Source: Sphingomonas sp. Leaf67 (GTDB taxonomy: Bacteria > Pseudomonadota > Alphaproteobacteria > Sphingomonadales > Sphingomonadaceae). From it: 64,000 nucleotides of DNA. Shown piece after piece: positions 1-64,000 of this stretch (within the stretch, counting starts at the first letter, position 1; every line of letters begins with the position of its first letter). A program made the position numbers and the translations under genes. The notes under the pieces were generated by a model, which was not told the DNA's origin, made no database searches, and saw only the letters and a program-made list of their open reading frames with translations. The DNA lies in assembly GCF_001421965.1 (NCBI RefSeq), contig NZ_LMLP01000001.1, forward strand, positions 1,048,711-1,112,710, given 5' to 3'.

Positions 1-651
1 CTTCCCGCCGGCCGGATGGACCGGCAATCGGCGCTGCATTTCGGCGTCGGCCTCGCCATCTTTTCGGTCGTGCTGATGGGGCTGGCGGTGAACTTCGCTT
101 CCGCCGCGATCCTGACCGTGTCGATCCTGTTCTACGTGCTGGTCTATACCGTGTGGCTCAAACGCCGGACGCCGCAGAACATCGTGATCGGCGGGGCGGC
201 GGGCGCGTTTCCGCCGCTGATCGGCTGGGCGGCGGCGACCGGCGACGTCGCGCTGCTGCCGTTCCTGCTGTTCAGCCTCGTCTTCCTCTGGACGCCGCCG
301 CATTTCTGGGCGCTCGCGCTGTTCGTGAAGACCGATTACGCCAATGCCGGCGTGCCGATGCTGCCGGTGGTGGCGGGCGAGCGGACGACGCGGACCCAGA
401 TCGGGCTGTACACCATTCCGATGGCGGCGGTCGCGGTCGCACCGTGGCCGCTGGGGCTGACCGGCGCGATCTACGGCATCGCCGCCTGCCTGCTGACCGC
501 GACCTTCGGGTTGCTGGCGGTGCAGGTCGCGCTGCGTTCGACCCAGCAGGACGACAGGATGAAGCCCGAAAAGCGGCTGTTCGCCTTCTCGATCCTGTAT
601 CTTTTCGCGATGTTCGGCGCGCTGGTCGCCGACCGGTGGATGTTGACATGA
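1..651 (+). CDS. ctaB: Protoheme IX farnesyltransferase (heme O synthase), C-terminal part
   Basis: This integral membrane prenyltransferase converts heme B to heme O for the haem-copper oxidase. The reading frame is already open at base 1, so the N-terminus and the first aspartate-rich motif lie outside the window. About 216 residues are visible. They include the family segment '[22 protein letters not shown]' region near the start, the '[11 protein letters not shown]' motif and a series of hydrophobic helices. The stop codon overlaps the ATG of the next gene (ATGA), so the two are translationally coupled. Cytochrome oxidase assembly genes follow, which fits the usual alphaproteobacterial order. 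Confidence 0.95.
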
Positions 652-782
652 GCGAACACGACGACCGCATCCGCGCCCGGCAGCGCGAACGGGCCAAGGT
701 GATGGCGTGGCTGCTCGGCGCGTTCGTCGTGCTGCTGTTCGCGATCACCATCGTCAAGATTCAGGCGGGGCTGGGCGCGTGA
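648..782 (+). CDS. 44-residue single-span membrane peptide in the cox assembly operon (CoxF-like position)
   Basis: This tiny gene lies between ctaB and ctaG. It starts at an ATG overlapping the ctaB stop and ends in a TGA overlapping the GTG of ctaG. The product has a charged, arginine-rich N-terminus (about 20 residues) followed by one hydrophobic helix (about residues 21-38). Small one-helix proteins are commonly found at this position in alphaproteobacterial cox operons. The function is unknown. The double overlap and position strongly support it being a real gene and an accessory to oxidase assembly, but the role is inferred from context only. Confidence 0.8.
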
Positions 783-1312
783 CCCGCAACCTGCGCGTGG
801 CGTTGCTGGCGGTGGCGGGCGTGGTCGGAATGACCGGCGTCGGTTTCGCCAGCGTGCCGCTGTACCGCATGTTCTGTCAGGCGACCGGCTTCAACGGCAC
901 GACCCAGCGTGGGCAGGTGGCCCCCGGCGGCATCGGCGACAAGGTCGTGGTGCGGTTCGACACCAATACCAATCCGGCGCTGGGATGGGAGTTCAAGCCC
1001 GAACGCGCGTCGGAAACCGTCGATATCGGCGCACGCGACATGGCGTTCTTCACCGCGAAGAACGTGTCGGGTCGCCCGGTCACCGGCACCGCCACCTTCA
1101 ACGTGACGCCGAGCCAGGCGGGCAAATATTTCACGAAGATCCAGTGCTTCTGCTTCACGCAGCAGACGCTGCAACCGGGCGAGAAGGTGCGCATGCCGGT
1201 GATCTTCTTCGTCGATCCCAAGATCCATGACGATCCGGACGCGAAGGACATTCGCGCAATCACCCTCTCCTACACATTTTACCCGGTGGATTCGGGCGCG
1301 ACGACCAGCTAG
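779..1312 (+). CDS. ctaG: Cytochrome c oxidase assembly protein CtaG/Cox11
   Basis: This protein delivers copper to the CuB site of cytochrome c oxidase subunit I. The 177-residue product has an N-terminal membrane anchor (about residues 5-25), the 'PLYRMFCQATGF' motif just after it, and the conserved copper-binding 'CFCF' motif near residue 123, with the rest forming the periplasmic domain. The GTG start at 779 overlaps the previous stop. Length and order match the Cox11 family. It is followed after about 50 bp by subunit III. Confidence 0.95.
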   Translation: MTRNLRVALLAVAGVVGMTGVGFASVPLYRMFCQATGFNGTTQRGQVAPGGIGDKVVVRFDTNTNPALGWEFKPERASETVDIGARDMAFFTAKNVSGRPVTGTATFNVTPSQAGKYFTKIQCFCFTQQTLQPGEKVRMPVIFFVDPKIHDDPDAKDIRAITLSYTFYPVDSGATTS

Positions 1313-1361
1313 GATCACGCGCAAACACGCTCCGCAAAAGGCGCGAACAGCTTAGGGACGG

Positions 1362-2279
1362 ATGATGGCAGGCGCGAAGAACCACGATTTTCACATCCTG
1401 CCCCCCAGCATCTGGCCGCTTGCCAGTTCGATGGCCGCCTTCATGATGGCGGCGGGCGGCGTGATGTATCTCAACGAAGCGGCGCTCGGCGGATTCGTGT
1501 TCGGTGCCGGCCTGATCGCAACCCTGTCCTGCATGGGCTTCTGGTGGGCCGACGTGATCCGCGAAGCGAAGGCGGGCGACCATACGCCGGTGGTGCAGCT
1601 GCACCTGCGCTACGGCATGATCCTGTTCATCGCGTCCGAAGTGATGTTCTTCGTCGGCTGGTTCTGGTCGTGGTTCGACTTCTCGCTCTTCCCCGCCGCG
1701 GTCCAGTATAATCACGAAGACGGCGTCTCGCTGATCGAGGCGGGCAATACCGCCGTCGTCGCGCAATGGCCGCCGGCGGGCCTCGAAGTGCTCAACGCCT
1801 TCGAACTGCCGCTGCTCAACACCTTCATCCTGCTGCTGTCGGGCACCACCGTGACGTGGGCGCATCACGCGCTGATCCACAACCAGCGCGGTGGCGCGAT
1901 GAAGGGGCTGTGGGGCGCGATCGGCGTGGGTGAGAATGACGGCGTGAAGAAGGGGCTGTGGCTGACCGTCCTGCTCGGCGCGCTGTTCTCGTGCATCCAG
2001 GCCTATGAATATGTCCATGCGCCGATGCCGTTCAAAGGGCTGAACTATGGCGCGGCCTTCTACATGGCGACCGGGTTCCACGGCTTCCACGTGCTGGTCG
2101 GCACCATCTTCCTCGCCGTCAACCTGATCCGTGCCTACAAGGGCGACTTCACCCCGAAGCAGCATTTCGGGTTCGAAGCGGCGGCGTGGTATTGGCACTT
2201 CGTCGACGTGGTGTGGCTGTTCCTGTTCGTCGTCATCTATGTCTGGGGCGGCTGGGGCGCGCCGATCCACGGCGGCTGA
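1362..2279 (+). CDS. ctaE: Cytochrome c oxidase subunit III
   Basis: This is subunit III of the aa3-type terminal oxidase, a seven-helix membrane protein that stabilises proton uptake into subunit I. Visible family features are the 'PPSIWPL' N-terminus, the 'SEVMFFVGWFWSWF' helix with its conserved glutamate, 'TTVTWAHHA', and the C-terminal 'WHFVDVVWLFLF' motif with histidine. Two ATGs stand in tandem (1362 and 1365), so the exact start is one codon uncertain. The stop overlaps the next ATG (ATGA-type coupling). Confidence 0.96.
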   Translation: MMAGAKNHDFHILPPSIWPLASSMAAFMMAAGGVMYLNEAALGGFVFGAGLIATLSCMGFWWADVIREAKAGDHTPVVQLHLRYGMILFIASEVMFFVGWFWSWFDFSLFPAAVQYNHEDGVSLIEAGNTAVVAQWPPAGLEVLNAFELPLLNTFILLLSGTTVTWAHHALIHNQRGGAMKGLWGAIGVGENDGVKKGLWLTVLLGALFSCIQAYEYVHAPMPFKGLNYGAAFYMATGFHGFHVLVGTIFLAVNLIRAYKGDFTPKQHFGFEAAAWYWHFVDVVWLFLFVVIYVWGGWGAPIHGG

Positions 2280-2662
2280 TGCCCGGACAACCGGGCGCGG
2301 GTGCCCCTGCGCCCTTCGACTGCGGCGTGCGCGGCCTGTGTCCACGTTGCGCCGCGCCGACCCTGTTCCGCAGTCCCGTCGCCTTCGCCGGTCGCTGTTC
2401 GGTCTGCGGCCTCGATTTCGACGCGTTCAACGTCGGTGACGGCCCGGCGGCGTTCCTGACCCTCGGCATCGGCACGATCATCACCGTCCTCGCCATCTGG
2501 CTCGAACTCGCCGCGGGGCCGCCATGGTGGGTGCATGTGCTGCTGTGGGTGCCGCTGACCATCCTCGGCGTGGTCGGCAGCCTGCGCATTGCCAAGGGCA
2601 TGTTAATCGCGCTCGAATATCGGCGCGGCGCTGGCGAAGGCCGGATCGACCCGCGCCCATGA
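2279..2662 (+). CDS. DUF983 family membrane protein
   Basis: This 127-residue protein has two CxxC pairs near its N-terminus (CPRC and CSVC, about residues 21-42), followed by two hydrophobic helices. That is the standard DUF983 layout, a family often encoded in cytochrome oxidase operons. It is coupled on both sides: its ATG overlaps the subunit III stop and its stop overlaps the SURF1 start. The cysteine pairs suggest metal binding, but no reaction is established. A role in oxidase biogenesis is inferred from position. Confidence 0.85.
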   Translation: MPGQPGAGAPAPFDCGVRGLCPRCAAPTLFRSPVAFAGRCSVCGLDFDAFNVGDGPAAFLTLGIGTIITVLAIWLELAAGPPWWVHVLLWVPLTILGVVGSLRIAKGMLIALEYRRGAGEGRIDPRP

Positions 2663-3267
2663 AACGCCTGCCGATCCTTTCCACGTTGATCGTGCTGCTG
2701 GCGGTCGCGGCGATGGTCGCGCTCGGGCTGTGGCAGTTGCAGCGCCGCGCCGAAAAGGCGGCGCTGATCGCCCATGCCAGCGCCAATCTCGACCGGCTGG
2801 TGCAACCCTTGCCGGCACGGATCACCGACGATTTGTTGTTCGCGCGCGTGACCGCCACCTGTGCGCGGGTCGGCGACTGGACGATGGGTGCCGGCCGCGC
2901 GGTCGATGACAGCTCGGGCTATCGCCATATCGCAACCTGCACCGGTCCGACCGGTCAGGTGTTCCGCGTCGACCTCGGCGTTGCCGCCGATCCGAAGCTG
3001 CGTCCTTTATGGTCCGGTGGCGCGGTGGCCGGCACGCTCAGCCACGCACCGGGCGGGCCGACGCTGCTCGACCGGATGACCGGCCGCGCCGCGCCCCCGG
3101 CGCCGATGATCGTGTCGGACACGCCCGCCCCCGGGCTGAAGGCCAGCCGCCGTCCCGATCCCGCCAGCCTGCCCGACAACCACCTCGCTTATGCGATCCA
3201 GTGGTTCGCCTTCGCCTTGGCCGCGGTCATCATATACTTGCTGGCACTTCGCCGTCGCAGCCGCTAA
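2659..3267 (+). CDS. SURF1-family cytochrome oxidase biogenesis protein
   Basis: SURF1 proteins assist haem a insertion into subunit I. The 202-residue product has the family's two membrane helices, one at the N-terminus ending in 'GLWQLQRR' and one at the C-terminus (about residues 172-195) preceded by 'NHLAYAIQWFAFA', which is the SURF1 hallmark. The loop between them is periplasmic. The ATG overlaps the DUF983 stop by four bases. The gene closes the oxidase assembly operon. Confidence 0.92.
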   Translation: MKRLPILSTLIVLLAVAAMVALGLWQLQRRAEKAALIAHASANLDRLVQPLPARITDDLLFARVTATCARVGDWTMGAGRAVDDSSGYRHIATCTGPTGQVFRVDLGVAADPKLRPLWSGGAVAGTLSHAPGGPTLLDRMTGRAAPPAPMIVSDTPAPGLKASRRPDPASLPDNHLAYAIQWFAFALAAVIIYLLALRRRSR

Positions 3268-3278
3268 CCGCACAGCCC

Positions 3279-4673
3279 ATGCGGTATGTCAGCACCAGGG
3301 GCCATGCGCCCGACCTCGACTTCGCCGGCGCGACGCTGGCCGGTTTGGCCAGCGACGGCGGCCTGTATTTGCCCGATGCCTGGCCGACGCTGACCCATGA
3401 AGCGATCGCCGCGCTGGCGGGCCTGAGCTATGCCGAGACCGCGGCGAAGGTGATGGCGCCGTTCGTCGGCGATGCGATGTCGGAATCCGAACTGCTTGCG
3501 CTGTGCGAAACCGCCTATGGCCGGTTCAGCCACAAGGCGGTGACCCCACTGGTACAGATCGACCATGACCAGTGGTTGCTCGAACTGTTCCACGGGCCGA
3601 CGCTGGCGTTCAAGGACGTCGCGCTGCAATTGCTCGGGCTGTTCTTCGAACGCTTCCTGACCGGCACGACCGATCCCCTGACGATCATCGGCGCGACCAG
3701 CGGCGATACCGGATCGGCGGCGATCGATGCGGTCGCCGGGCGCGCGCATATCGACATCTTCATGCTGCACCCCGCCGGTCGCGTGTCCGACGTGCAGCGG
3801 CGGCAGATGACGACCGTGCTGTCGCCCAACGTCCACAACATCGCGATCGAGGGCGATTTCGACACCGCGCAGGCGCTGGTCAAGGCGATGTTCAACGACC
3901 CCGGCTTCTCGGGTCGCTTCCGCCTGTCGGCGGTGAACTCGATCAACTGGGCGCGGTTGATGGCGCAGGTCGTCTATTATTTCTACGCCGCCGTGCGGCT
4001 GGGCGGCCCGGACAAGGCGATCGCCTTCTCGGTCCCGACCGGCAATTTCGGCGACGTGTTCGCCGGATTCGTCGCGGCGCAGATGGGGCTGCCGATCGCC
4101 AAGCTGATCGTCGCCACCAACGTCAACGACATCCTCCACCGCGCACTGACCAACGGCGACTATTCCAGCGCAGAGGTCACGCCGACCGCGACGCCGTCGA
4201 TGGATATCCAGGTCAGCTCGAATTTCGAACGGTTGCTCTACGATCTGGGCGAGCGTGACGGCGTAGCGCTGGGCGAGCAGATGCGCGGGTTCGAATCGAG
4301 CCGTGCGATGCGGCTGACCAATGCGCAGCAACAGGGTGCGGCATCGCTGTTCCAGAGCGCGCGCGTCGATGGCGAGGGCATGGCGCGGGCGATGCGCTGG
4401 GCACGCGATCATGCCGCGCAGATCATCGACCCGCACACCGCCATCGCGCTTGCCGCCGCGCTCGACAGCGGCGTCGACGCGCCGATGGTGACGCTGGCGA
4501 CCGCACACCCGGCCAAATTCCCCGACGCGGTCGAACGCGCGATCGGCACCCGCGCAGCCCTGCCGCCGCGCGTCGGCGACCTGTTCGATCGCGAGGAACG
4601 CTATGTCACCCTGCCCGCGACGTTCGAGGCGGTAACCAGCTGGATCGCCGAACGGGCGACGCCCCGCGCATAA
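3279..4673 (+). CDS. thrC: Threonine synthase
   Basis: This PLP enzyme converts O-phosphohomoserine to threonine. The 464-residue product has the N-terminal 'STRG' segment, the PLP-binding lysine in 'TLAFKD' (about K112) and the phosphate-binding 'SGDTGSAA' loop (about 141-148). The ATG at 3279 is 11 bases after the SURF1 stop, and its own stop shares bases with the next start (TAATG). The thrC-after-cox order is common in sphingomonads, from general knowledge. Confidence 0.96.
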   Translation: MRYVSTRGHAPDLDFAGATLAGLASDGGLYLPDAWPTLTHEAIAALAGLSYAETAAKVMAPFVGDAMSESELLALCETAYGRFSHKAVTPLVQIDHDQWLLELFHGPTLAFKDVALQLLGLFFERFLTGTTDPLTIIGATSGDTGSAAIDAVAGRAHIDIFMLHPAGRVSDVQRRQMTTVLSPNVHNIAIEGDFDTAQALVKAMFNDPGFSGRFRLSAVNSINWARLMAQVVYYFYAAVRLGGPDKAIAFSVPTGNFGDVFAGFVAAQMGLPIAKLIVATNVNDILHRALTNGDYSSAEVTPTATPSMDIQVSSNFERLLYDLGERDGVALGEQMRGFESSRAMRLTNAQQQGAASLFQSARVDGEGMARAMRWARDHAAQIIDPHTAIALAAALDSGVDAPMVTLATAHPAKFPDAVERAIGTRAALPPRVGDLFDREERYVTLPATFEAVTSWIAERATPRA

Positions 4674-5542
4674 TGGACCCGATCGCACTTATCGGCGAAC
4701 CATGGGGTGATTACGGGCTGATCGACTGCGGCCATGGTCGCAAGCTCGAACGCTATGGCCCGTTCCGCTTCATCCGGCCCGAACCGCAGGCGATGTGGGC
4801 ACCGGCGCTGGCCGATTGGGACGCGCATGGCGAATTCGTGCCCGGTTCGGACGAGGATGGCGGTGGCCGCTGGCAGTTCCTCAAACAACCCCCGCGCGAC
4901 TGGCCGCTGACATGGCGCGAGGTGCGCTTTTCGGCGAGCAACACGCCGTTCCGCCATCTCGGCTTCTTCCCCGACATGGCCCCGGTCTGGGACTGGATGC
5001 GCGGGCAGCTGGACGGGGCGAACGATCCCGAATGTCTCAACCTGTTCGGCTATACCGGCGTCGGATCGCTGGCGCTGGCGGCGGCCGGCGCGCGCGTCGT
5101 CCATGTCGATGCGTCGAAGAAATCGGTCGAACAGGCGCGCGCCAATGCCGCGCTGTCGGAGATGACCGACAAGCCGGTCCGCTGGCTGGTCGAGGATGCC
5201 GCGAAGTTCGTCGCGCGCGAGGTGCGGCGCGGACGGCGCTATGACGGCATCATCCTCGATCCGCCCAAATGGGGACGCGGCCCGAATGGCGAGGTGTGGA
5301 AGCTCGAGGAGCATCTGCCCGCGATGATCGCCGAATGCCGCCAATTGCTCGACAGCGAGTCGCGGTTCCTGTTCCTCACCGTCTATGCCGTGCGGATGTC
5401 GGCGCTGGCGATCGGCGAACTGCTGCGCCAGTCGCTCGGCGATCTGGGCGGGCGGGTCGAATGCGGCGAGCTGGGCGTGCGCGAGGAAACGCGCGGGCTG
5501 ACCCTGCCGACTGCCATTTTCGCACGGTGGCGCAGAGACTAA
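4673..5542 (+). CDS. Class I SAM-dependent methyltransferase, RlmI/RlmK-like
   Basis: The 289-residue protein has the SAM-binding motif 'LNLFGYTGVGSLALAAAGA' beginning near residue 122, the acidic 'VDASKKSVEQA' segment, and the catalytic-type 'LDPPKWGRG' near 195. This combination belongs to the RlmI/RlmK family of 23S rRNA cytosine/guanine methyltransferases. No PUA domain is visible at the N-terminus, so it corresponds to the shorter forms. The RNA target cannot be assigned from sequence alone. It is coupled to thrC by overlapping stop and start. Confidence 0.85.
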   Translation: MDPIALIGEPWGDYGLIDCGHGRKLERYGPFRFIRPEPQAMWAPALADWDAHGEFVPGSDEDGGGRWQFLKQPPRDWPLTWREVRFSASNTPFRHLGFFPDMAPVWDWMRGQLDGANDPECLNLFGYTGVGSLALAAAGARVVHVDASKKSVEQARANAALSEMTDKPVRWLVEDAAKFVAREVRRGRRYDGIILDPPKWGRGPNGEVWKLEEHLPAMIAECRQLLDSESRFLFLTVYAVRMSALAIGELLRQSLGDLGGRVECGELGVREETRGLTLPTAIFARWRRD

Positions 5543-5544
5543 CT

Positions 5545-5570
5545 CCTCCCCGGCACGGGGGGGGATTTTT
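5545..5570. terminator. Hairpin plus T-run between convergent genes
   Basis: A short C-rich/G-rich inverted repeat around GGCA is followed by ATTTTT on the plus strand. It lies between the methyltransferase (plus) and ccmB (minus), which converge here. This fits an intrinsic terminator for the methyltransferase end of the operon. Confidence 0.6.
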
Positions 5571-6204
5571 ACGTCCGCCCGATCCGCATCGCCGCGCCCG
5601 CCACCACCGGGCCGCCCGCGCACAGCAACAGGCTGGTCGCCGCCAGCAGCTTCATCGCCCCCGCGCCACCCTCCAGCCCGCCCGCACCAAAGATCACGAT
5701 CGGCAACGCCAGCGGCAGCATCACCAGCCCCGCCACCGCGCCCCCGCCACGCAGCCCGGCGACCAGCGCGGCCGTAGCGACGCTCAACGCCGCCAGCCCC
5801 GGCGTCCCGATCAGCAACCCGGCCTCCAGCATCACCAGCGTGCGGCCATCGATCCCCAGCAGCGCCGCCGACAGGGCTGCCGCCAGCATCACCGCCGGCG
5901 CAAAGCCCAGCCAGTGCCCGATGGTCTTGGCCAGCGCGATGCCGCTGTCGCTCCACCCGCGCACGACCAGTTGATCGACCACCCCGCTGTCGACATCGGG
6001 CGCGACCAGCCGCTCGATCGGCAGCAACGCCGCCAGCAGCGCCGCCGCCCACGCCACCCCGCCGCCGATCCGCGCCAGCAGCGCCGCGTCCGGCCCGATC
6101 GCGAACGGAAACAGCGTCGCGACCAGCAGGAAGAAGGCGACCGGCAACAGCAGCCCGCCCCCGCTCCACGCAATCCGCAATTCACGGACGATCAGCGCGA
6201 TCAC
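5569..6204 (-). CDS. ccmB: Haem exporter protein CcmB (cytochrome c biogenesis ABC permease)
   Basis: The 211-residue product is almost wholly hydrophobic, with about six membrane helices. It opens with the CcmB-type N-terminus ('RELRIAWSGG') and carries the 'GVVDQLVVRGWS' segment seen in CcmB. CcmB forms the membrane part of the CcmAB transporter that drives haem release from CcmE in System I cytochrome c maturation. The start overlaps ccmA by four bases, so the two are one operon. ccmC and ccmE are not adjacent. Confidence 0.9.
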   Translation of the reverse strand: MIALIVRELRIAWSGGGLLLPVAFFLLVATLFPFAIGPDAALLARIGGGVAWAAALLAALLPIERLVAPDVDSGVVDQLVVRGWSDSGIALAKTIGHWLGFAPAVMLAAALSAALLGIDGRTLVMLEAGLLIGTPGLAALSVATAALVAGLRGGGAVAGLVMLPLALPIVIFGAGGLEGGAGAMKLLAATSLLLCAGGPVVAGAAMRIGRT

Positions 6205-6767
6205 AGCGTCACCACGACGGCACCCGGCAACGCCACCGGCACATGGCTGGCCACCAGCACCGCGCCGCCGTCCGCTCTTCGCGCCGCGATCGCCGCCTCC
6301 AGCCGTTCGAGCGATGCCGCGTCCAATCCGTTGGCCGGTTCGTCGAGCAACCAGATCGGCGCCCCGCTGGCAATCACCCGCGCGATCGCCGCGCGCCGCC
6401 GTTGCCCGGTCGACAGCATCCGCACCGGCACCTCCGCCAACGCCCCGATCCCCATCGCCGCCAGCGCCGCCGTCACCCCATCCCGCGCCCCGTCCAGCCC
6501 GGCCCAGAAGCCGAGCGCCTTGGCCAGCGGCACTTGCGGGTCGAGCGCCGCCGCCTCCCCCAGCAACGCCACCGCCCCGCCGCGCGTGACGTCACCCTCG
6601 GTCGGCGGCAACAGCCCGGCGGCGGTCCGCACCAGCGTCGACTTGCCGACCCCGTTCGGCCCCTGCACCAGCAGCGCGCCGCCTGCGCCCAGATCGAACG
6701 ACAGGTCGGCGAACAGCACCCGCTGTCCCCGCGCCCCGCTGACCCGGTCAAACGCCAACAGGCTCAA
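6201..6767 (-). CDS. ccmA: Cytochrome c biogenesis ATP-binding export protein CcmA
   Basis: This is the ABC ATPase subunit of the CcmAB haem-handling complex. The 188-residue product has Walker A 'GPNGVGKST' (about 36-44), the signature 'LSTGQRRR' (about 118-125) and Walker B 'WLLDEP' (about 139-144), followed by a switch histidine 'ASH'. The length is typical for CcmA. Its start overlaps the stop of the upstream zincin gene and its stop overlaps ccmB, so the three form one transcription unit. Confidence 0.93.
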   Translation of the reverse strand: MSLLAFDRVSGARGQRVLFADLSFDLGAGGALLVQGPNGVGKSTLVRTAAGLLPPTEGDVTRGGAVALLGEAAALDPQVPLAKALGFWAGLDGARDGVTAALAAMGIGALAEVPVRMLSTGQRRRAAIARVIASGAPIWLLDEPANGLDAASLERLEAAIAARRADGGAVLVASHVPVALPGAVVVTL

Positions 6768-7159
6768 TCCGCATCTTCCAGCGCATGCATGTCGTCGTCG
6801 GACAGGCCGAAATGATGGCCGACCTCATGCACCACGACATGCCGGATCAGGTCGCGCAGATCGACGCCGGTCTCGCACCATTCGGCGAGTAGCGGCTGGC
6901 GATACAGATGGATGCGATCGGGCAGGCGCATCCCGTCGAACATCGATTTTTCGCCGATCGGGCTACCATGATACAGGCCGGTCAGCTCGTACGGCTCCAT
7001 CTCCATCGCCGCCAGCGTCTCCTCGTCGGCAAATTCCTCGACCAGCAGGACGATGTCGGACAGATGGCCGGCGAACGGTTCGGGAATGCGCGCCAGCGCG
7101 GCACGCGCCAACGCTTCCATCTCGGCGGCACTCGGGGCGGTTCGCGCTTGATCGGACAT
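6764..7159 (-). CDS. Zincin-like metallopeptidase family protein (PF06262 type)
   Basis: The 131-residue protein carries an HEVGHH zinc-binding motif at about residues 111-116 with a trailing acidic segment, matching the small 'possible zinc metallopeptidase' family (PF06262). An earlier in-frame start exists at 7189, but the ATG at 7159 gives the usual family N-terminus and is preferred. It overlaps ccmA by four bases. A link to cytochrome c maturation is suggested only by the operon, and the substrate is unknown. Confidence 0.8.
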   Translation of the reverse strand: MSDQARTAPSAAEMEALARAALARIPEPFAGHLSDIVLLVEEFADEETLAAMEMEPYELTGLYHGSPIGEKSMFDGMRLPDRIHLYRQPLLAEWCETGVDLRDLIRHVVVHEVGHHFGLSDDDMHALEDAD

Positions 7160-7206
7160 GGTCCACGCAATAGGCCTTGCCGCCACCACGAGACAAGGGA
7201 GCGACG

Positions 7207-7494
7207 ATGGAACCGCTGAGCCAAGCCGAACGCGCCGATGCGCTCGACGGCCTGCCCGACTGGGACCATGATGGCGGGCGGGACGCGATCGTGCGCAGCT
7301 TCACCTTCGACAATTTCAGCCAAGCGTTCGCGTTCATGACGCAGGTCGCGCTGCTGGCGGAAAAGGCCGACCATCACCCCGAATGGTCGAACGTCTATAA
7401 CCGCGTCGACATTCTGCTCACCACCCACGACGCGGGCGGGCTGTCGGACCGCGATATCGACATGGCGCAGGCGATCGACGCGCTGGTGGAATAG
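7207..7494 (+). CDS. phhB: 4a-hydroxytetrahydrobiopterin dehydratase (pterin carbinolamine dehydratase)
   Basis: This enzyme regenerates the pterin cofactor used by aromatic amino acid hydroxylases. The 95-residue protein has the DCoH/PhhB signature 'HHPEW' (about 56-60), then '[16 protein letters not shown]'. The ATG at 7207 has a good Shine-Dalgarno (GGGAG seven bases upstream). An earlier in-frame start at 7177 would overlap the divergent zincin gene and is less likely. No phenylalanine hydroxylase lies nearby. Confidence 0.92.
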
Positions 7495-7503
7495 GCAGAT
7501 CGG

Positions 7504-7529
7504 CATTCCCGTGCAGGCGGGGATGACGG
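7504..7529. repeat. dRS3-like palindromic intergenic repeat
   Basis: The unit has the form ATTCCC-N8-GGGGAT followed by GACGG. It is the same class of short interspersed palindrome as the two units at 14436-14533, in the opposite orientation to the first of those. It lies between the converging phhB and SDR genes and could form a small hairpin. Confidence 0.65.
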
Positions 7530-7542
7530 AAATCGTGCGATA

Positions 7543-8304
7543 CTATCGCCGCCGCATCTGCTGCCGTAATTTCCCCGGCATCCACCGCGCGGCGAAGCGC
7601 ATCCGCCTCGCGGTCGGGCCGACGGGCGTGTGAACCGACCCGCCATGGACCGCGTCCCACGCTGCCTGCGCCACCACCTCTAGAGGCGTAAACTCCAGCC
7701 CCGCCGCGCGGACCTGCTGGCGGACATTATGGTTGCTCCCGGCCAGTGACGCGTCGAGCAGCGGCGTGTCGATGAACCCCGGCATCAGCGAGCGTACGCG
7801 GATGCCGTCCGCCGCCCATTCGCCGTCGAGGGCCTCGGTCAGCCCATGCACCCCGAACTTCGTCGCCGAATAGACCGCAGCGCCCGCCGTCCCGTAAATC
7901 CCCGCTGCCGACGCGGTGTTCAGCAGGCAGCCACCGCTCGCCTTCAGAAACGAATGCGCGGCATGGGCGCCGTGGATGACCCCGGTCAGGTTGACAGCGA
8001 TCGTCCGTTCGATCGCGGCGGGCGTCATCTCGGCAAAGACGCCGCCAGACGCGATGCCGGCGTTATTGAACAGCACGTCAATGCCGCCGTCCCCGGCAAA
8101 GCGGGCGAGCGGCGCATCCCATGCGGCACGGTCGGTCACATCGAACACGAACGTCGCCGCCCCACCGGGCAACAACGCCGCCGTCTCCGCCAGTCCCGCG
8201 GCATTGACGTCCGCCAGCCCGATCCGCCAGCCCCGGCCGGCGAACAACTGCGCCACCGCCCGCCCGATACCCGACCCGCCGCCGGTGATGAAGATCGCGT
8301 TCAT
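7543..8304 (-). CDS. Short-chain dehydrogenase/reductase (SDR)
   Basis: The 253-residue classical SDR has the NAD(P)-binding 'TGGGSGIG' (about 7-14), 'NNAG' (80-83) and the catalytic set Ser132, Tyr145, Lys149 in 'YSATK'. An aspartate ends the second strand ('LADVN'), which favours NAD(H) over NADP(H). The ATG at 8304 starts directly at the Rossmann strand. An earlier start at 8343 adds a weak leader and is not preferred. The substrate cannot be told from sequence. Confidence 0.88.
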   Translation of the reverse strand: MNAIFITGGGSGIGRAVAQLFAGRGWRIGLADVNAAGLAETAALLPGGAATFVFDVTDRAAWDAPLARFAGDGGIDVLFNNAGIASGGVFAEMTPAAIERTIAVNLTGVIHGAHAAHSFLKASGGCLLNTASAAGIYGTAGAAVYSATKFGVHGLTEALDGEWAADGIRVRSLMPGFIDTPLLDASLAGSNHNVRQQVRAAGLEFTPLEVVAQAAWDAVHGGSVHTPVGPTARRMRFAARWMPGKLRQQMRRR

Positions 8305-8388
8305 TTCCGCAGCATCGGACAGGAACGGCGACGATGCCAACATTTTTCAGGGTCGGTCTGGAAACGCGCGAAAAGAGCGAGTTTCAAG

Positions 8389-8470
8389 GCGGTACCGGCC
8401 CGCTCCCCCTTCCGACCACCCACAGGATACACTCGATGGGTGGACGGGAGGGGGAGCGGGCCGGTACCGC
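8389..8470. repeat. Large 34-bp-arm inverted repeat between two minus-strand genes
   Basis: Arms at 8389-8422 and 8437-8470 are complementary at 32 of 34 positions and enclose a 14-base loop. Both ends carry GGTACC. The structure lies between the SDR start and the Mfd-type helicase stop. No T-run follows, and such long near-perfect arms are more like a MITE-type or REP-type repeat than a plain terminator, although it could also stop transcription from the upstream gene. Confidence 0.85.
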
Positions 8471-8503
8471 AAAACGCGCAATCGCGCGTTTTCGAACCGG
8501 CTC

Positions 8504-11500
8504 TCAGGCCGCCACCGTCTCCAGCACGTCGCGCACCTTGGTCAGCCGTTCGCCGGCATCCTCGATCCGCGCCGCGACGATCCACCGCCCGTTCTTTTCG
8601 GTCAGCCCGTCCACATCGGGCACGTCGCTGCCCCCCTGCGGCGTCAGGGCGATCGCCGCCGGGCCGGCATCGACCTTCGCCACCGCCGCCGCCTGCGCCA
8701 GCAACCGGATGCGCGCCAGATCGATAAGCAACCGCGCTTCCTCGGGCAGGGTGCCGAACCGGTCCTCCAGCTCCTCCTCGAACGCGTCGAGCGTGCCGGC
8801 GTCCTCGATCCGCGCAAGGCGACCATAGAGCATCAGCCGCATCTCGGTCTCGGGAATCCATTCTTCGGGCAGGCGCCCGGCAATGCCGAGATGCAGTTCG
8901 GGCACGACCCGGTCGACCACCTCGCCCCGTGCCGCGCGCAGCGCACGACCGAGCAGATACTGGTACAGATCGATGCCGATCAGCTTCATGTGCCCGGCCT
9001 GCGCTTCGCCAACCAGATCGCCCGCCCCGCGCAGGTCGAGGTCGCGCGCGCTGATCGCGAAGCCCGCGCCCAGCCGGTCGAACGCCTGCAACGTCCGCAG
9101 CCGCTTCAGCGTCGCCTCGGCGATCGAATGCTCGGGATCGGTCAGCAACAGGATCTGCCCGCGCCGCCCACCGCGTCCGACCCGCCCGCGCAACTGGTGT
9201 AGTTGCGACAGGCCGAACCGGTCGGCATGGTGGACGATCATCGTATTGGCGCGCGGCACGTCCAGCCCAGCCTCGATGATGTTGGTCGCCAGCAGCACGT
9301 CGCCCTCGCCATTGGCGAATCCGACCATCGCCGCGTCGATCTCCGCCGCCGGCATCTTGCCATGCGCGACGGTCAGGGTCAGTTCGGGCGCGATCTTGCG
9401 CAGCCGTTCCTCCAGCGGCGCGATATCCTCGATCCGCGGCACCACGACGAAGCTCTGCCCACCACGCGTGCGTTCGCGCAGCAAGGCGGTGCGGACCGTC
9501 ACCTCGTCGAACGCGGTCACCGCGGTACGGATCGGCTGGCGCAGCGCCGGCGGGGTGGCAAGGACCGACAATTGCTGCAACCCGATCAACGCGCTTTGCA
9601 GCGTGCGCGGGATCGGTGTCGCCGACAGCGTCATGACATGGTCGGCAATGTCGCGCAGGCGCGCCTTGTCCTTGGTGCCGAACCGCTGTTCCTCGTCGAT
9701 CACCACCAGTGCCAGATCGCGATAGTCGACATCCTTGCCCGCCACCGCCTGCGTCCCGATCACGACGCCGATCGATCCGTCGGCAAGGCCCGCCTTGACC
9801 CGCTTCTTCTCCGCCGCATCGGACAGGCGCGACAGGCCGGCGACCTCGATCCCGGTCCCCTCGAACCGGCGGCGAAAGGTTTCGACATGCTGGCGGACCA
9901 GCACCGTGGTCGGCGCGGCGATGGCGACCTGTCGCCCCGCCAGCGCGACGATCGCGGCGGCGCGCAGCGCGACCTCGGTCTTGCCATAGCCGACATCGCC
10001 GATGACCAGCCGGTCCATCGGACGCCCCGCAGCCAGATCGGCACGGGCGGCGGCGATGGCGCGCGCCTGATCGGGGGTTTCGGTGAACGGAAAGCCGGCG
10101 GCGAAGCGTTCATAGGTGGCGATATCTGCCTCGACAGCCGCGACCTCGATCGCATCGCGCTGCGCGGCGATCGCCGCCAGTTCGCGCGCGCTCTCGGCAA
10201 TCGCCGCGTCGATCGCGCCGCGCCGTTTCTGCCAGCTCGATCCGTCGAGCGCATCGAGCGTGACCGCATCACCGTCCGCGCCATAGCGCCAGATGCGGTC
10301 GGCCTCTGCCACCGGCACCAGCCGCCGCGCGCCCTTGGCATATTCCAGCACGACGGCGTCGCCCGCTTCCTCGCCGGGCAGTTGCTCCAGCCCGACGATG
10401 CGGCCGATGCCGAAATCCTCGTGAACGATCACGTCGCCGACCCGCAACTCGCCCGCCTCGGCGAACAACGGATTGGCGCTTGCCGCCGCCAGCTCGTCGC
10501 CCCGCGCCCGCCCGCCGAGCAGGTCGCCGCCGGTCACCACCGTCACGCCATCGGCCACGAAACCGCGATCGATCGGCGCGACCAGCAGCATCGCGCTGCC
10601 CGGCTCGGCGCGAACCGCTTCGTCCCACGACCCGATCGTCACCGGCTCGGTCCGGCCCAGCGTCGCCAGCCGCTTGCGCAGGAAACGCAGGTCGCGCGGA
10701 CTGCCGGCGAGCACCAGCCGTCCACCATCGAGCACCTCGCGGGCGAACTTGCCGAACGCACGCGTCGGTGCCCGGCTGGTGACGAAGCGCGGCGGCGGCG
10801 CGGCATCCGCCGGCACCTCGATCCGGTCGCGACCCTTCAGCAACTTGTCCCATGCCGTCCGGTCGACCAGCGCCGCCGCACCGCGCCGCCGCCGGCGCGT
10901 CGCATCCTCGGCAAGGTCGAGGAACCGCGCGCGCCGCCGCTCGACATCCGGGTCCATCGCCACCGCCGCTTCGGGCAGATGATCCAGCAGCGACACGCCC
11001 TCGGCCGTCACCGGCTCGGCGGCGCGGCCGATCGTCACCTCGCCCAGATCGGCATCGCCGCGCTGCGTAACCGGATCATAGCTGCGGATCGTGCGGATCG
11101 CGCCATCCTCGACGGTCACCCGGATCGGGCAGATCGCATCGGCGGGAAAGATGTCGACCACGCCGCCGCGCACCGCGACCTCGCCCGGTTCGTCGACCCG
11201 GTCGTCGACGATATAGCCCAGCTCGACCGCGCGTTCGGCAAAGTCCGCCATGTCGATCGGATCGCCGATCCGCAGCACCGGCGGCGCGGCATCGAAATCG
11301 TCCGGGGCGGCAACCCGCACCGCCGTCGCTTCCGGCGTGGTGATGCACGCGACGCGGCGACTGGTCACCGATGCGCGCCGCAACCGGCGCAGCGCCGCGA
11401 CCCGCGCCCCGGCATTGCCGGGCGATGCCGGTGCATCGTCACCGGGCAGCGCGTCGCTGGACTGAAGGTGGACCACCTCCACATCGGGCGCAATCGCGGT

Positions 11501-11659
11501 CAGCGCTGCCGCGATCGCGCCGGCGCGCAATTCGTCGGACGCGATGAACAGCACCGAACGCGTCGCTACCTCGCCCGCCAGCAGCGCCGCGACGGGTCCG
11601 ATCGCAGCGTCCGCCCCCTTCGCATCGGGTCGATCAGGGGCGGCGGTGGTGTTCGGCAT
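8504..11659 (-). CDS. Mfd-type (transcription-repair coupling factor family) DNA translocase, short form
   Basis: The 1051-residue protein has a UvrB-like N-terminal region, a RID/CarD-like segment ('VGDVIVHEDFGIGRIVGLE') near residue 420, and a RecG/Mfd translocase core with Walker A 'GDVGYGKTE' (about 555), 'DEEQRFG' (about 658), 'SATPIPRTL' (about 680) and the 'LHQLRGRVGR' motif VI. A C-terminal TRCF domain follows. It is about 100 residues shorter than typical Mfd, and its RID is divergent. Either it is the cell's Mfd or a shorter paralogue. Many sphingomonads carry canonical mfd beside sdhE, which is not present here. Confidence 0.85.
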   Translation of the reverse strand: MPNTTAAPDRPDAKGADAAIGPVAALLAGEVATRSVLFIASDELRAGAIAAALTAIAPDVEVVHLQSSDALPGDDAPASPGNAGARVAALRRLRRASVTSRRVACITTPEATAVRVAAPDDFDAAPPVLRIGDPIDMADFAERAVELGYIVDDRVDEPGEVAVRGGVVDIFPADAICPIRVTVEDGAIRTIRSYDPVTQRGDADLGEVTIGRAAEPVTAEGVSLLDHLPEAAVAMDPDVERRRARFLDLAEDATRRRRRGAAALVDRTAWDKLLKGRDRIEVPADAAPPPRFVTSRAPTRAFGKFAREVLDGGRLVLAGSPRDLRFLRKRLATLGRTEPVTIGSWDEAVRAEPGSAMLLVAPIDRGFVADGVTVVTGGDLLGGRARGDELAAASANPLFAEAGELRVGDVIVHEDFGIGRIVGLEQLPGEEAGDAVVLEYAKGARRLVPVAEADRIWRYGADGDAVTLDALDGSSWQKRRGAIDAAIAESARELAAIAAQRDAIEVAAVEADIATYERFAAGFPFTETPDQARAIAAARADLAAGRPMDRLVIGDVGYGKTEVALRAAAIVALAGRQVAIAAPTTVLVRQHVETFRRRFEGTGIEVAGLSRLSDAAEKKRVKAGLADGSIGVVIGTQAVAGKDVDYRDLALVVIDEEQRFGTKDKARLRDIADHVMTLSATPIPRTLQSALIGLQQLSVLATPPALRQPIRTAVTAFDEVTVRTALLRERTRGGQSFVVVPRIEDIAPLEERLRKIAPELTLTVAHGKMPAAEIDAAMVGFANGEGDVLLATNIIEAGLDVPRANTMIVHHADRFGLSQLHQLRGRVGRGGRRGQILLLTDPEHSIAEATLKRLRTLQAFDRLGAGFAISARDLDLRGAGDLVGEAQAGHMKLIGIDLYQYLLGRALRAARGEVVDRVVPELHLGIAGRLPEEWIPETEMRLMLYGRLARIEDAGTLDAFEEELEDRFGTLPEEARLLIDLARIRLLAQAAAVAKVDAGPAAIALTPQGGSDVPDVDGLTEKNGRWIVAARIEDAGERLTKVRDVLETVAA

Positions 11660-11806
11660 AGCGGAGGTCCCGGCAAGGCCCTGAAGACGGGCGGAGATGC
11701 AAACCCAACGAAGCGTCTGCCGCGTCCGTTCCTGCGGCCTGTCGCATGGGGCCGGCCGCTGCTATGCAAGCGGGACTGCCGGTTCGCCGGTGCTTTGGAG
11801 ACGCCG

Positions 11807-12754
11807 ATGCCCTCGATCCTGCTGCGCTTCGGCGCCGCGTTCAGCCTGATGACCGCCCTGCCCGCCATGGCGCAGACCGCACCGGCCCCGGCCGCCGAAG
11901 CCCCGGCTGCCGATGCTCCGGCCGACACCGAAGCTGCCGCCCCGCGCGAAGCCGATCCGGCGCTGTGGGTGGTCAGGGACAAGGACACGACCATCTATCT
12001 GTTCGGGACGATCCACGTCCTGAAACCCGGCCTGTCGTGGTTCGACGAAGCGGTGAAGACTGCCTTCGACAAATCGAACGAGGTCGTGCTCGAAATCCCG
12101 ATGCCGACCCCCGAACAGGCGCAGGCGGCGGTGATGAAGTCCGCCGTCAACGTGACCGGTCCGAAGCTCAGCGAAAAGCTGCCCGCCGCCGAACGCGACG
12201 CCTATGCCAGGGCGGTGGCCGATGCCGGCCTGCCGGCGGGCGCGCTCGAACAGCTCGACCCGTGGTTCGCCGCTTCGACGCTCACGCTCGTGACCTTGCA
12301 GAAGCAGGGCTATGATCCCCAAAGCGGTGCCGAACAGACCATCTCGCAGGCGGCGAAGGTCGCGGGCAAGCCGGTCACCGGCCTCGAAACGCTCGAACAG
12401 CAGTTCGGCTTCTTCGACGCCCTGTCCGATGCCGCGCAGGTCACTTTCTTGAGCGAAACGATCAAGGAACTGCCGACCGCCGGCGAACAGATCGACAAGA
12501 TGGTCGACCAATGGGCCAAGGGCGATCCCGCCGCGCTCGCCGCGACGATGAACGAGGACATGACCGTCTCCCCCGAACTGCGCCGCGTCCTGCTGACCGA
12601 CCGCAACGCCCGCTGGGCGAAGTGGATCGAGGAACGGATGAAGCGCCCCGGCACCGTCTTCGTCGCGGTCGGCGCGGGCCATCTGGCCGGCACCGGCAGC
12701 GTGCAGGACGCGCTCAAGCGCTACAAGCTGCGCGCGACGCGGGTGAAGTACTGA
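11807..12754 (+). CDS. TraB/GumN family protein, secreted
   Basis: The 315-residue product has a signal peptide ending near 'AMAQTA' (residue 23), an alanine/proline-rich linker, and then the TraB/GumN family's 'IYLFGTIHVLKPG' motif (about 63-75) and C-terminal 'AVGAGHLAG' motif. The conserved GTIH and GxGH histidines support a metal-dependent hydrolase fold, known in animal TIKI proteins. The bacterial substrate is not known. The ATG at 11807 has a TTGGAG ribosome site. It is divergent from the Mfd-type gene. Confidence 0.85.
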   Translation: MPSILLRFGAAFSLMTALPAMAQTAPAPAAEAPAADAPADTEAAAPREADPALWVVRDKDTTIYLFGTIHVLKPGLSWFDEAVKTAFDKSNEVVLEIPMPTPEQAQAAVMKSAVNVTGPKLSEKLPAAERDAYARAVADAGLPAGALEQLDPWFAASTLTLVTLQKQGYDPQSGAEQTISQAAKVAGKPVTGLETLEQQFGFFDALSDAAQVTFLSETIKELPTAGEQIDKMVDQWAKGDPAALAATMNEDMTVSPELRRVLLTDRNARWAKWIEERMKRPGTVFVAVGAGHLAGTGSVQDALKRYKLRATRVKY

Positions 12755-12762
12755 CGCTGCTG

Positions 12763-12788
12763 CTCCCCTCCCTGCCAAGGGAGGGGAG
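12763..12788. terminator. Perfect 11-bp hairpin after the TraB/GumN gene
   Basis: Arms CTCCCCTCCCT (12763-12773) and its exact complement (12778-12788) enclose a four-base loop, nine bases after the TraB/GumN stop. No T-run follows on the plus strand, so termination is likely but not certain. Confidence 0.6.
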
Positions 12789-12808
12789 TAAAAGCCCCCC
12801 AAAAGAAA

Positions 12809-12836
12809 ACGGCCGGCGGATCGCTCCGCCGGCCGT
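12809..12836 (-). terminator. Intrinsic terminator of the small lipoprotein gene
   Basis: Perfect 12-bp arms (12809-12820 and 12825-12836) enclose TCGC. On the minus strand the hairpin is followed by GTTTTCTTTT. It lies about 50 bases after the stop of the minus-strand lipoprotein gene, so it is a strong intrinsic terminator for that gene. Confidence 0.85.
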
Positions 12837-12888
12837 CAGGCACGGTTTCCGAGTTGCGGCCCGGAAGGCGGCCGCATCGGCAATCACA

Positions 12889-13272
12889 TCACGCGTTGCA
12901 GGTCTGCGCCGCCTTGCCCGGCTGGGTCAGGGTGATGCTCTTCGGGCTACCGGTCAGGCTGTAGCCGCCCTCGGCGGTCAGCGGCTTGCCCTTTTCCTCG
13001 GCCTTCAGGCGGACGGGCATGTCGCCCTGCTTGCTGCGGAAATTCGCCTGCGTGTCGCCATCGAAGAAGTCGACATAGACGAGCGTGTTGTCCTTGCAGC
13101 GGAACGTCACGCTCGCCTTGACGGGCGGCGGCAGTTCCACGGGTGCGCGGTTGGCGACTTCGGCGGCCAGCGGATCGGCGGCGCGGGTGTCGAGCTGTTC
13201 CGGCTGCGACTGACCGCAAGCCGAAAGGGCGAAGGCCGCGGCAGTGGCGGCAAGGAGAAGGGGGTGCTTCAT
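12889..13272 (-). CDS. Small lipoprotein, possibly MliC-like (C-type lysozyme inhibitor family)
   Basis: The 127-residue product has a lipoprotein signal with lipobox LSAC (about residues 16-19). The mature domain has a 'FRCKDN' cysteine early and a final 'TCNA' cysteine, separated by beta-rich sequence with 'GGYSLTG', which resembles MliC/PliC lysozyme inhibitors. The match is to overall pattern, so the function is tentative. A start at 13356 is possible in frame, but the ATG at 13272 begins the signal peptide directly. Confidence 0.65.
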   Translation of the reverse strand: MKHPLLLAATAAAFALSACGQSQPEQLDTRAADPLAAEVANRAPVELPPPVKASVTFRCKDNTLVYVDFFDGDTQANFRSKQGDMPVRLKAEEKGKPLTAEGGYSLTGSPKSITLTQPGKAAQTCNA

Positions 13273-13362
13273 AGGATTAAAGCCGTTCGCAAACGCAAAC
13301 GTTTTCGTCAAGCAGGGTTGTGCACCGCGCAACGGCCGCCCGTCGCGGCGTGGCACGCCCGG

Positions 13363-14415
13363 TCAGGCGGCGGAAAAGGCGAACCGCATGACGCTGTTCC
13401 ACCGCGCGCCCGGGTCCAGTCGCGCCGACGGAAATTCCGGCCGGTTCGGCGTATCGGGCCATGCCTGCGGCTCCAGACACACGGCATCGCCCTGCCGGTA
13501 CAGCCGCCCGTCCTTGCCCGGCTCCGCCCCGCCGAGGAAATTGCCCGAATAGAGTTGCAGCCCCGGCGCGGTGATCGACAGCGTCATGACCCGCCCCGAT
13601 TCCGGATCGGTCAGCACGGCGGCGGCGCGCAACGTACCCGCGTCCCCGCGCACGATGAAATTATGGTCGTAGCCGCGCCCGATCGCGATCTGCTCGTCCT
13701 GCCCGTCGCGCACCCGGTCGCCGATCGCATGGGGGGTGCGGAAGTCGAACGGCGTGCCCGCGACGCCGCGCTGCTCGCCGGTCGGGATCGCGGTCGCATC
13801 GACCGGCAGATACGCATCCGCCTCGATCGTCAGCAAATGGCGCAGCGCCTCGCCCCGCCCGCCCAGGTCGAAGAACGCATGGTTGGTCAGGTTGACGACC
13901 GTCGGCGCATCGCTCGTCGCATCATAGTCGATCGTCAGCGCCTGCGACGTCAGGCGATAGGTCGCGCCCGCCCGCAACGTCCCCGGATAGCCGGCATCGC
14001 CATCGGGGCTGGTCAGCGTCAGCCGCACCCACGCCGCATCGTCGTCGTTGCCGATCTCGGCCACGTCCCACAGCCGCTGGTCGAATCCGTCCGACCCGCC
14101 GTGCAGATGGTTGGGCGCATTGTTGGTTTCGAGGGTGTAGGTCCGCCCGTCGAGGCTGAACCGCCCGCCCGCGATCCGGTTGGCATAGCGGCCGACCGTC
14201 ACCCCGAACCATGACGGCCGGTCGCGATAGGATTGCACGTCGTCGAACCCCAGCACGACATCGGCCACCGCCCCGTCACGATCGGGCACGCACAGCGATT
14301 GCAGCGTCGCCCCGAACGGCAGGATACGCGCCGACAGCGCCCCCGCGCGAAGCTCGATCGCCTCGGCGGGCGCGCCGTCCAGCGTGCCGAAGGGAATGCG
14401 TTTCGCGTCCATCAT
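13363..14415 (-). CDS. galM: Aldose 1-epimerase (mutarotase)
   Basis: The enzyme interconverts alpha and beta anomers of hexoses. The 350-residue protein has the GalM features 'GVTVGRYANRI', 'NNAPNHLHGG' with catalytic histidine, 'VVNLTNHAFFDLGG', and the late 'LQLYSGNFL' segment. Tandem ATGs are at 14415 and 14412. A further in-frame extension to 14463 would read through a palindromic repeat, giving an 'MDPRLRGDDG' leader that is an artefact. It is downstream of GH31 and GH35 on the same strand, consistent with sugar use. Confidence 0.92.
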   Translation of the reverse strand: MMDAKRIPFGTLDGAPAEAIELRAGALSARILPFGATLQSLCVPDRDGAVADVVLGFDDVQSYRDRPSWFGVTVGRYANRIAGGRFSLDGRTYTLETNNAPNHLHGGSDGFDQRLWDVAEIGNDDDAAWVRLTLTSPDGDAGYPGTLRAGATYRLTSQALTIDYDATSDAPTVVNLTNHAFFDLGGRGEALRHLLTIEADAYLPVDATAIPTGEQRGVAGTPFDFRTPHAIGDRVRDGQDEQIAIGRGYDHNFIVRGDAGTLRAAAVLTDPESGRVMTLSITAPGLQLYSGNFLGGAEPGKDGRLYRQGDAVCLEPQAWPDTPNRPEFPSARLDPGARWNSVMRFAFSAA

Positions 14416-14435
14416 ACCCCGTCTCCCAAACCGCC

Positions 14436-14533
14436 CGTCATCCCCGCGCAGGCGGGGATCCATTGCCGCCCACGATGCGACCCTTGCGCAGCGACAGCGT
14501 ATATGGATTCCCGCCTTCGCGGGAAGGACGGGG
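14436..14533. repeat. Pair of inverted dRS3-like palindromes
   Basis: Two short palindromic units, about 14436-14463 (ATCCCC-N8-GGGGAT core) and 14504-14531 (ATTCCC-GCCTTCGC-GGGAA), face each other across about 40 bases. They fill the gap between GH31 and galM and resemble the unit at 7504-7529. Together they can fold as two small hairpins or one longer one. Confidence 0.75.
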
Positions 14534-14535
14534 GT

Positions 14536-17406
14536 TTATCGCGTCTGCGGCCGCCCCGACAACGGCACGCTCACCGCCCGCCCGTCATAGACGAACGCCG
14601 TCGCCGCATTGTCGGCGAAGTCCGGCGCGACCGCCTTGCCCGGCGTGTGGAAGCGCACCGACATCGACCGCTTCGCCGTCATGCCCGCAAAGCTGCCCTT
14701 GCGCGCGCCGATCGTCAGCGTCTTCGTCGCCTCGTTCCACGTCAGCGGAATCTGCGACGACTGCCCCTCGCGATAGCCTTCGCTCAGGCCGTCATCCTCG
14801 AACAGCGTGTACGCCCCGTCCTTGCCGGTGAACACATGCAGCACATAGGGCGCGTCGAGCTTTTCGGCGGTCGACTGCACCGCCGCACCCGTCGGCACGA
14901 TCGATCCCGCACGGACATAGAGCGGCAGCACCGCGATCGGGGCAGCGGCAGTGATCGTCTGCCCGCCCTTCACATAGGCACCGGTCGTGAAGTCGTACCA
15001 GTCGGCCCCGGCCGGCAGATACACCGACCGGCTGGTCGCGCGGAACTGCGTGACCGGCGCGACGAGGAACGCCGATCCGAACATATATTCGTCGTCGACG
15101 CCCCAGCTCTTGCGGTCGGCGGTGAAGTCCATCGCCAGCCCGCGCATCATCGTCCCGTCGCGATGCCACGTCTCCGCCGCCAGCGACGTGATATACGGCA
15201 GCAGGCGATAGCGCAGCCGGTCATAGGTCGCGAGCGCGTCGTACAGCGCCGGATCGCTTGCCCCCAGTTCATAGATTTCGCGATACGGCGTCTCGCCATG
15301 GCTGCGGAACAGCGGGCTGAACGCGCCGAACTGGAACCAGCGCAGGTTCAGTTCCTTCCATTCGGCCAGATGCGCCGGGTCCTTGCTGGCATAACGATCC
15401 TCGACCGCGAAGCCGCCGATATCATGGGTCCAGTTGGGAATGCCCGACATCGACAAATTGACCCCCGCCGAAATCTGGTCGCGCAGATCGTCCCAGCGCG
15501 ATGCGACGTCGCCCGACCACAAAGCGGCACTGGCGCGCTGGATGCCGCCATAGCCCGACCGGGTCAGAATGAACGGCCGCACATCGGGCTTGGCGACGCG
15601 CAATCCGTCGGCGACCCCCTCGGCATGGACCAGCGGATAGCTGTTGAAGAATTCTTCGCCCGGCCCCTGCGCGGTCGGTCCCATCCGGTCGATGCGCTGC
15701 TCGATCGACAGGTTCGAATGGATGTCCGGCTCGGTCGCGTCCATCCACCACGCGTCGAAGCCCTTGTCGACCAACGCCTCCTTCATCTGCCGGAAATAGA
15801 TCGCGCGCGCTTCGGGCGCATAAGGATCGTAATCGGTGTTCAGATAGCCCTTGCCGACCCAGTCGCGTTCCTTCGCGATCAGATTACCCTGATACAGATA
15901 GCCCTTGGCGGCCAGTTCCTGCGCGTTCCTGGTGTTCGGATAGAATTTCGGCCACACCGAAATCATGATTCGCGCGTTTTGGGCATGGACGGTGTCGACC
16001 ATCGCCTGCGGCCTGGGGAAACGCTTGGTGTCGAAACAGTGGCAGCCCCACTGGTCCTCGGGCCAGTAGAACCAGTCCTGCACGATATTGTCGAGCGGCA
16101 GGCCGCGCTTGCGATATTCGGCGACGACACCCTCGACCTCGGCCTGGGTGTTGTAGCGCTGGCGGCTCTGCCAGAAACCATAGGCCCAGCGCGGCATCAA
16201 CGCCGCCTTGCCGGTCAGCGCGCGGTATCCGGCGATGACGCCGTCCATGTTCTTGCCCGCCACATAATAATAATCGAGCGCATGGGCGACGTCCGACGAC
16301 CACCACAGCGAATGGCGGTCGGCCTGCGGCAACGGATCGTTCTGGAACAGCGCGATATAGCCGGCATTCGGCTCCCACTCGATCCGCACTTCGGCGGCTT
16401 TCCCGGCGGTCATCGGCAGGTCGAAATTGTGGAACCACGGGTTCCAGTTCTGCCGCCAGCGGTTGAGCACTTCCTTGCCGTCGACGAATACCTTCACATA
16501 GCTCGACGAATAAAGGCGGAATTTCTGGACGCCGGTCATGGTCGGCACGACGGTGCCGGTCCACACCACCTTCTGCGTCTGCACCGCATTGCCGGCGGTA
16601 TTCTGTCCGGTGGTCGCCGCGACGGTCTGTGCCTTCGCCTCCGCCGGCCAGTTCGCCTGATCCTTGATGAACTGATAGTTGATCGTCGGCTCGCTGCGCG
16701 TGACGGCCAGCCGGTCGCCCAGATAATATTGCGCCTGCCACCCGGCCTGCCCGCCGGACATGACCTTCATCCCGTCGCCGACCAGCCGGTAGGGCTGCGG
16801 ATTGCCGAAGCGGGTGATGCCGTTATTGTCCCACAACACCCCGTAATTCTTCGTCGATACGACGAACGGGATGCCGATATCCATATTGTGCTGGGCGAGT
16901 TCGACGTCCTCGCCATTGTAATTCATCTGCCGGTTCTGGTGCTGGCCCAGGCCGTAGAATCCTTCGTCGGTGCCGCGGTTGAACTGCTGCCGGATCGAGA
17001 CGAACTGCTCGCCCCCGGCACTGCGCGGCACGAACGCGGCGCGCGGCGCTTCCTCCAGCGTCAGCTGGCCCGCGGCATCGCGGAACCGGACCTGCCCGTC
17101 ATCGGTGTCGATCTCGGCCGATCCACCGGCGGCCTTGACCACGACCATGCCCCGCGTCTCGCGTACCGTGAAGTCGCCGGCGGGTTTGGCGGTCACCATC
17201 AGGCTGTCGGGCGTGTCGAGGCGGGCATCGGGCACCGCCGTCACCCGGAACCGGTCGGGACCATAGACCAGCACCCGTACCCGCTTGGCCGGGCCGGCAT
17301 CGGGGGTCACGACCACCCCGCCCGGCACCTTGGCCACTTCGGCGGCCAGCGCCGGCAGCGATACCGACAGGGCAAGCGACAACAGCGTCCAGCGAAGCGT
17401 CTTCAT
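14536..17406 (-). CDS. GH31 glycoside hydrolase, probable alpha-xylosidase with PA14 insert
   Basis: The 956-residue protein has a signal peptide ending near 'ALAAE' (residue 22), an N-terminal beta domain, a PA14-like insert (about 240-380, 'VKVFVDGKEVL'), and the GH31 barrel with nucleophile motif 'WWMDATEPD' near residue 553 and 'WSGDVASRWDDL'. PA14-containing GH31 enzymes beside GH35 enzymes typically remove xylose from xyloglucan oligosaccharides. Alpha-glucosidase activity cannot be excluded. It overlaps the GH35 stop by one base, so they are co-transcribed, with galM downstream. Confidence 0.9.
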   Translation of the reverse strand: MKTLRWTLLSLALSVSLPALAAEVAKVPGGVVVTPDAGPAKRVRVLVYGPDRFRVTAVPDARLDTPDSLMVTAKPAGDFTVRETRGMVVVKAAGGSAEIDTDDGQVRFRDAAGQLTLEEAPRAAFVPRSAGGEQFVSIRQQFNRGTDEGFYGLGQHQNRQMNYNGEDVELAQHNMDIGIPFVVSTKNYGVLWDNNGITRFGNPQPYRLVGDGMKVMSGGQAGWQAQYYLGDRLAVTRSEPTINYQFIKDQANWPAEAKAQTVAATTGQNTAGNAVQTQKVVWTGTVVPTMTGVQKFRLYSSSYVKVFVDGKEVLNRWRQNWNPWFHNFDLPMTAGKAAEVRIEWEPNAGYIALFQNDPLPQADRHSLWWSSDVAHALDYYYVAGKNMDGVIAGYRALTGKAALMPRWAYGFWQSRQRYNTQAEVEGVVAEYRKRGLPLDNIVQDWFYWPEDQWGCHCFDTKRFPRPQAMVDTVHAQNARIMISVWPKFYPNTRNAQELAAKGYLYQGNLIAKERDWVGKGYLNTDYDPYAPEARAIYFRQMKEALVDKGFDAWWMDATEPDIHSNLSIEQRIDRMGPTAQGPGEEFFNSYPLVHAEGVADGLRVAKPDVRPFILTRSGYGGIQRASAALWSGDVASRWDDLRDQISAGVNLSMSGIPNWTHDIGGFAVEDRYASKDPAHLAEWKELNLRWFQFGAFSPLFRSHGETPYREIYELGASDPALYDALATYDRLRYRLLPYITSLAAETWHRDGTMMRGLAMDFTADRKSWGVDDEYMFGSAFLVAPVTQFRATSRSVYLPAGADWYDFTTGAYVKGGQTITAAAPIAVLPLYVRAGSIVPTGAAVQSTAEKLDAPYVLHVFTGKDGAYTLFEDDGLSEGYREGQSSQIPLTWNEATKTLTIGARKGSFAGMTAKRSMSVRFHTPGKAVAPDFADNAATAFVYDGRAVSVPLSGRPQTR

Positions 17407-19031
17407 CAGCGATACGTCCCCATCGTCACGCGCAGCAGCATCGGCTGCGCGGTAAAGTTCAATCCATAATCGGTCTGGTCGCCGTTCATCACCCGGCGGG
17501 CGACGAAGCTGCCGTCATCGGCCAGCGTCCCCTCCTCGACCTTGATGAACATCGCGGTGTCGCCCTTGGCCTTGTCGGCCAGGTCGACGGTCACCCGCAC
17601 ATCGGTCCCGGTGACGAGGAACTGGTCGGGCGCGACCTGCAACACCGCCATGCCGCCGACCGGCTGCGTGGCGGTGGCGGGCGGTGCGGCCTTCAGCCAT
17701 GGCGAATCCATCGACCCGAACTGCCACTCGCCATATTTGGCCGACACGCGCCACCGGCCCATGACCTTCGCCTGTTCGGCATCCGGCGCGCCCTTGGCGG
17801 TGCCCCAGCCGGGATGCGCCAGCGCCAGTGCCGCCCAGCCGCGCGCTATGGGTTTCAGGAACCGGTATTTGCTCGCGAACGCCTCGATCGTGGCGTCGTC
17901 CAGCGTCACCGCGCCCAGCGGATAGTTGTAATATCCGGTGCCATCCATGCCGAACGGTGCCCAGCCGATGCCGCCGCGCCCGATGGTCGGCCACAGGAAG
18001 CGCGCGAAATCGACGGCATTGCCGGTTTCGGGTACCATCAGCGGATTGTCCGGCCGCGCATAATGGTCGAGAAACTTCAGATAGTCCTTGGCATCGCGGG
18101 TATAGAGATCGGGCGCTACCGCATCGAGGTTCGGTGCCGCCGCCTTCCACACATCGATCACCTGCCAGTCGGGACCGCCGCTCGCGCCACCCGACTTGCC
18201 CGGCGGCGCGAAGGGGCCACCGACCGCCGCGTTGACGTACATCGGCAGCTTCCACACCGCCTTCCCCGCCGCGGCGATCCGGTCGATATAGCGCGCGGTG
18301 TACCATGCGTTGAACGCCGGTTCGGCATTGTCGCCATAGACCTGCGTCCAGTTGCCGCGCTTGCCGGTCTGCTTCGCCAGTGCGGCGGGCACGTCGCCGG
18401 CGAACAGGCGGTTGGCCTCGGGCGAATAGTCGCGCGTCTGCTGGTACACGCCGGTCTCGTTCTCCGGCTGGACCATGATGACGCTGTGATCGGGGTCGTG
18501 GTCCTTCAGATACCGCATCAGCGCGACGAACGCCTTGCGGTCGGCCTCGAACGTCGCTTCGCCATGCGGCGACAAGGCGTAATGCGTCTTGCCGTCCTTG
18601 GTCCGCATCCGCGGGAAGCGGGCATTGTCGCGCTTCACCCATGCCGGGACATAGCCCGGCGAGGTGTTCTTCCACGTGCCGAACCACAGCAATACGAGTT
18701 TGACCCCGTGTTCGCGCGCCTGCGGCAGCAACGCGTCGAGATAGCTGAAATCGAACTGCCCCTCGACCGGTTCGATCTGCTCCCACGCGACCGGTATCTC
18801 CAGCGTATTGGCGTGGAGCCGTTCGACCATCGGCCATACCTGCGGCAGGATGGCGGGATAGTTGCTCGAATTATTCGCCTGCACGCCCAGCATCAGGAAC
18901 GGCGCACCGTCGACCAGCAACGCATGGCGACCGTCCCGGCGCTCGATCCGCGGCACGTCGCCGGGTGCAGCCGACGCCGCCACCCCTGCGACCAGCGCCC
19001 ATGAAGCCAGTGCCGCCGCCCATCCGCGCAT
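17406..19031 (-). CDS. GH35-type beta-galactosidase with DUF5597 C-terminal domain
   Basis: The 541-residue secreted protein has a signal peptide (about 1-20), a GH35/GH42-like barrel ('WEQIEPVEGQFDFSYLD', 'LVLLWFGTWKN', acid/base region 'QPENETG') and a DUF5597-type C-terminus. Proteins of this build are known as beta-galactosidases acting on plant oligosaccharides. The start at 19031 is 30 bases from a LacI-type palindrome, and GH31 and galM follow in the same direction. Together they suggest release and use of galactose and xylose from xyloglucan side chains. No TonB receptor or LacI gene lies nearby. Confidence 0.88.
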   Translation of the reverse strand: MRGWAAALASWALVAGVAASAAPGDVPRIERRDGRHALLVDGAPFLMLGVQANNSSNYPAILPQVWPMVERLHANTLEIPVAWEQIEPVEGQFDFSYLDALLPQAREHGVKLVLLWFGTWKNTSPGYVPAWVKRDNARFPRMRTKDGKTHYALSPHGEATFEADRKAFVALMRYLKDHDPDHSVIMVQPENETGVYQQTRDYSPEANRLFAGDVPAALAKQTGKRGNWTQVYGDNAEPAFNAWYTARYIDRIAAAGKAVWKLPMYVNAAVGGPFAPPGKSGGASGGPDWQVIDVWKAAAPNLDAVAPDLYTRDAKDYLKFLDHYARPDNPLMVPETGNAVDFARFLWPTIGRGGIGWAPFGMDGTGYYNYPLGAVTLDDATIEAFASKYRFLKPIARGWAALALAHPGWGTAKGAPDAEQAKVMGRWRVSAKYGEWQFGSMDSPWLKAAPPATATQPVGGMAVLQVAPDQFLVTGTDVRVTVDLADKAKGDTAMFIKVEEGTLADDGSFVARRVMNGDQTDYGLNFTAQPMLLRVTMGTYR

Positions 19032-19063
19032 CGCTGCTCTCCCCCTGCCCCCGGCTTGGTGCC

Positions 19064-19075
19064 GACAACGTTGTC
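19064..19075. promoter_or_regulatory. LacI/GalR-type operator palindrome upstream of GH35-GH31-galM
   Basis: The perfect 12-base palindrome GACAACGTTGTC has the central CG and outward TTGTC arms typical of LacI/GalR-family operators. It lies 32 bases upstream of the GH35 start and about 110 bp upstream of the divergent NAD-glutamate dehydrogenase reading frame. It most likely controls the glycoside hydrolase operon. The regulator is not in the window. Confidence 0.6.
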
Positions 19076-19247
19076 ACGCCCTTACCGCGGGACGACATAT
19101 CAGACAATTACCTTCTTTATTGCCGGGTTAACGCAGGCACGCAAAAATGCCGAGACTGACCAAGTAATATAATTGCCGCATCGCGACATTTTGTTCGCAA
19201 CTGCCACAAGGGTTGAGCCGGTCGGCAAGGCGTCGCATATCCCGGCC

Positions 19248-22200
19248 ATGACACCAAAAGCCAAGCTCGCCCGCCCTTTGGAAACGCTGCTGGTCGACAG
19301 TGCGCTCCCCGGCGAAATCGAAGGTCTGGACACCGCCGCCCGCGCCGATGCCGCGCAGTTCGTGGCAGCGGCCGCGGCCCACCGGTCGCCCGGCACGGTC
19401 AGCGTCGCGCTGGAGACGCTGAGCCGGGGCGAGGCGCGGCGGATGCGGCTGGCGGTCATCAACGACGACATGCCCTTCCTGGTCGATTCGATCGCCAGCA
19501 CCATCGTCGCGTACGACATCGCCATCGACCGGATCCTGCACCCGGTCGCGCCGGTCACCCGCGACGCGGCGGGCACGCTGACCGATCTGGCGGGCGAGGG
19601 TCGCCGCGAATCGATGATCTATATCGAGATGGAGCGCGCCGATGCCCGCGTGCGTCACGCGCTGGTCGCCGAGATCGAACGCAATCTCGACCATGTCCGC
19701 GCCGCCGTCGCCGACTGGCGGGCGATGCAGGCGGCGATGCAGGCCGATGCCGCACGGCTGACCGCCCAGGCCGACACGGCCGAGGATGCGGCGCTGCTGA
19801 ACTGGTTCGTCGCCGGCAACCTGACGCAGCTGGCGCATGAACGCTGGTCGCGCGACGGTGTGGTCGGCGAACGGCTGGGCCTGTCGCGCGCGCGGCTCGA
19901 CGTGCCGCTCCTCGCCGACGCATCGCGCCAGCGCGCGATCGAGTGGTTCGACGCCGGCAACCGCCAGCCGCTGCTGCTCAAATCCAACTGCATCTCGACC
20001 GTCCATCGCCGCGCGCCGATTGATCTGGTGCTGGTCCCGGTGGTCGACGGCGACACCGTGACCGGCCTTTCGATCCATGGCGGGCTGTGGACCAGCGCCG
20101 CGTTGCAGGCCGATCCGGCCGACGTGCCTGTGCTGCGCCGCAATCTGGCGGCGCTGCGCACCAAATTCGGCTTCGACCCGTCGGGCCATGCGGGCAAGGC
20201 GCTGAGCCACGCGCTCTCCACGCTGCCGCACGACCTGACCACCGCGTTCAGCCCCGACGCGCTCGAACAACTGGCGCTGACCGCCATGTCGGTCGCCGAC
20301 CGGCCCCGCTCGCGCCTCGTGCTGATCCGCTCGGCGCTCGGCCGGCATCTGTTCGCCTTCGTCTGGCTCGGCCGCGACGACGTGACGACGCAGCGGCGGC
20401 TCGCGATCGGCGACATGCTGGCACAGGCGGCCAATGCGTCGATCCTCAACTGGTCGATCGCGATGGAGGATGGCGAGGCGGCACTGATCCGCTACGTCCT
20501 CGACCTGCGACAGGATGGACGGATGCCCGAGGCGGGCGACCTCGACCGCCGGATCGAACGCATGGTGCGCGGCTGGCGGCCGGCGGTCGAAGGGGCGCTG
20601 ACCGAACTGGCCCCCGAAGGGGCGACGCGCATGGCGCTGCGCTTCGCCAACGCCTTTCCCGCCAACTACCGCAATTCGAACCTGCCCGACGAGGCGGCCC
20701 GCGACATCGTCCGCGTCGCCGGCCTGACCGATGCGACGTCGCGGTCGGTGCGCATCCTCACCGCCCCCGGCGAACGGATGCGGATCAAGGTCTATCGCCG
20801 CGGCGGCGCGCTGCCGCTGTCGGATGCGGTGCCGGTGTTCGAGAATTTCGGCTTCCGCGTGATCGAGGAACTGCCGACCCGGCTCGAGGATGACGAAAAG
20901 ACCTTCATCCATGATTTCGAGGTGGAGCTGGCGTCGGGCGTCGCGCCGAAATTCGATGTACCGGTGGTCGAACGCGCGATCGAGGCGGTGCTGGAAAACC
21001 GCGCCGAAAACGACGCGTTCAACCGCCTGACCGTCGAGGCGGGGATCGCCCCGACCGCCGTCGTGCTGCTGCGCGCATGGTTCCGGTATCTGCGCCAGAC
21101 GGGCCTCAGCTACAGCCTCGCCACCGCCGTCGATGCGCTGCGCCGCGCGCCGGGCGTTGCCACTGCCTTGATCGAGCGGTTCAACGCCGCGCACGACCCG
21201 TCGCGGGCCGACCGCGAAGCCGGCGTCACCATCGCCGATACCGCGATCGAAACCGGCCTCGATGCGGTGTCGGCGATCGACGACGACCGCATCCTGCGCA
21301 GCTATCGCGGCGTGGTCGCCGCCACGCTGCGCACCAACGCCTTCGCCCCGGCGTCGCAAGAGGCGCTGGCGTTCAAGCTCGACAGCGCGAAGGTGCCGGG
21401 CCTGCCCAAGCCGCTGCCGTGGCGCGAGGTGTTCGTGTACAGCCCCCGCGTGGAGGGCATCCACCTGCGCGCCGGACCGGTCGCGCGCGGCGGGCTGCGC
21501 TGGTCCGACCGGCGCGACGATTTCCGCACCGAAATCCTGGGTCTGATGAAGGCGCAGCGCGTCAAGAACGCGGTGATCGTGCCGACCGGTGCCAAGGGCG
21601 GCTTCTACCCCAAGCAACTGCCCGCACCTTCGAACCGCGATGCATGGATCGCCGAGGGGACCGAAAGCTACCGCATCTTCATCCGCTCGCTGCTGTCGAT
21701 CACCGACAATATCGTCGATGGGAAGGTCGTCCATCCGCAGGGCGTGACCATCCATGACGGCGAGGACCCCTATTTCGTCGTCGCGGCGGACAAGGGCACG
21801 GCGACGTTCAGCGACGTCGCCAACGCGCTGGCGCTCGAACGCAATTTCTGGCTGGGCGATGCCTTCGCCAGCGGCGGCAGCGTCGGCTACGATCACAAGG
21901 CGATGGGCATCACCGCCAAGGGCGCGTGGATTTCGGTGCAGCGCCATTTCCTCGAACTGGGCGTCGACGTGCAGACGCAGTCGATCGACGTGGTCGGCTG
22001 CGGCGACATGTCGGGCGACGTGTTCGGCAACGGCATGTTGCTGTCGAAGGCGATCCGGCTGAAGGCGGCGTTCGACCATCGCCACATCTTCCTCGACCCC
22101 GAACCCGATGCGGCAGCCAGCTGGACCGAACGCGACCGGTTGTTCGCCTTGCCGCGGTCGAGCTGGGCCGATTACGATCCGTCGCTGATTTCCGCGGGCG

Positions 22201-23861
22201 GCGGCGTGTTCCCGCGTACCGCCAAGACGATCCCGCTGACCGATGCGGTCCGCGCGATGCTGGGCGTCACCGACCGCGAAATGGAACCGAGCGCGCTGAT
22301 CTCTGCCATTCTGAAGGCACCGGTCGACCTGATCTGGTTCGGCGGCATCGGCACCTATGTGAAGGATCGCGCCGAAAGCCATCTCGATGTCGGCGATCCC
22401 GCCAACGACCGGATTCGCGTCGATGCGCAGACCCTGCGTGCCAAGGCGATCGGCGAAGGCGCGAACCTCGGCGTGACGCAGGCGGCGCGCATCGCGTTCA
22501 GCGCCAATGGCGGGCGGATCAACACCGACTTCATCGACAATTCGGCCGGCGTCGATTGTTCGGACAATGAAGTGAACATCAAGATCGCGCTGAACCGCGA
22601 GGTGATCGAAGGACGCCTGACGCAGGACGATCGCAACGCGTTGCTGGTGCGGATGACCGACGACGTCGCGCATCTGGTGCTGGAGGATAACCGGCTCCAG
22701 ACGCTGGCGCTGTCGGTGATGGAGAATGACGGGCCGGTCGCGGTGCCGAGCTATGTCCGCGTGATCGAAATGCTCGAAGCCGCCGGCAAGCTCGACCGCG
22801 TGGTCGAGGGGTTGAGCGGCAATGACGACTATGTCCGCCGCGCACAGGACGGACGCGGGCTGACCCGCCCCGAACTGGCGGTGCTGCTGGCCAGCGTGAA
22901 GCTGGCGTTGCAGGAGGCGATCGAACACTCCGCCGTCGCGACCGATGCCGATATGGCCGGCGACCTGCTCGCCGCCTTCCCGCGCGAGATGCAGGAACGC
23001 CACAAACAGGCGATTCTCGATCACCGGCTGCGCGGGGAAATCGTCGCGACCAAGCTCGCCAACCGGATCGTCAACCGGCTGGGCGTGCTGCACGTCTTCG
23101 AACTGGCGGAGGAAGAGGGCGAAGCACTGGCCGACATCGCCGCGATGTTCGTCGCCGCCGAACGCCTGTTCGACACGAACAAGCTGTACGACCGGATCGA
23201 GGCTGCCGACATTTCGGAGCGTGCCCGCATCGCGTTGCTCGACGAAGTCGCGGTGGGTGTCCGCTCGCAGATCGCCGACCTGCTGCGCGCCTTCCCGGCG
23301 GGCACTCCCCCGGCGCGGGCCGTGGCGCACCTGCAAAAGGGCGTGGCGAGCCTTGCCGGGCAGACCAGCTCGCTGCTGCGTGCCGAGGCGGCGCAACAGC
23401 GCGACCGGATCGCCGGCATCCTGCAGGATGCGGGGGCACCGCAGGAGCTGGCCGGACAGGTGGTACGCCTGTTCGAACTCGACGGCGCGGTCGGCCTCGC
23501 CGATCTCGGCCAGCGGTTGAAGCTCGACGAAACGCGGCTGACGCTGGCCTTTACCCATCTCGGCTTCGCGCTCGGGCTGGACTGGGCACAGGCCGTGGCC
23601 GCACGCATCCAGACCGGCGATCCGTGGGAGCGGCTGCTGATCGCCGGCCTCGCCCGCGATTTTCAGCAGCTGCGCTTCGAATTCCTCAACCGCAATGCCG
23701 GCAAGGACCCGCAGGCGGCGGTCGAGAAATGGCTGGAGGCAAACCGCGACCGCGTCGCCCAGTTCGCCGCGCTGGTCCACCGCGCGCGGCAGGCCCCGGT
23801 GGCCAGTGCCGCGATGCTGGCCCAGATCGCCGGACAGGCCCGGGTCCTGCTGGCGCGGTAG
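19248..23861 (+). CDS. NAD-dependent glutamate dehydrogenase, large (180-kDa class)
   Basis: This large GDH oxidises glutamate to 2-oxoglutarate. The product of about 1537 residues has the long N-terminal ACT-like region, then the catalytic domain with 'GGLRWSDRRDDFRTE', 'VPTGAKGGF' with catalytic lysine, the nucleotide-binding 'VVGCGDMSGDVFGNGML', and 'INTDFIDNSAGVDCSDNEVNIKI'. The ATG at 19248 gives the usual family start. The frame is open upstream to a TTG at 19173, so the start is uncertain by 25 codons. A strong hairpin terminator follows. Confidence 0.93.
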   Translation: MTPKAKLARPLETLLVDSALPGEIEGLDTAARADAAQFVAAAAAHRSPGTVSVALETLSRGEARRMRLAVINDDMPFLVDSIASTIVAYDIAIDRILHPVAPVTRDAAGTLTDLAGEGRRESMIYIEMERADARVRHALVAEIERNLDHVRAAVADWRAMQAAMQADAARLTAQADTAEDAALLNWFVAGNLTQLAHERWSRDGVVGERLGLSRARLDVPLLADASRQRAIEWFDAGNRQPLLLKSNCISTVHRRAPIDLVLVPVVDGDTVTGLSIHGGLWTSAALQADPADVPVLRRNLAALRTKFGFDPSGHAGKALSHALSTLPHDLTTAFSPDALEQLALTAMSVADRPRSRLVLIRSALGRHLFAFVWLGRDDVTTQRRLAIGDMLAQAANASILNWSIAMEDGEAALIRYVLDLRQDGRMPEAGDLDRRIERMVRGWRPAVEGALTELAPEGATRMALRFANAFPANYRNSNLPDEAARDIVRVAGLTDATSRSVRILTAPGERMRIKVYRRGGALPLSDAVPVFENFGFRVIEELPTRLEDDEKTFIHDFEVELASGVAPKFDVPVVERAIEAVLENRAENDAFNRLTVEAGIAPTAVVLLRAWFRYLRQTGLSYSLATAVDALRRAPGVATALIERFNAAHDPSRADREAGVTIADTAIETGLDAVSAIDDDRILRSYRGVVAATLRTNAFAPASQEALAFKLDSAKVPGLPKPLPWREVFVYSPRVEGIHLRAGPVARGGLRWSDRRDDFRTEILGLMKAQRVKNAVIVPTGAKGGFYPKQLPAPSNRDAWIAEGTESYRIFIRSLLSITDNIVDGKVVHPQGVTIHDGEDPYFVVAADKGTATFSDVANALALERNFWLGDAFASGGSVGYDHKAMGITAKGAWISVQRHFLELGVDVQTQSIDVVGCGDMSGDVFGNGMLLSKAIRLKAAFDHRHIFLDPEPDAAASWTERDRLFALPRSSWADYDPSLISAGGGVFPRTAKTIPLTDAVRAMLGVTDREMEPSALISAILKAPVDLIWFGGIGTYVKDRAESHLDVGDPANDRIRVDAQTLRAKAIGEGANLGVTQAARIAFSANGGRINTDFIDNSAGVDCSDNEVNIKIALNREVIEGRLTQDDRNALLVRMTDDVAHLVLEDNRLQTLALSVMENDGPVAVPSYVRVIEMLEAAGKLDRVVEGLSGNDDYVRRAQDGRGLTRPELAVLLASVKLALQEAIEHSAVATDADMAGDLLAAFPREMQERHKQAILDHRLRGEIVATKLANRIVNRLGVLHVFELAEEEGEALADIAAMFVAAERLFDTNKLYDRIEAADISERARIALLDEVAVGVRSQIADLLRAFPAGTPPARAVAHLQKGVASLAGQTSSLLRAEAAQQRDRIAGILQDAGAPQELAGQVVRLFELDGAVGLADLGQRLKLDETRLTLAFTHLGFALGLDWAQAVAARIQTGDPWERLLIAGLARDFQQLRFEFLNRNAGKDPQAAVEKWLEANRDRVAQFAALVHRARQAPVASAAMLAQIAGQARVLLAR

Positions 23862-23877
23862 GATGATGAGGATGATG

Positions 23878-23907
23878 CGGCCGGTGGTCGATGGCGACCA
23901 CCGGCCG
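23878..23907. terminator. Perfect 13-bp hairpin after NAD-glutamate dehydrogenase
   Basis: Arms 23878-23890 and 23895-23907 are fully complementary around ATGG, 16 bases after the stop. No clear T-run follows. It lies between convergent genes, so it may act in both directions. Confidence 0.65.
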
Positions 23908-24016
23908 TCCGGCGGTGATCGGGCCAGTGGCGGTCCCATGGCGGTCGCGCCGGCATCACCGGCAACGACGTCGGATCAGCCGACGCTCCGCCTGCGACCG
24001 CCGACCGAAACCGCCC

Positions 24017-25138
24017 TCAATATCCCAGATCGCGCACGGCGGCGTCGACGAACGCCGCATCCGCCGCGACCCGGCCGATGATCTCGACCGACCCGGCATC
24101 GACCGCGCGGGCCAGCAGCAGGACATAGGGTTCGTCGCCGGGTGCGACGGGGACGATCACGTTCGGTGCGGCGGCGGGGCGGGCGCCGGTCCGCTCGATC
24201 CATTCGGCGAACTCGCCTTCGCCCACCCCGGCGCGGTGCGCGCGGGCGAGCAGGCGGGCATTGCCCTCGTGCGGCGTACCGAACAACAGCCGGACCAGCG
24301 CCTCGACCGGCGCACGCGGATCGACCGTCAGGCCGGCCCCGGCGAGCATCGCGGCATAGCCGCCCGCGTCGCGTTCGCTGGCGATCAGGAAGTCATACGC
24401 CTCGGCCAGCGCTTCGGGCGATGCCGGGCCGGCCTCGATCGTGCGCCGCGTCGCGACCAGTTGCTCGGACAGCGTCGGCGCGGCGGGGGCGGCCGGCAGG
24501 GTCTCGATCGGGGCGCTCGGGCCGTCCGCCCATGCGGCGGCGGTGGCGATGACGGGGGTGCGGCGCGGGGTGGTGGTGCGGCGCGCTTCGCTCAGCTCGG
24601 CGGCCAGCTGCGACTGGACGCTCGCATCGACCACTTCCTTCCAGTTGATGACTCCGTACAGATAGTCGATCGCCTCCCCGTCCGACGAGAACGGCATCAG
24701 GATCCCGCGGTACAGCATCGGAAAGCCGCGATGGCCGACGAACTCGGCCTCGAACCCGATCGGCGCGCGGTTGGCGATGATCTGCAGATAATGGTCGGTC
24801 AGCCGCGACAGCAGCGACCGCGACGGCACCTGCGACATGCGGACGATCGACGAATCGGTTCCGCTCTCCTCGCGCAGGGCATGGCCCAGGAACCGGATCT
24901 CGGCATCGTCGCGCCCTGCGGTGAAGTCGAGCAGGACGCTGTTCGGCCCGAAATCGGCGATACCGGCGGGGTCCAGCGACTCGATCAGCGGGCACGGCCG
25001 CCCGTGCAGCAGCGACACCCAGTAATTGTACGCGCGGACATGCATGCGGCGTTCGTCGGTCCCGACGGAGACCACTTCGCTACCAACACCCTCCCGGTCC
25101 CCATCCCCCCGCTCCGAACCCCCACCCACAATGTCCAT
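24017..25138 (-). CDS. PAS_5-domain protein
   Basis: The 373-residue protein opens with a PAS_5-type domain (PF07310 family: 'YWVSLLHGR', 'DPAGIADFGPNSVLLDF', 'IRFLGHAL', 'MPFSSDGEAIDYLYGVINW'). This is followed by an alanine-rich linker and a C-terminal half without recognisable enzymatic motifs. No kinase, GGDEF or DNA-binding domain is seen. The ATG at 25138 is chosen over the further upstream frame because the PAS domain begins soon after. It is probably a sensory adaptor, but the signal and output are unknown. Confidence 0.7.
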   Translation of the reverse strand: MDIVGGGSERGDGDREGVGSEVVSVGTDERRMHVRAYNYWVSLLHGRPCPLIESLDPAGIADFGPNSVLLDFTAGRDDAEIRFLGHALREESGTDSSIVRMSQVPSRSLLSRLTDHYLQIIANRAPIGFEAEFVGHRGFPMLYRGILMPFSSDGEAIDYLYGVINWKEVVDASVQSQLAAELSEARRTTTPRRTPVIATAAAWADGPSAPIETLPAAPAAPTLSEQLVATRRTIEAGPASPEALAEAYDFLIASERDAGGYAAMLAGAGLTVDPRAPVEALVRLLFGTPHEGNARLLARAHRAGVGEGEFAEWIERTGARPAAAPNVIVPVAPGDEPYVLLLARAVDAGSVEIIGRVAADAAFVDAAVRDLGY

Positions 25139-25297
25139 ATTCTGGTCCCCATGGGCCTTCTGCCCGATCGCTCGCCTTTTGTACCACGCGTGGTAAACGT
25201 CCGGTAAAGCGCGACGCGACACTTTCCTATGCAAATCCGCTTGCCACCCCCGCCCCCCGCTGCTAATCGCCCGCGTCCAGACGGCACACCGTCCCGG

Positions 25298-25373
25298 GCC
25301 GCTTTAGCTCAGTTGGTAGAGCATCGCATTCGTAATGCGGGGGTCACAGGTTCGAGTCCTGTAAGCGGCACCA
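25298..25373 (+). tRNA. tRNA-Thr (anticodon CGT)
   Basis: A complete 76-nt cloverleaf is visible. The acceptor stem pairs GCCGCTT with AAGCGGC, the D-arm is 'AGCTCAGTTGGTAGAGC', the anticodon loop TTCGTAA has CGT at 25331-25333 (reads ACG), the T-arm is 'CAGGTTCGAGTCCTG', the discriminator base is A, and CCA is encoded. Base composition drops just downstream, so the tRNA marks the edge of the accessory region and may have served as an integration site. Confidence 0.97.
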
Positions 25374-25501
25374 CCTACATTCCAAAATCGATAGTGATTA
25401 CAGCTGCTTGCGCATGTCCGCGTGCGTAGGGTTCAACCGTTCGTTCCCTCATTTTAGGTCGAATTGAGGCGAACGATAGCGAACAACAGCGACCAATCGA
25501 A

Positions 25502-26800
25502 TCATCTCGCGGGCCCCTGCAAACCGGGTGGCGCTACTCCTTTTGCATCAGGATCAACCCCGCGACGTTCGTCTAGCGACCGCATGATTGGCGTAACAGT
25601 CAGACCGTGAAGCAGGATCGAGAACAGTACGATCAGCCCGACGATGGCCCACAGATGGGCGGCATCACCGACGGGCATATGGTTGATCCCATACGCCAGG
25701 TAGTAGATTGACCCGACGCCCCGGATACCAAAGAACGATAGGGTAAGCTTTTCGCCTTGGTCGCCGGACCAACCCAGAAGGCCGATCCAGCCGGTAAGCG
25801 GCCGTACGATCAGCAGGATCACCAGCGCCACCGCGCCATCCATCCAGCTAATCGGCGTCAGCAGTCCGCTTACCAGCGCGCCACCGAACAGGATAAGCAG
25901 CACCATCATCGCGAGTCGCTCGATCTGCTCGGTGATGGCGTGCATCTCGTCCTGAAACTCGTGGTCGCGATGCGAGCTGCGAAACGTGAGTGCCGTGACG
26001 AACACTGCGAGGAAGCCGTAGACGTGGAAAATCTCGGTGACGCCGTAGGAAACGAACGTGGCCGCGAGCGCAATCAAGCCGTCTCCGGTTCGGGCAAGTT
26101 TCGTTTCAGCAGGGATGTGGAAGGTCAGCCACCCAAAGGCCCGGCCGACGAGCCAGCCACCTATGATCCCGCCGCCAATCTCCCACAGAACGCGATAGGT
26201 CAGCCATTCTGTCAGCCATGGCTTCCCTGCCGGTAAGGCTATCGCGAGGAGGATGGCGAGGTGGACGAACGGGAATGCCGCGCCGTCGTTGAGCCCGGCT
26301 TCCGATGTCAGTCCGAAGCGTACCTCATCTTCATCACCCGTCTTGGGCGGCCCGACCTGGACGTCGGAGGCTAGAACCGGATCGGTCGGGGCCAGACTAG
26401 CGGCCAGCAGCAGCGCAACAGCGAGTGGTAGGCCCAACGCCGCCATACCAAGCCCAGTGATCGCCAGAATGCCAAGCGGCATCGTGATTGCCAATAGCCG
26501 CCACGTGATCGACCAACGATGCCAGCCGAATGGACGATCAATCTTGAGGCCTGCCCCCATCAACGCGATGATGACGACGAACTCGGCAAACCGCTCGGTT
26601 ATCTCTGGGTACAGATACGGCAGCGGGCGCAGCTTCACCTGCGGAAGCAGAAAGACCGCGGCTCCGATACCGATGCACACGATCGGCAGGGACAGCGGCA
26701 ACCGTTTCAGTGCCAACGGCAACCATGCGACCAGCGCGATCAGCAACCCCGCCCCGGTCATGATCAAGATGTAGGGATCAGGTGAAAGGCTCTCCGTCAT
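25502..26800 (-). CDS. CPA1/NhaP-type Na+(K+)/H+ antiporter
   Basis: The 432-residue protein has about 12 membrane helices. Family motifs include 'VVIIALMGAGLKIDRPF', the ion-binding region 'ASLAPTDPVLASDVQVG' (about 130-146), 'LNDGAAFPFV' with conserved ND, and 'GIRGVGSIYYLAYG' near the end. These are the standard CPA1 elements. It exchanges cytosolic sodium or potassium for protons. It is the first gene after tRNA-Thr and is transcribed toward it. Its codon choice is less GC-extreme than the genes to the left. Confidence 0.9.
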   Translation of the reverse strand: MTESLSPDPYILIMTGAGLLIALVAWLPLALKRLPLSLPIVCIGIGAAVFLLPQVKLRPLPYLYPEITERFAEFVVIIALMGAGLKIDRPFGWHRWSITWRLLAITMPLGILAITGLGMAALGLPLAVALLLAASLAPTDPVLASDVQVGPPKTGDEDEVRFGLTSEAGLNDGAAFPFVHLAILLAIALPAGKPWLTEWLTYRVLWEIGGGIIGGWLVGRAFGWLTFHIPAETKLARTGDGLIALAATFVSYGVTEIFHVYGFLAVFVTALTFRSSHRDHEFQDEMHAITEQIERLAMMVLLILFGGALVSGLLTPISWMDGAVALVILLIVRPLTGWIGLLGWSGDQGEKLTLSFFGIRGVGSIYYLAYGINHMPVGDAAHLWAIVGLIVLFSILLHGLTVTPIMRSLDERRGVDPDAKGVAPPGLQGPAR

Positions 26801-26937
26801 GCATCGCTAACGGCTGACGAACGAGGTTGGCCGCAGAATGCATTCTAAGCCCGGCAGAACAACCGCTAATCGGATATTTCATCGGGTAGCCCTTCGTTAA
26901 GCATGATTCCTTATGGCTGTATGCGAAAGGAGATGCC

Positions 26938-28320
26938 GTGGAACTCGATCGCACGATCGCCGAGGCCGCCCGTCGATCGGGCGAGCTTGGCATCAGGACG
27001 CTGGACTTGCAGGCCGACATTTCGGAGCTGGCTACCCGCGTCACCGCGCAAGCCGGCACGATCGATGATCTCGGAGCACAAACGAACGTCCTCGTCGTGG
27101 ACGCGAATAATGTGTCAGTCGTCGCGCAGGAGTCGCTGAGCGCAACGACCGGGGCAAATAGCCTGTTGGCAAACTCGCAGCTTCAGATCGACACGGCGAT
27201 GGGTGATGTGCTCGATCTGATCGGGCAAGTCAGCCTGATCCACGAAAGTCTCGGTGCTTTTACGGCAGCGCTGGAGGACGTCGGCAAGGTGAGCGCCACG
27301 ATCGACGACATTGCCGGACAGACAAATCTCCTTGCACTCAACGCCACCATCGAAGCGGCCCGGGCGGGCGATGCCGGACGGGGCTTCGCCGTGGTGGCGA
27401 GCGAAGTGAAGAAGCTGGCGCGAGAAACAGCGACGGCAACCTCGCGAATTAGTGCATCAATCGACGCCCTAACCTCCCAAGCAGCAGCCATGCTGGCACG
27501 CGTTGATCTGGGCGTTGCGAAAGCTCGCTCAACCCACGATGGAACGCAGGACGTTAAGGCCCGCGTAGCGCAAATCCGCCTCCTCATGGACGGCCTGCAA
27601 CACAACAGTGTAACCGTGAGCGATAAGGTCACTTCGATGGCCTCCGCCGTCGACGAGGTTCGGCTCGGGCTCAACCGCCTTGCCGAAACGTCGAGCGACA
27701 ACGCTTCGGGCCTTCAGCGCCTCTCCCATCGCCTTACCGCTGTAAGCGACGATACGAACGACCTGCTCCAGATGCTCGCCGAAAGCGGAGCAGACATGCC
27801 GGACCGGCCTTACATCCGCTTTGCCACCGAGGCAGCGCTGGCGGTATCCAAAGGCTTGCGCGAGGCGGTCGAGGATGGACGTCTGGCCCAGCATTCAATC
27901 CTAAGTGATACCTACAGCCCGGTTGAAGGCTCGGATCCACCGCTCTTCACCCATCCGGCAATGGCGCTGATCACGACGCTGGCCCGCCCGCACCAGGAAG
28001 CCGCGAGGAAGTTTCCCGGATTCTTCGGCATGAGCTTTACCGATCGCCGGTGTTTCGGCGCGGTAGCGATGCCAGAGCGCTCCCTCCCCCAACGGCGCGG
28101 TCAAAGAGCATGGAACGAGGAGCACTCACGTGCCGGCCTGTTCTTCCATTTTCCAGACACCGCCCAGCAAGTGAAGATCACCAAGCAGTTCTGCCTGAAG
28201 GCCTATCGTCGCCCTTTGGCAGACGGCGGGGTCGTTCTGCTCAAGCAGGTCATTGCGTCGATCAACGTCAACGGCGCGCACTGGGGCGTCCTCCAGCTGG
28301 CTTACGAGGATCAGGGATAA
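26938..28320 (+). CDS. Soluble methyl-accepting chemotaxis-type receptor
   Basis: The 460-residue protein has no membrane helix. A long coiled coil begins at the N-terminus and holds the MCP signalling hairpin '[17 protein letters not shown]' followed by '[15 protein letters not shown]' (about 127-160). The C-terminal third (about 285-460) has no domain I recognise and may be the sensor. GTG 26938 is chosen because AAAGGAG lies five bases upstream. No CheA/CheW lies nearby, so it would work with a chromosomal array or act alone. Confidence 0.82.
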
Positions 28321-28354
28321 CCTCACTCCGATCCAGCCGGAGGACGCCACCCGC

Positions 28355-28609
28355 TCAAAGGTTCATTATAAACTGCTCTGGCTTCACGTATCGCGGCGGC
28401 GGCTCGTACCCTTCGGATGCGAGGCGTTGTAGGGAAGCGACTTGCACAAGACGACGTCGGCCGAGCTTGATCGTTTGGATCTCGCCGGCCGCCACCAGTT
28501 CGTAAAAGCGCGTCCGCCCTATGCCGAGCATAGCTAGAGCGTCGTTCACCGAGATGGTGAGAGGAGTGATAGAACGCCCGCCTTTGGCTGGCGCAGATGT
28601 CTTATTCAT
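28355..28609 (-). CDS. Excisionase/AlpA-type helix-turn-helix protein
   Basis: The 84-residue protein has a MerR-like winged helix-turn-helix of the excisionase family: 'SVNDALAMLGIGRTRFYELVAAGEI', then 'KLGRRRLVQVASLQRL'. Such proteins regulate or direct excision of mobile elements. The ATG at 28609 is preferred; an in-frame start at 28726 adds low-complexity residues. It shares its layout with the 56-residue regulator at 61902-62072. No integrase is next to it, so it may be left over from a former element end. Confidence 0.85.
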   Translation of the reverse strand: MNKTSAPAKGGRSITPLTISVNDALAMLGIGRTRFYELVAAGEIQTIKLGRRRLVQVASLQRLASEGYEPPPRYVKPEQFIMNL

Positions 28610-29474
28610 CAGGTATCGCCTAAGCAGCGACGATCCTGAGCTATCGGCTTTTGGAGAGCGAGATGGTGTCCTGCGCTGTGCTCCGATGCAAGAGACAATC
28701 GGTGTGAGTTGAGCCGGTATCGTCACAACCGCGGCCGATCGCCGCTGAGGGGTTTGGGGCGGAAGCAGATGAATGCTTCATTGGCCCCTCCCCGGGCAAA
28801 ATCGCTCCGGCAAGGTTGGGCGCATTCGACATACACACCCTACGCAACCTTACGGTCAGAAACCTTCAACGTTATTAGTGATTTAGCATCAAACATTTGC
28901 GGGTCACAATGTGTTACGCTTTGTCCCACGTTGTGCCACATCGTTTGGGATCAATGGCTTAGCTGTGGGACAATGTGCCACGGGCCAAACTCTGCGCCGT
29001 TCGAGCGTATGACGCGCGATCCCATTCGATCCCATTAAAACGCAGCAGAAACAGCGCCTTACAATTTGGGATCGAATGGGATCAAAAGTTAGTCGATTGG
29101 GATCGGGTCTTTGCTCGAGAAAACCGACAGTTTCGCGCCGTTATTTGCACGCGCAGCTTGCGTAGGGTGTGCATTCGTTCCGATCGTTTGAGACTGATGC
29201 CGGCTATCTAATTCAGTGATCGGCACGAATTGATTCAGCTCCCGGCTGGGCTTTGACCGCCGAAGGGCGGAAGGTCGCTCGCGCATTGATCGCGGTTGGC
29301 GAGCGGCAATCGACTGACGCGTCGACCGTGTACCGTCGACACCCTCTTCATATCCTCGCGCGGTTCAGCCGCGTTGCATCTATACCGACCCCCTTCTGAC
29401 CATTTTGCGCCAGCCGTGCTTACGAGCTCGGTAAAAGGGGGCCGAACGTCCGCGACGCTTAAGCGCCGGGGACT
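28610..29474. other. Non-coding, lower-GC stretch with clustered repeats
   Basis: About 860 bases without a convincing gene. The DNA is less GC-rich than its surroundings. Between about 28900 and 29110 it holds GTGGGACAATGTGCCAC-like words, several TGGGATC words and a perfect 17-bp inverted repeat, listed separately. The rest, about 29110-29474, shows nothing I can assign. Confidence 0.6.
29018..29083. repeat. Perfect 17-bp inverted repeat made of doubled TGGGATC words
   Basis: Arms GATCCCATTCGATCCCA (29018-29034) and its exact complement (29067-29083) flank a 32-base spacer. Each arm holds two TGGGATC words 10 bases apart. Extra copies occur at about 28949 and 29097. This spacing, close to one helical turn, looks like a repeated protein-binding site rather than a terminator. 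Confidence 0.8.
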
Positions 29475-31748
29475 TCAACCGCGAGATCTGATTGGGATTG
29501 GCACGTTCGCGCGAGGCCGAAGTGGCTGTAGGCGGTTGCCCGAGCCCGCGACAACACGATCATACAAATCGACTGTGCCACGGTTCCGGACCGTCACTAC
29601 TAGCGCCACCTTCATGTTTGCCGGGCGCCGTCCATCATGGCCATGTTCTCTATAAATAACGCCTACATCGAACGCTGGTTGATGAAGAGATGTTGCTCGT
29701 TTACTCTTGCTGCGAGACAGCGTTGTTTCCCATTTTTGCGCATCGCTCCGCCGCATATGCTCCGTTGTATAAACGTCCTTTGCGCTAAAGAATGAATCAG
29801 ACTTGGGGACAGTAGGCGTTATCAACCTTCCGTCTTTCATGTAAGGGGGCGGAATTCGCAAAGTATCGGGACGGAACTGAACATCTAATCCGGCGCGGGT
29901 GTAATTCAATGCGTCCTCTGGATCGACATCGCAGTAGAAGCAGAACGTTGCCTTGATCTCTACCATGCCAGGAAGACCAGCTGGGATCGGTAGGAAAAAC
30001 CGAACGGCGCCCGTTTCGGGCATCTGGCGCTGATAAACAATATGCGCTTCACCATCGCCGCATAGCACGAGATCGCCGAGTTCATGCGGCACCAATCCCC
30101 ACCCGACCTCCGACCGATTCTGCGTACCAGGATCCGCAGCATGGACCAGGAGCGCCTTTACTGTTGGCGCCCATAGCGGGGTACTGAATTGAGCTCGAAC
30201 GCCGGCGCCCCCCCGAAGAGCAAGCGGCGAAGCGAAACTCGTGCCCATAGTGCCGCAGGCGCTTGCAGGACTGCCGCTGGTCAGCGCTAAGAAAGGCGCA
30301 CCAGGTGACCCGCCGAACGCTACGAAGTCGGGCTTGATGTATCCTGGACTACGCCCGGGGCCACAAGCGCTATAAGGCGCACGCCGCCAATCGGTACCAA
30401 TCTTGTCGCTCGCTCCAACGGCCAACATGTTAACGCCGTCAGATGGTGGTTGAACCCGGTGTAAACGTGCTACGCTATCGCGCTCCCCGTTGTTACCGCA
30501 GGCTACTGTGGCGACCGTTTCGCCGCTTGATAGTAAAGCGTCGAGCGTGGACGTCCATACGTTCACATCGTCGTCTTCGATTGCGCAGTCAGGGCCAACG
30601 CTAATATTGACCAAATCGTACGTTCGAGAAGTTAGGACGCCTTCGATACGGTCAAGAAGAGAAAACAATTCAAAGTCATCGGAGTTATGATCATCTCCGA
30701 TGATCCGCCAATGATCTACGTTCGAGAACGGTGGCGTATGGGGCGTTCCCGGCTGCAATGGTCCAAACAAAAACGCTGACGTGACTTGTAGGCCATGGTT
30801 CTGCGCTGCGGCAAAGGCATTCCCTACGCCCGGAGCATCGTAGGTCGTAACCCAGCGTTCCAAACCGTGGCCGGCGGGGAGGCCGCCATCAAATATCGCA
30901 ACGGACAGATCCGGCGCCAAAGCCGCTTCTGCCCCGATTGTTACTGGGAATGCCGGCCCTGACATCCGCAGCGCAGGTTCGAAAGGGTTTATGCGAGCCA
31001 CTTCCCGAAGCGCACGAAGAAAAGAGAACTGAAGCACTTCAGGTAGTTTTTCGACAGGCGCCCGCAACGGAACGAAGCACAATCCCCCCGCTTGCCGGGC
31101 GCGGCGGAGATCAATATCTAGACCAATCGACCTTACGTACTCGCGAAAGCCTGCGACGATCATGCCGTTGCTATCATCGAGTGGCGCGTGAAGGACAACT
31201 TCGAGCGGAACCTCGTCTCCAGGAGTAAAGGCGCTACGTAGGGGTTTTAAGCGGCTATCCCCTGGAATTCCAACATTCTCGATCTGGCGGAATTCGTCTT
31301 GTACGTCCTCGCGGCGCGGGGCCCAATTCGCAATCTCCGAAGCAAAGTGGGTTAGTTGCTTTGCATCTCCACCGACATACAAAACAGGGGCGGGTTGGGC
31401 TGCACCTTGTTCTACTGCTCTAGAGGAAACGACTTTGTCGGGTATGATATGGGTTGCTCTGCTGCCAAGATGACGCAGCGAAAGTTCGCGCATCAAGTGG
31501 TTTGGATAATAGCTTTTTGCTAGGTAGCTGGGATGTAGCGTAACTTCCAAGACCGCTTCGCCACCGGGTTGTGCCAAAGCGGGTTGTAAATTAATTGCAT
31601 CGGCAGCCGCCTTCCATTGAGGAGTTAGTCGGCGTCGCGCTTCGAAAAATTCATAGGGATGCGCTTTGTCGCCCATACCGCGAGGCGGCCGCGCGATCTC
31701 TTGTGAGAGCTTTTCGCCTTGGCCTATCAGGTATTGAGGGTTAGCCAC
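29475..31748 (-). CDS. ietS: IetS-like subtilisin-family (S8) serine protease
   Basis: The 757-residue protein has an S8 peptidase domain in its middle. The catalytic Asp is in 'AIFDGG' (about 285), the His in 'NHGLQVTSA' (about 316), the oxyanion Asn in 'ACGNNGE' and the nucleophile Ser in 'GTSFASP' (about 504). No signal peptide is present, so it is cytosolic. The N-terminal 270 residues are family-specific and the C-terminus is beta-rich. It is eight bases downstream of an AAA+ ATPase, the arrangement of ietAS, described as a plasmid stability (toxin-antitoxin-like) and anti-phage pair. Family identity is by pattern, not search. Confidence 0.85.
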   Translation of the reverse strand: MANPQYLIGQGEKLSQEIARPPRGMGDKAHPYEFFEARRRLTPQWKAAADAINLQPALAQPGGEAVLEVTLHPSYLAKSYYPNHLMRELSLRHLGSRATHIIPDKVVSSRAVEQGAAQPAPVLYVGGDAKQLTHFASEIANWAPRREDVQDEFRQIENVGIPGDSRLKPLRSAFTPGDEVPLEVVLHAPLDDSNGMIVAGFREYVRSIGLDIDLRRARQAGGLCFVPLRAPVEKLPEVLQFSFLRALREVARINPFEPALRMSGPAFPVTIGAEAALAPDLSVAIFDGGLPAGHGLERWVTTYDAPGVGNAFAAAQNHGLQVTSAFLFGPLQPGTPHTPPFSNVDHWRIIGDDHNSDDFELFSLLDRIEGVLTSRTYDLVNISVGPDCAIEDDDVNVWTSTLDALLSSGETVATVACGNNGERDSVARLHRVQPPSDGVNMLAVGASDKIGTDWRRAPYSACGPGRSPGYIKPDFVAFGGSPGAPFLALTSGSPASACGTMGTSFASPLALRGGAGVRAQFSTPLWAPTVKALLVHAADPGTQNRSEVGWGLVPHELGDLVLCGDGEAHIVYQRQMPETGAVRFFLPIPAGLPGMVEIKATFCFYCDVDPEDALNYTRAGLDVQFRPDTLRIPPPYMKDGRLITPTVPKSDSFFSAKDVYTTEHMRRSDAQKWETTLSRSKSKRATSLHQPAFDVGVIYREHGHDGRRPANMKVALVVTVRNRGTVDLYDRVVAGSGNRLQPLRPRANVPIPIRSRG

Positions 31749-31756
31749 GCATCCTC

Positions 31757-32863
31757 CTATTTATTTCCGCTTGCACGCGAACGTCGCAGCGTATCCCGAG
31801 AGATACCAATTTCGCTACTAATCTGCCGGTCAGAAAAGCCCAATTTGGACAGAATTTCCGCAGCACGCCTGCGATTTTCTGTAGAGGCTTCACGTAGTGA
31901 CGATGCAACGCCGTCGACCATAGCCCGGCTTAGTTCGACACCTTGGATAGCAGCACGACGACGCATCGCCCGAACTTGACGAGCCATGTCGCTCGGCGTT
32001 TTGTCCTTCCAGACATCCACAAGTACAGGAAGCCACGGTTCGACGTCGTCGTGATGGTCGAATAAATCCTTAATCATCCGGATCCGAACATCGACACTAG
32101 GCAAATCGAAATTTAGCACGTCATCAAAACGACGCCATATGGCGGGATCAAGCAGTTCGCCGTGATTAGTCGCTGCAATCAAGAGGCTAGAAGCCGGCCA
32201 ATCGTCGATCTCTTGCAAAAGTACATTAACTAGCCTCTTGAGTTCGCCTATATCTCCGTCGTCGTCACGGCGTTTTGCAATCGCATCAAATTCATCAAGC
32301 AGTAAGACCGAACTCACGCTTTTGGCGTATTCAAGCGCTGATCTGATGTTCGATCCTGTTTTGCCGAGGTAGCTGCTCATCACGGTGGCTAAATCTAATG
32401 TGATGAGGGGAAGGCCAAGCCTTGCGGCGAGCCACCTCGCGGACATTGTTTTTCCAACGCCGGGCGGCCCCACAAATAACAGTGACCGCGTTGGGGGCAG
32501 CCCTTGCGCTTCGAGTGCCGTAATCTGCCCGTGTTCAGCGACAACCTGGTCAATTCGATCAAGCAGATCGGGTCCGAGTGCGGGGTCATCGCCGACAACT
32601 ACCGGATATTCGTGCCGTACCAACGCGAGACGCGAGTCCGCATCTATCGGAACCATGCCGGCCCCCGCTTCCCGGAGCGGCGCTGCCGCGCTGGGCAAGG
32701 AGGACAGCAGTGCTGCTAGGCGGGTGGCAATCTCTGGCGAACGACGACGTAGCTTAGCTATCGATTGCCTGATCTGCGCCTGCACATCTTGGGGCCGTCC
32801 CGTAAGCGCCAAACGCGACACCTGGACTAGCTCGTCCGATAAGGTGTCTTTCAAGTCCACCAC
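31757..32863 (-). CDS. ietA: IetA-like AAA+ ATPase with C-terminal helix-turn-helix
   Basis: The 368-residue protein has an AAA+ core with Walker A 'GPPGVGKT' (about 133-140), Walker B 'LLLDEFD' (about 188-194) and a sensor 'IAATNH'. The last 30 residues, 'KLGFSDRQISSEIGISRDTLRR', form a helix-turn-helix. The start is GTG at 32863, with AAGGAG six bases upstream; a second GTG follows immediately. It precedes the subtilase by eight bases, so both are one operon. By analogy with ietAS it would control or deliver substrates to the protease. Confidence 0.87.
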   Translation of the reverse strand: MVDLKDTLSDELVQVSRLALTGRPQDVQAQIRQSIAKLRRRSPEIATRLAALLSSLPSAAAPLREAGAGMVPIDADSRLALVRHEYPVVVGDDPALGPDLLDRIDQVVAEHGQITALEAQGLPPTRSLLFVGPPGVGKTMSARWLAARLGLPLITLDLATVMSSYLGKTGSNIRSALEYAKSVSSVLLLDEFDAIAKRRDDDGDIGELKRLVNVLLQEIDDWPASSLLIAATNHGELLDPAIWRRFDDVLNFDLPSVDVRIRMIKDLFDHHDDVEPWLPVLVDVWKDKTPSDMARQVRAMRRRAAIQGVELSRAMVDGVASSLREASTENRRRAAEILSKLGFSDRQISSEIGISRDTLRRSRASGNK

Positions 32864-32899
32864 AATAACTCCTTACTTCTTTGGATGCAGGGCTTAGCA

Positions 32900-32936
32900 T
32901 GGACTAGCTGGCGTTGCATAGAACAAAGCTAGTCCA
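32900..32936. promoter_or_regulatory. 10-bp inverted repeat upstream of ietA, candidate operator
   Basis: Perfect arms TGGACTAGCT (32900-32909) and AGCTAGTCCA (32927-32936) are separated by 17 bases, 37 bases upstream of the ietA start. No T-run follows on the minus strand, which argues against a terminator for the preceding gene. The helix-turn-helix of IetA could bind it for autoregulation. Confidence 0.5.
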
Positions 32937-32979
32937 CTCGTCGCATTGGCAGGATCCGTTGGCAGTGCGTCAGTGTCAG

Positions 32980-33417
32980 TTAGGAGACAAACATCGCCTC
33001 GACGATCGCTTGCATCAACACCCCGCGTGGCACAGGCACACTGACCGACGTATAGCCAGCGTTGCGAGCGCGACGCTGACCGTACAGCCCGATCCACTGT
33101 CGGCCATGCTGACGCCAGGCGCGCTGTAACGCCGGTACGGGCAATAGAACGCACGTCGCGGCTGGCGCGTGGGCATAGGCGATGAAGTCCGCCGCCAACG
33201 GCTTCTGCACCCACCCTGGTGACCGCGCCGCCTCGTCCGACCAACGTTCGAGCAGGACGTCGGGCCAGTCCTCGGTCCTGATCTTTTCGTCGACCGTGTA
33301 GGTCCGCCCGCAAGCCAGCGTCAGCAACCGGTCGATCCCGCCGCGCTGCGCCCAGCCGTCATTGCGGACAGCGACGGCCGACATGAGCGACGGAAACGCA
33401 CGCCGGTAGATGGGCAA
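32980..33417 (-). CDS. Unknown protein, possibly PD-(D/E)XK nuclease-like
   Basis: At least 145 residues. The segment 'VDEKIRTEDWPDVLLERW', followed by 'GWVQKPLAADFIAYA', has acidic and lysine positions spaced as in PD-(D/E)XK folds, but this is a pattern guess. The only initiator seen is a TTG at 33417. The frame is open well upstream, past 33551 ('HHFRESLALSERFGDGWWLP'), without ATG or GTG, so the true start may have been lost or be non-standard. It follows the small-gene operon on the same strand. Confidence 0.55.
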   Translation of the reverse strand: MPIYRRAFPSLMSAVAVRNDGWAQRGGIDRLLTLACGRTYTVDEKIRTEDWPDVLLERWSDEAARSPGWVQKPLAADFIAYAHAPAATCVLLPVPALQRAWRQHGRQWIGLYGQRRARNAGYTSVSVPVPRGVLMQAIVEAMFVS

Positions 33418-33550
33418 CCACCAGCCGTCGCCGAACCGCTCGGAAAGAGCCAGGCTTTCGCGGAAGTGGTGAGTACGGCCAGCGCCCGCCGATCGGGAAG
33501 CGATCAGCGGGAACGGCGGGCGGCGGACTGGGGCGCTATGGCCCGCGAGG

Positions 33551-33757
33551 CTAGTCGTCGGTCTTCTCCTGGTCGTGGGTGTCTTCGTCGTCAGCGTCCG
33601 GTTCGAGGTCCGGATCGCCGTCTATTTCGTCGAGGCAGTCGATCATACGCGCCACCAGTCGGTTCAGGGCGGGCCTCGGAAGTTGAGGGATCGCCGATAA
33701 GACTGCCTCGATCGGCAGGACCGCCGCTCGGCCGGGGTAGATCAGCAGCGCGGTCAT
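33551..33757 (-). CDS. Small acidic-tailed hypothetical protein
   Basis: The 68-residue product begins 'MTALLIYPGRAAVLP' and ends in a strongly acidic tail (many D and E). No domain is recognised. The ATG at 33757 overlaps the stop of the S24-like gene upstream (ATGA), supporting a real, coupled gene. It is a member of the 33.5-36.4 kb minus-strand operon. Confidence 0.6.
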   Translation of the reverse strand: MTALLIYPGRAAVLPIEAVLSAIPQLPRPALNRLVARMIDCLDEIDGDPDLEPDADDEDTHDQEKTDD

Positions 33758-34239
33758 TTGCGGGCCATCCGCCTGACTACCGAAGACGTTGCAAGGATCC
33801 CGACCACGCGGCCGACGATCTTGTCGGCCAGTACGACGGGATCGGGGTACGGGCCGTTCGACACGAATATGCTGCTGCCGTCGTCGCCTTGGCGCAACGA
33901 CGATGCCCACCAACCAACAGGGGTGTGGCGCGTGAAAACGATCTGCCGGGTCCGCTGCTCGCGCTCGAACGGCACTTGGGGTTTCGACACGTACTGGATC
34001 ACGAACAGGTCGCCATCAGTCGGCAGGAACGCGCCCGGTTCCGCGACCACGACCTCCCCCGTCCGGATCAACGGCGCGTTGCGATCATCGCTGGCCGCCT
34101 GAACGAACGCCCACGCTGGGACGCTCTCGAACATTTCGAGCGTCGGGCTCGTGGGGTACATCGCCTCGAACCGCTTCCGGTTGCCCATCTGATCGGTACC
34201 GGCGAACACGGTCATCAGGTTGCGCTTGTCGTCGGTCAT
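33754..34239 (-). CDS. S24/LexA-like C-terminal domain protein without DNA-binding domain
   Basis: The 161-residue protein resembles the C-terminal domain of CI/LexA repressors: 'EVVVAEPGAFLPTDGDLFVIQYV', an arginine-rich strand 'RQIVFTRHTP', and the closing 'DKIVGRVVGI'. No helix-turn-helix is visible, and I cannot place a clear Ser-Lys catalytic pair. It may be a regulatory partner or a repressor remnant. It lies in a tight operon with short unknown genes. Confidence 0.55.
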   Translation of the reverse strand: MTDDKRNLMTVFAGTDQMGNRKRFEAMYPTSPTLEMFESVPAWAFVQAASDDRNAPLIRTGEVVVAEPGAFLPTDGDLFVIQYVSKPQVPFEREQRTRQIVFTRHTPVGWWASSLRQGDDGSSIFVSNGPYPDPVVLADKIVGRVVGILATSSVVRRMARK

Positions 34240-34240
34240 G

Positions 34241-34531
34241 TCACTGATCCCTCTCGGTCAGGCGGCGGGCGTCCGCAGCGAACGCCGCGATCCACTCGTC
34301 GTACATCGGAATGTCCCGGGTGGCGGCCAGCTCGATCTTGATCGCAAGCGCCTCGCCATCGGGAGCGGGCACGTTCTCGATTAGATGGTCCATGGCGGCG
34401 ACCCACTTATCGAGCGCGGCGTTCTCGCGGTCGTCGCCAAGGGGCAACGCCTCGAAATGTGCGAAAGCGTCAGTGTAAGCCTGGTGAGCGGCTTCAAATG
34501 CTGCGCGCTGGTTCAAGATGTTGTCGTCCAT
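34241..34531 (-). CDS. Hypothetical 96-residue helical protein
   Basis: The product is acidic, alanine-rich and predicted to be mostly helical ('EAAHQAYTDAFAHFEALPL'). No domain is recognised. It shares one base with the upstream gene and ends one base before the S24-like gene, so it is part of the same operon. Confidence 0.65.
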   Translation of the reverse strand: MDDNILNQRAAFEAAHQAYTDAFAHFEALPLGDDRENAALDKWVAAMDHLIENVPAPDGEALAIKIELAATRDIPMYDEWIAAFAADARRLTERDQ

Positions 34532-34779
34532 CAGTGCAGATCCCCACGCTGTTGGGCTTCGATGAAAAGGCGGATGGCTTCTGCACGTTCGGGCTTGCCG
34601 ACGATCTGGGCGATGACCGGCGTCAGATCGTCAGCCGGACAATCCTGCACCACGAGCCAGAGCTTCCGACCGGACGCGAGGGCGTAGCCGCCCCCTATTG
34701 CGACAAAAGCCGAGAGCCATGCGCGCGGATCGAACGAGGTGGTGGCGCTGTGAAGCGCGTGTTGGTTCGCGTAGGCCAT
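34531..34779 (-). CDS. Hypothetical 82-residue protein
   Basis: It contains a short hydrophobic stretch ('WLSAFVAIGGGYALAS') and a C-terminal helix. Nothing is recognised. The packing (one-base overlap downstream, three-base gap upstream) supports it being coding. Confidence 0.65.
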   Translation of the reverse strand: MAYANQHALHSATTSFDPRAWLSAFVAIGGGYALASGRKLWLVVQDCPADDLTPVIAQIVGKPERAEAIRLFIEAQQRGDLH

Positions 34780-34782
34780 GGC

Positions 34783-35046
34783 TTAAGCCTCCTGCCAGAG
34801 GATGAAGCAATTGGCGGTCGGCTGGCCGTACTCACGGACCAGCGTTGCCACGGTCGCGGCGTGTTCGTCCTCCGTCACGTTGTAAGCCCGGCTGATCGCC
34901 ATGCGCCGTTCCGCTTCCTCATCGGACAGCTTCAGCGAAAACAGTCGGTCCGCGCTAATCATGGACCCCAGCCGGTTGTCCGGCCCGATCCAGATGCGGC
35001 CCCCGATCGACAGCCACGCCTTTGCGCTTTCGGTGATGCTCGACAT
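34783..35046 (-). CDS. Hypothetical 87-residue protein
   Basis: It starts 'MSSITESAKAWLSIGGRIWIG' and contains a helical segment rich in charged residues. No domain is recognised. It is separated from the genes on both sides by two or three bases, in the same operon. Confidence 0.65.
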   Translation of the reverse strand: MSSITESAKAWLSIGGRIWIGPDNRLGSMISADRLFSLKLSDEEAERRMAISRAYNVTEDEHAATVATLVREYGQPTANCFILWQEA

Positions 35047-35048
35047 GG

Positions 35049-35507
35049 CTATTCCCCCTTCGGCTGGTTGAAGGGGATAAGAGCGGCTTTCTGCACCATG
35101 CCGGCCGTGCGGCGGCGCTCGCTATCGTTCCGTGGTTCGATCGACTTCGCGAGGAAGGCGACGACATTATCGGCGGCGGTTTCAATCAGGGACGCCAGCC
35201 GCGCGGCCTCGACCATGTTCGCCGATTTGCTGCCCGTCATGTCGCGCAGGTCATCGGCAGCGTCGGCGATGCAATGCATCAGTGACGCTATGTCGTGGGC
35301 GTCGGCCGGCTGCTCGGCGAGCATGACATGCGCCAGTGCGGCGGCGTTGTCGTGGATCCGGCCTTCCAACTTGTCGGCGTCATGGCTGCGCAGGTCGCCG
35401 GTACGACGGAAGTCCGCGCCCTTCTCGGCGACCATGTGCAGGTCATCGAACATGTCACTGCGCAACTGCGCAAGCGTCGCGATGCGGGATAGGTTTGCCA
35501 TGGTCAC
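35049..35507 (-). CDS. Hypothetical helical protein
   Basis: About 150 residues, strongly helical and alanine-rich. Starts at 35507 and 35501 are both possible. The first overlaps the stop of the upstream gene (four bases). No known domain. It is soluble, with no signal peptide. Confidence 0.65.
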   Translation of the reverse strand: MTMANLSRIATLAQLRSDMFDDLHMVAEKGADFRRTGDLRSHDADKLEGRIHDNAAALAHVMLAEQPADAHDIASLMHCIADAADDLRDMTGSKSANMVEAARLASLIETAADNVVAFLAKSIEPRNDSERRRTAGMVQKAALIPFNQPKGE

Positions 35508-36118
35508 GCCTCCACGCCTGCGAGGCGGGCTGCATCTGCCAGCATCTGTTCGGAATGGTTCAGACCGTCGAACATGTCGCGCTCAACCATGAACGCTATC
35601 TTGGCATGGAAGTCGGCGGACGACGTAACGGGGAACCGGGCGACGTCCCATTCTGCCGCGGCGTTGCGGTCACTGTATTCGTTGCTTGCGGCTGTGGCGG
35701 CGGTCAACCCGACTTCACGACGGGCGCGCTCGACCTGACGCTGGCGGCGCAGATCTGCCGCCACGAACCGACGCAGCGGTTCGCGCTTTCCGCGCCCCCG
35801 GTTCGGGTGTCCGGCAAGGATGCTGCGGGCTAGCCGCGCCGCATGGGGATCGGCAGTCGTCCAGTAGGTTTCATCCGGCCGATTAACCGGCACCGTCACA
35901 TGTGGAATGCGGGCAATTGCGGCCTCTGCGCGTTCGTGCGCCGGTATCTCGACCTCGTAGTAATGCTTGTCGGAACGGGCCATGGTTTCCCGTGCCGCAT
36001 CAATCAACTCGGCCAGCTTGACAGATACCCCATTCGCGGCAGCGGTCGCGGGCGTCGGACACGCGGCGATCGGCAGAACGGCAACGGCCGCCATCAGGTT
36101 ACGTCGGGTAGCGAGCAT
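35504..36118 (-). CDS. Hypothetical protein with Tat-like or lipoprotein-like N-terminus
   Basis: The 204-residue product begins with 'TRRNLMAAVAVLPIAAC', a twin-arginine followed by a hydrophobic run and a cysteine, suggesting export and possibly lipidation. The rest is charged and helical with no recognised domain. It is the only member of the operon with an export signal, and it overlaps the downstream gene by four bases. Confidence 0.6.
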   Translation of the reverse strand: MLATRRNLMAAVAVLPIAACPTPATAAANGVSVKLAELIDAARETMARSDKHYYEVEIPAHERAEAAIARIPHVTVPVNRPDETYWTTADPHAARLARSILAGHPNRGRGKREPLRRFVAADLRRQRQVERARREVGLTAATAASNEYSDRNAAAEWDVARFPVTSSADFHAKIAFMVERDMFDGLNHSEQMLADAARLAGVEA

Positions 36119-36121
36119 GTG

Positions 36122-36397
36122 TCAGCCCTCCCGCGCAACAAGGCAACCGTTGGCGGCATGCCGGGTGAACAAGCGCTGGCAAGCGTCGGCAGCGATGACA
36201 GCCTCGATTGCTTCCTTCTGCCGCACCGTGGACGCGCGGTGCTGGCCGGCGAGTAGGCGAGCATAGGCGTCAGGGTTGCCGGTGCGCAGGTGCTGACGCG
36301 CCATGTCGACGGTCTTCGTTGCAATCGAGGTAAGGGCGGGAACTGCGCGCACGGTCTTGGCCGGACGCACGTGGGGCGTTAGGGTCTTCATAGCCAC
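36122..36397 (-). CDS. Hypothetical basic protein, first gene of the small-gene operon
   Basis: The 91-residue, basic protein has no recognised domain. GTG at 36397 is favoured, since AGGAG lies six bases upstream; the ATG at 36391 would be 12 bases away. The promoter must lie in the 150-base gap shared with the divergent XRE regulator. Confidence 0.6.
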   Translation of the reverse strand: MAMKTLTPHVRPAKTVRAVPALTSIATKTVDMARQHLRTGNPDAYARLLAGQHRASTVRQKEAIEAVIAADACQRLFTRHAANGCLVAREG

Positions 36398-36503
36398 TTC
36401 GATCTCCTAGTGATCGTTTGGTTAGGCCGGGTTTGGAGGGCTCAATCTCCTCTCCCGGCCGTCACTGGTAGATTTTGTACCACTTCTCACGAGCGTCCGC
36501 AAT

Positions 36504-36533
36504 AGCCCGTGGCAGTTCGCTGCCGTTCGGGCT
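36504..36533. promoter_or_regulatory. Compound hairpin in the divergent promoter region
   Basis: AGCCCG and CGGGCT enclose a second stem, GGCAG-TTCG-CTGCC. It lies 11 bases before the XRE gene and about 110 bases from the divergent operon. A terminator is not expected between divergent genes, so an operator or leader structure is more likely. Confidence 0.4.
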
Positions 36534-36544
36534 AAGACCGCCTT

Positions 36545-36784
36545 ATGCCGGTTAGCGTAGGTCAATGTCGGGCGGCGCGCGCCCTACTAGGTTGGACAAT
36601 CGCCGAACTAGCGGAAGCTGCGGGCGTTGGCGTGATGACCGTCAACCGCTTCGAGAACGGCAAGACGGTCAACGCCGCATCGGCCATCGCTTTGGAAAAG
36701 GCACTGCTGGCCGCTGGCGTTATTCTCATAGCTACCGGCGGCCACACGTCCGAGGGTGGTGAAGGCGTAAGGCTGCAGGACTGA
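36545..36784 (+). CDS. XRE-family transcriptional regulator
   Basis: The 79-residue protein is a single XRE helix-turn-helix: 'CRAARALLGWTIAELAEAAGVGVMTVNRFENGKT'. It matches short phage- and element-borne repressors. It is divergent from the 33.0-36.4 kb operon and is its likely regulator. Confidence 0.88.
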   Translation: MPVSVGQCRAARALLGWTIAELAEAAGVGVMTVNRFENGKTVNAASAIALEKALLAAGVILIATGGHTSEGGEGVRLQD

Positions 36785-36923
36785 GCGACGCGATCAACCC
36801 GCAAGGATAGAATTCACCGCGCGTTCGGCATCTATGCCAAGCGTAACCGCTTCCGCACGATCCATGCCCGGTAACGCGATCAAGATGGCTTGATGTCGCG
36901 CCGCTATGCTATGGGTCGAGACT

Positions 36924-37295
36924 ATGCTCGACCCGCATTCCGTCCTTGGCATTCAACAGAACGCTGAGCCGGAAGTGATTGATGCCGCCTACCGCGCGCT
37001 AATGAAGAAGTACCATCCCGACCACTCTGGTCCGGACGGCCTCGAAAAAGCCAAAGCAATCACTCTTGCATATGCGGCCTTGAAGGGCCGCACACCTGAA
37101 CGCCCCTTCGGTGCGCCAGACACCGGCTCGGGATTGAGGCCAACACCCATGCCGGACGCGGGCCCGTCTAACGGACACATCGACTATTTGCCGACGCCGC
37201 CGCTTCGGATGGGCGTAAGGCTCGGGTTCGCTATGCTGGCACTATTCGGCATTCCGCTTCTAGGCGCCGCCATTCTGAAACTCGCTGGTGGCTAG
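36924..37295 (+). CDS. J-domain protein with C-terminal membrane helix
   Basis: The 123-residue protein has an N-terminal J domain ('LDPHSVLGI', then 'YHPDHSG' with the HPD motif, about residues 30-32) and a C-terminal hydrophobic helix (about 100-120), with a proline-rich linker. It would recruit DnaK to the membrane. ATG 36924 fits the usual J-domain start; an in-frame start at 36906 exists. It converges on the large phage-like gene with a four-base overlap. Confidence 0.85.
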   Translation: MLDPHSVLGIQQNAEPEVIDAAYRALMKKYHPDHSGPDGLEKAKAITLAYAALKGRTPERPFGAPDTGSGLRPTPMPDAGPSNGHIDYLPTPPLRMGVRLGFAMLALFGIPLLGAAILKLAGG

Positions 37296-40200
37296 CGTTC
37301 GTCGTTGTCCCGAGGCGTTGACGCGACGACTGCGGCTGCAAGACGTCCGGCCCGTGCCGCATCAACCAGCGCGTCGATGAAGCCAGCGGCCTGTTCATCT
37401 GCTTTAGCGTTTCCTGTGCGCGCAGCTGCCGCACCACGAGCAGCGCGGCCAGCGGTTTCACGCGCGGCTTCTTCGGCACCGTAGCTGGTCATCCCGGCCA
37501 ACGTCCTGCTCGCTTCCGCCGTCGCCTTTGCCTGCTTGACCAAGCCGCTCGCCACATCGATCGCGGGCCCGATGAGTGGAATGCCCGAGAACTTGACTGC
37601 CATTGGGGCAAGAAAGCGCATCAGCTTGAATGCCGACCCACTCGGGTTCGTCGTGCCGCTGATCGGAATTGTCGCCTCGCCGATCACCCGTCGCAGGCTC
37701 ATCAGTCGGTCGAAGTCGGCTTCATCCAACAGGATTTTCAACTTCGGGATGCCGAAGCGCAGGATCGCGCTGTTCAACTTCGCGCCGTTGATAGTCGCCA
37801 CCGGCCCGCTGCCGAGGTTGCTGTTCGCCGTATATGCTTTGTCAATGATACCCCCAATGCCCTCCGCCTGGATGGCACGCCACGCCCCTTTGCTCGTCGG
37901 CGTCGAGTTCCCCAGCAGTACCGCCTTCACGCGGCGCAGGTTGCTCACCTCGCCCGACAGCACTTCGCTGACCGCTCGTTCCGGCAGTACATTGTCGGTT
38001 CGGGTACCCTTCTTCCAGTCGACCAGCCTCTGCACCACGTCCTTGGCGGCGAACGTTTCCTTCTGCTCGACAACCGCGCGGCGAGCCTGCCGCAGCTTCT
38101 CGCCTACAGGTCCGTCAACGCCACTCCGCGCAGCGGCTTCGACTGCCGCCTCGACAGCATCGTCCACCGCCCCCTTGATCGGCTGCGACAGTTTGCGCGG
38201 GCCATCGACGGCATACTGCGCGCTGATCGCCTTGCGGAATTGCTCTGCATTCCCGACCGTCAGCGGTTCAGGATCGCCGTAAAACTGCACCTTGCGTCCA
38301 TCGGACAGGGTTACGGTCGTGAGCCCATCCTCCGCAGTGACGGCGTTCTTGCCGATCATGCCGTAGCGCGCCATTTCCTGCCGGATGACGTTCTTGACGC
38401 TATCGGGCACGTCTGCCTCGACCAGCGCACGCTTCGCGGCCGAGGCAATGCCTTCGACGTCTAGTGCCAACCCGTTCCTGCCCATCGCGTTCGCTTCGCG
38501 ATAGAGCGTGTTGATGCCATCCTTGCCCCGGTCCCGAAGCTCGCGCAGGGCGTCGACAACGACCCGACCGCGATCCGCCCGCGTCATGTCGGCAGACCCG
38601 AACGCGTCGCGGAACTTGCTGGCGGCTTCCCTGATCCTGTCCGCCTGGTCCATCAGGAACGTGCGAGCCTTGTCGCCCTCGCCAGATGCCTGCGCACGTA
38701 GCGTCTGCTCCGTGTCCTGGATCGCGAAGTCTTGGGTCGCTTGCCCCCGCGTGAGGGGAATGCCCAACGCTTCTGCCTCGCGCGTCCGATCAGCAGCTGC
38801 CCGCGTACCGCGGACTGGGGACGGAGCATCAGCAGGCGACACACCCACGTCAGGATCGCGGACGGGCACAGGCGCTTGTTCTGTAGCCGCAGTCGCCGAG
38901 GGCACTGGCGCATCCGTTGAGGTAGCCCGATCGGCGGCCGCGCGAGCTGCTTCCAAGTCCTGGCGCGCCTGGTACAGCTTCGCTTGTGCGGCGGCCAACG
39001 CTTCCGGGTCGGTGCGGCTGGGACGGTTAGCGTCGAGAGAGATCGTCTCCCCGTTCTGCAACTCAACGCGGCCGCCGGCACGGCCCACGTCCTCAAGGGC
39101 CGTGCGTACCCTGCCCTCGGCTTCCACTACCTCGGGAGTACGGTCTACCCCTGCGCGCGAAGTGCCTGCCGGTACGGGGCTATCGTCATAGGCTTGCCGA
39201 ATTTCGTCGGGCGTGAACCCATGCCGGGCGACCAGTTCCTGTCCGTCCTCAGTCAGTTCACCAGCACGATCCAAGACAACTTCACGGGGAGTTGTCGCCG
39301 GCATTTCGGCAGCTCGACGGCTAGGGAAGCGCCCAGCGGCGCGTTCGGTCACGATTGCGCCACCGATGCCCAACCCGCCACCAACAACGCCTGCTACCAA
39401 CTGCCCCGCAGGACCATAGCCCGCCTGTCGGGCGCCTTCCGCCGACGCACCGCTAAGACCACCTGATACGGCATCACCGATCGGTGCAGCAGCAAGTGCA
39501 CGGCTCACCGTCCCCGCCGCACCGGGCAGCTTTGCAATCGTGCCAGCAGATCCCGCGCCATAAGTCAGTAAGCCCCCTGCGGCACCACGCTCGACCGCAG
39601 ACGCCATCTTTTCGGATGCGAATTGCGGCTTGGACAGTCCCATCATATCCGCGACGTTGACGGACGGGTCGTTTGCCATTGGCAAGGCCCCGCCTGTCAG
39701 ACGCTGCGGTAGGCCAGTTGCGTTCAACAGCGAATTGACCGGGTTCATTACCAGTCCGGCAACGTCCCCTGTCCCCTCGATAACCGCGCGCAAACCGATC
39801 CCGAAACCGCGCTTGGCTTCCTCACCGGCGGTCATTGGCCGCCAAGGATTCAGCTTCGCGCCGCGCGGAAGAGCGGCGATACCTTCGCGCAAGTCCTCGT
39901 CGACTTGCTTGCGCTGTTGAACCGTCATCCCGCTGTTCATGTCGTTGTAGGCGCGGACCACTCCGGCCGGCAGTACAGGGGCGGCAGGCGTCCGCTTCAA
40001 TTTTCCACCGGGCGGCAGAAGGATCGCACCGGCGTTCACGTCATGCTCGAACTGTGCAGCTTGTTCGGGTGACATGCGGTCTTGGCGATAGGCGATATAC
40101 ACCTTGGCCAAGCTGGGTCCCGCGTCAGCTTCGCGTTCCCGTTCACGGCGAGCCTGCACCCGTTCGAACGTCGATTGTCCACCCTGCGCCACACTTCCCC

Positions 40201-40600
40201 CCTGCCCGGTTACTCGACCGACATAAGCCCGCGTAATCGGGCCATGCTGCCGCCGATCGGTCCCGCCATGGTATTCAGCAACCGCTGCTTCTCGGCTGCC
40301 GCCATTTCGCTCAAGGCTCTCCTTCAGCAAGTATCCGGCAGCCAAAGCCGCTTGCTGCGGTCCGGCGTAGGCATCGACGCCATACTTGCGCATCACCGCC
40401 GCGCGGGTGGCAGGTATAATTTGATAGACCGATCGAGCTCCTGCCGATGAGACGGCATCCGCGTTGCTGCGTTCCCCGCGAACCCGAATGCCAGACAACA
40501 AGCCTGTCGGCAGCCCAAGACGAGTCTCGACGTTGCGGTCGATACCGTCGTATTCCGGGTCGCGGAATGACGTAGGCGAGCGGCGCGTCGCTGCGGGCAT
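37292..40600 (-). CDS. Large phage internal virion/ejection protein with N-terminal lytic transglycosylase domain
   Basis: The 1102-residue protein begins with an SLT-like domain (about 20-130): 'LGLPTGLLSGIRVRGE', 'VSSAGA', 'YQIIPATRAAV' and 'YHGGTDR'. The remainder is a long alanine-rich region with coiled-coil stretches. This matches podovirus ejection proteins (P22 gp16 or T7 gp16-like in role) that enter the periplasm and open peptidoglycan during DNA injection. The gene is intact over 3.3 kb. It overlaps the upstream gene by one base. Confidence 0.75.
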   Translation of the reverse strand: MPAATRRSPTSFRDPEYDGIDRNVETRLGLPTGLLSGIRVRGERSNADAVSSAGARSVYQIIPATRAAVMRKYGVDAYAGPQQAALAAGYLLKESLERNGGSREAAVAEYHGGTDRRQHGPITRAYVGRVTGQGGSVAQGGQSTFERVQARREREREADAGPSLAKVYIAYRQDRMSPEQAAQFEHDVNAGAILLPPGGKLKRTPAAPVLPAGVVRAYNDMNSGMTVQQRKQVDEDLREGIAALPRGAKLNPWRPMTAGEEAKRGFGIGLRAVIEGTGDVAGLVMNPVNSLLNATGLPQRLTGGALPMANDPSVNVADMMGLSKPQFASEKMASAVERGAAGGLLTYGAGSAGTIAKLPGAAGTVSRALAAAPIGDAVSGGLSGASAEGARQAGYGPAGQLVAGVVGGGLGIGGAIVTERAAGRFPSRRAAEMPATTPREVVLDRAGELTEDGQELVARHGFTPDEIRQAYDDSPVPAGTSRAGVDRTPEVVEAEGRVRTALEDVGRAGGRVELQNGETISLDANRPSRTDPEALAAAQAKLYQARQDLEAARAAADRATSTDAPVPSATAATEQAPVPVRDPDVGVSPADAPSPVRGTRAAADRTREAEALGIPLTRGQATQDFAIQDTEQTLRAQASGEGDKARTFLMDQADRIREAASKFRDAFGSADMTRADRGRVVVDALRELRDRGKDGINTLYREANAMGRNGLALDVEGIASAAKRALVEADVPDSVKNVIRQEMARYGMIGKNAVTAEDGLTTVTLSDGRKVQFYGDPEPLTVGNAEQFRKAISAQYAVDGPRKLSQPIKGAVDDAVEAAVEAAARSGVDGPVGEKLRQARRAVVEQKETFAAKDVVQRLVDWKKGTRTDNVLPERAVSEVLSGEVSNLRRVKAVLLGNSTPTSKGAWRAIQAEGIGGIIDKAYTANSNLGSGPVATINGAKLNSAILRFGIPKLKILLDEADFDRLMSLRRVIGEATIPISGTTNPSGSAFKLMRFLAPMAVKFSGIPLIGPAIDVASGLVKQAKATAEASRTLAGMTSYGAEEAARETAGRAARGAAAARTGNAKADEQAAGFIDALVDAARAGRLAAAVVASTPRDNDER

Positions 40601-41967
40601 CAGCGACCAAACTCCATGTACGAACGCGGGGGAAGCTGTTGCCTCCCCGCCGTTGCCGCACTCTGCTGCTGGTAGGCGCCGAAGGTCGTGCCCCTTGGAA
40701 TTTGCACGCCGTTGACCGTCAGGTCGCGCTTGGCAGTTCCGAGATTGCCGTTACCTGCGATCCATTCGGCACGCGCGTTATCGTTCGCAGCGGCGATGTC
40801 CTGCATCTTCGCCATGCCCTTCAACCACGACACGATGTAATCCCTCGGCGCGGTTGGCGGGGGGAAGCCCTCGCGCGCAAGTTTGATGTCCTTGTCGCTT
40901 GCAGGACCAGGGGGAAGCGACTTGATGGCGGCGTTGTTGACCAACTGCTGGTATCGACCGCGGAGTGTCGACACGCCGTCCTGCACGCCGAACGTGCGCT
41001 TGCTGAATTCGGTCAGGTCGGAGAATGCGCCACCGCGGGCAGGCGACGCGCTGAACTCGTCGGCAAGGACGCGGGTCTGTTGAGCAAGTGCCGTATTCGA
41101 TGCACCAGACACGACGGCAGTGTTCATGATCTGCACCGATCCCGGATCCGGTCGCGCGCCCGCTGCCTCCATCTCCTGCAACTTCAGTTCGACGTTGGTC
41201 GTGAGGGTGTCCCGCGCAATCTCGACCTGCGCTGCTCGGGTCGTGATCTGGCTGTCGACGTTCCGACGGTTCGCCTCGTCGTTCAGCAAATTGGACCGGA
41301 TAATCTGCGGGGCATAGGTCGCTTCGGTCTCGGCCTTGCTGGCTTCTGCCACCGCACGACGCCGCTGCGCCGGGAACAGCGCACCCGCCCGGTCATCCTC
41401 GTTCAGCTTGGCGACGGTATCAGCCAGCTTCTCCGGTCCTACGATCGCACCGATTAGCCCGGTCATCTGCACCGCTGCCAAGGACGGATTTTCCCGCATC
41501 AGCTTAACCATCGCTTCATCGTCGGAAACGTCGTCACCCGCCTTGCGATCGATCGTGATGCGTTGCTCGGCCTGTGCGATGGCATCGTCTACCCGACCGC
41601 CCATCAGCAGCGCGCGCGTGGTACCGAGGAATCGCAGGTCCGATTGGTTCTGCGCGTCCTCTCGCAGCTTCCAAGCTTCTGTGATCGGTTCACGGAGCTC
41701 AGGGAAACTCGTGATCAACGACAGGGCGCCTTGATGCGTCGGCCGGGTCTGGAATTGCTGTAGGGCAAGGTCGCGCTGGCCGACGCGCTGCCGTGCGTCC
41801 TGTGCCGCGATCTGCCGAGCCTGCATCTCCTGCTCAGCGGCGACGTTGCCGAGCTTCGCCGACTGAAGCTGCTCGACCCCCAACTGCTGCCGCAGGGTTT
41901 CAGCTTGCAGTTCGGGCATGAGCATCGCGGCGTTGCGCTGGACGGCGGAGTAATCGAACATGCTCAT
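40600..41967 (-). CDS. Probable phage DNA-transfer/ejection protein (gp20-like in position)
   Basis: The 455-residue protein is rich in Gln, Ala and Arg with long amphipathic helices ('LQAETLRQQLGVEQLQSAKL'), typical of internal virion proteins. No enzymatic motif is seen. The length and the order (221-455-1102 residues) mirror the gp7-gp20-gp16 ejection set of P22-like phages. The assignment rests on order and composition. Confidence 0.6.
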   Translation of the reverse strand: MSMFDYSAVQRNAAMLMPELQAETLRQQLGVEQLQSAKLGNVAAEQEMQARQIAAQDARQRVGQRDLALQQFQTRPTHQGALSLITSFPELREPITEAWKLREDAQNQSDLRFLGTTRALLMGGRVDDAIAQAEQRITIDRKAGDDVSDDEAMVKLMRENPSLAAVQMTGLIGAIVGPEKLADTVAKLNEDDRAGALFPAQRRRAVAEASKAETEATYAPQIIRSNLLNDEANRRNVDSQITTRAAQVEIARDTLTTNVELKLQEMEAAGARPDPGSVQIMNTAVVSGASNTALAQQTRVLADEFSASPARGGAFSDLTEFSKRTFGVQDGVSTLRGRYQQLVNNAAIKSLPPGPASDKDIKLAREGFPPPTAPRDYIVSWLKGMAKMQDIAAANDNARAEWIAGNGNLGTAKRDLTVNGVQIPRGTTFGAYQQQSAATAGRQQLPPRSYMEFGR

Positions 41968-42632
41968 CAGAACATCCCCCCGAGTTTGGCGAGGGTTCCA
42001 GCTTGCTTTGCCAGACCCGACTTCAACTGCTCACCGAACGCCTCGTCCAGGAACTTCCCTGCTTGGTTCCACATGTTCGCGTTCACGCCCGCGCGGATAT
42101 TGTGCTTCATCGCTGTAGCGTCGCCAATCGAGTCGTATAGACCGGTTGTGGCGTTCGCCTTGTTCGCGCCAAGTTGAGCGACCGACCCCGTTGCGCCCAT
42201 ACCCATGCCGGCCAGCCCGCTGAGGTTGGCAAGCTGCTGCTGAACGAGCTGCGACAGCACGTCCGACCGGAAGTCCGCGAGGCCGCGCTGCGTGTTGCCG
42301 CCACGGATGCCGCCAGTCGCGGACGCATTCTGCAACAGCGCTTCTTCGCCGTTCCGGACGAGCGAGCCGAACATCGGCGATGCCTCAAGCGCATCAATGG
42401 CCGCGGTCTGTTGATCGCCGCCACCCAGCCCGAGCAGTCCGCTCATCTGGCTAAGGGCGCCTGTCCCGGCGCTGAGGTAGGGCATGAAGTCGGCACGCGA
42501 CTGATCGTACTGACGCGCCTGTTCAGCGATGCCCTTGTTCGCTGCATCTATCTGAGCGGCAGCCGCTTTCGTAGCGCCTCTCTTTTGTGCGCCGCCGCCG
42601 AACAGACCCCCCACAAACGAAAAAATGCCCAT
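41967..42632 (-). CDS. Probable phage DNA-transfer protein (gp7-like)
   Basis: The 221-residue protein has a glycine-rich N-terminus ('GGLFGGGAQKRG'), the 'FMPYLSAGTGALSQMSGLLGLGGG' segment and 'ALLQNASATGGIRGGNTQRGL', features seen in small phage ejection proteins. It overlaps the next gene by one base. It is the second gene of the cassette. Confidence 0.65.
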   Translation of the reverse strand: MGIFSFVGGLFGGGAQKRGATKAAAAQIDAANKGIAEQARQYDQSRADFMPYLSAGTGALSQMSGLLGLGGGDQQTAAIDALEASPMFGSLVRNGEEALLQNASATGGIRGGNTQRGLADFRSDVLSQLVQQQLANLSGLAGMGMGATGSVAQLGANKANATTGLYDSIGDATAMKHNIRAGVNANMWNQAGKFLDEAFGEQLKSGLAKQAGTLAKLGGMF

Positions 42633-42641
42633 CGTAATTCC

Positions 42642-42980
42642 TCAATGCATGGTGGGTTCGACAGTGATCCCGAGATTGCCAAAAAGTTCGGCGGCGAGCG
42701 CATTCCACATTGAGCCGGACCACAAAGCACCGGTCAGATCAGGATGCGCGGTCAGCAGTGCGTCCCATACCCCGGCTTCGGTCAGCCCCAGCCGATCGGC
42801 AGCGGTGCGGGCGAACGTCTGTGCGATGCAGATGGCGACACCCGGCCCCATCGCTTGCGCTCGATGAATGGCCAGCAATGCCTCGCCGACGTTCGCGAAC
42901 TGTATGGGGGTATAGGTGGGCGCCGGAGGGGTCTGCGTGACCCTGGCCAGGACTTCCGCGAATGGAGTGAACAGTCCCAT
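42642..42980 (-). CDS. Hypothetical phage-associated protein
   Basis: 112 residues, alanine-rich, no recognised domain. It lies nine bases before the gp7-like gene in the same direction and is the first gene of the ejection cassette. A plus-strand nuclease gene begins about 170 bases beyond, so nothing of the head or tail modules precedes it. Confidence 0.6.
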   Translation of the reverse strand: MGLFTPFAEVLARVTQTPPAPTYTPIQFANVGEALLAIHRAQAMGPGVAICIAQTFARTAADRLGLTEAGVWDALLTAHPDLTGALWSGSMWNALAAELFGNLGITVEPTMH

Positions 42981-43150
42981 TGTCCTTGCTCCTATGGATG
43001 GATGCAGGGCACACCGACCGTGTTCGCCCGCCTGCGAATTAGATCGAACTGTACCTCACGATGGTCCGCCTAGCGCATGGGCAGTTATGGGCAGTTGGAG
43101 AACTTACGGCGAACGTTGCTGAAACGGCGCTTCCACCGTACCACGTATCA

Positions 43151-43579
43151 ATGCTCATAGCCGTATTGCTTGCCAGCGCCGCTATCCCCGCGGGGAAACC
43201 GTTCAATTGCACACCTACCCGCGTGTGGGATGGCGACGGGCCGGTCTGGTGTCGCGAAGGACCGCGCTTACGTCTCGCCGGTATCGCAGCACGAGAGCGT
43301 GACGGAACGTGCCGGACGAACCAGCCGTGTCCAAGGGCATCGGCGGAAGTCGCGCGTGACACGCTGGTGGAGCTTTTGGGCAAGAAAAACGGGCGATCGC
43401 GACAGGGGCATATCCTCGTTCGCGGACCGACGCTGCGTTGCGTATCGAATGGAAGCGCAGGCCGTGGACGAACAGGTGGTTGGTGCGTATCGCCGAAGAA
43501 CGGCGACGTTTCATGTGCAATGGTGGCGAGCGGCACGGTGCTGCGATGGCAACGGTACTGGCGCAGGCATCGTTGTTGA
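43151..43579 (+). CDS. Secreted thermonuclease-like (SNase) protein
   Basis: The 142-residue protein starts with a short signal-like segment ('LIAVLLASAAIPAG') and then has the SNase pattern 'RVWDGDGPVWC', 'LRLAGIAARERDGTC', with paired cysteines that suggest disulphides. The usual catalytic arginines and glutamate are only partly evident, so activity is uncertain. The ATG at 43151 starts at the signal. It is the first of three plus-strand genes between the phage cassette and the RTX-like gene. Confidence 0.7.
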   Translation: MLIAVLLASAAIPAGKPFNCTPTRVWDGDGPVWCREGPRLRLAGIAARERDGTCRTNQPCPRASAEVARDTLVELLGKKNGRSRQGHILVRGPTLRCVSNGSAGRGRTGGWCVSPKNGDVSCAMVASGTVLRWQRYWRRHRC

Positions 43580-43600
43580 ACCAGCACGGGCGACAGCGGC

Positions 43601-43786
43601 ATGACGAAGGAGGAGGAACGGTGGGCAGAAGCCCTACTCGCAATCCGCTTGCACGGCGACCGCGCACCCGACTGGATCGCCGAGCGGATCACGGCGCTGG
43701 CATACGCTGGCGACGAAGCGGGCGTCGCTCGCTTCATGGACATGGCTGCCCGTCTGGACGCGCTGAGCGACGGGACACGCCAGTGA
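43601..43786 (+). CDS. Hypothetical 61-residue helical protein
   Basis: The product is helical and charged ('MTKEEERWAEALLAIR'). No domain is recognised. Its stop overlaps the GTG of the next small gene, which supports both. Confidence 0.6.
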   Translation: MTKEEERWAEALLAIRLHGDRAPDWIAERITALAYAGDEAGVARFMDMAARLDALSDGTRQ

Positions 43787-43884
43787 AGCGATGGCGGGAA
43801 TGGCTGCTGTATGCGGAGGCCGCCGTGTTGACCTTCCTGACGGCTGCGGCACTGCTCATGGGGATTTGGGGAATGGTTCGTTGA
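43783..43884 (+). CDS. 33-residue single-span membrane peptide
   Basis: GTG at 43783 overlaps the previous stop (GTGA). The product is one hydrophobic helix ('AAVLTFLTAAALLMGIWG') with a basic, tryptophan-containing N-terminus. It is too short for most gene callers. Translational coupling is the main support. Confidence 0.5.
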   Translation: MKRWREWLLYAEAAVLTFLTAAALLMGIWGMVR

Positions 43885-43954
43885 GTAGCAGCGCTTCGGA
43901 ACTGACGGGAACGCGGCCTTCTATACGCCCTGCACAAAGAACGTCCGGGGGCCG

Positions 43955-43985
43955 GAGACCCCATCGCTAAGCGCGGCGGGGTCTC
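43955..43985. terminator. Inverted repeat between convergent genes
   Basis: Perfect 8-bp arms GAGACCCC (43955-43962) and GGGGTCTC (43978-43985) lie between the plus-strand peptide and the minus-strand RTX-like gene. A bidirectional terminator is the simplest reading. Confidence 0.55.
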
Positions 43986-43993
43986 ACAGGGGT

Positions 43994-44791
43994 TTAAGCT
44001 AAGTCCCCACCGGGAACGAACGTTGAGCCGCTGGTACCATAGTAATAATAGGTCACGCCGTTGATCTCCTGCGACCCAAGGTACTCGACCGACCGAATGG
44101 TAGAATCAACGAACTTGAGTTGACCACCGAGGCCGTCGCTCGGGTCGGAAGCATTTGGCCCGCCGGTACCAGACGTATCCAGTACCCGATTGCGGCCGAA
44201 GCCGATCGTACCGTCGTCGTTACCGTCGTAGAGTTGACGTGTGGTAACCAGCAGATCGTCCGCCCCAAAGCCTGAGATGGTATCGCCACCTAGGTTCAGC
44301 CCGAGACCGTTGTCGTGGAGAATAACACGGGGGCCGCCGGCAGCGCTGATTGTGTCGTTGCCAATCGTCCCCTCGAGCACGTTTTCTTGGCCAAACTGCG
44401 CCCACAGGTTCTTCCGAGTGGCACCGTCTGCGTAGGCGAATTGCCCGCCCTTGCTGCCGAGGATGCGGAGTTCGAAGGGGTTGGATGTGGGAAGCTCCGA
44501 CGCGATCACGACGTTATCCTCGCCCGCGTTTTCGGCGCTTGTGCGATCTATATCGATGATCCCGTTCGCGCCGGCGGAGATGTATCCGTCGTTATCCCCA
44601 TCGAAAAGCGCTCGCGTCGTCAGAATGACGTCGTCACTTCCGAAGCCGATGAACGCGTCGTCCCCGGTAGGGCCTTCGGCGAATACGAAGGCCGTAGGGC
44701 CGGTAGCGGCATACGTGTCCGCGGAGCCATTGGCGTTTACAGTTGCTATAGTAGAAGTCGTTACTACAGCGTCGTTGTTCCTGAATGCCAT
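43994..44791 (-). CDS. RTX-like calcium-binding protein with two internal repeats
   Basis: The 265-residue acidic protein has two matching halves, each with a 'GxDxIxGFGxDD' hook, 'TTRxLxDGxxDG' and a closing 'G.N.IxDxD/T' segment. These are hemolysin-type calcium-binding features without a catalytic domain. ATG 44791 begins the mature-looking N-terminus. No signal peptide is present, as expected for type I secretion, but no ABC exporter lies nearby. Function unknown. Confidence 0.75.
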   Translation of the reverse strand: MAFRNNDAVVTTSTIATVNANGSADTYAATGPTAFVFAEGPTGDDAFIGFGSDDVILTTRALFDGDNDGYISAGANGIIDIDRTSAENAGEDNVVIASELPTSNPFELRILGSKGGQFAYADGATRKNLWAQFGQENVLEGTIGNDTISAAGGPRVILHDNGLGLNLGGDTISGFGADDLLVTTRQLYDGNDDGTIGFGRNRVLDTSGTGGPNASDPSDGLGGQLKFVDSTIRSVEYLGSQEINGVTYYYYGTSGSTFVPGGDLA

Positions 44792-44907
44792 ATTAAACCC
44801 TTTCCGCAATTATTAGGATCGGTCAGCCATAATTGGCTACACATCATTGCGGTTCCAGCACTATTTCTTTTGCGTTATTATTCGATCGGACTGCTTGTTG
44901 GCACGCG

Positions 44908-46176
44908 CTATGCACGAACAGTGGGTACCTGGCCAATATCGGTCGTCCATGCCGGCGATTTGCTCTCTGATCGCAACCGCCACTGACGCTTGAAGCCCTG
45001 CGACGCCGGGACGGCCGTGAACCGGCCAAACTTCCCATTCACTTCGTCCAGCGCCGCCATCAACCGTTCGCGGGTCGCGCGGTCACCTTCGAACAGCGTG
45101 TGTGGACGATCGCCAGCCGGCAGAAGGTCGTCCAGCAGGACGCCCGCCTTCGTATAGGCATAGCCGTCCCGCCATGCCCGCTCCGCGCAGCGACGGGCCG
45201 CGGCGATCAGTTCAAAACTGTCGCTGGTCATCGGGTGCAGCGTCGTTGATCGCGAACCAGCGTATTGCGGCCGGTCCGGCTTGTGCCTGTTCGTATGGAA
45301 GAATGCAGTGAACCGGCCCGCAACTAGCCCATGCTGCCGCAGCTTTTCCCCCGCGCGCATGGCGTACTGTGACAGCGCGCCCATCATGCCGTGGAAGTCG
45401 TGAACCGGCGTCCCGAACGATCGCGTCACTGCCATGCCCTTGCGGGTCGGCTCGACCGTTTCGACAGCGCCAGCCGGGACGCCCTGTAATTCTGCGACCA
45501 ACCGCTCGAGCACGACCGTCCCTATCGCTCGCGCTTGCTTCAGAGGCATGTCGCGCAACGTCGCTGCGGTGGTGATGCCGAGGTCGGCCAGCTTGCGTGC
45601 CGTCGCACCGCCCACGCCCCATATGTCTTCGGCTGGGAACGTCTGCATCACTGCTTCGCGTATGCCCTCGTCGCGCAGGTCGGCCACACCGCCAAACTCA
45701 GGTCGCTTCTTGGCGGTAGCATTCGCCAGCTTTGCCAGCGTCTTGGTCGGCGCGATGCCGACACATGTCGGGATAGTCGTCCACAACTGCACTTGGCTAC
45801 GCATTGCGTGAGCGTGGGCGACCAGATCACGGCTTTCGAACCCAGCAAGATCGAGGAATATCTCGTCGATCGAGTAAATCTCGAAGTCGCGGACGAATGG
45901 CTCGACAGCGGCCAACACGCGTCGCTGCATATCGCCATAAAGGGTATAGTTCGATGACCGGACCTTGATGCCGTGCTGCCGAATGAGGTCTCGCAGATGG
46001 TGGGCCGGATCCCCCATCTTGATACCGAGCGCCTTCGCTTCACTCGAGCGGGCTATCGCACAGCCATCATTGTTCGACAGCACGATCACCGGCACGCCGA
46101 CCAGACTATGGTCGAAGGCACGCTCGCAGCTGACATAATAGTTGTTGCAGTCGATCAGGGCGATCGGGTTGGTCAC
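44908..46176 (-). CDS. umuC: Y-family DNA polymerase V subunit UmuC
   Basis: This is a translesion polymerase acting in the SOS response. The 422-residue protein has the N-terminal catalytic '[16 protein letters not shown]' (Asp7 region), '[11 protein letters not shown]', the second catalytic site '[10 protein letters not shown]' (about 100), and a C-terminal DUF4113 tail ('[10 protein letters not shown]'), as in UmuC. It overlaps umuD by four bases. A LexA box lies upstream of umuD. Confidence 0.95.
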
Positions 46177-46598
46177 GACACCTTCCGGGCGACGCCGACT
46201 ACGACGCCCCAGATCTCAACGTACTCGTCTACCAGAATGTGCGGGAAGCCGTCGGCCTCTGGGACCAACCAGTGGCGTCCGTCCATGTGCTTCAAACGCT
46301 TCAACGTCCGGTCGCCATGGACCAGTGCCACGACGATGGATCCAGTGCGAGGACGCTTCGCCCGGTTCACGACGATCAGGTCACCGTCGTTGATACCCGC
46401 GCCAGCCATCGAGCCGCCTTCGACGCGCATGATGTACGACGCAGCCGGATGCTCGACTAGGTACGCGCCGAGATCGATCGGCTCCTCCATGTCGTCCTGT
46501 GCGGGCGATGGAAAACCGGCGGGCGTTCGGACAAGGAAGCACGGGAGCGATTGGGGGATCAGATCATATGCAACGTCGTGAAGCTGTACCGTACCCAT
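46173..46598 (-). CDS. umuD: UmuD-like S24 peptidase subunit of DNA polymerase V
   Basis: The 141-residue protein matches UmuD. A self-cleavage region '[10 protein letters not shown]' (Ala-Gly bond in place of Cys-Gly), catalytic serine in 'GGSMAGAGI' (about residue 62) and lysine in 'RTLKRLK' are all present. RecA-stimulated self-cleavage activates the UmuD'2C polymerase. It starts at ATG 46598, 46 bases downstream of a GAAC-N7-GAAC box. Confidence 0.93.
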
Positions 46599-46915
46599 AG
46601 CGCCTGTCCCGAATCACCAAGGCGATCCATGTAGCGCGTAACGGAACATATTGTGAACACGCGATCTGTACTCTCGTCACCAATACGTTGCCGTGCTCCG
46701 CTCGTGTGGGCGCGGGGTGGCAAAGCCTGGAGGCTGTACAACGGCAGGTAGAGATCGACGTATTCCCTTCCGACGATCCCCGGCCCGCCCTCACCAGTCC
46801 CGCTCACAGCGAAGGCCAGCAATCGTATAACTCTTTCCGTTTGGTACGTTCCGTTCATCACTAGGGTTGATATCCGGAATGGATCGATTGCCTGGAACTG
46901 CTCAGGCGATAGCAT
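46559..46915 (-). CDS. Doubtful open frame between umuD and SRAP
   Basis: A 118-residue frame overlaps the umuD start by 40 bases and contains the LexA box. It has no recognised domain. The overlap and the operator inside it suggest the region is mainly the umuD control region, so coding is doubtful, but no other gene explains 46599-46921. Confidence 0.25.
   Translation of the reverse strand: MLSPEQFQAIDPFRISTLVMNGTYQTERVIRLLAFAVSGTGEGGPGIVGREYVDLYLPLYSLQALPPRAHTSGARQRIGDESTDRVFTICSVTRYMDRLGDSGQALWVRYSFTTLHMI
46644..46658 (-). promoter_or_regulatory. LexA (SOS) box of umuDC
   Basis: GAAC-ATATTGT-GAAC matches exactly the alphaproteobacterial LexA consensus GAAC-N7-GAAC (equivalently GTTC-N7-GTTC on the other strand). 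It sits 46 bases upstream of umuD, so umuDC is expected to be DNA-damage inducible. Confidence 0.85.
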
Positions 46916-46921
46916 CGGGCT

Positions 46922-47572
46922 ATGTGTAATCGTGCTCGATTCGCCGGCGAACCCGCCGGCCTGTTCGGATCAGCCGCAAAGCTGTTCCCCGAACGCCCAC
47001 GCGACAACCGCTTCAATCCGCACGAGCTGCGCCCGAAGGGACGCGCCTATGTCATCCGCGAACAGGATGGCGAGCGCGGCTGGGACATCATGTCGTGGGA
47101 CGTGCTGGGCGGTCAGGCGGCTTGGCCGATGACGAATGTCCGCAACCTCAAGCTGCCTCAGTGGCGCAAGCTGGCGGCGGACCCGGCGAACCGTTGTTTG
47201 GTGCCCCTCACCGAGTTCTGCGAATGGACGCCAGACAAGCACGACCTTGGCGACGGGAAGCCCCCTCTGAAGGGAGAGATGTGGTTTCAGGTCACTGACC
47301 AGCCGACGTTCGCGGTAGCCGGGTTCTGGCAACAGGCGGCCGAGGGCAACGGATTTACGATGGTCACATGCGATCCGAACGAACTGGTTGCGCCGATCCA
47401 CCCCAAAGCGATGATAACGATCCTGCGGCCGGAGGACTGCGATACTTGGTTGCAGGGCAGCTACGACGAGGTGGTCGCGTTGCAGCAGCCGTATGATGCG
47501 ACAGCCATGACGGTTCGGGGGCCGGTGTTTCCGACGCGCAAAACTGCTGACATTCCGACCCGCTTAAAATAG
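46922..47572 (+). CDS. SRAP (YedK/HMCES-type) abasic-site protein
   Basis: SRAP proteins crosslink to abasic sites in single-stranded DNA through Cys2. The 216-residue protein begins 'MCNRARF', so the catalytic Cys2 is present, as are 'RFNPHEL', the Glu in 'TEFCEW' (about 102) and the His in 'APIHPKAM' (about 160). It is divergent from umuDC, so DNA-damage functions are clustered. No second LexA box was found for it. Confidence 0.92.
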   Translation: MCNRARFAGEPAGLFGSAAKLFPERPRDNRFNPHELRPKGRAYVIREQDGERGWDIMSWDVLGGQAAWPMTNVRNLKLPQWRKLAADPANRCLVPLTEFCEWTPDKHDLGDGKPPLKGEMWFQVTDQPTFAVAGFWQQAAEGNGFTMVTCDPNELVAPIHPKAMITILRPEDCDTWLQGSYDEVVALQQPYDATAMTVRGPVFPTRKTADIPTRLK

Positions 47573-47578
47573 CCGCGG

Positions 47579-48556
47579 TCAAGCATGCCCCCACCGGTGC
47601 CGTAGTGCTTCTCCCAAACCGACCAGCTCCGCATTCTCGTAAGAAACCAGTGATCTTGGGACATCCGAGAGTGCGCGCCGGTATTTTATCGAATTTGCGA
47701 ACAGCGCCTGCGCTTCAGGTTTTCGTAAAGACGGCAGGATCGCATGAGCGACCGCTCCTGCAACCAACAGGCCATCCCAAGCACCGAGGGTCATTACGAG
47801 GCTTCCGGCTTGCGCCCAGAACGCCTTGGCAAGCAAATCGCAAGCGGCATGTGCGATCGGATCGGTTGCCATCGATCGGGTTATTTCCTCCGGGGATTTA
47901 GCACGGGGCAAGCAACCCCGCTGCCGCGACAACGCGTTGTAAATAGCCAGTAGCCCGGGCGCGGATACCAATCCCTCCGCCGTTACCGGTTGGCGTCCAA
48001 GTGAAAGCGATGCCGCTAGATCGGTCAATTCCGGTGTAGCAGCCGCAAAAGCACCGTGCCCCGCCTCCGTTGGCAGCACAGTTACAACGCCCGTTTCGCT
48101 GCGATGGACTGCGGCGACGCCCAACCCCGACGTGATTCCCATCACCAAGAAGGTACCCGACCGTTTTGCAGGGCTTCCATTCGAACCACTGAACGCTTCG
48201 CGAACTTGCCCTTCTGCCGCGCATAGTGCCCAAGCTTCGGCAGCGAAGTCGTTCAGTACGAGCGGCGGCTCCCCCAGCATTGCCTTCAAGCCGGACCGGG
48301 ACAAGAACCAGCTAGTCTTGGTGATCGATATTGCGTCTCCCCGAACAAGCCCCGGAACCGAGAACGCCGATCGACGCGGAAGGGCGGAAATGCCGAGATC
48401 GCGCTGAAAGGTCGTCAGGGCGGCAGAGACGCCGTTTACCACCTGCGCATCATACGTCCGAATGGTCTCGTGCAGAACCGAACCATTCACCGTCGACAAC
48501 GCCAAGCAAACGCGCTTTCGGCCTATCGATCCTAAAACAGCGTTGTCCGCGTGCAT
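47579..48556 (-). CDS. Glucokinase-family protein with degenerate ATP-binding motifs
   Basis: The 325-residue protein follows the bacterial Glk (PF02685) layout. It has the catalytic Asp in 'LVLNDFAAEA', 'EAGHGAF', and 'GCLPRAKSPEEIT'. However, the phosphate-1 motif usually DIGGTN is here 'SIGRKR' (about residues 10-15), and the GPGTGLG motif is 'GITSGLG'. ATP binding is therefore doubtful. It may be a sugar-sensing or inactive paralogue. Confidence 0.8.
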   Translation of the reverse strand: MHADNAVLGSIGRKRVCLALSTVNGSVLHETIRTYDAQVVNGVSAALTTFQRDLGISALPRRSAFSVPGLVRGDAISITKTSWFLSRSGLKAMLGEPPLVLNDFAAEAWALCAAEGQVREAFSGSNGSPAKRSGTFLVMGITSGLGVAAVHRSETGVVTVLPTEAGHGAFAAATPELTDLAASLSLGRQPVTAEGLVSAPGLLAIYNALSRQRGCLPRAKSPEEITRSMATDPIAHAACDLLAKAFWAQAGSLVMTLGAWDGLLVAGAVAHAILPSLRKPEAQALFANSIKYRRALSDVPRSLVSYENAELVGLGEALRHRWGHA

Positions 48557-48860
48557 TAGATCCCCCCATATTGGCGACGCGTTTTGCCGCTTATTATGGC
48601 AGGCACCTGTAGACCGGAATAGTTCGCAAGTAATTACGATCAGGCGATAATCTTCGCATTGTTCTTATACGGTATTTGCTGGACGGTGGAGGCTTCGGGG
48701 CGAGCAGGGTTTGCACAGCATCACGGGATAATAGGCCATCAATCGCACATCAGCCGCTGGATGGGTCATTCCTTCCCACGCATGGACCACCGACGAGCGA
48801 CCTCCATATCGCGATAGGGCTGCTTGATTGCCTCGGTGCCGAACCGCCAGCCGGCGCCAG
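48557..48860. other. Intergenic region between Crp/Fnr regulator and glucokinase-like gene
   Basis: About 300 bases with no convincing gene. It holds the promoter region of the glucokinase-like gene and the 3' flank of the Crp/Fnr gene. No repeat or terminator stands out. Confidence 0.5.
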
Positions 48861-49589
48861 TTACCGCGGTGGCGGAAGCCAACTCGGTTCGAAGGCTGGG
48901 CACCGCAACGGTAGCGGAGAGATCGCCCGCAGCGCCGCAATGTCGAGTAGTTTCACATGGTGATCGTGCCGCGCAATCCAGCCGTTCTTGTCGAACGTTC
49001 GGACCGTCCGGTTCATGTGAACCGGCGTGATGCCCAATAGATCACCCATCTGTTCCTGCGTCAGTGGGATATGAAAAGCGTCCCCATCAACGGCGCCGAT
49101 CGCATCGAGCCGTTGATGTAAATCAAGCAGAAACTGGGCAAACCGTTCGTTTGACGATGCGTTTTGGGAGGTGGCCAGCATATCGAGCAGTCTCAGACGC
49201 TCCATTTGGATCGCTACCGTGAACAGCGCTCCCAAGCGCGGCAAGTCGACAAAAAGCTGTCCGAACCGGGCAAAGGGCACAAATGCGGTTGTGGCTTCCG
49301 TGATCGCGGTCAAGCTATCTGCGGTCGTGGACAGCACGGCATTAGGTGTGCCGAGCATATCTCCCGGCAGATGCACCTTCTGAATAAGGCGATCTCCCGT
49401 GCGCAGGGTAACCGACGAAATAATCCACCCGGAGATGTGCAGGTAAAAACCCTGAGCCGTCTCTCCTTCACGCTGGAACGTCTCGCGCTTGTGGTGAACG
49501 ACTGGGGGATCGCCCAGATCGAGCAACGCTTGCTCTTCCGCCGGCGTCAGATTCACGAATGACCGATAGCGATGAAGCGGATATACCAT
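48861..49589 (-). CDS. Crp/Fnr-family transcriptional regulator
   Basis: The 242-residue protein has a cNMP-binding fold at the N-terminus ('KRETFQREGETAQGFYLHISGWI', 'HLPGDMLG') and a C-terminal helix-turn-helix ('PLTQEQMGDLLGITPVHMNRTVRTFDKNGWI'). No Fnr-type cysteine cluster is present, so it is not an oxygen sensor of the classical kind. The ligand is unknown. Confidence 0.9.
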   Translation of the reverse strand: MVYPLHRYRSFVNLTPAEEQALLDLGDPPVVHHKRETFQREGETAQGFYLHISGWIISSVTLRTGDRLIQKVHLPGDMLGTPNAVLSTTADSLTAITEATTAFVPFARFGQLFVDLPRLGALFTVAIQMERLRLLDMLATSQNASSNERFAQFLLDLHQRLDAIGAVDGDAFHIPLTQEQMGDLLGITPVHMNRTVRTFDKNGWIARHDHHVKLLDIAALRAISPLPLRCPAFEPSWLPPPR

Positions 49590-49739
49590 CTAACGCGTCG
49601 TCTCCGGTATGTACGTTAGCGGTCAATTCGTTACGCAACGTAAACCAGTCCAGCATTAAAATGGATCAGTAGCTGACGAGCTGATCGTGCCGGGGGGCTC
49701 AGGCTGCGCGGCTCGCGTGCGCTTTCTTCCAGCATGTGT

Positions 49740-50033
49740 TCACGGCACCACGAGTTCGGGCGGCACGGACGCACGCAGATCAGCCGCACTGATCGACCAC
49801 GCACGGGCAAGGGCGTCCAGTTCGGCCAGCGACACGCGATCTTTCCGAGCGATCGTATCGAGCCGCGGTCGAGGGATTCCAGTCAGCCGCGATAGCGCGT
49901 CATAAGGCGTCGTCTTCTGCGCGACCCACGCGTCGAACCACCACGATCCGGTAGCGATCGCACGGGCGACCGGATGGGTGTCGGACCATGTGTCGAGGTA
50001 CACCGGCAACGGACGTTCGCCCTTCCGCCTCAT
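49740..50033 (-). CDS. Helix-turn-helix (XRE-like) hypothetical protein
   Basis: The 97-residue protein has an XRE-like fold in its C-terminal half ('DALSRLTGIPRPRLDTIARKDRVSLAELDALARAW'). ATG 50033 overlaps the stop of the upstream gene (ATGA). Probably a small regulator. Confidence 0.65.
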   Translation of the reverse strand: MRRKGERPLPVYLDTWSDTHPVARAIATGSWWFDAWVAQKTTPYDALSRLTGIPRPRLDTIARKDRVSLAELDALARAWSISAADLRASVPPELVVP

Positions 50034-50233
50034 GGCAGGACCGCCAGCGTCAGTTGTTCGCCACGTGCAGCCAGAACGCACCGTGCCCTTTGGGCCGCAT
50101 CGACCGCCTGCCGGTACTCAACGGTGCCGTAACGCTCGGCCTCGTCGAACCCGAACCGTGCCCAGTCGTCGGACGGATAGCAGGCGTCATAGATCGCGCG
50201 CGCAGCCGCACGCAGACGCAGGTCGTGCTGCAT
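50030..50233 (-). CDS. Hypothetical 67-residue protein
   Basis: The product is helical, 'QHDLRLRAAARAIYDACYP', without known domain. ATG 50233 is chosen because GGGAG lies seven bases upstream; longer in-frame starts read through arginine-rich sequence that looks non-coding. It is coupled to the HTH gene. Confidence 0.55.
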   Translation of the reverse strand: MQHDLRLRAAARAIYDACYPSDDWARFGFDEAERYGTVEYRQAVDAAQRARCVLAARGEQLTLAVLP

Positions 50234-50671
50234 CGAAAGCTCCCTTGGCATGTCGAGTCGCCCAGCTATCGGGCAGCGCAAAGTAGAACGGATAGGGAAC
50301 GATTCGCAAGCGACGTGATCGTCAGCCTGCGCGATCGGCAGGCAACGACGACGACGGACCGACCCGTTCGCAGCGACGTACAACCTCCTTGGATATTCGC
50401 GCAGTCGCATGCCATCGTGACGACGCGGCCGCATGGTCGCGGCCGGCGGGCGTTGTTCACCCCATTGCACGCGTCCGCCGGTCAACAAGTCGCCAGCGTC
50501 GGTTATGCGAGATCGCAAGTAGCATGCTGAGCCTACCGCGACGTGTCACGTTCGCTGCGAACTAGACCTTGAGTATCAGCGCTATCGTTCAGCAGACCTA
50601 TTGACGTCACATCGAACTGGTAGTCGATTGCCGCAGTTCGGCCGGGGGGCCGAATCGAATTTGGGGGCTAT

Positions 50672-51262
50672 ATGAAAAAGGCACTTTTGCTTGCCGCTAG
50701 CGTCGTGCTGGCATCCTCAGCGCATGCTCAGACCGCTACCGTAGCGCCGGCAGCGCCAGCAACAGCAGTGGTCGTCCGCGGCGACGCGTCGGTTCTGCGC
50801 GCGGGAACGTCCGTCGTCCTTCGCACGCTCGATGGGCTCACGACTGAAGGCAAAAAGTTGAAGGTCGGCCAGCGGTTCAACCTCGAAGTTGCCGAGGCGG
50901 TGCAGGTCAACGGCGTGACCGTTATCCCAGTCGGTGCCCATGCTGTCGGCGAAGTTACTGACATTCGCAACAAGGGCATGTGGGGCAAATCCGGCCGCAT
51001 CGGCGCGCGCCTCGTTTACGTCGAAACGAACGGTCGACGCCTTCGCCTGTCTGGTCAGATGGACGATAAGGGTGTGACCGGAACGGCGGGTGTTGTTGGT
51101 GCAATCGCCTTGGTGCCCGTCGCCGGTTTTTTCATGACCGGGACGAGTGCCCGCATCCCGGCCGGTTCGAACATCACTGGCTATCTCGATGAAGACGTAC
51201 CGGTTGCCTTCACGGGCACGACGGCACCAGCACCGATGGTAGTTCAGACTTCGAGCAAGTGA
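50672..51262 (+). CDS. Secreted hypothetical protein
   Basis: The 196-residue product has a clear signal peptide ending in 'SAHAQT' (about residue 20). The mature part is beta-rich, with 'LRTLDGLTTEGKKLKVGQRFNLEV' and 'AGSNITGYLDEDV' segments. It resembles small periplasmic or outer-membrane-associated proteins of sphingomonads, but I recognise no named family. Confidence 0.75.
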   Translation: MKKALLLAASVVLASSAHAQTATVAPAAPATAVVVRGDASVLRAGTSVVLRTLDGLTTEGKKLKVGQRFNLEVAEAVQVNGVTVIPVGAHAVGEVTDIRNKGMWGKSGRIGARLVYVETNGRRLRLSGQMDDKGVTGTAGVVGAIALVPVAGFFMTGTSARIPAGSNITGYLDEDVPVAFTGTTAPAPMVVQTSSK

Positions 51263-51341
51263 GCGCGTGTGGCTGGCGTTGCTTTGCGCCAGCCACACCG
51301 GTTCGTAAGGTAGGAAGCCGATCACCTACACTGCTACACTT

Positions 51342-51614
51342 GTGCCTGTGGTCTACCTCCTCGGCTTTCTCGCAACGCCCGGCGGTTTGAACGCCGCTGG
51401 CTGCCACAATGATAGGAAGGGCGGGACCGGCTACCACTGCCATAGATCAAGCACCCGACAGCCGCTTGCAGAGACGCGTCGGAATCTATCCGAAAGCACG
51501 AACTTTCGTAACTGTGCAGCGGCACGAGCGGCCGGCGCAGCGCCCGTTCGTGCCGGCGATCCCGGCTATAGCAGGCGCCTCGATCGTGATGGTGATGGGG
51601 TCGGTTGCGAATAG
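51342..51614 (+). CDS. YHYH/excalibur-domain small protein
   Basis: The 90-residue protein has an N-terminal hydrophobic stretch, a 'GCHNDRK..GYHCH' motif, and a C-terminal excalibur domain ('NFRNCAAARAAG', 'RDGDGVGCE') with the DxDxDG calcium loop and two cysteines. The start is GTG at 51342. Such proteins are exported; the function is not established. Confidence 0.75.
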   Translation: MPVVYLLGFLATPGGLNAAGCHNDRKGGTGYHCHRSSTRQPLAETRRNLSESTNFRNCAAARAAGAAPVRAGDPGYSRRLDRDGDGVGCE

Positions 51615-51746
51615 CGTCGCGTCCGACTTGCCGTTGTAAATCGTGCTACACATCGAAACGTCAACGGCAGGTCTGGCGACCAACGCCGGTACCGGAGATG
51701 TTATGAGCGAAACCCCTGTCTGCATCCAATCGGTGCCACCCATCTC

Positions 51747-52508
51747 ATGACCGGCATCTGGGCCGCCGGCTTCTGGGGGTTGGTGGGCGGCTCGGCGCTG
51801 CTGATCGGCGCTCTGATCGCTTATTTTGTCCGTCTCCCGCAGCGGTTGATTGCGTCGGTTATGGCGATTGGTGCCGGCGTATTGATCTCGGCAGTTGCGT
51901 TCGACTTAATGGACGAAGCGTTCAAGCAAGGCGGCTTCGACTCGACTGCGTTCGGTTTTCTTGGCGGTGCTGCCGTCTATACGTTGGCCAACATCGTCGT
52001 ATCGCGACGTGGAGCCAAGCACCGCAAGCGCTCAGGTTCAAACCCGGACGAGAGCCAGCCGGACGCCAGTTCTGCCTCAGGGACCGCCATTGCGATAGGC
52101 GCGCTGCTGGACGGCATCCCAGAGTCCGTGGTGATCGGTGTAAGCCTGCTCAGCGGCGGCGGAGTGAGCATGGTGACGGTAGCGGCGGTGTTCCTGTCGA
52201 ACGTCCCGGAAGGATTATCGAGCGCGGCCGGCATGAAGGCTGCTGGCCATGGCGCCCGCTACATCTTCGGCGTCTGGGGTGGCATCGCGGTTGCCTCCGC
52301 GATTGCGGCCATGATCGGCAACGTCGCCCTTGCCGGCAGCAGCCCGGATCTGATCGCCGGGGTTACCGCTGTGGCAGCGGGTGCCATCCTCGCGATGCTG
52401 GTCGATACGATGATCCCTGAAGCGACCGAGGCGACGCATGACTACTCGGGACTGATTGCGGTCTGCGGCTTCCTGGGCGCGTTCGTGCTGTCGAAGAGCG
52501 GTGGCTAA
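51747..52508 (+). CDS. ZIP-family metal transporter
   Basis: The 253-residue membrane protein has about eight helices, a histidine/arginine-rich cytosolic loop (about 90-110), and the ZIP metal-site motifs 'LLDGIPESVVIG' and 'NVPEGLSSA'. ZIP proteins import zinc or other divalent metals. The stop overlaps the convergent response regulator by four bases. Confidence 0.85.
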   Translation: MTGIWAAGFWGLVGGSALLIGALIAYFVRLPQRLIASVMAIGAGVLISAVAFDLMDEAFKQGGFDSTAFGFLGGAAVYTLANIVVSRRGAKHRKRSGSNPDESQPDASSASGTAIAIGALLDGIPESVVIGVSLLSGGGVSMVTVAAVFLSNVPEGLSSAAGMKAAGHGARYIFGVWGGIAVASAIAAMIGNVALAGSSPDLIAGVTAVAAGAILAMLVDTMIPEATEATHDYSGLIAVCGFLGAFVLSKSGG

Positions 52509-52912
52509 ACCGCCTTCGCTAGCGGTTCGGGCTTCTTCTCATCGGGGAGCATTGTCGCAAGATGCTCATGTACGGTGCGCTTGTTAAACGGCTTTGGGAT
52601 GAACGTCGCGCGATCGGGCATGTCGCCCTCCGCCGGCAGAACGTGGCCGGAGGCAATCACAATCTCAATGTGTGGCCAATGGTGGTCCACGTGGCGGGCA
52701 AGATCGAAGCCGTTCATATCGCCGGGCATATCTACGTCCGAGAACAGCAGTATGATGCTCTCCCAGTGTTCCGCCAAGATGGCCGTTGCCTCGTTACCGT
52801 CCATCGCCTCGTGAACGCGAAAGCCTGCATCCTTTAGGATGACCGTCGTATCCATCAGGATCAGCGGATCGTCGTCGACGACAAGAGCGAAAGGGACTGT
52901 TGAGGGGGCCAT
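52505..52912 (-). CDS. Receiver-domain-only response regulator
   Basis: The 135-residue protein is a single REC domain. It has the acidic pocket 'VVDDDP', phospho-acceptor Asp in 'FSDVDMPG' (about 58) and lysine in 'PKPF'. No output domain. No histidine kinase is adjacent, so its partner is elsewhere. Confidence 0.92.
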   Translation of the reverse strand: MAPSTVPFALVVDDDPLILMDTTVILKDAGFRVHEAMDGNEATAILAEHWESIILLFSDVDMPGDMNGFDLARHVDHHWPHIEIVIASGHVLPAEGDMPDRATFIPKPFNKRTVHEHLATMLPDEKKPEPLAKAV

Positions 52913-53046
52913 TGTGCCTCAACCGCCGGTCGCGCAGCGAGTTGCCGCTGACCGGACACAAATCAGCAATATGCGACGTTCGGACAAGCTAGGCGAAAAA
53001 TCGCGGTGTGCGCTTTGCCGATCACCCTGCGCCGGAAGAGACGGCT

Positions 53047-54174
53047 TCAGTCCTTGATCGGCTTGAGCGTTTCGATGGTGCCGTCCGGACGGAACCGCAG
53101 TTCGGTAATCTTGGCCGAACGCAGGTGGTTCTTATTCGACAGCTGGCTGTCGTGATACGCCAGATACCATTTGTCGTCGAACTCGAACACCGATCCGTGG
53201 CTGGTCCAGCCCTGAACCGGCTCCAGGACACGCCCTGTATATTTGAACGGCCCGTATGGGCTGTTGCCGATGGCGTAAGCCAGGAAGTGCGTGTCGCCGG
53301 TCGAGTACATGTAGTAATATTTGCCGTCACGCTTGAAGGTCCACGATCCTTCGAAGAAGCGACGGTCATGATCACCGCCAAGGACCGGCTTGCCCTTCTC
53401 GTCGAGAATGGTCGCGTCGCGCAGCGGTTCGGCAAGCGACTTCATGTCGGGGGACAAGCGCGCAACCTTGCCCGACAAAGCAGGCTGATCGTCTTTCTTT
53501 AAATCGGTATCGCCGGCGTTCGGATCATATTTGCCAGTTGCCCAGCGCTGGAGCTGACCGCCCCAGATGCCGCCCACGTACAAATAGCTCTGCCCGTCAT
53601 CGTCGGTGAACACGGCCGGGTCCATTGAGTAGGCACCCTCGATCGGCTTTGGCTCCGCCTTGAACGGACCGACCGGTGAGGAGGAGGTCGCAACACCGAC
53701 GCGGAACACGCCCTGCTTGTCCTTGGCCGGGAAATACAGGTAATAGGTGCCGTTCTTGTACGCAGCGTCCGGCGCCCACGCCTTTTCAGATGCCCATGGA
53801 ATCTGTTTCAGATCGAGCGCGACGGGATGAACGGTTACCGGACCGCCAGGGCGATCCATGCTCAGCACCTGATAGTCATGCATCGCGTACTGGCTGCCGA
53901 GGTCGTCGTCGGGGATGCCTGCATCGACGTCGTGGCTGGGATAGACGTAAATCTTGCCGTTGAAGACGTGCGCGGATGGATCGGCGAAGAAGAGGTCCTT
54001 GACCAACGGCTGTGCGAGGTAGCGCTTGCCGTCTGGGCTGCGCGGCTCGGCGGCGGGATCGGTGGAAGTGGCAGCATTCGGCGCCGTTTCATTCTGTCCC
54101 GGCCCCGTCGCGGAGCACCCGGCAAGAATGGCAATGGTGGCTACAGCCGCGGCAAGATTTAGTGAAAGACGCAA
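53047..54174 (-). CDS. GH43-family glycoside hydrolase lipoprotein
   Basis: The 375-residue protein begins with a lipoprotein signal (LAGC lipobox, about 17-20). The GH43 five-blade pattern is seen: 'DPSAHVFNGKIYVYPSHD', 'AWAPDAAYKNGTYYLYF', 'SMDPAVFTDDDGQSYLYVGG', and 'FFEGSWTFKRDGKYYY' with the general acid glutamate. The activity is arabinofuranosidase or xylosidase class. The start codon is TTG at 54174, with GAGAGGA upstream. It follows an esterase gene. Confidence 0.88.
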   Translation of the reverse strand: MRLSLNLAAAVATIAILAGCSATGPGQNETAPNAATSTDPAAEPRSPDGKRYLAQPLVKDLFFADPSAHVFNGKIYVYPSHDVDAGIPDDDLGSQYAMHDYQVLSMDRPGGPVTVHPVALDLKQIPWASEKAWAPDAAYKNGTYYLYFPAKDKQGVFRVGVATSSSPVGPFKAEPKPIEGAYSMDPAVFTDDDGQSYLYVGGIWGGQLQRWATGKYDPNAGDTDLKKDDQPALSGKVARLSPDMKSLAEPLRDATILDEKGKPVLGGDHDRRFFEGSWTFKRDGKYYYMYSTGDTHFLAYAIGNSPYGPFKYTGRVLEPVQGWTSHGSVFEFDDKWYLAYHDSQLSNKNHLRSAKITELRFRPDGTIETLKPIKD

Positions 54175-54219
54175 CGGGCTATCCTCTCGTCAACTTACGC
54201 GCAGCTTATGCTGCTTTCC

Positions 54220-54231
54220 GATAACGCTAAC
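54220..54231. promoter_or_regulatory. Weak LacI-type half-site pair upstream of GH43
   Basis: GATAACGCTAAC has the CG-centred layout of LacI-family operators but matches as a palindrome at only 8 of 12 positions. It lies 46 bases before the GH43 start. It is weaker than the site at 19064-19075. Confidence 0.25.
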
Positions 54232-54322
54232 ATCCCACGGTTACACCAAGCAAGGGCATGGCTCCCACGTGATCATTTGTGAAGCGCAGGAACTCGGCAA
54301 ACCGATCGGAGATGGGCCAGCC

Positions 54323-55159
54323 CTAGAAGCCAACCTGCCGCAACCAGGCAGCACAAAGCTGCGGCCAGAGCGTCACCGGACCCGATGGCGTATCCAGCGC
54401 AAAGCCGTGCGGCGCATCGCTGAACACATGCAGTTCGACTGTTCCGCCGTGGGCCTTCACGGCGTCGCGTAACCGATAGGCGTTCTCGACCGGCACCACG
54501 TCGTCGCTATCCGAGTACACGATGAACGTCGGTGGCGGTGAGCCAACCATCATCGCGTCCGGCTGGAGCGCATCGTACATCGCCTGCTTCTCGACCGGCG
54601 GCAGCGGAGGCTTGTCCGCGATGATCGTACGCCCCTTCGCATTGGTTGAGATCGGCGCATAGCCCACCACCAGAATATCGGGTCGGCTGGACTGGTCCGG
54701 GAACCGTGAGGCTGGCGCGGGCCACGCGACCGGATAGGAGGCTGCAAGGCATGCAGCGAGGTGGCCGCCGGACGACAAACCGACAACGCCAAGACCGTCC
54801 CGCGCCCAGCCATTGGCGCGTATCATGCGCATCGCCTCGATCGCGTCGTCGAGGGCAGCGCTCGGACCATGGGCAGCGTCCGGAAACGTATGGATAAGCA
54901 CGAACGCGCTGTAGCCAAGGCCGTTCAGCCATTTCGCGACAGCGATGCCCTCGCGCCCAACCATCAACTGGGTGTACCCTCCACCCGAAAAAACAAGCAT
55001 GGCTTTGCCGGTAGGTTGCGCAGGTTCGTATCGAAGGAGCATCGCGTAGTTCACGCTCGTAACGACAGCACCGCTTGGTTCGCAGGCATTATCGCTCAGC
55101 GTAAACCCTTCGTGCGGTTCCTCGCCCCAGACCGATACAGCTTGGTTTGCGTTGAGCAT
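54323..55159 (-). CDS. Alpha/beta hydrolase, probable acetylxylan-type esterase
   Basis: The 278-residue protein has the esterase fold: 'VFSGGGYTQL' oxyanion region, nucleophile 'GLSSGGH' (about residue 127), Asp in 'YSDSDDVVP' and His in 'APHGFAL'. No signal peptide is seen. Together with the GH43 gene downstream it suggests deacetylation of plant xylo-oligosaccharides. The substrate is inferred. Confidence 0.8.
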   Translation of the reverse strand: MLNANQAVSVWGEEPHEGFTLSDNACEPSGAVVTSVNYAMLLRYEPAQPTGKAMLVFSGGGYTQLMVGREGIAVAKWLNGLGYSAFVLIHTFPDAAHGPSAALDDAIEAMRMIRANGWARDGLGVVGLSSGGHLAACLAASYPVAWPAPASRFPDQSSRPDILVVGYAPISTNAKGRTIIADKPPLPPVEKQAMYDALQPDAMMVGSPPPTFIVYSDSDDVVPVENAYRLRDAVKAHGGTVELHVFSDAPHGFALDTPSGPVTLWPQLCAAWLRQVGF

Positions 55160-55810
55160 GTTGCATCCAGAATATGGGGAGAGTCGTCGTTGCCGGCTTT
55201 TCGGTACGACCGCGGTCCCCTATTGGCCAGCACCGATCGTGCTCGCATCAGAACGATCGTCTGTCGGTTGAGGACGGTTCAGAGTCACCGTTCGTGTAGA
55301 GTGTTCAGGCAGGCTCTAGACCCTGCGCCCGAACTGTCCGATTGAGCTGATACCTACCGTGATCGGACACCGGAACTGTTCAATCTGATATGTTCAAGAA
55401 GGGTTTACCTCGTTCGAACAGGCCGTCGCCATGCGGGCTATTGGCGATTGGACGTACCAGCTAAGATCGCTGCGAGGGCCGACCATCCAAAACTCCCGGC
55501 AAGCCGGATCGATGACCGGCGAGTGCTGGGCAGCATGGCGCTCGTCACCTAGGACAGGCTGCGCGGGCGCGATGCGCCGAGCGCCTATTTAAGTCGTTCA
55601 GATCCCCCGCATCTACCATCAGGAACTTTCCATTTCCTAGGTAGCGGCCACTAATTGGGTACCTCGGAAAACATTGTCATAAGCGTAACCGCAGCGAAAA
55701 CGCAGATTCTTTACGGTTCACCGGCCAGAGTACGGCTTACAGCTACTGCAACTAGTTGATGATGCTTCAGCGAACTGTTACCCAGCTATAGGGACTCAGG
55801 GGGATGCGAG
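55160..55810. other. Intergenic region with a decayed transposase fragment
   Basis: About 650 bases without an intact gene. It contains an IS5-type remnant (listed separately), an 8-bp inverted repeat TGTCCGAT/ATCGGACA at 55335-55369, and the promoter region of the next gene. Confidence 0.5.
55455..55591 (+). pseudogene. IS5-family transposase remnant
   Basis: In one frame the DNA reads 'ASRIDDRRVLGSM', then a stop at 55550-55552, then 'RLRGRDAPSAY'. This matches the early part of IS5-type transposases (consensus RxDDRRVLxG...GLRWRDAPxxYG). The frame carries an internal stop and no continuation, so it is a fragment. Confidence 0.5.
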
Positions 55811-56167
55811 ATGGGAAGAGTATCGTTTGCACCACTGGTGATATGCGCCATTGCGGCTTCCGCTTCCGCCCAGCCGGTCAGTACGGTTGCAACATATTGT
55901 GTTGTTGAAGATTTTCCGGCCATCTACTTCTCGCCTGTCTTTGCTCACCCCTATGGCAAAGGTGGGGCTGCGTCAGAGGAGTTTAGGAACTACGTGGCCG
56001 CGCGGCACAAGCTAGTAAACGTCCGAGCCTACTGCGAAGGATCCAACTCAACGACGCCGGCCGGTCTGCGAATTGCCGAGCAGGATCGGCTCGAACTGAT
56101 GAAGTTCAAGCAGGCAAATACCAAGTACGGAAAACCCGTTGAGGTCGATTGGAAGCCCGGGAAATGA
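55811..56167 (+). CDS. Secreted hypothetical protein
   Basis: The 118-residue product has a signal peptide ending in 'SASAQP' (about residue 22) and two cysteines. No domain is recognised. AGGGGG lies eight bases upstream of the ATG. Confidence 0.65.
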   Translation: MGRVSFAPLVICAIAASASAQPVSTVATYCVVEDFPAIYFSPVFAHPYGKGGAASEEFRNYVAARHKLVNVRAYCEGSNSTTPAGLRIAEQDRLELMKFKQANTKYGKPVEVDWKPGK

Positions 56168-56293
56168 CGGCTGAATAAAGGGCAGATTCCCTTATTCGAG
56201 CGCAGCTATGAGCGATGCAATAGCATCAATTTGCTACGATCGTTGCCCGACCGTCTTCCTAAGGTTCAAACCCAATCAGCGACTTGAAGGATT

Positions 56294-57105
56294 GGGACTT
56301 TCCTGATTCACCGGTGGGGTGGATCAAGGGAGGTAGGGGATGGCGCTGTTCTGGTTGTCGGATGATGCGTGGGCGGCGATCGAGCCGCATTTGCCAAAGA
56401 ACCAGCCCGGCGCACGGCGGGTTGATGACCGCCGGGTGATCTCGGGCATCCTGCACGTGTTGAAAGCTGGTTGCCGCTGGTGCGAATGTCCGCCCGATTA
56501 TGGTCCGTCGACGACGATCTACAACCGTTTCAACCGCTGGTCGCACCGCGGCTTCTGGCTGAAGCTGCTGGATGCTCTGGTGGATACCGGCGCGATGACG
56601 AAAAGCACCTCGATCGACAGCACCTACGTCAAGGCACAGCGCGCGGCGTTCGGCGCAAAAGGGGGCGCTCGGCGCAAGCGATCGGCCGCTCGCGCGGTGG
56701 CTGGACCACCAAGGTCCATGCACTCACCGACGTCATCGGGCGCCCCTACGCGCTGATGCTGACGGCCGGCAATGTCAGCGATGTGAAGGCGGCACCGGCA
56801 CTTTTCGAACGCGCCGGGCGCATGCGCTACCTGCTCGGCGACAAAGGCTACGATGCCGACAGGCTACGGCGCTCGCTGCGCGATGGAGGCGCTGTTCCGG
56901 TCATCCCGGGCCGACGCAACCGCAAGCGCGCTATCCGCTACGACAAGGACCGCTATCGCGGTCGCCACCTCATCGAAAACGCCTTCTGCCGTCTCAAGGA
57001 CTTCCGCCGCGTCGCCACCCGCTACGACAAGCTGGCGGCCAACTTCCTCTCAGGCGTTGCGCTTGCAACCGCCATCGCGTTCTGGCTCTGAATGAGTCTG
57101 GACCC
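56294..57105 (+). mobile_element. IS5-family (IS427-group) insertion sequence
   Basis: About 812 bp. The ends GGGACTTTCCTGATTCA (left) and, inward from the right, GGGTCCAGACTCATTCA match at about 11 of 17 positions, a usual level for this group. The transposase fills the element. A TA follows the right end, but a matching left TA was not seen, so the target duplication is unproven. Confidence 0.75.
56340..57091 (+). CDS. IS5-family transposase, two frames joined by -1 frameshift
   Basis: The first frame (56340-56756) holds 'FWLSDDAWAAIEPHLP', the first part of the DDE core and 'DSTYVKAQRAAFG'. The second frame (-1, ending 57091) holds 'RGGWTTKVHALTDVIGRP', 'GDKGYDAD', 'IPGRRNRK' and 'ENAFCRLKDFRRVATRYDK', with the second Asp and the Glu. 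The switch point is A-AAA-GGGGG at 56657-56665, a slip site like those of this IS group. The combined length of about 250 residues is normal, so the element may be active. Confidence 0.88.
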
Positions 57106-57273
57106 TAGCGGCCGTCGCGTCGCTGCCACCGTTATTCTTTGGCGATGTTCAACGATTCCTGGCCAACGAGGCAAGGCAGCATTGCCGGTGGCGTCTCGTA
57201 ACCGACGTCTGCCGGATCGGCCATCTTCGGCTACCCTACGCGACGTGGCCGGCAGCGGGCTGACCAAGTAGTC

Positions 57274-57519
57274 TCAAAAAACGTCCCGTAGCATTCGCCG
57301 CAACGCTGACATCTCAGCCGTCCGAAGCCCGTGCTTTAACGCGTTGCGATTGCCGCGCGGCGCGCCGGGATTGGTGCCGCCGTGCATCCGGCACCTGCGC
57401 TTCCCCCGGACTGCCGGCGATTGGCACGGTGTCCCCGAGCGGGTTCGGGCTAGGCAGCGAGGCGCGTTCGCCAGCACTTCCGGCTCGGGCTGCATGAGAT
57501 TGATCGTCACTTCCTGCAT
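57274..57519 (-). CDS. HGG-motif small protein
   Basis: The 81-residue basic protein has two CxxxTR/C..C segments ('RCLARTRSGTPCQSPAV', 'RRCRMHGGTNPGAPRGNRNALKHG'). This cysteine and HGG pattern is frequent in proteins of proteobacterial integrated elements, but no function is established. It overlaps the C-terminal part of the next gene in another frame. Confidence 0.7.
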   Translation of the reverse strand: MQEVTINLMQPEPEVLANAPRCLARTRSGTPCQSPAVRGKRRCRMHGGTNPGAPRGNRNALKHGLRTAEMSALRRMLRDVF

Positions 57520-58018
57520 TCACTACCCCCGGTCCGTGCATGTGTAATTGTTCGGCAACCACCGCCTGTCCGCCCTCATAGACATGGACATGCCGCACGA
57601 TCTGTTCACGCGGCTGGTGGATTTTTGCCAGCGCTTCCAAGGTGGCGCGGCTCTGCGCCTGCGCCTTCATCGCCAGACCCATGTAGCTGCGGAACGCATC
57701 AGGGTATTCGCCTGCGTTCCGCCAAGCCCGGTTCATCAACTCGGTTGCGTTTGCGTCGAGCATGATCCCCTGGCTCAGAAGCATGTTCGTCACCGGCGCT
57801 AGATCACCGGCGGAGATGCGCTCCGCCATTGCCCGCATGGCATCGCCAACCTCAGCCGAGCTGCATTTGACGCTGTCGCTAGTGACAATCTGGCTGGAGA
57901 GGTGATTGGCAAGAAACCCGTGACGCAGAAAGGGCTCAAGCCTCAATTCGGCCAGCGCTTCGCGTTCGGACTTGCCCGCCGGCATCGGAATATCGGCGGT
58001 CTCTTTCGGCTTCGTCAT
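57314..58018 (-). CDS. Element-associated hypothetical protein
   Basis: The 234-residue protein starts at ATG 58018, overlapping the upstream stop. The first about 170 residues are helical and well formed ('FLRHGFLANHLSSQIV', 'MRAMAERISAGDLAPV', 'MLLSQGIMLDANATELMNRA'). The last about 65 residues, overlapping the HGG gene out of frame, are low-complexity, so the tail may be readthrough. The pairing with an HGG gene suggests a joint role on the element. Confidence 0.65.
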   Translation of the reverse strand: MTKPKETADIPMPAGKSEREALAELRLEPFLRHGFLANHLSSQIVTSDSVKCSSAEVGDAMRAMAERISAGDLAPVTNMLLSQGIMLDANATELMNRAWRNAGEYPDAFRSYMGLAMKAQAQSRATLEALAKIHQPREQIVRHVHVYEGGQAVVAEQLHMHGPGVVNAGSDDQSHAARAGSAGERASLPSPNPLGDTVPIAGSPGEAQVPDARRHQSRRAARQSQRVKARASDG

Positions 58019-58461
58019 ACGCCTTTCGCTCTTTCCTTCAGTCGCTTTATCCGGGTGTGAATGGCGTCCGTGGTCCGCCCGATGTGAACGCCGATCTCGC
58101 CAGCCGTAAGCCCCAGATTGATCAAGTCGCGAAGTTGCGTGTCCTGCGCCATGGTCCACCGGCGCAGCGGCCGAGGATTGACTGAACGAGCTACCAGCGC
58201 TGCCACCAGTTCGCTCTCCCGCGGCGTCAACGCGCGTTCCCGGTTCAGTGCGTTCGCCAGCACGATGCCGATCGAAACTGCATCCGTCGGATCCCGATCG
58301 TCAGCGCGGTCAAGAACATCTCGCCCGCCCCGATCGCACCAGTCGATTTTGCCCTGCCCGCCCCACCCCGCCCCTATAGGGGGGCGGTCGGGGCGGGGCG
58401 CCTGGCAGTGCCCCGGTTGCCCCGGTGTGCCCGCCCCAATAATTAGACCGGGGCGGATCAT
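58015..58461 (-). CDS. Helix-turn-helix hypothetical protein of the replication module
   Basis: The 148-residue protein has a C-terminal helix-turn-helix ('DLINLGLTAGEIGVHIGRTTDAIHTRIKRL'). ATG 58461 overlaps the RepA-type stop (ATGA), and its own stop overlaps the next start. It is likely a DNA-binding member of the replication operon. Confidence 0.7.
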   Translation of the reverse strand: MIRPGLIIGAGTPGQPGHCQAPRPDRPPIGAGWGGQGKIDWCDRGGRDVLDRADDRDPTDAVSIGIVLANALNRERALTPRESELVAALVARSVNPRPLRRWTMAQDTQLRDLINLGLTAGEIGVHIGRTTDAIHTRIKRLKERAKGV

Positions 58462-59732
58462 AGCGGAGCCTCCCCAACCTCGACATACCACCGGTCTTCA
58501 CGCTTCTGCGGGTCGCGCTTCTGGACGCGTTTCAGCGCGCCATTGTCGATCCACGTCTTGAGGATACCAGTGATCTTCGCCCGGTCAGCGACCGCCCCCT
58601 TTTCGGTCGACAGCCCAAGGACTTCGGCAATAGCCTCACCTGCCCACGGCTTCGACGTCGGGTGGTCCTTGTACTCGCCATCTGCGATCAGGGCCTGAAC
58701 ACGTCGCAGGTGATCGACGGTCACACCTTCAAAGGCATCCGGTGGCGACCAGGGCACGACGACGCCCATATTGTCGCCGCCGGTGTCCGCGTCGTCAGGT
58801 GCGGCGTTGTCGAGCGACACGCTGACCATGCGGAACCAGTCGGAATCGTCCGACGGCGGCGCGCGGTTGTTCTTGTCATCGTAGGTCCGGAAATACCGCC
58901 GACGGCGTTCCTGCTCGATGCCGTACTTCTTGGCTTCGTCCTCGGTCATGCGGTTCAAGACGAGCACGGAACGGCAGGCGTTGATCAGCGCGACCGCCCC
59001 GCGTGCGGACAGCGCCGTCGCCTCTGCCGCCCCGGCCTTGCTAACGTGGTGCGCCAGACCGATACCGCACTTCGCGTTCTTGCCGACCAGCGCCCATTCC
59101 TTGGCGATTGCGTCGATCTCCATGTTGTCGCTTTCGTTCGCCGCGTGGGACGACACGAAGGGATCGACATGGAAATAGTCGACGCCACGCGCCAGCAGTT
59201 CGTCGGTCAGGGCACCAACGAGTGGCCGGTTGATGACCAGCCCTTCCGCAGCGGTAGACGTCGCCAGCTTCAGGATCGCACCGTCCAGCGCACTGTCGAC
59301 GAACAGGCGACCGCCGATGTCCGCAGCGGTGATGCCCCAATGCTTGCACGCCGCCTGAATGATCCGGGACAGCTCTTCGCGATCGTCTTCAAGGTTCCAC
59401 AGCCACACCCGCTTCGGTCCGCCGGGCACGTCCTGCCCGAGCAGATTGCGACCAGTCACCATCGCGAGGGCTTCGGCAACGCTTAGGATCGTCTTGCCGG
59501 CCGCACCCTGCGCGACCACAGCACGAAGATGCCCACGCTGGATCGAGCGTCCGTAGACCCATTCGCGCGGCTTGATCGTGCGCGGATCGCACCACTCGTA
59601 CGGCGTAGCGACGACGCGGACCGGTTCGTCGTTGGCCGTAGTGCGAGACTGGCGACCACGCCCCATGAAGGGCGGAGCCTCGAAAGGCGGCGTGTCCCTG
59701 AAGCGCGCCTGCATGTCCGCAGCGGGACTCAT
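58458..59732 (-). CDS. RepA-type AAA ATPase (helicase-like)
   Basis: The 424-residue protein has a RecA/RepA-type ATPase with Walker A 'AQGAAGKTILS' near residue 75, 'WLWNLEDDREEL', a Walker B-like 'DYFHVDPFVSSH' and 'LAHHVSK'. The C-terminal third is winged-helix-like. It belongs to the hexameric helicase-type family found after primases in satellite-like elements. ATG 59732 overlaps the primase stop. Confidence 0.85.
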   Translation of the reverse strand: MSPAADMQARFRDTPPFEAPPFMGRGRQSRTTANDEPVRVVATPYEWCDPRTIKPREWVYGRSIQRGHLRAVVAQGAAGKTILSVAEALAMVTGRNLLGQDVPGGPKRVWLWNLEDDREELSRIIQAACKHWGITAADIGGRLFVDSALDGAILKLATSTAAEGLVINRPLVGALTDELLARGVDYFHVDPFVSSHAANESDNMEIDAIAKEWALVGKNAKCGIGLAHHVSKAGAAEATALSARGAVALINACRSVLVLNRMTEDEAKKYGIEQERRRRYFRTYDDKNNRAPPSDDSDWFRMVSVSLDNAAPDDADTGGDNMGVVVPWSPPDAFEGVTVDHLRRVQALIADGEYKDHPTSKPWAGEAIAEVLGLSTEKGAVADRAKITGILKTWIDNGALKRVQKRDPQKREDRWYVEVGEAPL

Positions 59733-60703
59733 GCCAGTTCCCCGCTGCGCTGAGCCAGCAGCCAATCGTTCCAGTCCTTATGCGGCGGAGGGGGCGGCGT
59801 AATGCGGACCGACAGCCCGCGGTCGACATACGCAGTAGCGGCCTTCTCGGCTGCCACCCTGCCCGGCTCGTCGCCGTCCGCGCCGATCACCACCGCCCGC
59901 ACGCCGGCTGGGAACAGCATGTGTGGCAACATTGACGTTCCGGCAGCAACCCAGACGGACCGACCGAGCGATTGCGCGATCGTGGCGCCGTCCTCAAAGC
60001 CCTCGGTTACGACGATGCTTGCCGAAGCCGGTCCTAACCGGATCGCGCCGCCACGGACGTTGCCGAGGCTGTATTTCACCTTCGGCTTACGATCCTGTTC
60101 TGTAGAGACCACCGCTGCCTTGCGCCCGTTCGACGTAAGATAGGTCCGCTGGATCGCAACGAGCGATCCGTCCGGCGCCGTCACCGCAGCGACCAAGGTC
60201 GGCAGCGGGTCGGGACCATTCGCCACCAGCAGCCCGTTCCCTTCGATCGTGGGCGGTGGCAGCCGTGCGAACCGCAAGCAGTCCGGCAGATCCATGTCGA
60301 TGCCGCGGTTGCGCAGATAGAGCGCCGCGGGGGTGCCGGCGATCGGCTGGGCGGCATTCCAGATGCGAGCGACCAGTTTCGACCAGTCTCTGCGCGGCTT
60401 CATCGGCGCGGGTGGTGCGATCGGTCCCAACGCCCCGGCGTCGAGCGTCCGAATGGCTTCGACCAAGGAAACGCCAGTGGCCTTTCGGACGAAGTCCAGC
60501 ACATCACCTTGGGCGCCGCACCCGAAACAGATGAACCGGTTGTTGAAAATATAGAACGAAGGCGTCTTCTCGGTGTGGAATGGACACAAGCCGCGCAGTT
60601 CGTCCCCGGCCCGGTGCAGCTTCACGCCGGCACGCTCGGCGACGGCCGACAGGGCGAAGTCATTGCGGATACGGTCGATGGCCGCGCGCAGTTCAGCAAT
60701 CAT
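59729..60703 (-). CDS. DNA primase (CHC2 zinc finger plus TOPRIM)
   Basis: The 324-residue protein has a CHC2 zinc finger ('CPFHTEKTPSF' and 'CFGCGAQGDVLDF', about 37-65) and a TOPRIM domain ('VVTEGFEDGAT' and 'IGADGDEPG'). ATG 60703 is preferred to the upstream frame, as it begins at the zinc-finger domain. It primes element replication together with the RepA-type ATPase. Confidence 0.93.
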   Translation of the reverse strand: MIAELRAAIDRIRNDFALSAVAERAGVKLHRAGDELRGLCPFHTEKTPSFYIFNNRFICFGCGAQGDVLDFVRKATGVSLVEAIRTLDAGALGPIAPPAPMKPRRDWSKLVARIWNAAQPIAGTPAALYLRNRGIDMDLPDCLRFARLPPPTIEGNGLLVANGPDPLPTLVAAVTAPDGSLVAIQRTYLTSNGRKAAVVSTEQDRKPKVKYSLGNVRGGAIRLGPASASIVVTEGFEDGATIAQSLGRSVWVAAGTSMLPHMLFPAGVRAVVIGADGDEPGRVAAEKAATAYVDRGLSVRITPPPPPHKDWNDWLLAQRSGELA

Positions 60704-61214
60704 AGTGCGGCCCCCTATCCAGAATGTCACCGAGGCTAGACCTTCCGGGGGTGTAGCTGTTGCGGAATGCCCGCTGTTCGCTTGGCGACAGGAACCGAGC
60801 CGCTTCCCCCATCGGTTCAATGAGAACCGGCAATCCCGACTGACGAAAGATACGATGCGCCTCAGCTAGCGCGCCAGCATACGCGCGAAGGTGTTCGGCC
60901 GGCGGGATGAACGTCGGACGCTTGCCCGGGCGTACAGAGAATGTCCGCACGACGACGACCCACTCGGTGCGGCTTTCTTGCCGGATGACAAGGGCACGTC
61001 GTTGCGATCTGTCGGGGAAGGCTACCAGCACCGTTGTTCTTTCGAGGTTCGTGCAGGCGACACCATATCCGCCGTGTGACGCCCAAAAGAGCGCCGCGGA
61101 TATGGCATCGGCGTAGTTGGTAACGGAACGAGGCACGCCATCGGGGCAAAGGCAGTGCCATTGCCCATGCGCTACCTGCTCGACGATTACATAGGTCGAC
61201 GGATCGGGCATCAT
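60693..61214 (-). CDS. Hypothetical protein of the replication module
   Basis: The 173-residue protein has no recognised domain. It overlaps the primase start by 11 bases and the upstream gene by four. Tandem ATGs at 61214/61211. Confidence 0.65.
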   Translation of the reverse strand: MMPDPSTYVIVEQVAHGQWHCLCPDGVPRSVTNYADAISAALFWASHGGYGVACTNLERTTVLVAFPDRSQRRALVIRQESRTEWVVVVRTFSVRPGKRPTFIPPAEHLRAYAGALAEAHRIFRQSGLPVLIEPMGEAARFLSPSEQRAFRNSYTPGRSSLGDILDRGPHYDC

Positions 61215-61510
61215 TGCCGGAACTCCCGAGCTACCCAGACCACAGCGCGCTTGCCGCTGCTCCGGTTGGTCCGTCGGATGCCACTGTCGAAAATCAGACC
61301 CTTAGCCTTCAATTCCGATGTGCGAGGCTGCGCCGTGACTCGCGGGACGTTAAGCACCGACGCGACTTCCTCCGCCGTACGTCCGGCGCCCTTGGCGAGG
61401 CGGATCGCACCGAGGACTAGGCGCTGCATCCGTGCGCAGTCGATAACCTGTGCGGCGTCCGCACTGGTCTCAGCAGCCCCTTTGGAACCAGCCATGTCAG
61501 GATACATCAT
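61211..61510 (-). CDS. Winged-helix hypothetical protein
   Basis: The 99-residue protein looks like a winged helix ('LVLGAIRLAKGAGRTAEEVASVLNVPRVTAQPRTSELKAKGLI'). ATG 61510 overlaps the preceding stop. A regulator of the module is likely. Confidence 0.7.
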   Translation of the reverse strand: MMYPDMAGSKGAAETSADAAQVIDCARMQRLVLGAIRLAKGAGRTAEEVASVLNVPRVTAQPRTSELKAKGLIFDSGIRRTNRSSGKRAVVWVAREFRQ

Positions 61511-61698
61511 GCGGCCTCCCATTCGTTGAGAGGTGGGAGACCGGCACGATCCAGCAGCGTCGCAAACCAGTCGGCTTGCTTCTCGGTCATAGGCGTGGGA
61601 TCGACGACGAGCTGCCCCAAGAACGAACCGGCCTTGCGGGTCATCGGCGGGTTGTTGGCTCGCAGAAGTGCCAATGCTGCGGCTGTGACGGGCGTCAT
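61507..61698 (-). CDS. Hypothetical 63-residue protein
   Basis: No domain. The ATGA overlaps at both ends support expression as part of the polycistron. Confidence 0.6.
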   Translation of the reverse strand: MTPVTAAALALLRANNPPMTRKAGSFLGQLVVDPTPMTEKQADWFATLLDRAGLPPLNEWEAA

Positions 61699-61895
61699 GC
61701 GAGTGCCCCCCACGCCAGTTCAGCAATCAAGTTGGCTCGAGTTTCCGACAAGCCAAACGGTACAAGCCGTTGCCTACGCAGAAGCTCGGTGGTATCATTT
61801 TCATTGTCGCCGCCAAGCAGACAAATCATCGGGAGCCGCTCGGTCAGCGCCGGGCGGCTTTCTCGTTTACGGGCGACCCCATTCGCGGTTGCCAT
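61695..61895 (-). CDS. Hypothetical 66-residue protein
   Basis: No domain recognised. Its stop overlaps the next ATG, and its own ATG lies six bases after the small HTH gene stop. Confidence 0.55.
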   Translation of the reverse strand: MATANGVARKRESRPALTERLPMICLLGGDNENDTTELLRRQRLVPFGLSETRANLIAELAWGALA

Positions 61896-61901
61896 GGCCG
61901 G

Positions 61902-62072
61902 TCACGCGACCTCGCCTAGCAAAGCACGCCGCGCGCTTGCATCAACGATCAGGCGCTTGCGACCGACCTTAACGGTATCCAGCGTACCGGCGTTGATCAG
62001 CTCGTAAACCTTTGTCCGGCCAACACCGTAGACGTCGCAAAATTGGTTGATGGGATGGAGCACTGCTTGCAT
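61902..62072 (-). CDS. 56-residue AlpA/MerR-like regulator
   Basis: This short gene has a strong GGAGG seven bases before ATG 62072. The product reads 'INQFCDVYGVGRTKVYELINAGTLDTVKVGRKRLIV', a MerR-like excisionase-family fold similar to the protein at 28355-28609. Such proteins switch on integrase or excision genes in P4-type elements. Confidence 0.85.
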   Translation of the reverse strand: MQAVLHPINQFCDVYGVGRTKVYELINAGTLDTVKVGRKRLIVDASARRALLGEVA

Positions 62073-62097
62073 TCGTCGCCTCCAAGAATGCTGGCGA

Positions 62098-62150
62098 ACG
62101 CCAGCGGGCGACTACGGAATTGAACCGACGGTTATCCGGTTAGGATAGGG
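62098..62150. promoter_or_regulatory. Two inverted repeats upstream of the AlpA-like gene
   Basis: On the minus strand AACCG-GATAACCGT-CGGTT is followed by GCTGGCG-TT-CGCCAGC, a perfect 7-bp stem. They occupy the only longer gap in the module and are candidate operator or terminator elements. Confidence 0.5.
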
Positions 62151-62155
62151 CCAAA

Positions 62156-62791
62156 TCAGATTTTCGACATCAACCCCGGCTGTCGCAGGCAAGCGTCAGC
62201 CCATTCTTTTGCTCGGTTTAGGTCGCCCTCGACGCAGGAGACCGTTTTGCTGCGATGCCGGTTCACAAAAGCTTTGGTTTTGTCATCGGCAGCGGCGTCC
62301 CATTCCCAAAGCGTCTTTTCGGTAATCTTACCGCCCTTCCGCCCTACGTGCCCCGTTGATGAAAGCACGCGCGCAACGAACTCTCGGGCTTCGCGCTCAG
62401 AAGATCCGCAAGACGAGAGCACTACTACCGCCAGAATGCTGTACTTCTTCACGAGAAGACGACCGAGAGAATCTTTAGCGCTGCCCCCGCTTGGCAAAGG
62501 CTGGAACAACGCAGGCTTCCGCCCGATATGCAGGTCCAGCAAAGCTGCCTGAAGGTCGTGCAGCGCGGCGATTCCGGGATTACCTTCGAAAGCTGGTATC
62601 GAATTTAATGCGCCAGAGACCCTTTGAACTAACGCAGCCATGATGGTTTGAGGTAACTCACCGAGGTCGGTGACACCGTCGAGCGACCGGCGCGCTTCCA
62701 TGTACTTAGCGCCCAATACAGAAAGATCATGATGCAGGTCGCGAGCCCACACTTCCGGGTCCTGCCGGTTATCCTGCATTTGATGGGGCAT
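62156..62791 (-). CDS. Hypothetical protein next to the integrase
   Basis: About 211 residues, no recognised domain. Starts at 62791 or 62779 are possible; both overlap the integrase 3' end slightly. A longer frame to 62833 lies within integrase and is unlikely. It has mixed helical character with a few cysteines. Confidence 0.55.
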   Translation of the reverse strand: MPHQMQDNRQDPEVWARDLHHDLSVLGAKYMEARRSLDGVTDLGELPQTIMAALVQRVSGALNSIPAFEGNPGIAALHDLQAALLDLHIGRKPALFQPLPSGGSAKDSLGRLLVKKYSILAVVVLSSCGSSEREAREFVARVLSSTGHVGRKGGKITEKTLWEWDAAADDKTKAFVNRHRSKTVSCVEGDLNRAKEWADACLRQPGLMSKI

Positions 62792-64000
62792 TCGCTGAGG
62801 TACCGGCGCGGCAAATGTAACTGCCCCATCCATTCAGCAGCTTACGCCGCATCTCTATGAACGTCGTCCGTTTGTAGGCACGCACGACCTTGTCAGGCAC
62901 GACGTGCGCCAACGCCGCCTCGGCAACCGGATCGGGTATTGCCGGCATCTTCTCGGCAGCCCAGTCGCGAAACGAGCTGCGAAAGCCGTGCGCATCATGC
63001 GGCTGGCCCGCAGTCCGCAGCACCTTGTTCATCGTCATATCGGAGAGCATTCCACCACGCTGCCCTTGAAACACCAACTGGTCGGGCTTCGGCGTAGCAT
63101 CGCCCTTCATTTGCCGGAGCAGCGCAACCGCCGCATCATTGAGCGTCACTGTGTGAGCCGCCGCGTCGTTACCCTTCATCAGCGATGCGGGCCGGTTCCA
63201 CTCGCGCTTCTCGAGATCGACTTGCCCCCACCGCGCGCCACGGACTTCACCAGGTCGCGCGGCAGTATAGATCTGGAACAACAACGCCGATCGGCCGGTC
63301 GTCGCGGGCTGGGCGACTAACCCTGCAACAAACGCCGGCACGTCGGCATACGGCATTGCCTGGTAGTGTCCGCCCTTTGGCTGGCGCGGTAGCCCTACGG
63401 TCACCGATCGACCCGGTGCTTCGGTAAGGCGCCAGCCCTTCCCGTGCGCAAAGTTCAGCACCGTTCCGATCCGTTGCCGCACCTTCCGCGCCATGTCGGC
63501 CTTGGTCGTCCAGATCGGCGTCAGCACGTTCGAGATGTCCGCCGCGGTGATAGCATCGACGCGAATGTCACCGATCGTCTTGAACGCATGGTTCTCGAGC
63601 GACTTGATGAAGGTCGCAGCCCCCTTCTCCGACCAGCCGGACTTTAGGGCGAGATGCGCCGCTTTTGCAGCATCACGGAACTTCGGTATTTTGAGCCGTT
63701 CGCGGTCACGCTCTGCGATCGGGTCGAGCCCCGATTTGGCCGCGACACGGAGCATCGCTGCCTTATCGCGCGCTTCGGCGAGGGTCAGAATCTTCCGCTG
63801 CAGGATCGGGATGACGATCGGGGACGCTTCCCCCTTCCCCGCCGCACGGGACGACGGATCAACCGTGCCGAGCCCGATGTCGCGACGCCGGCCGTCGACC
63901 TGCACACGCAACAACCACGTCTTGGCACCCGACGGTTTAACGAGCAGGTACAAGCCATCGCCATCTGCATGGCGGCCGGGCTTGGCGTTCTTGACGGTCA
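62769..64000 (-). CDS. P4-type tyrosine integrase, 5' end beyond the window
   Basis: The frame is open to the window edge, where it still reads 'TVKNAKPGRHADG', so only a few N-terminal residues are missing. It has the DUF4102 arm-binding domain ('GLYLLVKPSGAKTWLLR'), then the catalytic Arg in 'AARPGEVRGA', the 'HGFRSSFRDWA' box, and the nucleophile Tyr in 'RAYKRT'. It integrates a mobile element, usually at a tRNA gene. Its start points outward, so the attachment site is probably to the right. Confidence 0.95.
   Translation of the reverse strand, partial: TVKNAKPGRHADGDGLYLLVKPSGAKTWLLRVQVDGRRRDIGLGTVDPSSRAAGKGEASPIVIPILQRKILTLAEARDKAAMLRVAAKSGLDPIAERDRERLKIPKFRDAAKAAHLALKSGWSEKGAATFIKSLENHAFKTIGDIRVDAITAADISNVLTPIWTTKADMARKVRQRIGTVLNFAHGKGWRLTEAPGRSVTVGLPRQPKGGHYQAMPYADVPAFVAGLVAQPATTGRSALLFQIYTAARPGEVRGARWGQVDLEKREWNRPASLMKGNDAAAHTVTLNDAAVALLRQMKGDATPKPDQLVFQGQRGGMLSDMTMNKVLRTAGQPHDAHGFRSSFRDWAAEKMPAIPDPVAEAALAHVVPDKVVRAYKRTTFIEMRRKLLNGWGSYICRAGTSANAPSNAG

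What the first reader, a model, noticed from the sequence alone, without database searches (positions are those of the whole stretch)
29475..32863. IetA/IetS-type ATPase-subtilase pair with an HTH on the ATPase
A cytosolic subtilase with a full Asp-His-Ser triad is encoded eight bases after an AAA+ ATPase, matching ietAS, which is described both as a plasmid-stability module and as an anti-phage system. Here the ATPase ends in a helix-turn-helix, so one protein could combine chaperone/ATPase and repressor roles. The pair sits in an island between repeats, and its trigger is unknown.
Basis: partly seen in the sequence, partly recalled or inferred. Interest (0 to 1): 0.65.

Follow-up and report, generated by a model that had tools for sequence, protein, structure and literature searches.

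The report
Self-repressing ATPase–protease toxin–antitoxin pair
This is a divergent member of a known bacterial protease-toxin and ATPase-antitoxin pair linked to plasmid stability and phage defence, and DNA sites conserved at the start of its operon suggest that the ATPase also switches off its own genes, which would give a first handle on how such pairs are controlled.

Summary
The pair is real, on the minus strand: an IetA-type AAA+ ATPase (32863-31757), then 8 nt later an IetS-type subtilase (31748-29475) with Asp287, His318, Ser504. It is a divergent IetAS: PADLOC IetA 8.7e-83, IetS 3.3e-30, but below both NCBIfam cut-offs. The C-terminal HTH is real (modelled with confidence) but not special to this copy: all 34 homologues aligned have it.

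New here: two 39-bp palindromic sites (8-bp half-sites, 23 bp apart), O1 (32899-32937) before ietA and O2 (32822-32860) in its first codons, the only two places in the 4.19-Mb genome within one mismatch. Of 51 non-redundant loci 38 have a site (control windows 100 of 1697) and 23 have two; 23 of 24 site pairs are 74-77 or 84.5-87 bp apart, classes one DNA turn apart. Inside the gene the O2 half-site goes with unusual codons (12 of 16 against 6 of 218). Recognition-helix residues track the half-site, on few independent changes.

Most likely IetA is antitoxin and autorepressor; DNA binding is inferred, not shown. Nothing I saw in print describes this; the founding 2009 paper could not be read.

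The parts
31757..32863 (-). ietA-like gene: AAA+ ATPase, 368 aa, GTG start; likely antitoxin and autorepressor
   Evidence: PADLOC IetA PDLC02196 8.7e-83; NCBIfam IteA 232 bits against cut-off 510; Pfam AAA 9.3e-31
32105..32482 (-). AAA domain, residues 128-253
   Evidence: Pfam PF00004; Walker and Arg residues invariant in 34 aligned sequences; nearest solved chains p97/Cdc48 by profile, FtsH/p97/proteasome/Vps4 by fold
31763..31882 (-). C-terminal HTH, residues 328-367, recognition helix region GISRDTLRR
   Evidence: AlphaFold2 models; alignment A3 of 30 sequences; best VIA-align rows are mostly DNA-binding HTHs: Spo0J/ParB Z 5.8, serine recombinase and Tn3 resolvase, TrpR
29475..31748 (-). 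ietS-like gene: subtilase, 757 aa, GTG start, no signal peptide seen by eye; likely toxin/effector
   Evidence: PADLOC IetS PDLC02197 3.3e-30; NCBIfam IteS 71 bits against cut-off 900; Pfam Peptidase_S8 2.3e-18; Asp287, His318, Ser504 invariant in 24 aligned sequences
32899..32937 (-). Site O1, 39 bp: GTGGACTA-N23-TAGTCCAT (gene orientation, -74 to -36)
   Evidence: the only zero-mismatch place in the genome for TGGACTA-N23-TAGTCCA
32822..32860 (-). Site O2, 39 bp: GTGGACTT-N23-TAGTCCAG, in codons 2-14 of ietA, 77 bp from O1
   Evidence: the only one-mismatch place in the genome; codon-level constraint in homologues
32869..32874 (-). Ribosome-binding-site-like AAGGAG before the GTG start of ietA
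   Evidence: read from the sequence
28355..28726 (-). Small excisionase-like HTH protein (123 aa) beyond ietS; neighbour, probably part of the mobile element
   Evidence: Pfam HTH_17 1.2e-07; TIGR01764 26.2 bits, below its cut-off 28.8

Best explanation
A divergent IetAS toxin-antitoxin/defence pair on a mobile insert. IetS is a cytosolic protease toxin held in check by the AAA+ protein IetA. IetA carries a C-terminal HTH on each subunit of a presumed hexamer and binds two 39-bp palindromic operators, O1 before the gene and O2 overlapping its first codons, set in fixed helical phase, so it represses its own operon. Loss, titration or inactivation of IetA would at once free IetS and derepress the operon. 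Shown here: gene pair, conserved catalytic residues, modelled HTH, conserved sites, their phasing, the codon constraint. Inferred: that IetA binds the sites, that binding represses, the hexamer, toxicity of this IetS, the trigger.
For: Family matches. HTH in all 34 homologues and in the models. O1 and O2 are the only two places with at most one mismatch in 4.19 Mb. Exact-consensus scan: 24 of 54 upstream regions score at least 13 of 16 against 0 of 1404 control windows; the window and six others of the 54 had suggested the consensus, L105 came in by the pattern itself, and near-copies were still in. Degenerate scan on 51 non-redundant loci: 38 with a site, 23 with two or more; controls 100 and 8 of 1697. 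Nine plasmid loci first seen after that scan was fixed: 8 with a site, 3 with two. Pair spacing: 9 at 74-77, 14 at 84.5-87, 1 at 62.5; the classes change 5 times on the tree, at least 3 forced by well-supported branches. O2 codons: NTA-GTC at 12 of 16 [LI]V places against 6 of 218 elsewhere in the same genes (Fisher 7e-13). Helix residue against half-site base: Asp with C, Glu or Asn with A at base 6; Ser with T, Ala with G at base 7. Antitoxin and toxin roles rest on the homologous SGI1 sgiAT and mycoplasma pairs (PMC5006074, section 4 read; PMC8562856, passages).
Against: No binding or expression data. 13 of 51 loci lack a recognisable site. A consensus-free palindrome test is weaker: 14 of 54 upstream regions with at least 8 of 9 pairs against 209 of 3125 controls. 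The bare palindrome is not specific: 1 of 64 matches in viral contigs has an ietA beside it, and 64 exceeds the 11 of a reversed control. The residue-base association rests on 2-4 independent changes; the base went the expected way in 2.8 of 3 and 1.6 of 2 pairs on average, and a sign test cannot reach 0.05. No sigma-70-like promoter was found in 29000-33200. Scores of O2 are helped by conserved coding, which the codon test answers in part.
Confidence: 0.72

Rival explanations
1. The HTH is a docking or structural element and O1/O2 are bound by another regulator, for example the excisionase-like protein of the mobile element or a host repressor.
For: A small excisionase-like HTH gene lies nearby; the same bare palindrome occurs away from ietA in viral contigs.
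Against: The sites travel with ietA across several phyla; half-site changes go with recognition-helix residues, on few independent changes; gammaproteobacterial IetA with a different helix (SRPT[VI]K/R) have a different upstream word, GGTAA, at 17.8 per kb against 2.4 per kb elsewhere in 11 loci.
Confidence: 0.13
2. The repeats act as RNA: a 5' leader hairpin or attenuator that sets translation of ietA.
For: Inverted arms could pair in RNA; O2 overlaps the start of the coding region.
Against: The two-site spacing falls into classes one DNA turn apart; in L018, L019 and L009 both sites lie upstream; distant IetA loci have direct repeats at 20-22 bp or multiples, which cannot form such hairpins (9 of 11 loci, classes chosen). 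RNA folding was not tested.
Confidence: 0.05
3. Energy-dependent protease (not exclusive of autorepression): IetA is an unfoldase that feeds substrates to IetS (ClpX-ClpP-like), the HTH guiding the complex to DNA-bound or phage targets.
For: IetA is nearest in fold and sequence to FtsH, p97, Vps4 and proteasomal ATPases.
Against: In homologous pairs the subtilase is toxic alone and the ATPase neutralises it (PMC8562856). The conserved sites are at ietA itself.
Confidence: 0.25
4. Ordinary housekeeping ATPase and subtilase that happen to be neighbours.
For: None found.
Against: In the 34 homologues the same subtilase stands next to the ATPase. Close relatives are patchy: at E 1e-55 in 1 of 396, 4 of 385 and 5 of 398 genomes, the window's own included each time; at 1e-20 in 46 of 298 of the family, kinds of AAA+ protein not sorted.
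Confidence: 0.01

Closest known systems
IetAS of Agrobacterium pTiC58 (Yamamoto 2009) and IteA/IteS anti-phage system (NCBIfam; PADLOC IetAS)
   Same: AAA+ ATPase directly upstream of an S8 peptidase; PADLOC IetA and IetS models match over nearly full length; an HTH-like end, by eye, also in annotated IteA of an Acidovorax plasmid.
   Different: Below NCBIfam cut-offs (232 of 510; 71 of 900 bits). The O1/O2 palindromes were found in this branch; in 9 of 11 distant loci the main upstream repeat spacing is 20-22 bp or a multiple. The pTiC58 locus was not fetched and the 2009 paper is not held.
SgiAT of Salmonella Genomic Island 1
   Same: Homologous pair; subtilase toxin, ATPase antitoxin, shown by toxicity and neutralisation (section 4 read).
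   Different: Regulation was left open there; a term search of that paper found no HTH, autoregulation, repression, DNA binding or palindrome. Its sequence was not fetched.
A132/T133 AAA-ATPase/subtilase of Mycoplasma mycoides
   Same: Same two-gene architecture, functional as toxin-antitoxin (passages).
   Different: A distant bacterial group; a term search found no HTH or DNA binding in the text.
Type II toxin-antitoxin autoregulation (antitoxin with DNA-binding domain)
   Same: Antitoxin with HTH, palindromic sites at the operon's own start (general knowledge; abstracts listed).
   Different: The antitoxin is an AAA+ ATPase, the toxin a protease, and one site lies inside the antitoxin's coding region.

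Membership tests
IetAS | AAA+ ATPase of the IetA family | tested here: met
   PADLOC IetA 8.7e-83, residues 10-362 on profile 5-367 of 374
IetAS | S8 peptidase of the IetS family with full triad, adjacent | tested here: met
   PADLOC IetS 3.3e-30, residues 36-730 on profile 37-725 of 749; triad invariant; 8 nt apart
IetAS | Toxicity of IetS neutralised by IetA; phage protection or plasmid stability | not testable with these tools
   Known only for homologues
IteA/IteS equivalogs (NCBIfam NF042959, NF042956) | Score above curated cut-offs 510 and 900 bits | tested here: not met
   232.2 and 71.4 bits: related, outside these equivalog families
HTH DNA-binding domain | Helical HTH fold at the ATPase C-terminus | tested here: met
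   Models at pLDDT about 90, lower in the last residues; best VIA-align rows mostly DNA-binding HTHs, top Z 5.8, rmsd 4.0, 63 residues; Foldseek none at E 0.001 or less
HTH DNA-binding domain | Score above a Pfam HTH cut-off | tested here: not met
   Best Xre-like-HTH 20.9 against 25.8 bits
Autoregulated type II toxin-antitoxin operon | Conserved palindromic sites at the start of the operon | tested here: met
   38 of 51 loci with a site against 100 of 1697 control windows; promoter itself not located
Autoregulated type II toxin-antitoxin operon | Antitoxin binds them and represses | not testable with these tools
   No binding data; residue-base association only

The most novel reading that the evidence does not exclude
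Across the IetA family the AAA+ ring is itself a DNA-binding repressor that reads arrays of half-sites set in fixed helical phase (31 bp within and about 75 or 86 bp between palindromes here; about 21 bp and multiples in other branches), one site embedded in its own coding region. ATP state or a phage factor would switch IetA between DNA-bound repressor and protease-bound antitoxin, so that loss of the ring both frees and derepresses the protease. The same arrays could explain why an ietAS locus confers plasmid incompatibility.
Probability: 0.45. Interest if true: 0.78.

Novelty: new variant of a known kind. Interest (0 to 1): 0.62.

Why it matters
How ietAS-type pairs are controlled and triggered is open: the SGI1 study says that the mechanisms of regulation and the inducers 'remain to be identified' (PMC5006074), and a 2025 paper says that the mechanism of action of IetAS 'remains unknown' (PMC11878078, passages). 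Two defined 39-bp sites and a mapped recognition helix make the question directly testable by binding and reporter assays. An AAA+ antitoxin that doubles as a multi-site repressor would also be an unusual design among toxin-antitoxin systems.

Tried and rejected
Housekeeping origin: rejected by conserved pairing. HTH as a peculiarity of this copy: rejected. Long direct repeats around the island: not found. A third copy of the 10-mer inside ietA first looked like a lone extra site; it proved to be the right half of O2. Reverse search by the bare palindrome in viral contigs as proof of specificity: failed, 1 of 64; the other 63 are unexplained. Promoter consensus near O1: none found. Consensus-free palindrome scan: only weak enrichment. 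Tree-aware test of the residue-base association: too few independent changes. Foldseek on the C-terminal domain: no hit at E 0.001 or less. The ATPases of loci L040-L067 were set aside from the operator counts: many end without an HTH-like segment and their downstream genes are cut by the locus end; four of them with an HTH-like end (L040, L047, L048, L060) went into the distant set.

Rows dropped before counts: 63 loci became 51 by leaving out 12 at 90% or more IetA identity. L035-L037 (partial) and L040-L067 were left out. Of 11 plasmid loci fetched, the two distant ones (L155, L156) were left out of the nine; neither has a site at 13 of 16. In the half-site table, sites nearer than 40 nt to the start were left out; the locus-level test used 30 of 51 loci.

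Chosen after seeing data: the degenerate letters M and K of the scan (before the plasmid loci were seen) and the spacing classes (after on the same 11 loci).
Full report
OBSERVATION. The window lies in a 4.19-Mb genome of 25 contigs at G000:C1:1048711-1112710; the nearest named homologues of the ATPase are from Sphingopyxis (71%), Pararhizobium (63%) and Sphingobium (60%). On the minus strand an AAA+ ATPase gene (32863-31757, 368 aa) is followed after 8 nt by a subtilase gene (31748-29475, 757 aa). Pfam gives AAA 9.3e-31 and Peptidase_S8 2.3e-18. PADLOC gives IetA 8.7e-83 and IetS 3.3e-30. NCBIfam IteA and IteS match at 232 and 71 bits, far below their cut-offs of 510 and 900, so this is a divergent IetAS and not an IteA/IteS equivalog. 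Asp287, His318 and Ser504 are invariant in 24 aligned IetS sequences, window included.

THE HTH. In all 34 homologues aligned the ATPase ends in a segment like SQR-x-x-x-ELTGVSRDTIRK. AlphaFold2 on 34 sequences (window included) puts helices at 328-340, 345-352 and 356-367 with block pLDDT 90-92, 75 in the last eight residues; the isolated domain gives the same helices. VIA-align ranks DNA-binding domains highest: Spo0J/ParB (Z 5.8, rmsd 4.0, 63 residues), a serine recombinase, Tn3 resolvase and TrpR; Foldseek has no hit at E 0.001 or less. Such Z values are modest. An annotated IteA of an Acidovorax plasmid, a Rhizobium IetA and others also end in an HTH-like segment, judged by eye. The HTH is therefore not special to this copy.

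FINDING THE SITES. The 10-mer TGGACTAGCT occurs three times in the genome, all within 114 bp at the start of ietA. Two copies form an inverted repeat before the gene, and a like repeat of the same 39-bp span stands before ietA in six other loci, two more with variants. An exact-consensus scan (GTGGACTA, 22-24 nt, TAGTCCAC) found at least 13 of 16 matches in 24 of 54 upstream regions and in 0 of 1404 control windows of the same loci. The window and those six loci had suggested the consensus, L105 had come in by the pattern itself (L146 is the same contig), and near-copies were still in. A consensus-free palindrome test gave 14 of 54 against 209 of 3125, a weaker signal.

TWO SITES. A degenerate scan (RTGGAMKA, 22-24 nt, TMKTCCAY) showed a second site of the same geometry, usually inside the first codons of ietA. 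In the window O1 is 32899-32937 and O2 32822-32860. In the genome TGGACTA-N23-TAGTCCA occurs with no mismatch at O1 only, with one at O2 only, and with two at five other places; the reversed control pattern has 39 places. Among 51 non-redundant loci, window included, 38 have a site and 23 have two or more; among 1697 control windows 100 and 8. Outside the gammaproteobacterial clade it is 35 and 23 of 41, inside it 3 of 10 have a site. Nine plasmid loci, first seen after the scan had been fixed, gave 8 with a site and 3 with two; two of the eight (L162, L165) have one only in the coding region, L165's probably by chance. Two more distant plasmid loci fetched with them (L155, L156) have none at 13 of 16.

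PHASING. Of 24 site pairs 9 are 74-77 bp apart, 14 are 84.5-87 and one is 62.5; none lies between 77 and 84.5. The classes differ by one turn of DNA. On a tree of 51 IetA proteins they change 5 times at the least, and well-supported branches force 3 changes of the 75-bp label. In L018, L019 and L009 both sites lie upstream of the gene, 75-75.5 bp apart, and in L006 the left arm of O2 is before the ATG.

CODON CONSTRAINT. Where the O2 half-site lies in the gene it is often read as Leu/Ile-Val-His/Gln. Of 16 loci with Leu/Ile-Val at that place 12 use NTA-GTC, against 6 of 218 Leu/Ile-Val pairs elsewhere in the 51 genes (Fisher 7e-13). NTA codons are expected 2.45 times and seen 12. In L039 and L139, whose upstream site reads GGACGA, the residue is Phe (TTC-GTC-CA), so the site may shape the protein.

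RECOGNITION. Half-sites upstream: with Asp in SRDT the sixth base is C in 52 of 58; with Glu or Asn it is A in 12 of 12; with Ser the seventh base is T in 38 of 48, with Ala G in 19 of 24. By locus the majority base agrees in 24 of 26, 4 of 4, 17 of 21 and 8 of 9; with ties read the other way 25 of 26, 4 of 4, 19 of 21 and 8 of 9 of the same 30 loci. Independent changes number only 2-4; on average 2.8 of 3 and 1.6 of 2 go the expected way, and a sign test cannot reach 0.05. In 11 loci of the gammaproteobacterial clade with SRPT[VI]K/R another word, GGTAA, stands upstream at 17.8 per kb against 2.4 per kb elsewhere.

OTHER BRANCHES. In 11 distant IetA loci (two pairs of close relatives among them; 8 of the 11 checked as IetA by PADLOC) the commonest repeat spacing upstream is 20-22, 41-43 or 62-64 bp in 9; control windows of the same loci show this in 104 of 819; in the gammaproteobacterial clade 7 of 10. 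These classes were chosen after seeing the same 11 loci, so this is a lead, not a test.

AGAINST. Thirteen of 51 loci have no site. In viral contigs the exact palindrome has 64 matches and a reversed control 11; only one of the 64 (L105) has an ietA beside it. The other 63 are unexplained. No sigma-70-like promoter was found in 29000-33200.

MECHANISM. Homologous pairs act as toxin-antitoxin: SGI1 subtilase S025 is toxic and ATPase S026 neutralises it (PMC5006074, section 4 read); a mycoplasma pair behaves alike (PMC8562856, passages). I therefore read IetS as the toxin and IetA as antitoxin and as repressor of its own operon at O1 and O2. Fold and sequence place IetA near ring-forming FtsH, p97 and Vps4, so several HTHs per ring and phased sites would fit together; this is inference.

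CONTEXT. About 28.3-32.95 kb had no match among those listed for 80 genus relatives (the list was cut), while the chemotaxis gene before it (about 26945-28320) and about 32976-33499 after it were matched. An excisionase-like gene lies at 28355-28726. Phage-type genes follow, but element ends were not mapped.

LITERATURE. In the rows listed by searches (3 to 20 rows each, of up to 2,063 papers) I saw no paper on an HTH, operator or autoregulation of IetA. Passages were read in PMC11878078, PMC8562856, PMC8409611 and PMC3874152 and one section and passages of PMC5006074. The 2009 founding paper is not held, so it may contain promoter work; that it links the locus to incompatibility is known to me from its title.

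Noticed in passing
L069:9314-10519 and 6814-9339 (minus), G000:C1 about 20 kb beyond the window end: A second ietAS pair in the same genome, closer to the PADLOC models (IetA 4.5e-157, IetS 5.5e-298), with a large helicase-like and a large ATPase-like gene nearby, judged by eye.
   Followed up: partly
viral contigs L073-L136: The palindrome GTGGACTA-N23-TAGTCCAC is in 64 stretches against 11 for a reversed control, and 63 have no ietA in the held DNA; several have longer arms.
   Followed up: no
L157 (Paenarthrobacter plasmid pTC1), 4351-5498: ISAau1 transposase genes lie between ietA and the next gene, a hypothetical protein that was not tested as IetS.
   Followed up: no
L158, L159, L166: Multiubiquitin and ThiF/E1-like genes stand directly beside ietAS on Methylovirgula and Bradyrhizobium plasmids.
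   Followed up: no
L155 (Acidovorax plasmid): Annotated iteA/iteS sits between a site-specific integrase and a Shedu nuclease gene.
   Followed up: no
L153: An IetA homologue on a viral contig with no IetS match in about 3 kb downstream and no site at 13 of 16.
   Followed up: no
window 29010-29110: Repeated GGGATCGAATGGGATC-like words in the stretch beyond ietS (read by eye).
   Followed up: no
window 36906-37295: Small J-domain protein (Pfam DnaJ 2.1e-10) beside phage-type genes.
   Followed up: no
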